32,867 bases of DNA from positions 1 through 32,867 of the forward strand of contig DAOUQH010000008.1 of assembly GCA_030625645.1 (NCBI GenBank), given 5' to 3'. Under the pieces are notes generated by a model, which ran no database searches, was not told the origin of the DNA, and worked only from the letters and a program-made list of their open reading frames with translations. Source of the DNA: Flavobacteriia bacterium. Its GTDB lineage: Bacteria > Bacteroidota > Bacteroidia > Flavobacteriales > Flavobacteriaceae. Each line of letters begins with the position of its first letter. The stretch's first letter is position 1. The position numbers and the translations under genes are program-made. Shown here piece by piece: positions 1-32,867 of this stretch.

Positions 1-389
1 CCAATATCAATTTTTTCAATAATATCTTGTTCGCTTGCATCACTTGCAACAGTTTTTTCAAAAGGATAAAGATCAACTATTACAATATCAATTTCAGGAA
101 TTTCGTATTCGTTTAATTGTGCTATATCTCCTTCATTATCTCTTCTACTTAAGATTCCACCAAACACTTTTGGATGTAAAGTTTTTACTCTTCCTCCAAG
201 TATTGAAGGATAAGAAGTTAGGTCTTCAACCGGAATGACATTAATTCCTAGATCGGTAATAAATTTTTCAGTTCCTCCTGTTGAGTAAATACTGACACCT
301 AAATCATCTAATTTTTTCACAATTGGTTCTAAGCGATCTTTATGAAATACCGAAATTAATGCTGATTTTACTTTCTTTGTTGTGTTCAT
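1..389 (-). CDS. purH: PurH, bifunctional purine biosynthesis protein (5' part only)
   Basis: This is the N-terminal part of the bifunctional enzyme that formylates AICAR and closes the ring to IMP, the last two steps of purine synthesis, in the cytoplasm. About 129 codons are present; the rest lies before the window start. The protein opens with ALISVFHKD, followed by the IMP-cyclohydrolase (MGS-like) signatures STGGT near residue 38, and GGRVKTLHPK and GGILSRR further on, then DLYPFEKT. The start is the ATG at 389, which sits just downstream of a good Bacteroidota-type promoter. The AICAR transformylase domain is not in view. No odd features are seen in the visible part. Confidence 0.95.
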   Translation of the reverse strand, partial: MNTTKKVKSALISVFHKDRLEPIVKKLDDLGVSIYSTGGTEKFITDLGINVIPVEDLTSYPSILGGRVKTLHPKVFGGILSRRDNEGDIAQLNEYEIPEIDIVIVDLYPFEKTVASDASEQDIIEKIDI

Positions 390-410
390 GGTTTTACTTT
401 GAATTTTTTG

Positions 411-440
411 CAAAATTACTAAAATGCATTAGTTTGACAA
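411..440 (-). promoter_or_regulatory. Candidate Bacteroidota sigma-A promoter of purH
   Basis: On the minus strand a TTG (438-440) is separated by 19 bases from TAATTTTG (411-418). This matches the Bacteroidota -33 TTTG / -7 TAnnTTTG pattern in sequence and spacing. Transcription would begin near 404, giving a leader of about 15 bases before the ATG at 389. No purine riboswitch or other leader structure fits in that space. Confidence 0.6.
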
Positions 441-506
441 CTCAAAAGATGACAAAAAAAGTTAATTTTAGATTAAATTTTTAGTATGAATTGTAAATGG
501 AATTAT

Positions 507-962
507 TTAAAAATATAAAGAGCTTACTTGATCACAAACAAATACCAATAATTCTTCATCAGTTTTCGAAAAAGGATTCAATTGATGAGAATCAATATCA
601 ATCTGCCCAATATTTTTTCCATCTTTAAAGATTGGAATAACAATTTCTGATTTCACATCGATTCCACAAGAAATATAGTTATCCTGCTCACTAACATCTT
701 GAACAATATATTTCTTGTTACTAAGAGCTACTTGACCACAAATTCCTTTACCAAATGGTATAATGGTATGTTCTGTTGGTTTTCCCGAAAATTGAGCAAG
801 TTTTAATTCTTCCTTTTCACCATTTTTAAAATAAAAACCTACCCAATCATAATAAGATATTTCAGTTCTTAAAATATTACAGATTTCTTTTAAATTATCC
901 TCTTTATTAGCGTTGTTGTCAATAATGCGAATAATTTCATCTTTTAATTTGCTAAATTTCAT
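507..962 (-). CDS. GAF-domain protein, free methionine-R-sulfoxide reductase-like
   Basis: This is a single GAF domain of 151 residues, the usual size of the fRMsr (YebR) family, which reduces free methionine-R-sulfoxide in the cytoplasm. Family signatures are visible: YYDWVGFY near 37-44, PFGKGICGQVA at 69-79, NYISCGID at 95-102, EIVIPIF and GQIDIDS at 119-125. Cys99 aligns with the catalytic Cys118 of E. coli YebR and Cys75 with Cys94. The position of the other YebR cysteine, Cys84, is His65 here. The gene is divergent from xrtF with 51 bases between starts. A TAATTTTG -7-like element on the minus strand at 989-996 could drive it, but the upstream element there is poor. A signalling GAF role cannot be excluded. 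Confidence 0.82.
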   Translation of the reverse strand: MKFSKLKDEIIRIIDNNANKEDNLKEICNILRTEISYYDWVGFYFKNGEKEELKLAQFSGKPTEHTIIPFGKGICGQVALSNKKYIVQDVSEQDNYISCGIDVKSEIVIPIFKDGKNIGQIDIDSHQLNPFSKTDEELLVFVCDQVSSLYF

Positions 963-1013
963 TTCTTTATGCTAAATTTGATTTTTGACAAAATTAATTA
1001 AAAAAATAATCGT

Positions 1014-1571
1014 GTGAAAAAAAATAAAACTATCATAATTTTTTTGATAAAATTTTTTGTAACCTATTTTTTTCTTTCTGGTTTGTATTCGCTTTATTTA
1101 CACGAAACTCAGGAAAAAGTTGGAGTTTTCTCATGTGCACCAATCACAAAACAAGTTGCTGAACATACTAAAGTTTTGTCAGAGCTATTAGGTTTAGATA
1201 GTCATGTAGAGCAAAGTGATGATGAACTTTCGATGAAATTTTTTATTAATAATCAGCATGTTTCAAATGTTGTTGAAGGCTGTAGCTCTATAAGTGTAAT
1301 TATTTTGTTCTTATCATTTATTATTGCCTTTTCAGGAGGTTTTAAAGAAACATTCTTTTTCGCAATATTTGGAATTATTACTATTTATCTGGTCAATCTA
1401 TTTCGAATATTCTTATTGGGCTATTGGTATTTGAAAAATCCTTATTCAAGTGAAGTTTTTCACGATTATGTTTTTCCTGCTATAATCTATGGTTATGTAT
1501 TTTTACTTTGGATTGTTTGGGTTAAGCATTTTTCAAATCATAATCAATTAAAAAATGTCAAAAGCAGTTAA
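1014..1571 (+). CDS. xrtF: XrtF, exosortase-family membrane transpeptidase
   Basis: This is a polytopic inner-membrane protein of 185 residues related to exosortases and archaeosortases, which cleave C-terminal sorting tails and move the protein to an envelope acceptor. The expected catalytic residues are present: Cys90 in VVEGCSS, Arg131 in NLFRI and His150 in FHDYVFP. Hydrophobic segments lie near 6-28, 93-107, 112-138 and 152-170. Translation starts at a GTG; no in-frame ATG lies near it. The 3' end overlaps the next gene by 17 bases, pointing to translational coupling with the XrtF-associated protein. I know of no established substrate for XrtF, and no protein in this window shows an obvious sorting tail. 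Confidence 0.9.
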   Translation: MKKNKTIIIFLIKFFVTYFFLSGLYSLYLHETQEKVGVFSCAPITKQVAEHTKVLSELLGLDSHVEQSDDELSMKFFINNQHVSNVVEGCSSISVIILFLSFIIAFSGGFKETFFFAIFGIITIYLVNLFRIFLLGYWYLKNPYSSEVFHDYVFPAIIYGYVFLLWIVWVKHFSNHNQLKNVKSS

Positions 1572-1986
1572 AATCATACTTATATTATTTTTATTCTTCT
1601 TATTAATTTTAGTGAGATTTTTTGCCGATCATTATTTGTACGATCCACTTATCAAATATTTTAATTATGATTTTTTAAGTGAATCTATTCCAGTAATTCA
1701 TGGAAGAAAATTATTGTTCAGTATGTTTTTAAGATATAGTATCAATACAATAATTTCATTGCTCATTATTTGGGTAGCCTTTGAAAATAAAAATCACTTA
1801 AGATTCTCGGTTAAATTCTATATAATAGCATTTCTATTTCTAACATTTGCTTTTTTTGTTATTTTAAAAGGAGAACTCAAACAAGGGTATTTATTAGCAT
1901 TTTATATTCGCCGATTTATTATTCATCCACTTTTTGTATTAATACTACTGCCTGCAATTTATTATAAGAGTAAAGTTGATAAATGA
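1555..1986 (+). CDS. Exosortase F system-associated membrane protein
   Basis: This small integral membrane protein has 143 residues and about four transmembrane segments (near 5-23, 58-76, 88-104 and 120-136). It is recognised mainly by its place directly after xrtF and by the motif YIRRFIIHPLF before the last helix, which fits the flavobacterial family that accompanies XrtF. Its role is unknown; a partner or stabiliser of the sortase is an inference. The ATG lies inside the xrtF 3' end, in another frame. The reading frame ends in a short basic tail, YKSKVDK. Confidence 0.85.
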   Translation: MSKAVKIILILFLFFLLILVRFFADHYLYDPLIKYFNYDFLSESIPVIHGRKLLFSMFLRYSINTIISLLIIWVAFENKNHLRFSVKFYIIAFLFLTFAFFVILKGELKQGYLLAFYIRRFIIHPLFVLILLPAIYYKSKVDK

Positions 1987-2038
1987 TTTTAACATTTTTT
2001 TAAATTTAAAGTATTGTTTTATTGTTACATTTGTTACG

Positions 2039-2461
2039 ATGGTACAATTTATACATAAAATAATCGCCTTTATTCTAGCCTTGATTGTTATTTTTTCAAG
2101 TTTATCTTTTACTGTTGAAAAACATGTTTGTGGAGGAGAAATTGTAGATGTATCTTATATTGGTAATGCTGAAAGTTGCGGTATGGAAAACGAAAATGAT
2201 TGTGATAATAATGATTTTTCTCACAAGAATTTTTCTAAAAAATCGTGTTGTGATGACATATCAGAGTATATTCAAGGAAATAATATTGAGCAACCTGCCG
2301 TTAAAAACTTAGAACTTGATAAAGTTCAATTTATTTTAGCTTTTACCTTTTCTTATATTTCTAGTTTTGGTGATAATATTAAATTCATAAATTTTAAAGA
2401 CTATTATCCACCTCTGTTTAACAGAGATATACAGGTCTTTTACCAAACTTTCCTTATTTGA
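2039..2461 (+). CDS. HYC_CC_PP family Cys-rich membrane-anchored protein
   Basis: The protein has 140 residues with an N-terminal hydrophobic segment (about 7-24) that would anchor it or direct export. The exported part carries the hallmarks of the HYC_CC_PP family: KHVCGG at 28-33 (Val replaces the usual Tyr), a Cys-Cys pair at 70-71 and YYPP at 122-125. Extra cysteines lie at 47 and 55 in an acidic stretch. The function is not established; five Cys plus nearby His suggest metal or thiol chemistry. I chose the ATG at 2039 over an in-frame ATG at 1976, because the longer start overlaps the previous gene and puts about 20 extra residues before the signal-like segment. It is followed by the copper-pump operon in the same direction. 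Confidence 0.8.
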   Translation: MVQFIHKIIAFILALIVIFSSLSFTVEKHVCGGEIVDVSYIGNAESCGMENENDCDNNDFSHKNFSKKSCCDDISEYIQGNNIEQPAVKNLELDKVQFILAFTFSYISSFGDNIKFINFKDYYPPLFNRDIQVFYQTFLI

Positions 2462-2501
2462 TTTAGTGAAAAAGAGTGACTTGATAGTCGCTTAGCTCGT
2501 T

Positions 2502-2580
2502 ATGTCGAGCGAAATGTAATATAGCAGAGATATTCTTTTATTTAATAGGTATTTCTCCACTACGCTATAATCTATTTCAT
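2502..2580. repeat. Possible degenerate flavobacterial intergenic repeat
   Basis: The stretch contains TATGTCGAGCGAAATG followed by AGCAGAGATATT and, in near-inverted orientation, AGGTATTTCTCCACTACGC. This resembles the dispersed 'gtcgagcg ... gagatttctccact' intergenic repeats seen in many flavobacterial chromosomes, and folds into an imperfect hairpin. Only one copy is in the window, so the repeat identity rests on recall. It sits between the HYC_CC_PP gene and cusA and may separate two transcripts. Confidence 0.35.
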
Positions 2581-2641
2581 TATAAAAAAGCCAGTTGAAA
2601 TAACTGCTTTTGTTTCAATAAATCATTTTAAGTATAAAAAA

Positions 2642-5600
2642 ATGCTAAATAAAATTATACGTTATTTTCTTGAAAAAAAGGTTATAACATTCACATTGTT
2701 AATCGCTTTTATATTTGCAGGAATTGTTACAGCACCATTTAATTGGAAAACTTCATTTATTGAAAGAAATCCTGTGCCTGTAGATGCAATTCCTGATATT
2801 GGTGAAAATCAGCAAATAGTTTTTACAGAATGGCAAGGGCGGTCACCTCAAGATATTGATAATCAAATAACTTACCCACTTACAACTTCCTTACTTGGTA
2901 TTCCCGGTGTAAAAACGATTCGTTCTAACTCAATATTTGGAGTTTCAAGTATCTATATCATTTTTGAGGATAATATTGATTTTTACTGGAGTAGAACCCG
3001 AATATTAGAAAAATTGAATTCACTTTCACCTGGTATTTTACCTGTGGGTGTCAAACCTACATTGGGACCTGATGCTACTGCTTTAGGACAAGTTTATTGG
3101 TATACTTTAGAAGGAAGAGATTCAAAAACTGGAAAGCCAACTGGAGGTTGGGATCCGCAAGAATTGCGTTCAATTCAGGATTTTTATATAAGATATTATT
3201 TAACCGCTACAAAAGGTGTTTCTGAAGTTGCCTCTATCGGTGGTTTTGTTAAAGAATATCAGATTGATATTGATCCGGATGCTATGAAAGCACATGGAGT
3301 TGATATAAAAAAAATCAGAAATGCAGTTAAAAATAGCAATCTTGATATAGGTGCACAAACAATTGAATTTAACAGAACCGAATATCTGGTTAGAGGACTG
3401 GGATATATTAAAAACATAAAGGATCTAGAAGAAAGTGTTATCACTGTTAATGGCACAACGCCAATTAGATTAAAAGATGTAGCCAAAATTCAATTAGGTC
3501 CGGCAACTCGTAGAGGTGGTTTAGATAAAAGTGGAGTTGAGGCAGTTGGAGGAGTTGTGGTTGCTCGTTATGGTGCAAATCCATTTGAAACTATTCAAAA
3601 TTTAAAAGAAAAAATCAAAGAAGTAGCGCAAGGATTACCAAGTAAAACCTTGGCGGATGGTACTATTTCAAAAGTTACCATCATTCCTTTTTACGATCGA
3701 TCTAACTTAATCCAAGAAACTTTAGGCACTCTAGAATCGGCACTTTCTCACGAGATTTTAATTAGTATTTTGGTTGTAATCGTATTAGTTTTAAATATAA
3801 GAGCATCTATCTTGATTTCAAGTTTATTGCCAATAGGAGTTTTAATGACTTTTATTTTGATGAAATTCTTTAAAATTGATGCCAATATTGTTGCCCTTTC
3901 TGGGATTGCGATAGCAATTGGAGTAATGGTAGATGTTGGTATCATTTTTACCGAAAATATTATCCGTCATCTTGAAATGCCTGAAAATATTTTGGCAAAA
4001 GGCAAAAAATTAGTCCATGTAATTTATACAGCAATAACCGAAGTAGCATCGGCAGTTATTACAGCTTTAGCAACAACAATTGTAAGTTTTTTACCAATTT
4101 TTGCCATGCAAGCTTCTGAAGGAAAATTATTTAAACCCTTAGCTTTTACCAAAACATTTGCTTTGATTTCAGCATTATTCATAGGAATCCTATTTATTCC
4201 GGCAATAGCTCATTTATTATTTTCAATTAGAATAAAGAAAAAGAGGGTTTCTAATATATTTAATACTCTTATAATTGGTGTAGGTTTATTTTTTTTAATT
4301 GTTTATGGAAACGTAATTTCAATTGCATTAATTGCATTTGGATTGAACAATCTTCTTTCTATAGCTAAAGAAATAAATATTGGAAAATTAGAGTTTCTAT
4401 ATTCTGATAAAATTGCAACCTACATAAATATCATTATTACAATTATGGTAGCTGTGTATTTTCTAACAATAGAATGGATGCCACTTAGCACATCAAATTC
4501 AACTTTTATAAACTTTATTTTTATAATAGTTTTAGTGGGCGTTATCTTAGGATTTTTAATGACAATAGTTCATTATTATACACAAATTCTCAGCTGGTGT
4601 TTAGATAATAAAGTTAAGTTTTTGATTTTACCAGTTATTTCCATTTTCATGGGAATAATAATCTGGTTTGGTTTTTCAACACTCTTTAGTTTTATGCCAA
4701 GTTTTTCAAAAAATAATATTGTTTGGAAGAAAGTAACTGAAACCTTCCCTGGGATTGGTAACGAATTTATGCCTGCTTTAGATGAAGGTTCATTCCTCTT
4801 GATGCCAACAACAATGCCTCATTCCGGAATAACCGAAAATACAGAAATCATTGCTAGGATTGATAAAAATTTAAACTCTATCCCAGAAGTAGCTTCTGCT
4901 GTTGGAAAATGGGGGCGAGTAAATTCAGCTTTAGACCCAGCACCAACTTCTATGTTTGAAAATACAATCAATTATATCCCTGAATTTATTTTGGATGAAG
5001 ATGGTCGCCGAATAAGATTTAAAGTTAATCAAAAAGGAGCTTTTATTTTAAAAAATAATTCAACTTATAAATATGGAGAAGATGTTTTTAAGAAGATTTT
5101 GATTAAAGAGTTGATTATAGATGAGGGTGGTCAATATTTTAGACAGTGGAGAAAACATATTAAAAATTCTGATGATATCTGGAAAGAAATTTTAAAACAC
5201 TCAAAGTTTCCAGGATTAACTTCAGCACCCAAATTACAACCTATTCAAACTCGCTTAATCATGTTGTCAACAGGTATGCGGGCACCAATGGGAATTAAAG
5301 TTTTTGGACCAACTTTAGAAGCCATCGAAAAAACAGGTTTTGAATTGGAAAAACTTTTGAAAGAAGTGCCAAGTATAGATGCTTCAACTGTTTTTGCCGA
5401 TAGAGTTGTGGGGAAACCTTATTTAGAAATCGAGCTAGACCGCCAAGCAATGTCACGTTACGGAATTACAGTAAGCGATTTGCAAGATCAATTAGCAATT
5501 GTAATTGGAGGTAAAAAATTAAGTACAACGGTAGAGGGAAGAGAACGCTATTCAGTGCGAGTTCGATATGCTCGAGAACTAAGGGATAACCCAGATGATC

Positions 5601-6451
5601 TAAATAAAATTTTAATTTTAACCCCTTTAGGTAAACAAATTTTGTTAAGTGAATTGACAACAATAAATTATGTAAAAGGCCCGCAGATGATAAGAAGTGA
5701 AAATACATTTTTAACTTCTTATGTAATTTTTGATATGAAAGAAGGCTTTGCAGAAACAAATGTTGTTAAAGAAGCTCAAAATTTTATTCAAACCAAATTA
5801 GAAAACGGAGAATTCGCTTTACCAGATGGAGTTACTTTTCAGTTTACTGGAAACTATGAAAATCAGCTAAGGGCATCAAAAAGGTTAAAGATTGTTGTTC
5901 CAATTGCTCTACTTATAATTTTCCTGATTTTGTATTTACAATTTAAAAAAATTGCACCATCATTAATGATTTTTACTGGCATTTTTGTTGCCTTTTCAGG
6001 CGGATTTATTATGCTTTGGTTATTTGATCAAAATTGGTTTTTGAATTTTAATTTGGCAGATGTTTCTATGAGAGATTTATTTCAGATTCATCCCATTAAT
6101 TTAAGTGTTGCTGTTTGGGTTGGATTTATTGCTCTTTTCGGAATCGCAACCGATGATGGAGTGATTATGGGAACTTATTTAAAGCAAGTTTTTGAAAAAG
6201 AAAAACCAAAAACAGTAGAAGATATTCGTAAATATGTTTTGTATTCAGGTAACAAAAGGGTTCGACCTGCAGTAATGACTACAGCAACAACAATTATAGC
6301 ATTAATTCCAGTGCTAACTGCAACAGGAAAAGGTTCAGATATAATGATTCCAATGGCAATTCCAATTTTTGGAGGGATGCTTTTACAAGTTATGACCATG
6401 TTTGTTGTACCGGTTTTATACAGTATTTGGGAAGAAATAAAAATAAAATAA
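2642..6451 (+). CDS. cusA: CusA/CzcA-type heavy-metal RND efflux pump, likely Cu(I)/Ag(I)
   Basis: This is the inner-membrane proton-driven subunit of a tripartite metal efflux pump, 1269 residues against about 1045 for E. coli CusA. RND features are present: an N-terminal helix, the periplasmic start VDAIPDIGENQQIVFTEW, the TM4 proton-relay region with Asp431 in MVDVGI, and a TM10 region with Asp1171-Asp1172 in IATDDGVIM. Three methionines, Met721 (LLMPTT), Met771 (TSMFEN) and Met874 (LIMLST), align with CusA Met573, Met623 and Met672, the Cu(I)/Ag(I)-binding triad. Two insertions explain the length: about 140 residues with three or four extra hydrophobic helices near 530-680, and about 54 residues between Met771 and Met874. 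It is first of a cusA-tolC-cusB set. Confidence 0.93.
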   Translation: MLNKIIRYFLEKKVITFTLLIAFIFAGIVTAPFNWKTSFIERNPVPVDAIPDIGENQQIVFTEWQGRSPQDIDNQITYPLTTSLLGIPGVKTIRSNSIFGVSSIYIIFEDNIDFYWSRTRILEKLNSLSPGILPVGVKPTLGPDATALGQVYWYTLEGRDSKTGKPTGGWDPQELRSIQDFYIRYYLTATKGVSEVASIGGFVKEYQIDIDPDAMKAHGVDIKKIRNAVKNSNLDIGAQTIEFNRTEYLVRGLGYIKNIKDLEESVITVNGTTPIRLKDVAKIQLGPATRRGGLDKSGVEAVGGVVVARYGANPFETIQNLKEKIKEVAQGLPSKTLADGTISKVTIIPFYDRSNLIQETLGTLESALSHEILISILVVIVLVLNIRASILISSLLPIGVLMTFILMKFFKIDANIVALSGIAIAIGVMVDVGIIFTENIIRHLEMPENILAKGKKLVHVIYTAITEVASAVITALATTIVSFLPIFAMQASEGKLFKPLAFTKTFALISALFIGILFIPAIAHLLFSIRIKKKRVSNIFNTLIIGVGLFFLIVYGNVISIALIAFGLNNLLSIAKEINIGKLEFLYSDKIATYINIIITIMVAVYFLTIEWMPLSTSNSTFINFIFIIVLVGVILGFLMTIVHYYTQILSWCLDNKVKFLILPVISIFMGIIIWFGFSTLFSFMPSFSKNNIVWKKVTETFPGIGNEFMPALDEGSFLLMPTTMPHSGITENTEIIARIDKNLNSIPEVASAVGKWGRVNSALDPAPTSMFENTINYIPEFILDEDGRRIRFKVNQKGAFILKNNSTYKYGEDVFKKILIKELIIDEGGQYFRQWRKHIKNSDDIWKEILKHSKFPGLTSAPKLQPIQTRLIMLSTGMRAPMGIKVFGPTLEAIEKTGFELEKLLKEVPSIDASTVFADRVVGKPYLEIELDRQAMSRYGITVSDLQDQLAIVIGGKKLSTTVEGRERYSVRVRYARELRDNPDDLNKILILTPLGKQILLSELTTINYVKGPQMIRSENTFLTSYVIFDMKEGFAETNVVKEAQNFIQTKLENGEFALPDGVTFQFTGNYENQLRASKRLKIVVPIALLIIFLILYLQFKKIAPSLMIFTGIFVAFSGGFIMLWLFDQNWFLNFNLADVSMRDLFQIHPINLSVAVWVGFIALFGIATDDGVIMGTYLKQVFEKEKPKTVEDIRKYVLYSGNKRVRPAVMTTATTIIALIPVLTATGKGSDIMIPMAIPIFGGMLLQVMTMFVVPVLYSIWEEIKIK

Positions 6452-6484
6452 TAATCGTGAGATTAAAAAATAAATGTTATAAAA

Positions 6485-7723
6485 ATGAAAAATAAAATAA
6501 TATTTCTTAATATATTTTTGATGATTTCCTTATCGGGAATTGCTCAAGAATCATTAAATACATATTTAAAAACAGCAGCTAATAATAATCCTGGATTAAA
6601 ATCAAAATTTAGTGTTTATATGGCAGCAATGGAAAAAGTTTCGCAAGTAGGTGCCTTACCAGATCCGAAATTTACTTTTGGATATTTTATCGAGCCGATA
6701 GAAACTAAGGTTGGACCTCAGAAAGCAACTTTTAGTTTAAAACAAGCCTTTCCTTGGTTTGGTTTGTTAGATGCAAAAGGTAACGTAGCTACTGATTTGG
6801 CAAATGCTAAATATGAGGTTTTTGAAAACAGTAAATCTAACTTGTATTTTGAGGTAAAAACAGTTTTTTATAACTACTATTTTATGGAAAAAGCAATTGG
6901 AATTACTAAAGATAATATGGTGATTTTACAAATTTTCAAGAATCTTTCTTTGGTTAAGATAGAAACAGGAAGCGCTTCTATTATTGATGAGCTAAGAGTT
7001 GAATTAGAAATTAATGACCTAGAAAATCAATTGGCTTTTTTAATAGATTCCAAAAACACATTACAAGTAAAGTTTAATAATTTATTAAATCAGAAGACAA
7101 ACGAGATAATCAAAATCCCGGATACTTTAGAACAAAAAGAAATAACTTTTGATAAGACAATATTGCTAGATTCAATTTACAATTCTAATCACGAATTAAA
7201 AAGTATAGATCATAAATTAAATGCTTTTATGAATTTGGAAGAAGTGGCAAAAAAAGAAGGAATGCCAAAATTTGATCTTGGGTTCAACTATATTATTGTT
7301 GGCAAAAATAAAAATTCAATAGCTTCAAATAATGGTGATGATGCATTTTTACTACCCTCCATCGGAATATCAATTCCGATTTATCGAAAAAAGTATAAGG
7401 CTATGATTAAAGAGGCTAAGTACTTGCAAGAATCGGAAATTGCTAAAAAACACAATAAAAAAAACACATTAAATACGATATATGAAAATACATTTAAAGA
7501 ATTTAGTGATAGTAGGAGGAGGGTGATTTTAAATCAGAAACAATCGGTAATTGCTAAAAAAGTACTCGATATTTTAATTACTTCATATTCTAATAACTCA
7601 AAAGATTTTGAAGAGGTTTTACGAATTGAAAAACAATTATTGAAATATAAATTAGAATACCAAAGAGCAATTGTAGATGAAAATATAGCAATTGCATTTA
7701 TAGGTTATTTACAGGGAAAATAA
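6485..7723 (+). CDS. TolC/CusC-family outer-membrane efflux protein
   Basis: This is the likely outer-membrane channel of the metal pump, 412 residues with a signal peptide ending near LSGIAQ at residue 20. The body shows TolC-family traits: NNNPGLKS near the start, GALPDPKFTFGY, SLKQAFPWFG, and long amphipathic helical stretches arranged as two halves. It lies 33 bases after cusA and 63 before the adaptor gene, in the same direction. No lipobox Cys is present, unlike E. coli CusC, so it is probably not lipidated. The fit to the copper pump comes from its position between the other two subunits. Confidence 0.88.
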   Translation: MKNKIIFLNIFLMISLSGIAQESLNTYLKTAANNNPGLKSKFSVYMAAMEKVSQVGALPDPKFTFGYFIEPIETKVGPQKATFSLKQAFPWFGLLDAKGNVATDLANAKYEVFENSKSNLYFEVKTVFYNYYFMEKAIGITKDNMVILQIFKNLSLVKIETGSASIIDELRVELEINDLENQLAFLIDSKNTLQVKFNNLLNQKTNEIIKIPDTLEQKEITFDKTILLDSIYNSNHELKSIDHKLNAFMNLEEVAKKEGMPKFDLGFNYIIVGKNKNSIASNNGDDAFLLPSIGISIPIYRKKYKAMIKEAKYLQESEIAKKHNKKNTLNTIYENTFKEFSDSRRRVILNQKQSVIAKKVLDILITSYSNNSKDFEEVLRIEKQLLKYKLEYQRAIVDENIAIAFIGYLQGK

Positions 7724-7786
7724 ATTTATTAAATTTCAAAAGGAACATAACAAAACAGAATTTATTAAAGCTTAAAGCATTTAAAA

Positions 7787-9514
7787 ATGAAATATAAGAA
7801 TCTTATTATTGGAATTGGAATTTTATTCTTAGGAATTTTAATCGGGAATATCTTTTCAGGGAGTGAAAATAGTTCTCAAGTAGAAAATGAACATTTGTAT
7901 TCAGTTGAAAAGGAAAATCAAATTTGGACATGCTCTATGCATCCACAAATAAAACTAGAAAAAGAAGGGCAGTGCCCAATTTGTGCAATGGATTTAATTC
8001 CGCTTGTCGAAAATAATTCCACTGAAAAAATTGAACAAAATGAAATTGTAATGACACCAGAGGCTATTCAATTAGCTAATATTCAAACTATCGAAATTAA
8101 AAAATCTAATGTAAATAAAGAGATTAGATTATTAGGAACTGTAAAGGCAGATGAACGAAGAATATCTTCGCAAGTTTCACATATCTCTGGTAGAATTGAG
8201 CAATTGTATATAAACTTTACCGGTGAAAAAGTAAGAAAAGGGCAACGAATAGCCAAAATATATTCACCAGAATTAATCTCAGCACAAAAAGAACTTTTTG
8301 AAGCAATAAAATCAAAAGATATTTATCCTCAATTATTTATAGCATCAAAAAATAAATTAAAATCATGGAAATTATCAGAATCGCAAATTGAAGCAATTAT
8401 AAAGTCAAGGAAAGTAAAAGAAAAGATAGATATTTTATCAGATTATTCAGGCTTTGTAATGAGTAAATATGTTGCATTGGGTGATTATTTAAATGTAGGC
8501 TCAAAATTATTTGAAATTGCAAATATTGATAAAGTTTGGATTCTATTTGATGTCTATGAAGCAGATATTCCATGGATAAAAAAGGGAGATGAAATTACAT
8601 TTTATATACAGGCGGTTCAGGGTGAAAATTTAAAAGGTAGAATTACTCATATTGATCCTTTTGTTTCTTCAGAAAGTAGGGTTGCAAAAGTAAGGGTTGA
8701 GCTTAATAATAAATCGCATAAATTATTACCAGAAATGTATGCAAATGGAACCGTCAAAGCTAAGCTATCCAATGAAGAAAATGCTATTATTATTCCTAAA
8801 TCAGCTGTACTCTGGACAGGTAAAAGATCTATAGTTTACGTGAGAGTTCCGCATAAGAATACGATTTCATTTGCCTATCGAGAAATTATTTTGGGGGATA
8901 ATCTTGGTGAATTCTATCTAGTAAGAAATGGTTTGCTTGTAGGTGAATCTATTGCTGTAAATGGCGTTTTTAGGATTGATGCTTCTGCACAATTAATGGG
9001 AAAGCAAAGTATGATGAATCAAGTAGCGAATTCAAAATCAAAAAAAACAAGTGTTAAAATTGATTCGGTGTTTCAGAAAAATATGGGATTTGTAATTGAA
9101 AATTATACTTTCTTAAAAAATGCTTTAGTAGAATCGGATGCGCTAAAGTCTCAAAGTTTAGTGAAAAATATAAAAAAATCTGTAAATACATTAGATATAA
9201 AATCACTAAATAGAGACATCTATGATGTTTGGTTAAAAGCATTGAAACCAATTAATAAAGCTCTAGAAACCATTCAAAACTCAACAGATATTGAAGTACA
9301 AAGGGAAGTGTTTATTGCATTGAGTTATGAAATGATAAATATAATTGAGAATTTAGGAATTGAAACTTTTAATAATAAACCTTTATATCTTGAATTTTGC
9401 CCGATGGCAGATAACAATACTGGAGCCTATTGGTTGAGTTATGACAAAGAAATTAGAAATCCATATTTTGGTGATAAGATGTTGAAATGTGGAGAAGTAA
9501 AAACTGAGTATTAA
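7787..9514 (+). CDS. cusB: CusB-type RND adaptor with heavy-metal-binding and DUF3347 domains
   Basis: This periplasmic adaptor joins the inner-membrane pump to the outer-membrane channel; 575 residues. From the N-terminus it has a membrane anchor (about 5-22); a short heavy-metal-binding domain at 47-72 with WTCSMHP and GQCPICAMDL (Cys49, Met51, His52, Cys63, Cys66, Met68); an HlyD-type barrel-sandwich region (VSGRIEQLY-like segment near 145 and SDYSGFVMSKYV near 225); a beta-barrel part; and a C-terminal DUF3347 domain (about 425-575) with EFCPMADNNTGAYWLS and MLKCGEV. The extra domains make it longer than E. coli CusB (about 400 residues). Fused metal-binding ends suggest that metal is captured in the periplasm and passed to the pump. 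Confidence 0.9.
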   Translation: MKYKNLIIGIGILFLGILIGNIFSGSENSSQVENEHLYSVEKENQIWTCSMHPQIKLEKEGQCPICAMDLIPLVENNSTEKIEQNEIVMTPEAIQLANIQTIEIKKSNVNKEIRLLGTVKADERRISSQVSHISGRIEQLYINFTGEKVRKGQRIAKIYSPELISAQKELFEAIKSKDIYPQLFIASKNKLKSWKLSESQIEAIIKSRKVKEKIDILSDYSGFVMSKYVALGDYLNVGSKLFEIANIDKVWILFDVYEADIPWIKKGDEITFYIQAVQGENLKGRITHIDPFVSSESRVAKVRVELNNKSHKLLPEMYANGTVKAKLSNEENAIIIPKSAVLWTGKRSIVYVRVPHKNTISFAYREIILGDNLGEFYLVRNGLLVGESIAVNGVFRIDASAQLMGKQSMMNQVANSKSKKTSVKIDSVFQKNMGFVIENYTFLKNALVESDALKSQSLVKNIKKSVNTLDIKSLNRDIYDVWLKALKPINKALETIQNSTDIEVQREVFIALSYEMINIIENLGIETFNNKPLYLEFCPMADNNTGAYWLSYDKEIRNPYFGDKMLKCGEVKTEY

Positions 9515-9660
9515 TTAATAACCTAATTTTTAGGTAATTATTAGCTCTAACTTAGGTTGATAAGTATTTTAAAAATCCCCATTTATAGAACAATAAAAAG
9601 AACTTATTTGAGTTAATAAACTTGGAAATAAAAAATTTATTTAAACTAAAATTATTTATC

Positions 9661-9999
9661 ATGAAAAAATTCAATTTTACATTAGCTGTATTAGTAATTT
9701 TTGGACTTGCAATTACATCGTGTAATGAAACCAAAAAGGAAGAAGTAAAAAAAGAACAAACTGAGGTTAAAGCCGAAGTTAAAGGAGAAAAAGCACTTGA
9801 AAAAGTTACTGAATCTGAAGAGGTTGCAATGGCAGTTTATGCCTGCCCAATGAAGTGTGAAGGAGACAAAACGTATTCTGAAGAAGGTTCTTGTCCAAAA
9901 TGTAATATGGATTTGAAAAAAGTAGAAGCTTCACATGATGATGATGATAATGAAAAGAAGTCTGAAGAAGAAAATCATGATGGTCATGACCATGATTAG
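9661..9999 (+). CDS. Heavy-metal-binding-domain lipoprotein with His/Asp tail
   Basis: A 112-residue lipoprotein with lipid-bearing Cys21 after LAITS. A Lys/Glu-rich linker leads to a heavy-metal-binding domain: YACPMKC at 60-66 and GSCPKCNMDL at 76-85 (Cys62, Met64, Cys66, Cys78, Cys81, Met83). This matches the N-terminal domain of the adjacent CusB-type adaptor except that Cys66 replaces the usual His-Pro. The C-terminus is acidic and His-rich (HDDDD, then NHDGHDHD), a likely extra metal site. I took the ATG at 9661 because the signal peptide begins there; an in-frame ATG at 9622 would add 13 residues before it. The likely role is a periplasmic metal chaperone or sponge for the pump. A terminator follows. 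Confidence 0.85.
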   Translation: MKKFNFTLAVLVIFGLAITSCNETKKEEVKKEQTEVKAEVKGEKALEKVTESEEVAMAVYACPMKCEGDKTYSEEGSCPKCNMDLKKVEASHDDDDNEKKSEEENHDGHDHD

Positions 10000-10024
10000 A
10001 TTGTGATATAAATATTTTAAATGT

Positions 10025-10055
10025 AAAAAAAGGCTATCATATGATAGTTTTTTTA
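10025..10055 (+). terminator. Rho-independent terminator after the metal-efflux genes
   Basis: The arms CTATC (10034-10038) and GATAG (10043-10047) enclose ATAT. They are extended by G.U pairs and by an A run upstream paired to a T run (10048-10054) downstream. It lies about 35 bases after the metal-binding lipoprotein gene and marks the probable end of the cus transcript. Confidence 0.65.
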
Positions 10056-10146
10056 TTTAAGTTTTTTTTGTAATTAATATTACAAATTTTTATAAAATTA
10101 AGTATATATTAGCCACTTAAATTAATTTAATCAAACATTATTTATT

Positions 10147-10539
10147 ATGAAAAAATTACTATTTATTTTAACTGTTATTAGTTTTGTGAGTTTTACGAGT
10201 TGTGATACAGCAAAATCAACAACTTCAGACTTAGCTAGCGAAACAATGGATTATGCTGGAATGCAAGACTTATTTACAAATAGTCCAGAAATTCAAGGCA
10301 AGGTTCAAGATCAATTATTAAATAACACGGCTTTAAGAAATAAAGCAACTAGTTATTTAAAAGATAATCCAGCTTCTGCTGCAAAAGTTGCAGATTTTGT
10401 AAAAGCTAATCCAGGTGCTGCAAAAGGTAAACTTATGCAGTATGTTTTAGATAATCCAGAATTAACTAAACAAGCCATGAATTGGGTAAAAAGTAATCCA
10501 GATATTTTGAAAAAAGCATTAAAATTGATTGGAATGTAA
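10147..10539 (+). CDS. Small lipoprotein made of about 14-residue NP helical repeats, unknown function
   Basis: I do not recognise this 130-residue protein. It has a clear lipoprotein signal, with Cys19 after VSFTS, and no acidic surface-export cluster directly after the Cys. From about residue 45 to the end it is made of some six units of 14-15 residues. The last four begin with NP (NPASAAKVADFVKA, NPGAAKGKLMQYVLD, NPELTKQAMNWVKS, NPDILKKALKLIGM), and two looser units precede them. Each unit looks like one short amphipathic helix capped by Asn-Pro, with aromatic or aliphatic residues at fixed positions. The gene stands alone between two terminators, so it is probably its own transcript. A helical scaffold or envelope-binding role is only an inference. 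Confidence 0.7.
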   Translation: MKKLLFILTVISFVSFTSCDTAKSTTSDLASETMDYAGMQDLFTNSPEIQGKVQDQLLNNTALRNKATSYLKDNPASAAKVADFVKANPGAAKGKLMQYVLDNPELTKQAMNWVKSNPDILKKALKLIGM

Positions 10540-10555
10540 TTCTAAATCAACGATT

Positions 10556-10594
10556 TAAAAAAAAATGATTGCAATTTGCAATCATTTTTTTTTA
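10556..10594. terminator. Bidirectional terminator between converging genes
   Basis: A perfect 14-bp inverted repeat (10561-10574 and 10576-10589, core ATGATTGCAA) with A runs on the left and T runs on the right can end transcription in both directions. It lies between the NP-repeat lipoprotein gene (plus) and the rhomboid gene (minus), and its T run touches the rhomboid stop codon. Confidence 0.8.
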
Positions 10595-11287
10595 CTCTAA
10601 ATTATCAGAATTTTTATCTTGTTCAATATTCAAATCGGGATTAAAATTACCATCTTCATCAAACATTTCATCAAATTTATCAGGTTGATAACCTTGTTTT
10701 TCCCAATCGTATTGAAATTTTTGTAAGCCTTTTTTTCTATAGAAAACTGCAAGAAATAAACCAATTACAAATCCCGACAAATGACCTTCCCAGGACACCT
10801 CCTCTTTAACTGGTAGAATATACCAAACCATACTTCCGTAAAGAAAAATAACAACCATTGCTACAGCAATAAGTTTGGTATTTTTTCTAATCACCCCGCT
10901 AAAAAATAAAAAACTAAACAATAAATAGATCATTCCACTGGCACCAATATGATATGATTTTCGTGCAATAATCCATGTTAGCAAACCTGTAAGGATAGTG
11001 CCATAAATCAAAACTTTAAAAGATATATTTCTATAAAAATAAATAGTGCTAAACATTAAAATAAAAAGAGGTATTGAGTTATGATATAGGTGTTTAACAT
11101 CTCCATGAATAAAAGGAGAAAAGAAGATACCTCTTAATCCTTTTAATGTTCTAGGATAAATTCCGTATTCATTAAAACTAATATGAAATGTCATCTCAAA
11201 CCAAAAAATTACCCATAAAAGAAGAACAAAATACAAAGGAATTGCTAATGTTGCCGGAGTAAATTTAAAATCTTTTAGATTATTCAT
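10592..11287 (-). CDS. Rhomboid-family intramembrane serine protease
   Basis: This inner-membrane protein of 231 residues has about six transmembrane segments. The catalytic serine is Ser117 in GASGMIY and the partner histidine is His169 in WEGHLSG. Asn70 in HLYHNS corresponds to the oxyanion-stabilising Asn of the HxxxN motif. A charged cytoplasmic tail of about 45 residues (after VFYRKKG) ends in an acidic stretch. Rhomboids cut single-pass membrane proteins within or near the bilayer; the target here is unknown. The gene is divergent from rarA with 106 bases between starts. Confidence 0.92.
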   Translation of the reverse strand: MNNLKDFKFTPATLAIPLYFVLLLWVIFWFEMTFHISFNEYGIYPRTLKGLRGIFFSPFIHGDVKHLYHNSIPLFILMFSTIYFYRNISFKVLIYGTILTGLLTWIIARKSYHIGASGMIYLLFSFLFFSGVIRKNTKLIAVAMVVIFLYGSMVWYILPVKEEVSWEGHLSGFVIGLFLAVFYRKKGLQKFQYDWEKQGYQPDKFDEMFDEDGNFNPDLNIEQDKNSDNLE

Positions 11288-11393
11288 TATTAATAAATAT
11301 GCTACTAAAATACAATATTTATCCTATAATATATAGTTTCCAAAAGAAAGGACTTTTAATATATTTCTTGTATCTTTTCTTTACTTTTACAAT

Positions 11394-12671
11394 ATGAATA
11401 ATAAACCACTGGCAGAAAGAATACGACCTAAAACTTTAGATGACTATATAAGTCAGCAACATTTGGTTGGTAAAAATGGCGCTTTGACTCAACATATCAA
11501 AAAAGGAATAATTCCTTCTTTAATTTTATGGGGACCTCCAGGAATTGGCAAAACAACTTTAGCAGATATTATTGCTGAAGTTTCAGGTCGTCCATTTTAT
11601 TCACTTAGTGCAATTAATTCTGGTGTAAAAGATGTGAGGGAAATTATTCAAAAAGCAAAAAATAGTGGTGGTTTATTTACTACCAAAAACCCAATTTTAT
11701 TTATTGATGAAATTCATCGGTTTAGTAAATCACAACAAGATTCTTTGCTAGGTGCAGTTGAAAGAGGGTGGATTACTTTAATTGGTGCAACAACTGAGAA
11801 TCCTAGTTTTGAAGTAATTCCAGCTTTACTTTCTCGTTGTCAGGTTTATATTTTAAATGCTTTTGATAAAAATGACCTTATTACTTTATTACATCGTGCA
11901 TTAGAAAAAGATGAAATTATTTCAAAAAAAGATATTGAAATAAAAGAAACCGATGCTTTATTACAGTTGTCTGGAGGAGATGCCAGAAAATTATTAAATA
12001 TTTTTGAATTGGTGGTAATTTCAGAGGAAGAACCTGTGATTATTACCAATGATATGGTTTTAAAAAAAGTACAAAAAAATACAGTTCGTTATGATAAAAC
12101 TGGCGAGCAGCATTATGATATTATTTCGGCATTCATTAAATCTATCCGTGGAAGCGATCCTAACGGAGCAGCTTATTGGTTAGCGAGGATGATTGAAGGA
12201 GGGGAGGATGTAAAATTTATTGCCAGAAGGATGTTGATATTGGCTTCAGAAGATATTGGTAATGCCAATCCAACAGCATTAATTCTGGCCAATAATACTT
12301 TTCAATCTGTTTCTATTATTGGCTTTCCGGAATCGAGAATTATCCTGAGTCAGTGTGCTATTTATTTAGCAAATTCTGCAAAAAGTAATGCTTCCTACCA
12401 AGCTATAAATGATGCACAACAATTGGTTAGAGATACTGGTGATTTATCAATTCCTTTACATCTTAGAAATGCACCAACTAAACTGATGAAAGAACTCGAC
12501 TATGGAAAAAACTATAAGTATGCCCATAGTTTTGAAGGGAATTTTGCCGAACAGGAATTTTTACCTGATGAGATAAAAAATACCAAACTTTATATACCTG
12601 GGAACAATAGTAGGGAGAATAGCTTTAGAGATGTTTTAAAAAAATTATGGAAAGGAAAATATGGATATTGA
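11394..12671 (+). CDS. rarA: RarA (MgsA) replication-associated recombination ATPase
   Basis: A cytoplasmic AAA+ ATPase of the clamp-loader-like RarA/MgsA/WRNIP1 family that acts at stalled replication forks. At 425 residues it has the usual length. It shows [22 protein letters not shown] at the start, Walker [10 protein letters not shown] at 47-55, Walker [11 protein letters not shown] at 101-110, sensor-1 [12 protein letters not shown] at 129-140, an arginine-finger region LLSRCQ, and the family-specific C-terminal part ([19 protein letters not shown], then NSYARTG-equivalent residues are absent or altered but [20 protein letters not shown] is present). It ends 7 bases from the stop of the converging gene at 12679. 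No anomaly is seen. Confidence 0.95.
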
Positions 12672-12678
12672 AATCTTT

Positions 12679-13512
12679 TTACTCCAAATTAAAAATTTTT
12701 GTTTCAATTTTCCCATCATGTTCAATGTCAACTTTAAGATTTCCATCTTTGTCAAAACTTCCTATAGAATGAATAAATTGTCCTTCATTATTTTTCCACT
12801 TAACATGAAAAATTCCTACCGTAGAAGATTTTGTTATAACTGCAATTTTCTCTCCTTTTTTATATAACTTATCTTTACTATCATTAACATAAGCAACTAA
12901 ATTTTCACTTTGTTTTACAAGTAAAAATGAAAGCTTATCATTACTAAAAGATCTAGCAGAAGCCTCTATATTATCAACTTCAATTTCCTCGGTTTCAACT
13001 ACAGAAGTTTCAGGAATTGTAATAGCTTTAGGAGCTTTTGATGGAGATGTTATATTCTTTTTATTTATAACTAATGCAGGGCTGTATTGATAATCCATAT
13101 TTTCTATTGAGACAAATGCATTGCGTAAAGCCTCATGGTGTGCAGGTTTATATTCTTTTTTTCTACTACTTCCCTGAATAGAAGTATAAATAACTTTATT
13201 ATAACAATCAATCAATTCAATATTTAATTTTGTTGTAAATAAACGGGAGTCATCAATTACATTTGTAGTAATTCCTAAACATGGATTTTCATTTAGATCT
13301 TTTGGATATGTATCTCCTTCAAAAACAGTATTGTATCCTTTTTTCTTAAACAAAAATTTGGTTAATGAATTTACTTGATATTTATCTTCCCCTTTTAAAA
13401 ATTCGTAATTTTTAGGTACAATAATATATTTATAAGCATTCAAATTGTTTTGAGCAAAACTTAAAGAAATAGATAAGAATAAAGCCAAAATACTTAAAGA
13501 TATTTTTTTCAT
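12679..13512 (-). CDS. Secreted protein of unknown function, paired with DUF5723 protein
   Basis: I cannot assign a function to this 277-residue protein. It has a signal peptide ending near SLSFAQ at 20-21. The exported part has an N-terminal region (YKYIIVPKNYEFLKGEDKYQ) with two cysteines (in NPCLGI and IDCYNK), a Thr/Glu-rich linker near 160-185, and a C-terminal small beta-rich unit with repeated Gly-Lys/Asp turns (GIFHVKWKNNEGQFIHS, GSFDKDGNLKVDIEHDGK). It starts 15 bases after the DUF5723 gene, so the two are probably one operon and one envelope function. Similar proteins occur widely in Flavobacteriaceae, as far as I recall, without a defined role. Confidence 0.75.
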   Translation of the reverse strand: MKKISLSILALFLSISLSFAQNNLNAYKYIIVPKNYEFLKGEDKYQVNSLTKFLFKKKGYNTVFEGDTYPKDLNENPCLGITTNVIDDSRLFTTKLNIELIDCYNKVIYTSIQGSSRKKEYKPAHHEALRNAFVSIENMDYQYSPALVINKKNITSPSKAPKAITIPETSVVETEEIEVDNIEASARSFSNDKLSFLLVKQSENLVAYVNDSKDKLYKKGEKIAVITKSSTVGIFHVKWKNNEGQFIHSIGSFDKDGNLKVDIEHDGKIETKIFNLE

Positions 13513-13527
13513 GATAAGGGTCTCTTA

Positions 13528-14973
13528 TTAATTAAATATTAAATTCATTCCAAATTGGAAAGAGGCATAGTTGGTGTCTTTCAATTTATACAAATCTAAT
13601 AAATTATCGGCAGTAGCATAGAGGTTAAAGAATTTATAATGGGTTGAAATGCCTACACCAATATTTTTATAAGAAAATTGGTCGTAGGTGTAAGTGACTT
13701 TAGCTGTAAGAAATCTATTAAAATCATGGGTTACAAAAGGACTAATAGCCCAAATGACCTTATTTGGTCTAATTGCTGTGTAGGTTTGTAAACCAAATTC
13801 TGTGATGAGTTCTTCTTCTTTATAATTCATCTTACACGAAATATTTCTAAAAACTGATTTACCTGTATTTTTTCTTTTCTCTCTTTTTATTTGATATTTT
13901 ATAGATGTATTTATCTTTGGAGTACGATTAGAACTAAAACTTGAAGTTAAACTATCTATTGGTATTTCTTCAAGAACATAAGAGTTATCAAATATATCTT
14001 CCCAATAATCTAATTCACTTCCTTCTGGTGGATTATAATAATTGTCATCGTTTAAAACAAAATCACTTTCAGTTTTATATGTGGTCACCTTATTTGAAAA
14101 TTTAGTAGATCCTAAATCAAGGATGCTTGCAGATGCGATTAAATGATCGTTAATATGGTAAGTGACTCCAAAATCAACAGCAAAACCAATATTTCCATTT
14201 AAAAAGAACAAACCAGGAATCACATCAGAGGAGTCATAGATTACACTTTCTCCATAAATATCCATTAGTCCGGAAGAATGAAATGCAAAATTCATATCTC
14301 TATAACTGTGATTAAATTGATTGGTATGTTCTAATACATATTGTCCTTTATTATAACTTGAACTTATATTTAAAGAGCCTGAAATAAGTTTAATTCTAGC
14401 TCCAATATTTAGAGATTCATTCATTCTTTTAGAAATGCCAATATGATAAACACCTGTTAATTCGGCAATAAGATCAATTTCATTAAAATTATAAGGAACA
14501 CCGGTTTCAGGTATTCCATCTCCATTTTGATCATCTCCATTATAGAATAGATTGACAATATCTGTTGGGTAACTTCCAAATCCTTCTATTTGTTGGTAAA
14601 CTCCAAAACTTACATAATAATCTTTATTTCTTAATCTAAAACCTGCATTTAAAACCTCCAGTTGCTGGTTAAATACAAAATAATCATTACTACCTAAATC
14701 TTGTTCATAAACAAATCTTAACACATCACTTTTTTTATCTGAATATGTATCAATATTATTATAAGTTATATTCTTGTCAGTTACTCCTGCTTGCACATAA
14801 ATATTGGAAAGAAAAGGTATGCCCAAATGTTTATCATAACTTATTTCTGCACCTGGATTTAAAAGTAATGTTTGTGGAATTTCATCAAAATCATATAGAA
14901 TTTGATTATTTTGAGCAAAAGAAAATTCGCAAAAAAGCAACAGCAACAGATATAAACAATGTTTATATTTCAT
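13528..14973 (-). CDS. DUF5723 family outer-membrane beta-barrel protein
   Basis: An exported protein of 481 residues with a signal peptide ending near FSFAQ. The segment LLLNPGAEISYDKHLGIPFLS near 36-56 is typical of DUF5723 proteins, which resemble the PorV/PorQ-like barrels of Bacteroidota. The rest is rich in alternating hydrophobic/polar strands with Tyr/Phe at ends (VGISTHYKFFNLYATADNL) and ends in MNLIFN, a barrel-like C-terminus. A DQNGDGIPE loop (14506-14532), a calcium-loop-like motif, sits in an external loop position. It is first in a two-gene unit with the secreted protein downstream. The function of the family is not known to me. Confidence 0.82.
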   Translation of the reverse strand: MKYKHCLYLLLLLFCEFSFAQNNQILYDFDEIPQTLLLNPGAEISYDKHLGIPFLSNIYVQAGVTDKNITYNNIDTYSDKKSDVLRFVYEQDLGSNDYFVFNQQLEVLNAGFRLRNKDYYVSFGVYQQIEGFGSYPTDIVNLFYNGDDQNGDGIPETGVPYNFNEIDLIAELTGVYHIGISKRMNESLNIGARIKLISGSLNISSSYNKGQYVLEHTNQFNHSYRDMNFAFHSSGLMDIYGESVIYDSSDVIPGLFFLNGNIGFAVDFGVTYHINDHLIASASILDLGSTKFSNKVTTYKTESDFVLNDDNYYNPPEGSELDYWEDIFDNSYVLEEIPIDSLTSSFSSNRTPKINTSIKYQIKREKRKNTGKSVFRNISCKMNYKEEELITEFGLQTYTAIRPNKVIWAISPFVTHDFNRFLTAKVTYTYDQFSYKNIGVGISTHYKFFNLYATADNLLDLYKLKDTNYASFQFGMNLIFN

Positions 14974-15044
14974 GAGAGGGGATAATTATAGCATTTTTTT
15001 AAAGTATAAATCTACAAATATTTTTTTAATTTACTTTTTATGAA

Positions 15045-15725
15045 TTAAAGAAATTGCTTTAACTGAATTAATTTTGTGATAGTTAGCACTTCTCCGGTGG
15101 CAACCTCACCATTAAATTCACAAAAAATAGTATGCATTCCAACATTTTTTGCTCCTAGAATATCTGCCTCAAAATTATCGCCAATCATTATGCTTTCGTG
15201 TGAGTTGGCTTTTGATTTTTCTAATGCATAATTAAATATTTTAGGATTTGGTTTTTTAACACCAACTTCTTCTGAAGTGATTACCTTATCAAAATAAGTT
15301 AAAATATTTGAACTCTCCATCTTTTTGTGTTGCACTTCCTCAAAACCATTTGTAATTATATGCATATTGTACTTAGGTTTTAAATACTCTAAAATTTCAA
15401 TTGCTCCATCAAAAAGCTTGTTGTGATCTGGTAAAAAATGGATATATTCTTCAGCTAGTAAATCAATTAATTTATCTGAGGCATTGTAGTTTAAACTATC
15501 AAAAGTTTCTTTAAGCCTTCCATATCTCAAATCGACTTTACTTACTTTATCTTCGCGATATAACTTCCAGTATCGATGATTTATCGGACTGTAAACTCCC
15601 ATAAATCTTTCAAAATCAAGCTCCACTTTATTCTTCGAAAGAATGTGTTTAAAAGTATTACTTGAGTTAATTTCAAAATCCCATAAAGTGTGATCTAAAT
15701 CGAAAAAGATATGTTTTATCTGCAT
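15045..15725 (-). CDS. YjjG-like HAD noncanonical pyrimidine nucleotidase
   Basis: A cytoplasmic HAD-superfamily phosphatase of 226 residues, matching the YjjG family that hydrolyses pyrimidine nucleoside monophosphates, including damaged ones. Motif I is FFDLDHTLWDF with Asp9 and Asp11, followed by a helical cap; motif II is IITNGFEE; motif III is the Lys of GVKKPNP; motif IV is MIGDNFEADILGA. The DHTLWDF sequence after the nucleophile is typical of YjjG rather than of phosphoglycolate phosphatases. It is divergent from the glycosyltransferase gene with 59 bases between starts. It stands alone on its strand, 71 bases from the DUF5723 gene. Confidence 0.88.
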   Translation of the reverse strand: MQIKHIFFDLDHTLWDFEINSSNTFKHILSKNKVELDFERFMGVYSPINHRYWKLYREDKVSKVDLRYGRLKETFDSLNYNASDKLIDLLAEEYIHFLPDHNKLFDGAIEILEYLKPKYNMHIITNGFEEVQHKKMESSNILTYFDKVITSEEVGVKKPNPKIFNYALEKSKANSHESIMIGDNFEADILGAKNVGMHTIFCEFNGEVATGEVLTITKLIQLKQFL

Positions 15726-15784
15726 TTGAGAGTTATTATAAAAAAAGTGTTTTATTTTAGCCTACTAAAATAATCAATATTAAT

Positions 15785-16912
15785 TTGACCAAAAGAAAAT
15801 TACATATTTTATTTATTAATAGTTGGTATCCATCAAGGGTTTTACCAACTAATGGTGATTTTATTCAACGACATGTCGAAGCTGTTGCTTTAAAACACAA
15901 GGTAACGGCGATTCATGTTATTACAGATAATTCTATTAAAAATGAGGTGTTAAGTGATGAAAATATTAACGGAGTAAGAACTTTAATCGCTTATTTAAAA
16001 CCAACAAAGAATAATATATCTAAGCAATTTCAATTTTTTAGAGCTTACAAAAAACTAATTTCTCTTAGTAAGGATTTTGATATAGTCCATGTAAATAGAT
16101 TATTTCCTGTCGGAATTATAGCAGTTTGGCTAAAAATAAATCGAAATATACCTTATATCATAAGTGAACACTTTTCTGGTTATCAAAATAGAATAGGTAA
16201 ATCCGAATTATTAATTTCAAAAATAATTGCAAGACAAGCAAATCTTATTTGTCCTGTAAGTGAAGATTTATCCAAAAATATGCAAGTTTTAGGTTTAAAA
16301 GGTAATTACAAAGTTGTTCCAAATGTTATTGATACAACTATTTTTACTCCAACGGATAATATAAATAAAGTTTTTACACTTATTCATGTTTCCAGTTTAG
16401 TTGATGATATTAAAAATATTTCAGGGATATTAAATGTTATTGGTCAATTACAAAATCATATTCCTAATTTCCTATTTTATTTGGTTGGAGATAACCCATT
16501 TCAATATCAAAGTTTAATTGATTCGCTTAATATTGATTCAAAGAATATTAAATTGATTGATCAAATTCCGCATAGAGAAGTTGCTACATATATTCAGAAT
16601 TCTGATATCATGTTAATGTTTAGCAATTATGAAAGTTTCTCTTGTGTTATAAAAGAGGCTTTTTCTTGTGGAATAAAAGTGATTTCAACAGATGTTGGTG
16701 GAATTAATGAGTATTTTCCTAATGATTTCGGAAAATTAATTCCTGTTAAAAATGAAAAAGAATTATTAGATTCCATTTTAAGTTTAAATGACAAAACAGA
16801 GAACAATCAAAAAAATATAATGCATCAATATATTGAAAATCATTTTAGTAAAGAAATAATTAGTTCTGATTTCTCAAATATTTATCAAGATATTTTAACT
16901 AAAAATTTATGA
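15785..16912 (+). CDS. Glycosyltransferase family 4 (GT-B)
   Basis: A 375-residue sugar transferase of the GT4 type, probably at the cytoplasmic face of the inner membrane. The N-terminal domain starts LHILFINSWYPSRVLPTNGDF with the glycine-free acceptor loop typical of the group and EHFSGY near 128-133. The C-terminal domain carries the family's E-x7-E motif (Glu283 to Glu291, ESFSCVIKE) followed by VISTDVGGINEYF. Translation seems to start at TTG 15785, as no in-frame ATG lies near and the protein begins right there. The stop overlaps the flippase ATG by four bases, so the two are translationally coupled. The sugar and acceptor are unknown; surface polysaccharide or lipid-linked glycan is likely. 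Confidence 0.9.
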   Translation: MTKRKLHILFINSWYPSRVLPTNGDFIQRHVEAVALKHKVTAIHVITDNSIKNEVLSDENINGVRTLIAYLKPTKNNISKQFQFFRAYKKLISLSKDFDIVHVNRLFPVGIIAVWLKINRNIPYIISEHFSGYQNRIGKSELLISKIIARQANLICPVSEDLSKNMQVLGLKGNYKVVPNVIDTTIFTPTDNINKVFTLIHVSSLVDDIKNISGILNVIGQLQNHIPNFLFYLVGDNPFQYQSLIDSLNIDSKNIKLIDQIPHREVATYIQNSDIMLMFSNYESFSCVIKEAFSCGIKVISTDVGGINEYFPNDFGKLIPVKNEKELLDSILSLNDKTENNQKNIMHQYIENHFSKEIISSDFSNIYQDILTKNL

Positions 16913-18180
16913 TAAAAGATTTAAAAATATTTTTTACAGAATTCTTTAACCGAAGTGGTTTGCATATTTTGGTTTCAACCATTTTGGCAAGAATTTTATC
17001 CTTTTTTGCATCGTGGATTGCCTTACAATTTATTCCAAATTTCGAGCTCGGGTTGGTAATTTATGCAATAAATATTATTTCGTTAATAATTCCGATTAGC
17101 GGATTTGGAGCTTCTCAAGGTCTTTTACGCTATGGAGCTTTACTTGAATCTGATGCAGAAAAAGATCAATTATTTGTTTATGTATTAAAGAAAGGAAGTA
17201 TTTTTTCAGTTTTATTAATTGTGCTAATCATATTATTTAGCTCGTTTTTAACTAATAATCTATCGGAAACAAAGCCATATTTAATAGCAGTTTCGTTTAC
17301 CATATTTACATTATTTTTAATGGATAATTTAAAAGTTCAATTTAGAATATTACATAAAAATAAACTCTTTGCGAAAACCGAGATAGTTTATAATATTCTA
17401 CTTGTTTTAATGGTTTTTTTAGGGAGTTATTTCTTTAAAGAAAATGGTTATGTTTTAGCAATAATTTTAACTCCTTTATTGACATTTTTTATCTTTCTAC
17501 CGAAATTGAGACTGAAGGTTACTAGTTTACAGAAATTTCAAAATCCTGATTTCGCATTCTGGAAATATAGTTTTTTTACCTCTCTTGCAAATGTTGCAAC
17601 TCAATTACTTATTGTTCTCGATATTGTTTTGATAGGGTCTATTTTAAAAAACCCAGAAATGGTAACAATTTATAAATATGTTTCTCTCATTCCTTTTAGT
17701 ATATTGTTTTTACCAAGAGTAATTTTAACAACTGACTTTGTTGCATTGACCAAAAATTATACAAATAAAGCTTATATACATAATTATATTAAAAACTATT
17801 TTTATTTATTTTTCTTCATTAGTATTTCTGTAATCGTATTTACATTTATATTTTCAGAATTTATTTTAGGTTTTTTTGGTGAAGAATTTAAAGAATACAC
17901 GCTAACATTTAGAGTTTTAATCATCGGTATTAGTGCAATATTAATGTTAAGAGGTTTATTTGGTAATTTGTTATCAGTAATTGGAAAAGCGTTTATTAAT
18001 TATTGGATTTCGGTTATAGCAATAATTATCAATCTGATTTCCAATTATATTTTAATACCTAAATATGGAATATTAGGTGCGACAATAACTTCGGCTATTA
18101 TTATGTGGATAACCTCAATTTTATCGGTAGTATTATTCTATTATCACTACAAAAAAATTAAAACAAGCGTTTCTGTTTAA
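16909..18180 (+). CDS. Wzx/MATE-like polysaccharide flippase
   Basis: An integral membrane protein of 423 residues with about 12 hydrophobic segments, of the oligosaccharide-flippase (MOP/PST) family that flips lipid-linked glycans across the inner membrane. The N-terminal half has ARILSFFASWIALQFIP and ISGFGASQGLLRYGAL, a common pattern of these proteins; ILGATITSAIIMW near the end is also typical. It follows the glycosyltransferase with a four-base ATGA overlap and its 3' end overlaps the converging gene by 23 bases. No polymerase or ligase lies in the window, so the glycan pathway is incomplete here. Confidence 0.87.
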   Translation: MIKDLKIFFTEFFNRSGLHILVSTILARILSFFASWIALQFIPNFELGLVIYAINIISLIIPISGFGASQGLLRYGALLESDAEKDQLFVYVLKKGSIFSVLLIVLIILFSSFLTNNLSETKPYLIAVSFTIFTLFLMDNLKVQFRILHKNKLFAKTEIVYNILLVLMVFLGSYFFKENGYVLAIILTPLLTFFIFLPKLRLKVTSLQKFQNPDFAFWKYSFFTSLANVATQLLIVLDIVLIGSILKNPEMVTIYKYVSLIPFSILFLPRVILTTDFVALTKNYTNKAYIHNYIKNYFYLFFFISISVIVFTFIFSEFILGFFGEEFKEYTLTFRVLIIGISAILMLRGLFGNLLSVIGKAFINYWISVIAIIINLISNYILIPKYGILGATITSAIIMWITSILSVVLFYYHYKKIKTSVSV

Positions 18181-19024
18181 AGAAATAGTACTCTTCTTTT
18201 ATTGCTCCAAAACTTTTATAAAACTTAGCAACTCCATCAACCATTGAACCCTCAAAATCCAAAATATAATCTGAATTTTGGAATTCATTAATCAATTCAT
18301 TAACCAAAAAAGTAGGGATATTTTCATTTTTACCCTTATCTGAACTAATAGGTACTAAATAGGTAATTCTGTTTTTACTTTTAAGCCAAACCAATCCAGC
18401 AATTATTTCTTCATCTTTAAATACATTCCAAATATGAACTAACTCATTATTGCTGTTTACTAATTTTTTAAGCTTTTCTACTGAATCTTTATGTGTCTTA
18501 AAATTTAATTCCTGATTCATATATAATTCTAAAAATGCATCAATATTTCCATTTTTTTCAATTCTAAAGTCACCAAACTCTTTGTTGCTTATTCTTTTCC
18601 TATTTTTATTGTATGATTTCTTAATTGATTTAAAATCAGTGTTAAGAGGTAAAATATAATTAATTCTCTTTATAACATTTTCACTAGAAAATTTATTACC
18701 TGAATTTAAAAAACAATCGACTAAAAGATACTTTTTGGGAATTTTAGAAAGGAAGTTTAGTATTATTTTTTCATCAATTTCTGAATTAGAAAAAACACCT
18801 AATTGCTGCGTCCAAGATGGTAAATAAATATAGTTTAAACCATATTTTTTTCTTCTCGGAAGAGGCATAACAAAAGTGTAATCATCCATAATCAACGCAT
18901 CCCAATCATCTGTAATAATATCTAAATACCAGGATGAAGCATAAATTCTAGAATTTATTGAATTTGAAATGCAAGCATCATATTTATCAATATCAATTTT
19001 ATTTCTGGTAAGATATTTTATCAT
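18158..19024 (-). CDS. FemAB/GNAT-like acyl- or aminoacyltransferase
   Basis: A cytoplasmic protein of 288 residues with the look of the FemAB or GNAT (BioF2-like) fold. The N-terminal part has RIYASSWYLDIITDDWDALI and PLPRRKKYGLNYIYLPSWTQQLG. The C-terminal part has the acetyltransferase-type ending LDFEGSMVDGVAKFYKSFGA near 257-276, where the chain meets the acyl donor in related proteins. The substrate is unknown. Placement next to a glycosyltransferase and flippase suggests modification of a glycan or cell-wall precursor, which is an inference. The gene converges on the flippase with a 23-base overlap of the coding ends. Confidence 0.7.
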   Translation of the reverse strand: MIKYLTRNKIDIDKYDACISNSINSRIYASSWYLDIITDDWDALIMDDYTFVMPLPRRKKYGLNYIYLPSWTQQLGVFSNSEIDEKIILNFLSKIPKKYLLVDCFLNSGNKFSSENVIKRINYILPLNTDFKSIKKSYNKNRKRISNKEFGDFRIEKNGNIDAFLELYMNQELNFKTHKDSVEKLKKLVNSNNELVHIWNVFKDEEIIAGLVWLKSKNRITYLVPISSDKGKNENIPTFLVNELINEFQNSDYILDFEGSMVDGVAKFYKSFGAIKEEYYFFKQKRLF

Positions 19025-19098
19025 AAATTAAATGAGTTTTGAAATGAATAAATTTAAACTTTTCTATAATAGAATGCCTCTTTTACCAATAGATTTTA

Positions 19099-19455
19099 TC
19101 ATTCGTAGATTTCCTTCCTTAACTGTTTTTTAGGAATCATAAAATCCTTTTCAAACATTTTGTTATTTTCAAAAAAAGTAATTTTAAACTCGTTGTTTAA
19201 TTGCAAAACATCTTCTTGTATCAACTCCACCTTAGCAGCCGAATGTGCAGGTAGTTTATCAATTTTATGATGCATTTTTGAAGTTATCTTTTTCTCGTCA
19301 AACCCTTTTGAAACGATTAAAACCATTTCTAAATCTACCTCTTTTTCATTTATAAGATAGATGTAATAATCATTAGTTTTAAATGTAGTATTATATTCTT
19401 GGATAATAGCTAAGTGTAAGTTTTCAACCTTTGCTATTTCTATATCTTTTTTCAT
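19099..19455 (-). CDS. Conserved flavobacterial 118-aa protein, unknown function
   Basis: I do not recognise a domain of known role. The 118-residue cytoplasmic protein has no signal or membrane segment. It is rich in Lys and Glu, with alternating strands (DYYIYLINEKEVDLEMVLIVSKG, then KVELIQEDVLQ and FKITFFENNKMFEKDFMI) that suggest a small beta-rich fold. I recall short flavobacterial relatives labelled phenylalanyl-tRNA synthetase alpha subunit; nothing of that enzyme is visible here, so I would not use the label. It follows glpK by 12 bases and probably shares its transcript. Confidence 0.7.
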   Translation of the reverse strand: MKKDIEIAKVENLHLAIIQEYNTTFKTNDYYIYLINEKEVDLEMVLIVSKGFDEKKITSKMHHKIDKLPAHSAAKVELIQEDVLQLNNEFKITFFENNKMFEKDFMIPKKQLRKEIYE

Positions 19456-19467
19456 TTTAACAATTTT

Positions 19468-20970
19468 TTAGTCTTCCCAGCCAGTTGTTCTATTTATAGC
19501 TTTTTTCCATGTTTTATATAATTGGTCTCTTTTTTTAACCTCCATTTCTGGGATAAATTCTTTTTCAATAGTTATGTTTTTTAAAATCGTTTTTTTTGTC
19601 CACATTCCCGACCCTAAACCCGCAAAATATGCTGCACCTAGTGCGGTTGATTCTAAAATGGATGAGCGTTCAATTTTCGAATTCAAAATATCTGCCTGAA
19701 ATTGCATTAAGTAATTATTTATAGAAGCTCCTCCGTCAACTTTTAGGTAGGTTAATTTAATTTTAGAATCTTCTTCCATAGCATGGATCAAATCCTTGGT
19801 TTGATAAGCAATAGATTCTAATGTTGCTTTAATAAAATGTGCTTTTCTTGTTTTATGAGTTATACCAAAAACAGCACCTCTTGCATCCATATCCCAATAA
19901 GGTGCACCTAAACCTGAAAATGCTGGTACAACAAATAGTGAATAATCCTCTTTTACTTTATTTGCTAATTCTTCTGTTTCTTCAGCCGATTTAATAATTT
20001 TTAGGCCATCTCTTAACCATTGTACTGCTGACCCTGCAACAAAAATACTACCTTCTAAAGCGTAAGTTATTTTCCCGTTAATTCCCCATGCAATGGTTGT
20101 TAATAATCCATTTTTAGAATATTGTGGTTTTCCCCCTGTATTCATCAATAAAAAACAACCAGTTCCATAAGTACTCTTTGTATCTCCTTTATTATAACAT
20201 GCCTGTCCAAAAAGCGCAGCTTGTTGATCTCCTGCAATACCTGTAATAGGAATGGTTACTCCATCAAAAATTAAATCTCCAAAATGATGAGCAGATTCTT
20301 TAACTTCTGGTAATATATTTATTGGAATGTCAAAAATATCCAATAATTTTTTATCCCATTCTAAGGTTTTAATATTAAAAAGTAAAGTTCTTGAGGCATT
20401 AGTATAATCGGTAGCATGTACTTTACCTTCAGTTAAATTCCATAATAACCATGTGTCGATTGTTCCAAAAAGCAATTCGTTATTTTCTGCTTGTTTTCTT
20501 GCATTAGGCACGTTATCTAATATCCACTTAATCTTTGTAGCAGAAAAATAAGAATCAATGATTAATCCGGTATTTTCTTTAATATAATCTTCATGATCTT
20601 GTCGTTTTAATCTCTTGCATGATTCAGAAGTTCTTATATCCTGCCAAACTATTGCGTTATAAATTGGTTTACCAGTCTTTTTATTCCAAATTACTGTAGT
20701 TTCTCTTTGGTTTGTAATACCAATTGCTTTTATAGAAGAGGGATGAATATTATTTTCTTGAACTACATTTTTTAAAGTTTGAATCTGATTATTATAAATT
20801 TCAACAGCATCTTGTTCCACCCATCCATGTTTAGGATAAATTTGTTTAGTTTCTTTTTGTGAAATACCACATATTTTAACATCATCATCAAATAAAACAG
20901 TTCGTGAACTTGTCGTGCCTTGATCTAGTGCTATAATATATTTTTTCAATTGGTTTGCTTTGTATTTCAC
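19468..20970 (-). CDS. glpK: Glycerol kinase
   Basis: A cytoplasmic FGGY-family kinase that makes sn-glycerol 3-phosphate from glycerol and ATP. At 500 residues it has full length. It shows YIIALDQGTTSSRTVLFD (Asp16, Gly18, Thr19-Thr20), KHGWVEQDA, ITNQRETTVIWNKKTGKPIYNAIVWQD, and GIAGDQQAALFGQ with Asp248 at the place of the E. coli catalytic Asp245. GYGTGCFLLMNTG-like and LKVDGGASINN segments complete the ATP site. The ATG at 20970 gives seven extra residues before the usual KKYIIALDQ; a TTG at 20949 would give the classical start. No glpF or glpD is nearby; instead it sits in a run after fabD, the crotonase gene and a 60-aa membrane protein gene. Confidence 0.95.
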   Translation of the reverse strand: MKYKANQLKKYIIALDQGTTSSRTVLFDDDVKICGISQKETKQIYPKHGWVEQDAVEIYNNQIQTLKNVVQENNIHPSSIKAIGITNQRETTVIWNKKTGKPIYNAIVWQDIRTSESCKRLKRQDHEDYIKENTGLIIDSYFSATKIKWILDNVPNARKQAENNELLFGTIDTWLLWNLTEGKVHATDYTNASRTLLFNIKTLEWDKKLLDIFDIPINILPEVKESAHHFGDLIFDGVTIPITGIAGDQQAALFGQACYNKGDTKSTYGTGCFLLMNTGGKPQYSKNGLLTTIAWGINGKITYALEGSIFVAGSAVQWLRDGLKIIKSAEETEELANKVKEDYSLFVVPAFSGLGAPYWDMDARGAVFGITHKTRKAHFIKATLESIAYQTKDLIHAMEEDSKIKLTYLKVDGGASINNYLMQFQADILNSKIERSSILESTALGAAYFAGLGSGMWTKKTILKNITIEKEFIPEMEVKKRDQLYKTWKKAINRTTGWED

Positions 20971-20990
20971 TTAGCAATTTACGGAAAATT

Positions 20991-21173
20991 TTACTTTTCT
21001 CTATTTTTTCGCTTTTTAGCCAAATAATAAAAAAGATAAGCTAAGCCTGCAAGAACTACAAACGGCAGATATGTGCCAATTACTACACCAATTTCATATT
21101 TTTCATCAGGTGCATTTTTCATTTTTTCTTCAATATCGACTTGAAGGAATAAAAGCAATGGAAGTAGATTCAT
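20991..21173 (-). CDS. Small (60-aa) membrane protein
   Basis: A 60-residue protein with a short N-terminal hydrophobic stretch (LLPLLLFL), an acidic/basic middle (IEEKMKNAPDEKYE) and one strong transmembrane helix (about 28-50, VVIGTYLPFVVLAGLAYLFYYL) ending in a basic tail (KKRKNREK). The start at 21173 is the first ATG; an internal Met18 in EEKMKNAPDE could be an alternative start. I do not know its function. It lies 31 bases after the crotonase-fold gene and 20 before glpK, in a tight same-strand run, which supports it being a real gene. Confidence 0.65.
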   Translation of the reverse strand: MNLLPLLLFLQVDIEEKMKNAPDEKYEIGVVIGTYLPFVVLAGLAYLFYYLAKKRKNREK

Positions 21174-21204
21174 TTATTTTTTGAGTTTTGTAATTTGACT
21201 TATA

Positions 21205-21963
21205 TTATTTTAGTTTAAATTTTTTGAGTGCATTTTTAGTAAATTCTGAAAGAACCAATTCTCCACTTTTTTCAGCATTTTTATAGAGTAGTTTATCCCA
21301 ATGATCGGTATTATTCCAAAGTGTTTTTTTCCATTCTTTTAATGCATCTGGATTATAATTTGCGAGTTTATTGGCTAAAATTTCAACAGCTTCATCCATT
21401 TCGTTTGTGTTTTCAAAAACCCTTGCAAACAAACCTTTTTCTTTAGCCCAATATGCGGTTTTCCAGTTAGTTGCATCAATACTCATTTCGCTTAAAGCGG
21501 AAATACCTATCTTCCTTTCTAAAGCTGGAGCAATTACAAAAGCACCAATACCAATACTCAATTCAGATAATTTAAAATCGGCAGCTTCAGTAGCAAAACA
21601 ATAATCGGTGGCAGCGATAATTCCAACACCTCCACCTACAGATTTACCTTGTACTCTACCAATAATTAGCTTTGAACTTTTACGCATTGTATTAATTAAA
21701 TTAGCAAACCCAGAGAAAAATTGTTTTCCTTCTTCCAGAGTTTTTACATTCAATAATTCATCAAAAGAAGCCCCTGCACAAAAAGCCTTTGTTCCTTCGC
21801 TTTTTAAAACTATTATATTTACTTGCTTATCATTATTCATACGATTAATCGTTTCGATTAATCGATTTAACAAATCACTTGGAAATGAATTACTGGCAGG
21901 ATGAAAAAAAGTAATGGTGGCTACTTTATTTTCTATATGTGCTTGAATTGTACCTTCGTTCAT
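21205..21963 (-). CDS. Crotonase-fold enoyl-CoA hydratase/isomerase-like protein
   Basis: A 252-residue cytoplasmic protein of the crotonase superfamily, which act on acyl-CoA thioesters. The oxyanion-hole segments are visible: AFCAGASFDEL at 60-70 and KSVGGGVGIIAATD at 107-120. The Glu matching rat ECH Glu164 is present (Glu134 in KLSELSIG), but the position of Glu144, expected after the Gly-Gly-Gly, is Gly114. The exact reaction therefore cannot be named; isomerase, hydrolase or another crotonase activity is possible. I chose the ATG at 21963; an upstream ATG at 21999 adds 12 residues that do not look like the family N-terminus. It follows fabD by 69 bases. Confidence 0.85.
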   Translation of the reverse strand: MNEGTIQAHIENKVATITFFHPASNSFPSDLLNRLIETINRMNNDKQVNIIVLKSEGTKAFCAGASFDELLNVKTLEEGKQFFSGFANLINTMRKSSKLIIGRVQGKSVGGGVGIIAATDYCFATEAADFKLSELSIGIGAFVIAPALERKIGISALSEMSIDATNWKTAYWAKEKGLFARVFENTNEMDEAVEILANKLANYNPDALKEWKKTLWNNTDHWDKLLYKNAEKSGELVLSEFTKNALKKFKLK

Positions 21964-22032
21964 AAGGAAAGCTTTGGTTTTAAGTTGAAATTCCCACAAC
22001 AGTAGGAATAATTTTGAATTTAATACTTTTTA

Positions 22033-22911
22033 CTAGGAAATACCATTTGCAATAACATTTCTATCAATTTTACGCATTAATCCTTGTAAAACTTTACCAG
22101 GGCCAATTTCGGTAAATTCTGTTCCGCCATCAGCAATCATTTGCTTAATAGTTTGCGACCATCTTACAGGTGCTGTTAATTGTGCAATTAAATTCTCTTT
22201 AATCTCTGTAGGATTATTTACTGCTTTTGCTGTAACATTTTGATAAATAGGACAAGTAGGTTTATTAAAAATGGTATTCTCAATAGCTGCAGCTAATTCT
22301 TCTCTGGCAGGTTCCATTAAAGGAGAATGAAATGCTCCACCAACCGGTAAAACCAATGCTCTTCTAGCACCTGATTCCTTTAAAATTTCACAAGCATGAT
22401 CAATGGCATTTATTTCACCTGAAATTACCAATTGCCCCGGACAGTTATAATTTGCAGCTACCACAATTCCACCAACTTGATTACAAACTTCTTCAACAAT
22501 CTTATCTTCTAAACCTAAAACGGCAGCCATTGTAGAAGGTTCAAGTTCACAGGCTTTTTGCATTGCCAATGCTCTTTGTGAAACTAGTTTTAAAGCAGAT
22601 TCAAAATCTAATACTCCATTAGAAACTAATGCTGAAAATTCACCAAGTGAATGACCTGCGACCATTTCTGGATTAAAATCTGTACCTAAGGTTTTTGTTA
22701 AAACTACTGAATGTAGAAAGATTGCGGGTTGTGTTACTTTGGTTTGCTTCAAATCTTCTACTGTGCCTTCAAACATGATATCAGTAATTGAAAAACCTAA
22801 TATATTATTTGCTGTATTAAAATACTCTTGTGCTAATTCAGATTTTTTAAAAAGATCAAAACCCATTCCTTGAAATTGTGCTCCTTGACCTGGGAAAATA
22901 TATGCATGCAT
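22033..22911 (-). CDS. fabD: Malonyl-CoA:ACP transacylase FabD
   Basis: Transfers malonyl from CoA to acyl carrier protein at the start of fatty-acid elongation, in the cytoplasm; 292 residues. The active-site serine is Ser88 in GHSLGEFSAL, with His195 in GGAFHSPLMEP as partner, Arg113 in SQRALAMQ and the N-terminal GQGAQFQGMG oxyanion loop. The ATG at 22911 gives the normal MHAYIFPGQG start; an in-frame ATG at 22938 would lie inside the probable promoter. It is first in a same-strand run with the crotonase-fold gene, a small membrane protein gene and glpK. No other fab gene is next to it. Confidence 0.95.
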   Translation of the reverse strand: MHAYIFPGQGAQFQGMGFDLFKKSELAQEYFNTANNILGFSITDIMFEGTVEDLKQTKVTQPAIFLHSVVLTKTLGTDFNPEMVAGHSLGEFSALVSNGVLDFESALKLVSQRALAMQKACELEPSTMAAVLGLEDKIVEEVCNQVGGIVVAANYNCPGQLVISGEINAIDHACEILKESGARRALVLPVGGAFHSPLMEPAREELAAAIENTIFNKPTCPIYQNVTAKAVNNPTEIKENLIAQLTAPVRWSQTIKQMIADGGTEFTEIGPGKVLQGLMRKIDRNVIANGIS

Positions 22912-22935
22912 TTTTTTTAGTTTTATAATGAAACA

Positions 22936-22943
22936 CAAAAATA
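22936..22943 (-). promoter_or_regulatory. Candidate -7 element of the fabD promoter
   Basis: On the minus strand TATTTTTG matches the Bacteroidota -7 TAnnTTTG exactly. No good TTTG lies 19-20 bases upstream, so only the -7 half is supported. Transcription would start near 22930, which excludes the ATG at 22938 and favours the one at 22911. Confidence 0.45.
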
Positions 22944-23031
22944 GGAAAAAATTAAGTAGAATGCCTTAAGCATAGTGTCAATTGAAATTAAAAATTTAAC
23001 TAAAGAAAGTATATATTATTAAGAAATATGT

Positions 23032-23062
23032 CATATATTTATAGACAAAAGTCTACTATATG
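23032..23062 (+). promoter_or_regulatory. Candidate palindromic operator covering the RES/Xre antitoxin start
   Basis: An imperfect palindrome runs from CATATA (23032-23037) to TATATG (23057-23062), with an inner perfect repeat TAGAC-AAAA-GTCTA (23042-23055). The last three bases are the antitoxin start codon. Antitoxins of toxin-antitoxin pairs usually bind such sites to repress their own operon; that this antitoxin does so here is an inference. Confidence 0.5.
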
Positions 23063-23560
23063 AATTCTCAAAAAAATAATTATAATGAATTTAATAAGGA
23101 ACTAAGTTCTTTAATTGAAGAAGTATCATCTGTTTATAAAGTTAGTTCATCTAAAAATAATATTAGTTATAAAGACTTTTTAAATAACAAAATGCTAATA
23201 GTTCATTCAATAAGAAAAGGTATTTCTTTTTCTTTTTTCAATAAAATTAAGAATAGAGCACCTTTCACAGAGGTGGACTGGTCAAATTTTTTAAATATCT
23301 CAACCAAGTCACTACAGCGTTATAGAAGTGAAAAAAATCACATTTTTAAACCAATTCATTCTGAAAAGATTATAGAATTGGCTGAAGTTATTGTTCTTGG
23401 AAATGATGTTTTTGATTCTAATGATAATTTTTATTCATGGTTAAAAACTTCATCAATAGCTTTAGGGTCTATGACACCTATTGAATTATTAAAAGATTCT
23501 TATGGTAAAGAGATGGTAATGGAAGAGTTAAATCGTATTGATAAGGGTATTTTTATTTAA
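23060..23560 (+). CDS. Xre/DUF2384 antitoxin of a RES-Xre toxin-antitoxin pair
   Basis: A 166-residue cytoplasmic antitoxin. The N-terminal half has a helical, Xre-like DNA-binding region (NKIKNRAPFTEVDWSNFLNISTKSLQRYRSEK, near 62-95, split by the family turn LNISTKSLQRY). The C-terminal DUF2384 (MbcA/ParS/Xre toxin-binding) domain near 105-166 reads ELAEVIVLGNDVFDSNDNFYSWLKT, then ALGSMTPIELLKDSYG and EELNRIDKGIF, which is typical. It should bind and block the RES toxin encoded 7 bases downstream and probably represses the operon. The start codon lies in a palindrome. The preceding neighbour fabD is divergent. Confidence 0.9.
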   Translation: MNSQKNNYNEFNKELSSLIEEVSSVYKVSSSKNNISYKDFLNNKMLIVHSIRKGISFSFFNKIKNRAPFTEVDWSNFLNISTKSLQRYRSEKNHIFKPIHSEKIIELAEVIVLGNDVFDSNDNFYSWLKTSSIALGSMTPIELLKDSYGKEMVMEELNRIDKGIFI

Positions 23561-23567
23561 TATCTAT

Positions 23568-24026
23568 ATGGAAGTTTTTAGATTAGCACGAAAAAAGTAC
23601 GCTTTGGAATTATCTGGAATTGGAGCATCAAAATTTGGGAATCGTTGGAACTCTAAAGGAACAGAAATAATTTATTGTGCTGATAGTAGAGCTTTAGCAA
23701 TGGCAGAGGTTTCTGTTCATTTAAGCTTAATCAACTTACCAAAAGACTTCTTAATGTTGAAGATTGATATTCCAAAATCTATATCACTTCGGGTTTTAAA
23801 AGAAAAGGATTTTCCAACAAACTGGAATGATTTTCCACATATTTATGCAACGCAAAAGATTGGTGATAATTTTATATATTCAAAAAAGGAATGTGTTTTA
23901 AAAGTGCCATCAGCAGTCGTAAAAGGTGATTTTAATTATTTAATAAACCCGCATCATGAAGATTTTGAAATAATCAGGATTTTAGATTCATATAAGTTTT
24001 CTTTTGACAGGAGATTATTTTTGTAA
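23568..24026 (+). CDS. RES-domain toxin
   Basis: A 152-residue toxin of the RES family; characterised members (for example MbcT) break down NAD+. The name-giving residues are visible: Arg26 in GNRWNSKG, Glu47 in MAEVSVHL and Ser115 in VPSAVV. Tyr36 in IIYCADS and Asn127 in YLINPHHEDF match other conserved positions. I chose the ATG at 23568 because MEVFRLARKKYA is the usual RES start; an in-frame ATG 30 bases upstream lies inside the antitoxin gene. All key residues are intact, so the toxin is probably active when released from the antitoxin. It converges on the HigA-like gene 41 bases away. Confidence 0.9.
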   Translation: MEVFRLARKKYALELSGIGASKFGNRWNSKGTEIIYCADSRALAMAEVSVHLSLINLPKDFLMLKIDIPKSISLRVLKEKDFPTNWNDFPHIYATQKIGDNFIYSKKECVLKVPSAVVKGDFNYLINPHHEDFEIIRILDSYKFSFDRRLFL

Positions 24027-24067
24027 TTTATAAGCAACGTTTTTATTTGTGTAATGTTTAATTGCCT

Positions 24068-24331
24068 TTAGTTCCAGGTTTTAGATTTCTTCTCTTCTTC
24101 AATATCAAAGTCATCTTGAATACCTAGCCAAAATTTTGCAAAATTTCCAAAATATTTACTTAATCGTAATGCTGTGTCAGTAGTTATTCGACGATTTCCT
24201 TTTATAATTTGAGTAACTCTGGTTTGGGGAATGTTAAGATCTTTTGATAAACCATAAGCAGAAATTTCTAAAGGTTCAAGGAATTCGTGAAATAGAATTT
24301 CTCCTGAGTGTATGTTTAATAGATTCTTCAT
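24068..24331 (-). CDS. higA: HigA-family antitoxin-like HTH protein, no adjacent toxin
   Basis: An 87-residue XRE-type DNA-binding protein. The N-terminus IHSGEILFHEFLEPLEISAYGLS matches the HigA addiction-module antitoxin family. The helix-turn-helix follows at about 24-45 (LSKDLNIPQTRVTQIIKG), then NRRITTDTALRLSKYFG and FWLGIQDDFDIE. The ATG at 24331 fits the family start; the in-frame ATG at 24391 would begin upstream of a terminator hairpin and add 20 unlike residues. No HigB/RelE-type toxin gene lies directly upstream or downstream, so the antitoxin is an orphan here. It could protect against a toxin elsewhere or act as a regulator. Confidence 0.85.
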   Translation of the reverse strand: MKNLLNIHSGEILFHEFLEPLEISAYGLSKDLNIPQTRVTQIIKGNRRITTDTALRLSKYFGNFAKFWLGIQDDFDIEEEKKSKTWN

Positions 24332-24351
24332 ATTAGTATATAATTTATAAC

Positions 24352-24382
24352 AAAAAAATCCCTCGCCAAAAGACGAGGGATT
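24352..24382 (-). terminator. Terminator of the downstream SusC/SusD operon
   Basis: On the minus strand ATCCCTCG (24374-24381) pairs with CGAGGGAT (24358-24365) around an 8-base loop and is followed by a run of seven T. It lies 45 bases after the SusD stop codon and upstream of the HigA-like start, so it ends the SusC/D transcript. Confidence 0.85.
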
Positions 24383-24426
24383 CATAAACATATAATAAGT
24401 GTCTAATCTAAATTATATATTATATT

Positions 24427-25860
24427 TTAGTTTCCTTGACCTACAACGTCCCAGAAAACTCTTGAGTCTAAATTATCTCCACCCATCGCGGCAGAAGCAG
24501 CATCATAGTTTTCACCATTTACTTCACCTTCAAAGTTACCATAAACATAACGTCTTGGAAGAGGTAAATCTGATACAACCGGACGATTCATCATTGGGTA
24601 ATCTAACAGTTTCCAGCTAGCCCAAGATTCAAATCCTCTACCATATAAAGATAGATATTTTTGAAGACCAATTGACTTTTTCCAGTCGCTACCATCATAA
24701 GCTTGTGCAGCTAAATAAGTGTCAGCATCTCCTCCAGATACACCCCAATAAGCCATAGAAGCATGAACACCATTGTTATAATGATCTTCTGCACTACCTG
24801 AGATCAATCCTCTCTCAACAGCTTCAGCTAATAAAAACTCAACTTCTGAATAAGAAATAAGAATTGCTTCAAAATCTTCAGTTTCAAAAATTGCACCAAC
24901 ATGTGTATAATCACTATAAGGATTATTTCCACCGTAAGGCCCACCTACATAAGGGATAATATTATCAGACATAAATTTAGAAGCTCTAGGATCATCTAAA
25001 GGTGTGATCAAATCAACAAATGTGTTTGTTACAACAAAATCTTTACGACCTGATTGTACAAGATCTTTCCATAATGGATTTGCATTTGTTGGGTTACCTG
25101 CTTCGTAAGGGAATGCAGCATTATCTGATCTACCCATCATTACACCACTTGCAACAGCTTCAGAAGCTTTTGAAGAAGCAGTACCATTATCAACATCAGC
25201 GATACGAACAGCCATTCTTAATTTTAAAGAATTTGCAAATTTCGCCCATTTTGAAACATCGCCATGGTAAACAAGGTCAGCAGATCCAAAAGAAGCTCCT
25301 CCACCTTTTAATTGAGAAATAATACCATCTAATCTTGCAAAAAGGTCAGCATAGATAGCAGAACCACTATCATAAACTGGTACGATATTATTACTAACGT
25401 CTAAAGCTTCGCTATAAGGTTTATAACCATAAGTATCTACTAAAACATGGTAAGCAAAAACTTGTAAAAGATTTGCAATAGCAGTTTGATTTGCTCTTGT
25501 ACCTGCATCAGTAAATTCATCACCTTCAATTACACCTTTAGCATCTTTTAAATTCATTAAAACATTTCTGTATATAGTTGATGAAAAATTACCACCAATA
25601 TTACGATTTCTTAAATCGTAATTTGCTTCATCATTATAAGTCGTCTCAGTCCAATTTTGAGAATACATTTTAAAAATATTAGTATTCACATTTGTACTGG
25701 TCATCACATCAAACAATTGCTTTTCAGCATTTGTAAATAAGTAACTTGCCGGAACCTCACTAGGTTTTTTAGAATCATAATTCCAACCTTCGAAGTCTTC
25801 ACATGAAACTGTAACACCTACTAATAGGGCTATTAAAATTAATTTTTTCATTGTTTTCAT
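24427..25860 (-). CDS. SusD/RagB-family outer-membrane lipoprotein (SusD-like_2 type)
   Basis: A surface lipoprotein of 477 residues that caps the SusC barrel and binds the nutrient. The lipid-bearing Cys20 follows VGVTVS and is followed by EDFE, an acidic lipoprotein-export signal. Family features are the N-terminal NYDSKKPSEVPASYLFTNAEKQLFD, NVLMNLKDAKGVIE, LLQVFAYHVLVDTYG (a helical TPR-like region) and a late SYSEVEFLLAEAVERG. This is the SusD_like variant rather than the classical RagB type seen in the second pair. It starts 3 bases after the SusC stop. A second in-frame ATG three codons in (25851) could also be the start. The substrate is unknown; no glycoside hydrolase or peptidase lies nearby. 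Confidence 0.93.
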   Translation of the reverse strand: MKTMKKLILIALLVGVTVSCEDFEGWNYDSKKPSEVPASYLFTNAEKQLFDVMTSTNVNTNIFKMYSQNWTETTYNDEANYDLRNRNIGGNFSSTIYRNVLMNLKDAKGVIEGDEFTDAGTRANQTAIANLLQVFAYHVLVDTYGYKPYSEALDVSNNIVPVYDSGSAIYADLFARLDGIISQLKGGGASFGSADLVYHGDVSKWAKFANSLKLRMAVRIADVDNGTASSKASEAVASGVMMGRSDNAAFPYEAGNPTNANPLWKDLVQSGRKDFVVTNTFVDLITPLDDPRASKFMSDNIIPYVGGPYGGNNPYSDYTHVGAIFETEDFEAILISYSEVEFLLAEAVERGLISGSAEDHYNNGVHASMAYWGVSGGDADTYLAAQAYDGSDWKKSIGLQKYLSLYGRGFESWASWKLLDYPMMNRPVVSDLPLPRRYVYGNFEGEVNGENYDAASAAMGGDNLDSRVFWDVVGQGN

Positions 25861-25863
25861 TTT

Positions 25864-28800
25864 TTAAAATTGTAATTTAATACTAAATCCATAATCTTTA
25901 GTAGTTGGATATACACCAGATTGATAACCTTGAACATTACCTGAGCTTAAACCAGCTTCTGGATCAGCATAAGGCATATCTTTATCGATAATCCATAAGT
26001 TTCTACCAGTTGCAGTAAACGTTAATCCTTGGATAAAGTTATTAGCAAATAATTCTTGAGGTAAGCTATAAGCTAGAGCTACTTCTCTTAATTTGATAAA
26101 TCCAGCATCATAAACATGTTGTGCATTTACCGCTCTTGCCCATCCAGTTGAGTTAGCATACCAACCTTCAAATACACGGATATCATTAGGAGTTCCGTCT
26201 TCTTTAACACCAGGTAAAATTCTACCACCACCTTCGCTTACAGGGTCACGTAATGGGTTACCCAAATCGTTTAAGCCTGCAGTATTTTCATATACACCTG
26301 TACCTTGACCATACCATTGGTCTAATGAGAATAACTGACCACCTTTTTGCATATCGATTAAGAAACTAAAAGTAAGATTTCCAAATCTAAAAGCATTATT
26401 AATACCTCCTGTCCAATCTGGTTGATAGTTACCAAGAACTTCTTTTGTATCACTTGCTATGTATTTACCATGCCAAGATGAAGCTGGGTCATTAGTAGAA
26501 TATACAGTTGGTTGACCATTTGTATAAGTATAATTAGTACCTCTTATAGTACCATAAGGTTCACCTACAGTTGCATTGATAGAAACACCACCTTGCAATC
26601 CTGCTAGTAATAAGTTGTTCAAACCTTGTGGTAAAGCTGTAACCTCTGATTGATTTTTTGCCCAGTTAACTGTAACTGTCCAATTAAAATTATCAGTTTT
26701 TACTGGAGTACCCCATAAAGATAGCTCTACCCCTTTATTTTCCATTTCACCTGCATTTAACCAAGCACTTGTGTAACCTGTTGCTGATGTAATAGAAACC
26801 GGAGTAATTAAATCAGTAGAAACTTTGTTATATACAGAAAGATCAAAACCTAATCTGTTTTTAAACATTGCCATTTCTAAACCAACCTCAAATTCATCAG
26901 ATTTTTCATCTTTTAAATTTGCATTATTTTTAGTTGAAGGTAAATCAGCTGTTGGTGCACCTCCAATTGGAGAACCTAATAAGTATGTATCATATACTTG
27001 AAGCGGACCTGGTGAGTTACCAGTTCTTGCATAACCAGCTCTTATTTTACCTAAATTAAGCCAATCAGAATCAAATAATGAAGAAAATACAAAACTTGCA
27101 GAACCTCCAAAATAATCATAAGAATTATGCTCTGTAGGAAGAGAAGAAGAATAATCTCTTCTATATGATCCTTCTAAGTAAAAAGTATTAGCCCATCCTA
27201 ATGAAGCATTTGCATAATAACCATCTACTCTTTTTTCATACTCTCTTTCTGATGGAGCTTCGATAGCATTAGCAGAATTTGATAGCGTATAAAGACCAGG
27301 TAAGTTTAAACCACCATTTGTTTGTGCGTAGATACTAGATCTATTCCATTTCATAATGTTTGTTCCAACAACACCACTAAGGTTTAAATCTTCAGTTAGG
27401 TCTTTGTTAAAACGCAACATTAAATCAAAGTTGTTTTCTGTAAACTTATTATTATATCTTGAATATTTTGAAACATCAACTGAACTTACATTAATACGTT
27501 CTTCTTGCATTTCACTATATGTATCTAATGTCATTCTTCCATATAAAGTTAACCAGTCATTCAATTCATATTCTAAGGCAACATTACCAAATACACGATC
27601 TCTTTGGTCATTTTGGAAATTTTCATAACGTGTCCAATATGGGTTATCAAAATATATAGGACTTAAATCAGAAGTACTATGTGGATTCCAAGTTATATTT
27701 TCACGAGTGTCAAAATATGCTTTTTTCTGGTCTTGGATATCAACATTTACCTGAAACCATTGTCTAAATGATTGCATAGGATTTAAAGCGTCATAACCTG
27801 TACCATAACGACCTTTACCTTTAGTCTTTACATAAGTTCCTTTAGCATAAGCAGTTAATTTGTCAGTCAATTTCCATGATCCACCAAATTCAACGTTATC
27901 TCTTTTAATCTCAGAATTTGGTAAAATACCTTCTTGATTAAATTTAGTATAAGCAACTCTAAAAGAACCTTTTTCGTTTGCACCATCAAAAGCAACAGAA
28001 TTAAAAATAGTGATTCCTGTTTTAAAATAGCTATCCGCACCATTTTTTGGAGCAACCCAAGGGCTAGCTTGTTTATAAGTTGGTAATTGAGGATACCACG
28101 AATCCCATTGATAAACCATTAAGTTTGGATCAAAAGCTGTACCCATAGATGCATCTTCTGTTGTAGGAGTAACTAAATCATCCACTCCATCACCATTAAA
28201 GTCTTCTACGAAGAAACCATGACCAGGACCACCGTAAAAAGGACCATAACCAGCACCATATTCAGTTTGGTGTTCAGCAAAAGTATCGTCATTCATTTTG
28301 TTAAATGTAACCGATGAACTTACAGTTACACCAATACCATTACCTCTGTCTTTACCTTTTTTAGTAGTAATAATTACAACTCCATTGGCTCCTCTAGAAC
28401 CATAAAGAGCAGTTGCAGCACCACCTTTTAAAATATTTACAGATTCAATATCATCAGGGTTAATGTCTTGTGCAGCATTACCATAATCATAACCACCTCT
28501 ACCGGTTGTTTGATTACCACTATTAGTGTTTATGTTACTTACTGGTACACCATCAACAACAAATAATGCTTGGTTACTACCATACATTGAAGAGTAACCA
28601 CGAATAATAACATCCGATGAACCACCCATTGTACCACTATTTTTAATATCAACACCGGCAACTTTACCAGATAATGAATTAACGAAGTTAGGATCTTTTA
28701 CAGTATTAATTGCATCTCCTTTTACTTCTTGAGTAGAATAACCTAATGATTTCTTCTCTCTTTTAATACCTAATGCAGTAACAACTACTTCATCAAGTGT

Positions 28801-29097
28801 GTTTTCACTAGATACCATTGTTACATTGTAGATACCACTGTCATCAACGGTTCTTGTTAAAGTACTCATACCAACAAAACTATAGCGAAGTACTTCGCCA
28901 GTGTTTGCCATGATAGTATAATTACCATCAAAATCGGTTTCAGTACCTCTAGTTGTACCATCGATTAAAATACTTACTCCGGGAAGTGGACCTGATTCGT
29001 CACTCACATTTCCGGAAATTGTTCTGTCTTGTGCAAAAGTAAATTGCACAACAAACGCTAGTAATAGCGTTAAAATTCCATTAAACTTTGTTTTCAT
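25864..29097 (-). CDS. SusC/RagA-family TonB-linked outer-membrane transporter
   Basis: A 1077-residue outer-membrane barrel that imports nutrients with TonB energy, in complex with the SusD lipoprotein encoded next. After the signal peptide (ending FTFAQ at 19-23) comes a CarboxypepD_reg-like domain (about 25-100, ISGNVSDESGPLPGVSILIDGT and TDFDGNYTI), a TonB-box-like LDEVVVTALG near 102, and the plug (DPNFVNSLSGKVAGVDI, QALFVVDGVPVSN, NILKGGAATALYGSRGANG). The rest is the barrel, ending YGFSIKLQF with terminal Phe. A DFNGDGVDD calcium-loop-like motif is at residues 299-307. No N-terminal STN signalling domain is present, so regulation by an anti-sigma factor is unlikely. Confidence 0.95.
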   Translation of the reverse strand: MKTKFNGILTLLLAFVVQFTFAQDRTISGNVSDESGPLPGVSILIDGTTRGTETDFDGNYTIMANTGEVLRYSFVGMSTLTRTVDDSGIYNVTMVSSENTLDEVVVTALGIKREKKSLGYSTQEVKGDAINTVKDPNFVNSLSGKVAGVDIKNSGTMGGSSDVIIRGYSSMYGSNQALFVVDGVPVSNINTNSGNQTTGRGGYDYGNAAQDINPDDIESVNILKGGAATALYGSRGANGVVIITTKKGKDRGNGIGVTVSSSVTFNKMNDDTFAEHQTEYGAGYGPFYGGPGHGFFVEDFNGDGVDDLVTPTTEDASMGTAFDPNLMVYQWDSWYPQLPTYKQASPWVAPKNGADSYFKTGITIFNSVAFDGANEKGSFRVAYTKFNQEGILPNSEIKRDNVEFGGSWKLTDKLTAYAKGTYVKTKGKGRYGTGYDALNPMQSFRQWFQVNVDIQDQKKAYFDTRENITWNPHSTSDLSPIYFDNPYWTRYENFQNDQRDRVFGNVALEYELNDWLTLYGRMTLDTYSEMQEERINVSSVDVSKYSRYNNKFTENNFDLMLRFNKDLTEDLNLSGVVGTNIMKWNRSSIYAQTNGGLNLPGLYTLSNSANAIEAPSEREYEKRVDGYYANASLGWANTFYLEGSYRRDYSSSLPTEHNSYDYFGGSASFVFSSLFDSDWLNLGKIRAGYARTGNSPGPLQVYDTYLLGSPIGGAPTADLPSTKNNANLKDEKSDEFEVGLEMAMFKNRLGFDLSVYNKVSTDLITPVSITSATGYTSAWLNAGEMENKGVELSLWGTPVKTDNFNWTVTVNWAKNQSEVTALPQGLNNLLLAGLQGGVSINATVGEPYGTIRGTNYTYTNGQPTVYSTNDPASSWHGKYIASDTKEVLGNYQPDWTGGINNAFRFGNLTFSFLIDMQKGGQLFSLDQWYGQGTGVYENTAGLNDLGNPLRDPVSEGGGRILPGVKEDGTPNDIRVFEGWYANSTGWARAVNAQHVYDAGFIKLREVALAYSLPQELFANNFIQGLTFTATGRNLWIIDKDMPYADPEAGLSSGNVQGYQSGVYPTTKDYGFSIKLQF

Positions 29098-29158
29098 TAT
29101 GTAATTATTTGAATTAATATGAAATTAATATGTGTCAAAAATCTTAAAAAAAAGTTAA

Positions 29159-29189
29159 TAAACCTAGTTTTTACCTAAAAAAAACCAAA
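29159..29189 (-). promoter_or_regulatory. Candidate promoter of the SusC/SusD operon
   Basis: On the minus strand TTTG (29186-29189) is followed after 19 bases by TAGGTTTA (29159-29166), close to the Bacteroidota -7 TAnnTTTG with one mismatch. The leader would be about 55 bases. A 12-base direct repeat AAAAAAAGTTAA (plus strand, 29147-29158 and 29187-29198) flanks the promoter core and might bind a regulator; that part is speculative. Confidence 0.55.
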
Positions 29190-29324
29190 AAAAGTTAACT
29201 AAATGTTAAGAAAAATATTGGCATCACTATCGAGATGTAAAAATTTCAATAAGGTTGCGTTGAATTTATTTTAAAATTTTGATTTTTTATCAAGATTAAA
29301 TTAATGTAGTTGTTGATATTTTGT

Positions 29325-29361
29325 CCAAAAAAAATCGCTCGTCAATTTGACGAGCGATTTT
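29325..29361 (-). terminator. Terminator of the upstream SusC/SusD/lipoprotein operon
   Basis: A perfect 15-bp inverted repeat (29331-29345 and 29347-29361, core TCGCTCGTCAA) followed on the minus strand by T residues lies about 32 bases after the lipoprotein stop. It separates the two SusC/D operons. Confidence 0.85.
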
Positions 29362-29392
29362 GAATATTATAGATTGTATAATCTAAATATAT

Positions 29393-30103
29393 TTACATAC
29401 TTACTTCAAAAACAGTTGTTTCAGAATATTCAAATGCACCACCTTCTGCAATTGTTTCTCCATTATACACTAACTGATAATGATTTGTTCCATCACCATA
29501 AGCATCAAAAATTGTAAATGTATAAGTTCCATCAACTAAGCAAAATGCTTGTGAAAAAGATGCCATACCTCCGTATGCACCACCAGCTCCTCCAGAAGCA
29601 ACTACGTTGTCATCAGAATCTAAAAGCTCCCATGAAGTTTCTTCAGCCCAGTCATCAAACGTAATGCTTAATACAACTTCATTATAAGGGCATACCTGTC
29701 TTACTTTTAAGGTGATATTTTCACCAGTATATAGTTCATCTTTATTTTCAAATCCTAAAACTAAAGTTTCTCCATTTTCTCCAATATTTATATCAGATAT
29801 ATTAACAGAAAATGTACCAACATTTGAATTTGCAGGTACTGTAACAGATGTAGGAACATTATAAGAAGCAGGGTCTGCTGTCGATAGATCTGAAAGTACA
29901 TTTATATTAAATGTTCTATCCGAACTAGATACTTGAGTTGTATAAACTTTAATGTCATTTGTACTTGAACCATCTAATTCAACTCCAAAATCATAAGAAG
30001 TATTCTCAAAAGCTATATAATTAATAGTTTCATCGTCATCATCACATCCATTGAATGCAAAAAACGAAAGTGAAATCATTAATAAAAAAGTGATTTTTTT
30101 CAT
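29393..30103 (-). CDS. SusC/D-associated surface lipoprotein, probable substrate binder
   Basis: A 236-residue lipoprotein of unknown exact role. Cys20 follows FAFNG and is followed by DDDDE, a strong surface-export signal for Bacteroidota. The first half (about 27-130) is a beta-sandwich-like domain resembling DUF4843/Calx-beta-type modules of SusC/D-linked lipoproteins (YIAFENTSYDFGVELDGSS, VTVPANSNVGTFSVNISD). The second half (about 138-236) is another beta-rich module, LSITFDDWAEETSWELLDSDDNVV, then FCLVDGTYTFTIFDAYGDGTNHYQL, of a type found in secreted flavobacterial proteins. The only later cysteines, in VCPYNE and AFCLVD, may form a disulfide. It is third after SusC and SusD in an operon-like row with about 100 bases between, where a hairpin lies. 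Confidence 0.75.
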   Translation of the reverse strand: MKKITFLLMISLSFFAFNGCDDDDETINYIAFENTSYDFGVELDGSSTNDIKVYTTQVSSSDRTFNINVLSDLSTADPASYNVPTSVTVPANSNVGTFSVNISDINIGENGETLVLGFENKDELYTGENITLKVRQVCPYNEVVLSITFDDWAEETSWELLDSDDNVVASGGAGGAYGGMASFSQAFCLVDGTYTFTIFDAYGDGTNHYQLVYNGETIAEGGAFEYSETTVFEVSM

Positions 30104-30163
30104 AATTTTAATGTTTTTATTAAGTTTAACCTTGTTATAAAATGCTAATCTTAATTGTTATAT

Positions 30164-30190
30164 GTAAACCACCTTTTTTAGGTGGTTTAC
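30164..30190 (-). other. Intra-operon hairpin between susD-type and lipoprotein genes
   Basis: A perfect 10-bp stem (GTAAACCACC at 30164-30173 and GGTGGTTTAC at 30181-30190) has a 7-base loop. On the minus strand it is not followed by a T run, so it is not a standard terminator. It could be an RNA-processing, stability or attenuation element that sets the level of the downstream lipoprotein. Confidence 0.5.
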
Positions 30191-30205
30191 AACTTTAATA
30201 ATTTT

Positions 30206-31678
30206 TTATTCGTTTATAAAAGGATTATTCTGAATTTCAGATTGTGGTATTAAGAAACCTAATCTATTATCATCATAAGAAACAGATACCCCAACATTTG
30301 ATAAGTGATTACCTCCTCTTGTAACTGTAGCCTTATTTCTCTTCATGGCTAAATAACTCTTACCTTCACCCCATAACTCAATTCTAGTTTGTAAGTAAAT
30401 TTCATCTAGTAAAGATTTTCCAGAAAGTCCATCTACATACGATGCATCTGGAACCCTTTGATCTAATAAGAATTTTAATGATGCTTTTGCACCACCTTCA
30501 TCACCACTTTGTGCGGCAGCTTCTGCATGTAATAAATACATTTCAGCAACTCTCATATATACATAATCTGTTTCAATATTTCTCTGACCTCCAATTTTTC
30601 TATTTGGATCATAAAACTTATTTATAGGTAATAAGTGATAGTAAGATCCTGGATTATAATTGAATTGTCCTTTTCTAATATCATCAGCATCTATTGCATC
30701 AAACAATAAAGCATCCATTGCTTTTGCATCACCTGCCCAAGCATAACTATAAGTAAAAACATCCATTTGGCCCCACCATGAAATTAAATCTAAGCCATTA
30801 TCTAAAGTTATATCAACACCCCACATCCATCCAGAAGTACTTACATCATTAAATCCTCCTGTCATTTGGTCTGCATTCATTAGATTAAACCCACCATTTG
30901 CAAGAATATCTCCAGCATGTGTTTTAGCATTAGAGAAATCTCCCATAGCTCCATAAGTATATGCCAATAAAGCTTTAGCTACATATTTGTTTACTTCATT
31001 TTTTGCAGATCTATTAAATGTTTCTAATAAAGGGATTGCATCATTCAAATCTTTTACAATCAATGCATACACTTCAGAAGCAGCGCTTTTAGGCTGATTT
31101 GGATCTGTTGGGTTTGTATAAATTGGTAAAATAAGTTCTGATGGATTATAGCTATTTTGAAAAAATTGTGCCAAATAAAAATACCCATAAGCTCTTAAAG
31201 CTTTCGCCTGACCAAGAATATGTTTGTTAGCTTCTAATTCAGGAATAACATCATTACCGCCAGCTGCATCAATTACTAAGTTGGCAGATCTAATAATTCT
31301 GTAGTAATATCTCCACACTTGATAATTATCTTGATAGGTAAAATCTTGTGTAGTTTGAAATTCAGTAATAGAACGATACCAACCATAAGTACTTACGGAA
31401 AGAGCCATATCACCTGTAAGCATATCACTATAGATGTCATAACCTTTTTGACCAAAATCATCATGACCTGTTGTTCCACCTGTTCCTGTTTCAAACATAA
31501 GTGTATAGATACCCTTCAAACTACCTGCAATAATATCAGGATTATTGGCAGCTGCATCTTGTATTTGTTCCTGAGTTAAAAACTCAGTTGGGGAAACTTC
31601 TAAGAATTCCTCAGTACAACTTGAACTAATCCCTCCAATAAAAATGAGAATTAGTATATATTTTAATGTGTTTTTCAT
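30206..31678 (-). CDS. RagB/SusD-family nutrient-uptake outer-membrane lipoprotein
   Basis: A 490-residue surface lipoprotein partnering the SusC-type transporter encoded just upstream. Lipid-bearing Cys21 follows GGISSS and is followed by TEEF, an acidic export signal. Classical RagB/SusD features are present: FLEVSPTEFLTQEQI near the start, the helical segment KHILGQAKALRAYGYFYLAQFFQ, ILPIYTNPTDPNQPKSAASEVYALIVKDLNDAIPLL, and near the end DYVYMRVAEMYLLHAEAAAQSG and FLIPQSEIQNNPFINE. It starts 20 bases after the SusC stop. The substrate cannot be read from the sequence. It is of a different SusD subtype from the one at 24427, so the two pairs are probably not a recent duplication. Confidence 0.95.
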   Translation of the reverse strand: MKNTLKYILILIFIGGISSSCTEEFLEVSPTEFLTQEQIQDAAANNPDIIAGSLKGIYTLMFETGTGGTTGHDDFGQKGYDIYSDMLTGDMALSVSTYGWYRSITEFQTTQDFTYQDNYQVWRYYYRIIRSANLVIDAAGGNDVIPELEANKHILGQAKALRAYGYFYLAQFFQNSYNPSELILPIYTNPTDPNQPKSAASEVYALIVKDLNDAIPLLETFNRSAKNEVNKYVAKALLAYTYGAMGDFSNAKTHAGDILANGGFNLMNADQMTGGFNDVSTSGWMWGVDITLDNGLDLISWWGQMDVFTYSYAWAGDAKAMDALLFDAIDADDIRKGQFNYNPGSYYHLLPINKFYDPNRKIGGQRNIETDYVYMRVAEMYLLHAEAAAQSGDEGGAKASLKFLLDQRVPDASYVDGLSGKSLLDEIYLQTRIELWGEGKSYLAMKRNKATVTRGGNHLSNVGVSVSYDDNRLGFLIPQSEIQNNPFINE

Positions 31679-31698
31679 AATTTCTTTTATTTTTCAAA

Positions 31699-32867
31699 TT
31701 AAAACTTAACTCTTAAACCAAGTGAAAAGTTTGTTAAAGGTGAATAAACATATCTTTCAGATGCTCCGGTTTCTGTTTGTGTAGGATTAAATCCTTGTCT
31801 TTCAGACCATAAGAATAAATTATCACCTGAGACCCAAATATTCACACTAGAAAGCCCACTATTTGGAAGGTCTTTTTCTCCAAGTGTAAATCCAACTCTA
31901 AAGTTATTAAAAGCTAAATAATCTGTTTTAGTTAAGAATCTTGTAGAACGAGAAGCAACATTAGTGTCATAACCACTTGATAATCTTGGTACATCTGTAA
32001 TGTCTCCAGGCTGTTGCCATCTATCTCTAATATCTGTACTCCAATTAGCCCCACCAATTTTATCATTGTCCATTAAGTCTTGGTAATTACCATCAAATCC
32101 ATAACCACCATAACTATATATAAATTGTGTGCTAAAATCAAACCTTTTTAATCGAGCATTTAATCTAAAAGCACCACTTAATGTAGGTATTGCAGATTTG
32201 CCAACATATTTTTGAGTTGCATCAGCATATTTTTTTGTAGTTGTTTTGCTGATTTCATGATCAGGATTTTCATCAGTATATTCATATAATGAACTGATTC
32301 CTTCACCACCATCAATACTTCCATTATTATTTTCATCATGATAATATTGATACCACATAGCTGCTCCATTTGCAGGATCAACTCCAGCCCATTCTCTCAT
32401 ATAAAAATCAAATAAAGAATGACCAGCAGATCTACCATAACTTCCCGCAATATCTAATAATTTTTCTTCACCAGTTGCTGGATCGATAGGCATAGTAGTT
32501 AATTCGTTATTTAAGAATGCACCATTAGCACTAATATCAAATTTATAATCTTCTGTATTAATGATATGAGCTGTAACATTAAATTCAAAACCACTATTTC
32601 TTAGTTCACCATCATTTACAGTTTGTAGCGCGTAACCTACAGAAGGTCCAACTCTTCTATCAAACAATAAGTTGTCTGTGTCTTTAATATAATAATCAAG
32701 TTCAGCATCTAGGAAATTCCAAAGAGAGAATTCTACACCAGTTTGAAACATAGTAGAAGTTTCCCAAGTTAAATCTGGGTTACCAATATCTCTTGCGGAA
32801 ATAGAAATTTCACCATTTAAGTTACTTACATTAAATGTATTATAACCAGGATAGAAACCTACACCAG
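31699..32867 (-). CDS. SusC/RagA-family TonB-linked transporter (C-terminal part, cut by window end)
   Basis: The reading frame stays open to the window edge, so the gene starts beyond 32867; about 389 codons of the barrel C-terminus are visible. Upstream of an internal Met it reads GFYPGYNTF, then ISARDIGNPDLTWETS, the usual SusC segment before the last strands. Further on come DAELDYYIKDTDNLLFDRRV, SGFEFNVTAHI, a SGAFRLNARLKRFDFSTQFIYSYG stretch, and the typical end FSLGLRVKF with terminal Phe. A loop DENNNGSIDGGE (32302-32337) matches the 12-residue EF-hand calcium-loop pattern. The partner SusD gene follows after 20 bases. The N-terminal domains and plug are not in the window. Confidence 0.93.
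   Translation of the reverse strand, partial: GVGFYPGYNTFNVSNLNGEISISARDIGNPDLTWETSTMFQTGVEFSLWNFLDAELDYYIKDTDNLLFDRRVGPSVGYALQTVNDGELRNSGFEFNVTAHIINTEDYKFDISANGAFLNNELTTMPIDPATGEEKLLDIAGSYGRSAGHSLFDFYMREWAGVDPANGAAMWYQYYHDENNNGSIDGGEGISSLYEYTDENPDHEISKTTTKKYADATQKYVGKSAIPTLSGAFRLNARLKRFDFSTQFIYSYGGYGFDGNYQDLMDNDKIGGANWSTDIRDRWQQPGDITDVPRLSSGYDTNVASRSTRFLTKTDYLAFNNFRVGFTLGEKDLPNSGLSSVNIWVSGDNLFLWSERQGFNPTQTETGASERYVYSPLTNFSLGLRVKF

Follow-up and report, generated by a model that had tools for sequence, protein, structure and literature searches.

A tiny PID-tailed protein encoded beside riboflavin synthase is a strong candidate substrate of the exosortase XrtF in Flavobacteriaceae

Which protein does the exosortase family protein XrtF cut? 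The question is raised by the first genes of a stretch of 32,867 nucleotides from a Flavobacteriia bacterium (GenBank DAOUQH010000008.1), called here the window. In an assembly of 1.96 Mb and 141 contigs, rated 69% complete, the window makes up contig C59. Its xrtF gene (1014–1571, forward strand, GTG start) encodes a protein of 185 residues, the AlphaFold2 model of which has a mean pLDDT of 89. The protein scores 183.4 bits against TIGR04128 over residues 1–174 (curated cut-off 90) and 50.3 bits against the general exosortase/archaeosortase signature TIGR04178 (cut-off 23), while Pfam Exosortase_EpsH gives 21.7 bits, under its cut-off of 25.7. An earlier note on this DNA described the catalytic residues as intact, and this is confirmed: Cys90, Arg131 and His150 of the exosortase/archaeosortase core can be read directly in the sequence and are invariant in all 30 aligned XrtF sequences. 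The interval 1014–1986 that the note gives for XrtF is not a single gene. It holds a second one (1555–1986, forward strand), which overlaps xrtF by 17 bases and encodes an XrtF-associated membrane protein of 143 residues (TIGR04127, 128 bits, cut-off 35). This partner is predicted to be mostly helical (AlphaFold2 mean pLDDT 82), and F116, R119, R120, F121, I123, P125, P133, A134, Y136 and Y137 are invariant in 30 TIGR04127 sequences. A Foldseek search of the PDB at E ≤ 0.001 returned no match for the model of either protein, VIA-align gave the XrtF model middling matches only (best Z 6.5), and the XrtF profile met a single PDB sequence, at E 0.29 and unrelated by name. The absence of good structure or sequence matches in the PDB is no argument against membership of the XrtF family.

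The surroundings of the enzyme were compared in 80 related loci, taken with 8 kb on either side where available; neighbours were named by eye, save for the genes of the window, which were scored by profile. The TIGR04127 gene adjoins xrtF on its downstream side in 79 of the 80. Two flanking genes of the window are not counted here with the exosortase system: a divergent upstream gene for a GAF-domain protein (507–962, reverse strand; PF13185/PF01590 over cut-off), with a relative in 79 loci, and a gene for a HYC_CC_PP family protein (1976–2461, forward strand, start uncertain; NF047658 94.8 bits, cut-off 28), with a relative in 71. By eye, the recurrent neighbours resemble purH and mreBCD on one flank of the pair, with HYC_CC_PP and metal/TonB genes on the opposite flank. 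Further downstream of the pair, the window encodes at 2642–9999 a CusA/CzcA-type efflux pump (1269 aa), a TolC-like protein, a CusB-like adaptor (heavy-metal-binding domain, DUF3347) and a small heavy-metal-binding-domain protein; a CusA-like gene follows xrtF in five of the 80 loci. A substrate in the conserved neighbourhood of XrtF was sought and rejected, with one marginal tail match (E 0.042) among 12067 frame pieces from the 80 loci.

For the window itself, all 565 reading-frame pieces of at least 25 residues were scanned with a tail profile of our own, built from 20 rows. The only match below E 0.05 is a frame of 60 residues at 20994–21173 on the reverse strand (12.7 bits, E 0.0034), which has a C-terminal helix and a basic end (YEIGVVIGTYLPFVVLAGLAYLFYYLAKKRKNREK) and no PID motif, and which has a look-alike in the genome taken below as Flavobacterium johnsoniae (G465:C1:635418–635600). 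The next best piece (E 0.06) is not tail-like. The earlier statement that no protein of the window carries a convincing exosortase-type tail thus stands. The tails of the type IX secretion system (T9SS), 13 of which were found in the window's genome, were also considered as XrtF targets; they were set aside because GldL, a T9SS/gliding protein, is present in all 30 genomes checked, including the XrtF-negative G006.

The impression that XrtF has no visible substrate holds within the window and fails genome-wide. On another contig of the same assembly, C90, an open reading frame at 5876–6049 (forward strand) encodes a protein of 57 residues, MTRKYFNIVIFFIFLLTVENVFAPPPPPPVTPIDGGIYLLLALGAVFGVKKIWKKDK, which scores 39.9 bits against the NCBI PID_CTERM model (NF046080, cut-off 26); its match at C90:5966–6031 is the only one over the cut-off in this genome. 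The protein consists of a signal-like N-terminus, basic-hydrophobic by eye, six prolines, PIDGG, a hydrophobic helix and KKIWKKDK. On inspection, its C-terminus reads PIDGG-IYLLLALGAVFGV-KKIWKKDK, with the stop codon directly after it. The tail is of the PID type and not PEP, which places the protein outside the PEP-CTERM class. Among 16 tail-protein reading frames read, the length ranges from 57 to 96 residues. The next gene, on the opposite strand, is that for riboflavin synthase. The earlier note had proposed a search for tails that co-occur with xrtF. Such a search turns up a clear candidate in the window's own genome and in nearly all XrtF-positive relatives sampled, F. johnsoniae included.

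The co-occurrence was measured in 298 genomes of a family (f1) that we take to be Flavobacteriaceae, 193 of which encode XrtF. At E ≤ 0.01, PID_CTERM finds a tail in 136 of the 193 XrtF-positive genomes (88 of them over the curated cut-off) and in none of the 105 XrtF-negative ones; in 14 control genomes it gave one match and none over the cut-off. Our own profile finds a tail in 179 of 193 and 2 of 105, respectively, or in 168 of 182 and 2 of 105 once 11 genomes linked to its training are removed. The union of both models reaches 185 of 193 vs. 2 of 105. Within Flavobacterium (g128), the tail is present in all 20 XrtF-positive genomes and in neither of the two listed XrtF-negative ones. Of 325 genomes sampled across the phylum, 101 have an XrtF-like exosortase match; these include all 75 that match the tail profile, and none of the 224 others does so. 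Fisher p-values, which ignore kinship, range from 1e-39 to 1e-67. A weak single-gene tree of riboflavin synthase from 44 genomes suggests that the XrtF label changed about six times (5–7), with only one independent pair resting on well-supported branches; in this pairs test one label stood for both XrtF and the tail, which coincide in every one of the 44 rows. As to the two XrtF-negative exceptions, G218 has a convincing tail and is a metagenome-assembled genome in which riboflavin synthase was likewise not found, and G023 has a marginal profile match (E 0.0095). A genome of the window's own genus that lies outside the sample of 298 (G004, 75% complete) carries, where a contig ends, a PID_CTERM match of 34 bits; XrtF was not found in it. 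As a separate matter of annotation, PID_CTERM at E ≤ 0.01 misses 57 of the 193 XrtF-positive genomes, and a broader model of the PID tail would help.

The tail gene also has a fixed position. It lies beside riboflavin synthase in all 24 XrtF-positive genomes read. When 15 XrtF-positive genomes were fetched around the tail gene, 14 had it at this site, as do the window's genome and F. johnsoniae; in the fifteenth, G101, another copy sits at the riboflavin synthase site. Furthermore, seven of the eight XrtF-positive genomes that have no match in the union encode a signal-like, proline-rich, helix-tailed protein beside riboflavin synthase, with the motifs PGLPIDAW, PELPLDGW, PQGPIDDF (twice), PGFPVG, PGLSLG and PGLTIG, so that several of these tails (PGFPVG, PGLSLG, PGLTIG) have no PID at all. 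In the eighth genome, G190, riboflavin synthase was not found. One method applied to 28 loci detected the gene in eight of eight XrtF-positive genomes and in none of 20 XrtF-negative ones, the latter being the first 20 listed of the 105. In seven of the eight positives there was a profile match below E 2, and the eighth, G206, was accepted by rule; four XrtF-negative pieces (from G069, G025, G084 and G028) pass the loose proline-plus-helix rule and are not tail-like by eye. Four of the XrtF-positive site cases, plus G323, were read frame by frame. Given this fixed site, the tail gene looks to be a single orthologue whose presence follows that of XrtF, though the two are unlinked.

The tail class appears to be tied to exosortases in general. 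In all three loci of a second exosortase that were read, one or two tail genes immediately precede the genes for the exosortase and the partner, forming a single row with them (L265:6293–7614, L266:5781–7088 and L267:6459–8404). These loci are exosortase X (XrtX)-like; each was retrieved by way of a tail match, one of them because its neighbourhood had already been seen. Their tails sit on reading frames of 103–134 residues, two of them in one locus, and some of the tail proteins have Cys-rich mature regions. The one enzyme scanned from these loci scores 119 bits to NF046081, below the cut-off of 170. Match counts follow the number of enzymes: PID_CTERM-positive genomes with a single exosortase match have exactly one NF046080 match in 112 of 118 cases and two in the other six, while 18 genomes with at least two exosortase matches have from one to seven (mean 2.7). 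The upstream tail genes and these counts therefore tie the tail class to exosortases, and they suggest that each exosortase has its own set of tail substrates. The XrtF system shares its tail class and its layout of enzyme and partner with the set PID-CTERM (NF046080), exosortase X (NF046081) and partner (NF046082). It differs in that the tail genes of XrtX loci are adjacent and encode larger proteins, whereas the tail gene of XrtF is unlinked, tiny, proline-rich and beside riboflavin synthase. A pairing of PID-CTERM with XrtX by NCBI is deduced here from neighbouring accessions, and NCBI may already link the tail to XrtF.

In a related known system, PEP-CTERM with exosortase A (EpsH), the enzyme has a Cys, Arg and His core and the substrates end in a C-terminal motif, a helix and a basic end. 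Both features recur in the XrtF system. XrtF differs from exosortase A in its short form of 185 residues, in the lack of a PEP motif and in having apparently one substrate instead of many. Exopolysaccharide genes, which are neighbours in the PEP-CTERM/exosortase A system, were not recognised by eye among the gene clusters that recur in the 80 XrtF loci.

The model species F. johnsoniae offers a link to published mutants. Genome G465 is taken as F. johnsoniae: over 206 residues its GldL has 100% identity with PDB 6ys8, which we take to be a protein of F. johnsoniae UW101. Its tail gene lies on the reverse strand of contig C1 (scan frame 710501–710767; also L143:10501–10743), measures 243 bp from the likely start and has 546 bp of free DNA upstream. 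Its 80-residue product begins with a signal-like segment, is rich in proline further on and closes with the tail PGLPINQDLPYLIAAGLLLGTAVIYRNKIKKASI. NF046080 does not match it (C1:710504–710743); it scores 60.6 bits on our own profile, of which this tail is itself one of the rows. A first search with this protein alone, at E ≤ 1, gave matches in 28 of 52 genomes, similar tiny proteins among them, and the tail class of these proteins is recognised by NCBIfam as PID_CTERM. The XrtF-negative matches in that search (G023, G031, G035 and G049) were weak, with E of 0.1–0.6, and by table correspond to in-frame stops or longer frames.

Fjoh locus numbers were assigned to this genome by counting genes. 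Gene porZ (Fjoh_0707) was placed by an open reading frame of 2283 bp, the size of a fragment given in PMC10936215, and Fjoh_0697 was anchored by eye on an OMP-like reading frame at 763979 with the help of PMC9870892. Small proteins with a helix at the C-terminus were sought in 240 kb of DNA about where Fjoh_0651 should lie; six frames matched, one of them the tail gene. The raw count back from Fjoh_0707 makes the tail frame 0639. The count anchored on Fjoh_0697, with ten small frames dropped as judged spurious, makes it 0650 and puts at 0651 a frame of 329 residues (711290–712279, 990 bp). This longer frame is unfit as Fjoh_0651, because it is too long for the complementing fragment of 434 bp. 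Among the small genes found there, only the tail gene agrees with the position of Fjoh_0651 as well as with the fragment. By gene count and fragment size, as opposed to annotation, the tail gene is very probably Fjoh_0651.

In PMC10936215, which deals with the same enzyme family and the same partner pair as those of the window (XrtF and Fjoh_1449), the authors constructed in-frame deletions of xrtF (Fjoh_1448), Fjoh_1449 and Fjoh_0651. Each of the three mutants loses sand colonization, biofilm and zorbs, and colonization is restored by complementation. There Fjoh_0651 is called a 'hypothetical protein', and it was complemented by a 434-bp fragment that includes the promoter. The same paper reports that only the sprA mutant among nine was non-spreading and that zorbs were lost in eight of the nine, including mutants in T9SS and polysaccharide genes. 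The shared phenotype is thus not specific, since eight of nine mutants lose zorbs. The reported INSeq depletion (log2) was 3.82 for xrtF, 3.74 for Fjoh_1449 and 2.14 for Fjoh_0651 in a pooled library of about 75,000 mutants. A freely shared signal is unlikely, because the insertions were depleted amid this pool; a product of the XrtF system that is attached to the cell fits the depletion better than a diffusible one.

It follows from the assignment of the locus number that the gene of the probable substrate has very probably been deleted already, unrecognised as such. In the parts of PMC10936215 seen by us, the link of Fjoh_0651 to XrtF as a substrate is absent; the authors predicted there that XrtF substrates are 'quite dissimilar from PEP-CTERM' and left them to future work. 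PMC12188702 calls the XrtF targets 'not yet known', in agreement with the earlier note, and the passage of PMC12645872 consulted has XrtF only as an entry in a gene-expression table. As far as the literature was searched, neither a published XrtF substrate nor any mention of PID-CTERM was found.

We propose, at a probability of roughly 0.8, that XrtF has a single dedicated substrate, itself little more than a tail, which this exosortase would cut together with the TIGR04127 partner. Enzyme and partner would sit in the inner membrane and act there on a very small exported protein, in which a signal-peptide-like N-terminus is followed by a brief proline-rich segment and a PID-type tail (PxPID, a hydrophobic helix and a Lys/Arg-rich end). 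The protein would be exported and halted by its tail. By analogy with other exosortases, Cys90, aided by Arg131 and His150, would then remove the tail by a cut close to PID, and the short proline-rich piece would be released or transferred to an acceptor. This piece would stay on the producing cell, where it would be needed for biofilm growth. Judged by eye, the proline-rich stretch has about 8 residues in the window's genome and up to about 40 elsewhere. A more tentative idea, to which we give somewhat less than even odds, is that XrtF installs a polyproline peptide of about 8–40 residues on a lipid or polysaccharide carrier, so that its role would be surface modification and not protein sorting.

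Several other readings of the same data were weighed. XrtF might serve a broader set of substrates, the PID protein being one of several and the others having diverged tails that the profile misses. The drift of the tail motifs (PGFPVG, PGLSLG, PQGPIDDF) speaks for this, as does the fact that genomes were read in parts and not as whole proteomes. Further support comes from another family, f5: all six sampled genomes of its genus g36 (G040, G053, G771, G820, G831 and G852) have XrtF over the cut-off and no tail found genome-wide, and the surroundings of XrtF, fetched for five of the six, contain no convincing tail out to about 9 kb; two other f5 genomes carry tail frames, G834 two of them. The six g36 genomes count against the proposal of a single PID-tailed substrate as well. 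However, the single NF046080 match in 112 of 118 single-exosortase genomes, with multiple matches mostly accompanying second exosortases, argues the other way, and we consider the broader set unlikely, if worth keeping in mind. Two observations from other families may be added: G831 encodes XrtF twice, each copy over the cut-off, and in three f22 genomes (G748, G622 and G709) a protein of 59–67 residues with the tail PDVPI[ST]G[IV]EWL is encoded about 5–11 kb from an XrtF-like exosortase (L346:2276–2470, L347:16024–16203 and L348:13297–13500), a linked version of the system.

It is less likely still that the tail protein is merely co-inherited and stays uncut, whether as a subunit of the XrtF complex, an activator or a chaperone, or because both serve a third process. 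A subunit would give the same near-perfect profile and the same mutant phenotype, and a protein made up almost wholly of signal peptide and tail offers little cargo for a sorting substrate. Yet the tail is built like those of standard substrates and passes the curated NCBI cut-off of a sorting domain in the window's genome, and the same tail class occurs on the longer frames of the three XrtX loci, twice in one of them, as expected of substrates. That the substrate is the adjacent TIGR04127 protein, whose C-terminus consists of a helix followed by the basic tail KSKVDK, appears very improbable: its nearly constant place beside xrtF and, in PMC10936215, its identical deletion phenotype agree with such a role, but its C-terminal part is strongly conserved, unlike a discarded tail, and the predicted mostly helical fold is without the layout of signal peptide plus tail. 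Hardly any credence is left for the 60-residue frame at 20994–21173 as a substrate within the window that the earlier note had missed. Its helix and basic end, its weak 12.7-bit match and its look-alike in F. johnsoniae are outweighed by the lack of a PID or proline motif and of a clear signal peptide, by a distance of about 19 kb from xrtF and by the far better candidate (39.9 bits) elsewhere in the genome.

On the evidence of sequence comparison, a strong and testable candidate for the XrtF substrate can thus be named. XrtF is present in two thirds of the sampled genomes of the family and is needed for biofilm in the model species. With the candidate named, and with deletions of the enzyme, the partner and the probable substrate already existing in one background, the question is reduced to one tagging experiment. 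A cargo that is nearly tail-only, if true, would be uncommon among exosortases, and the XrtF system would then be a minimal one for finding the target of attachment.
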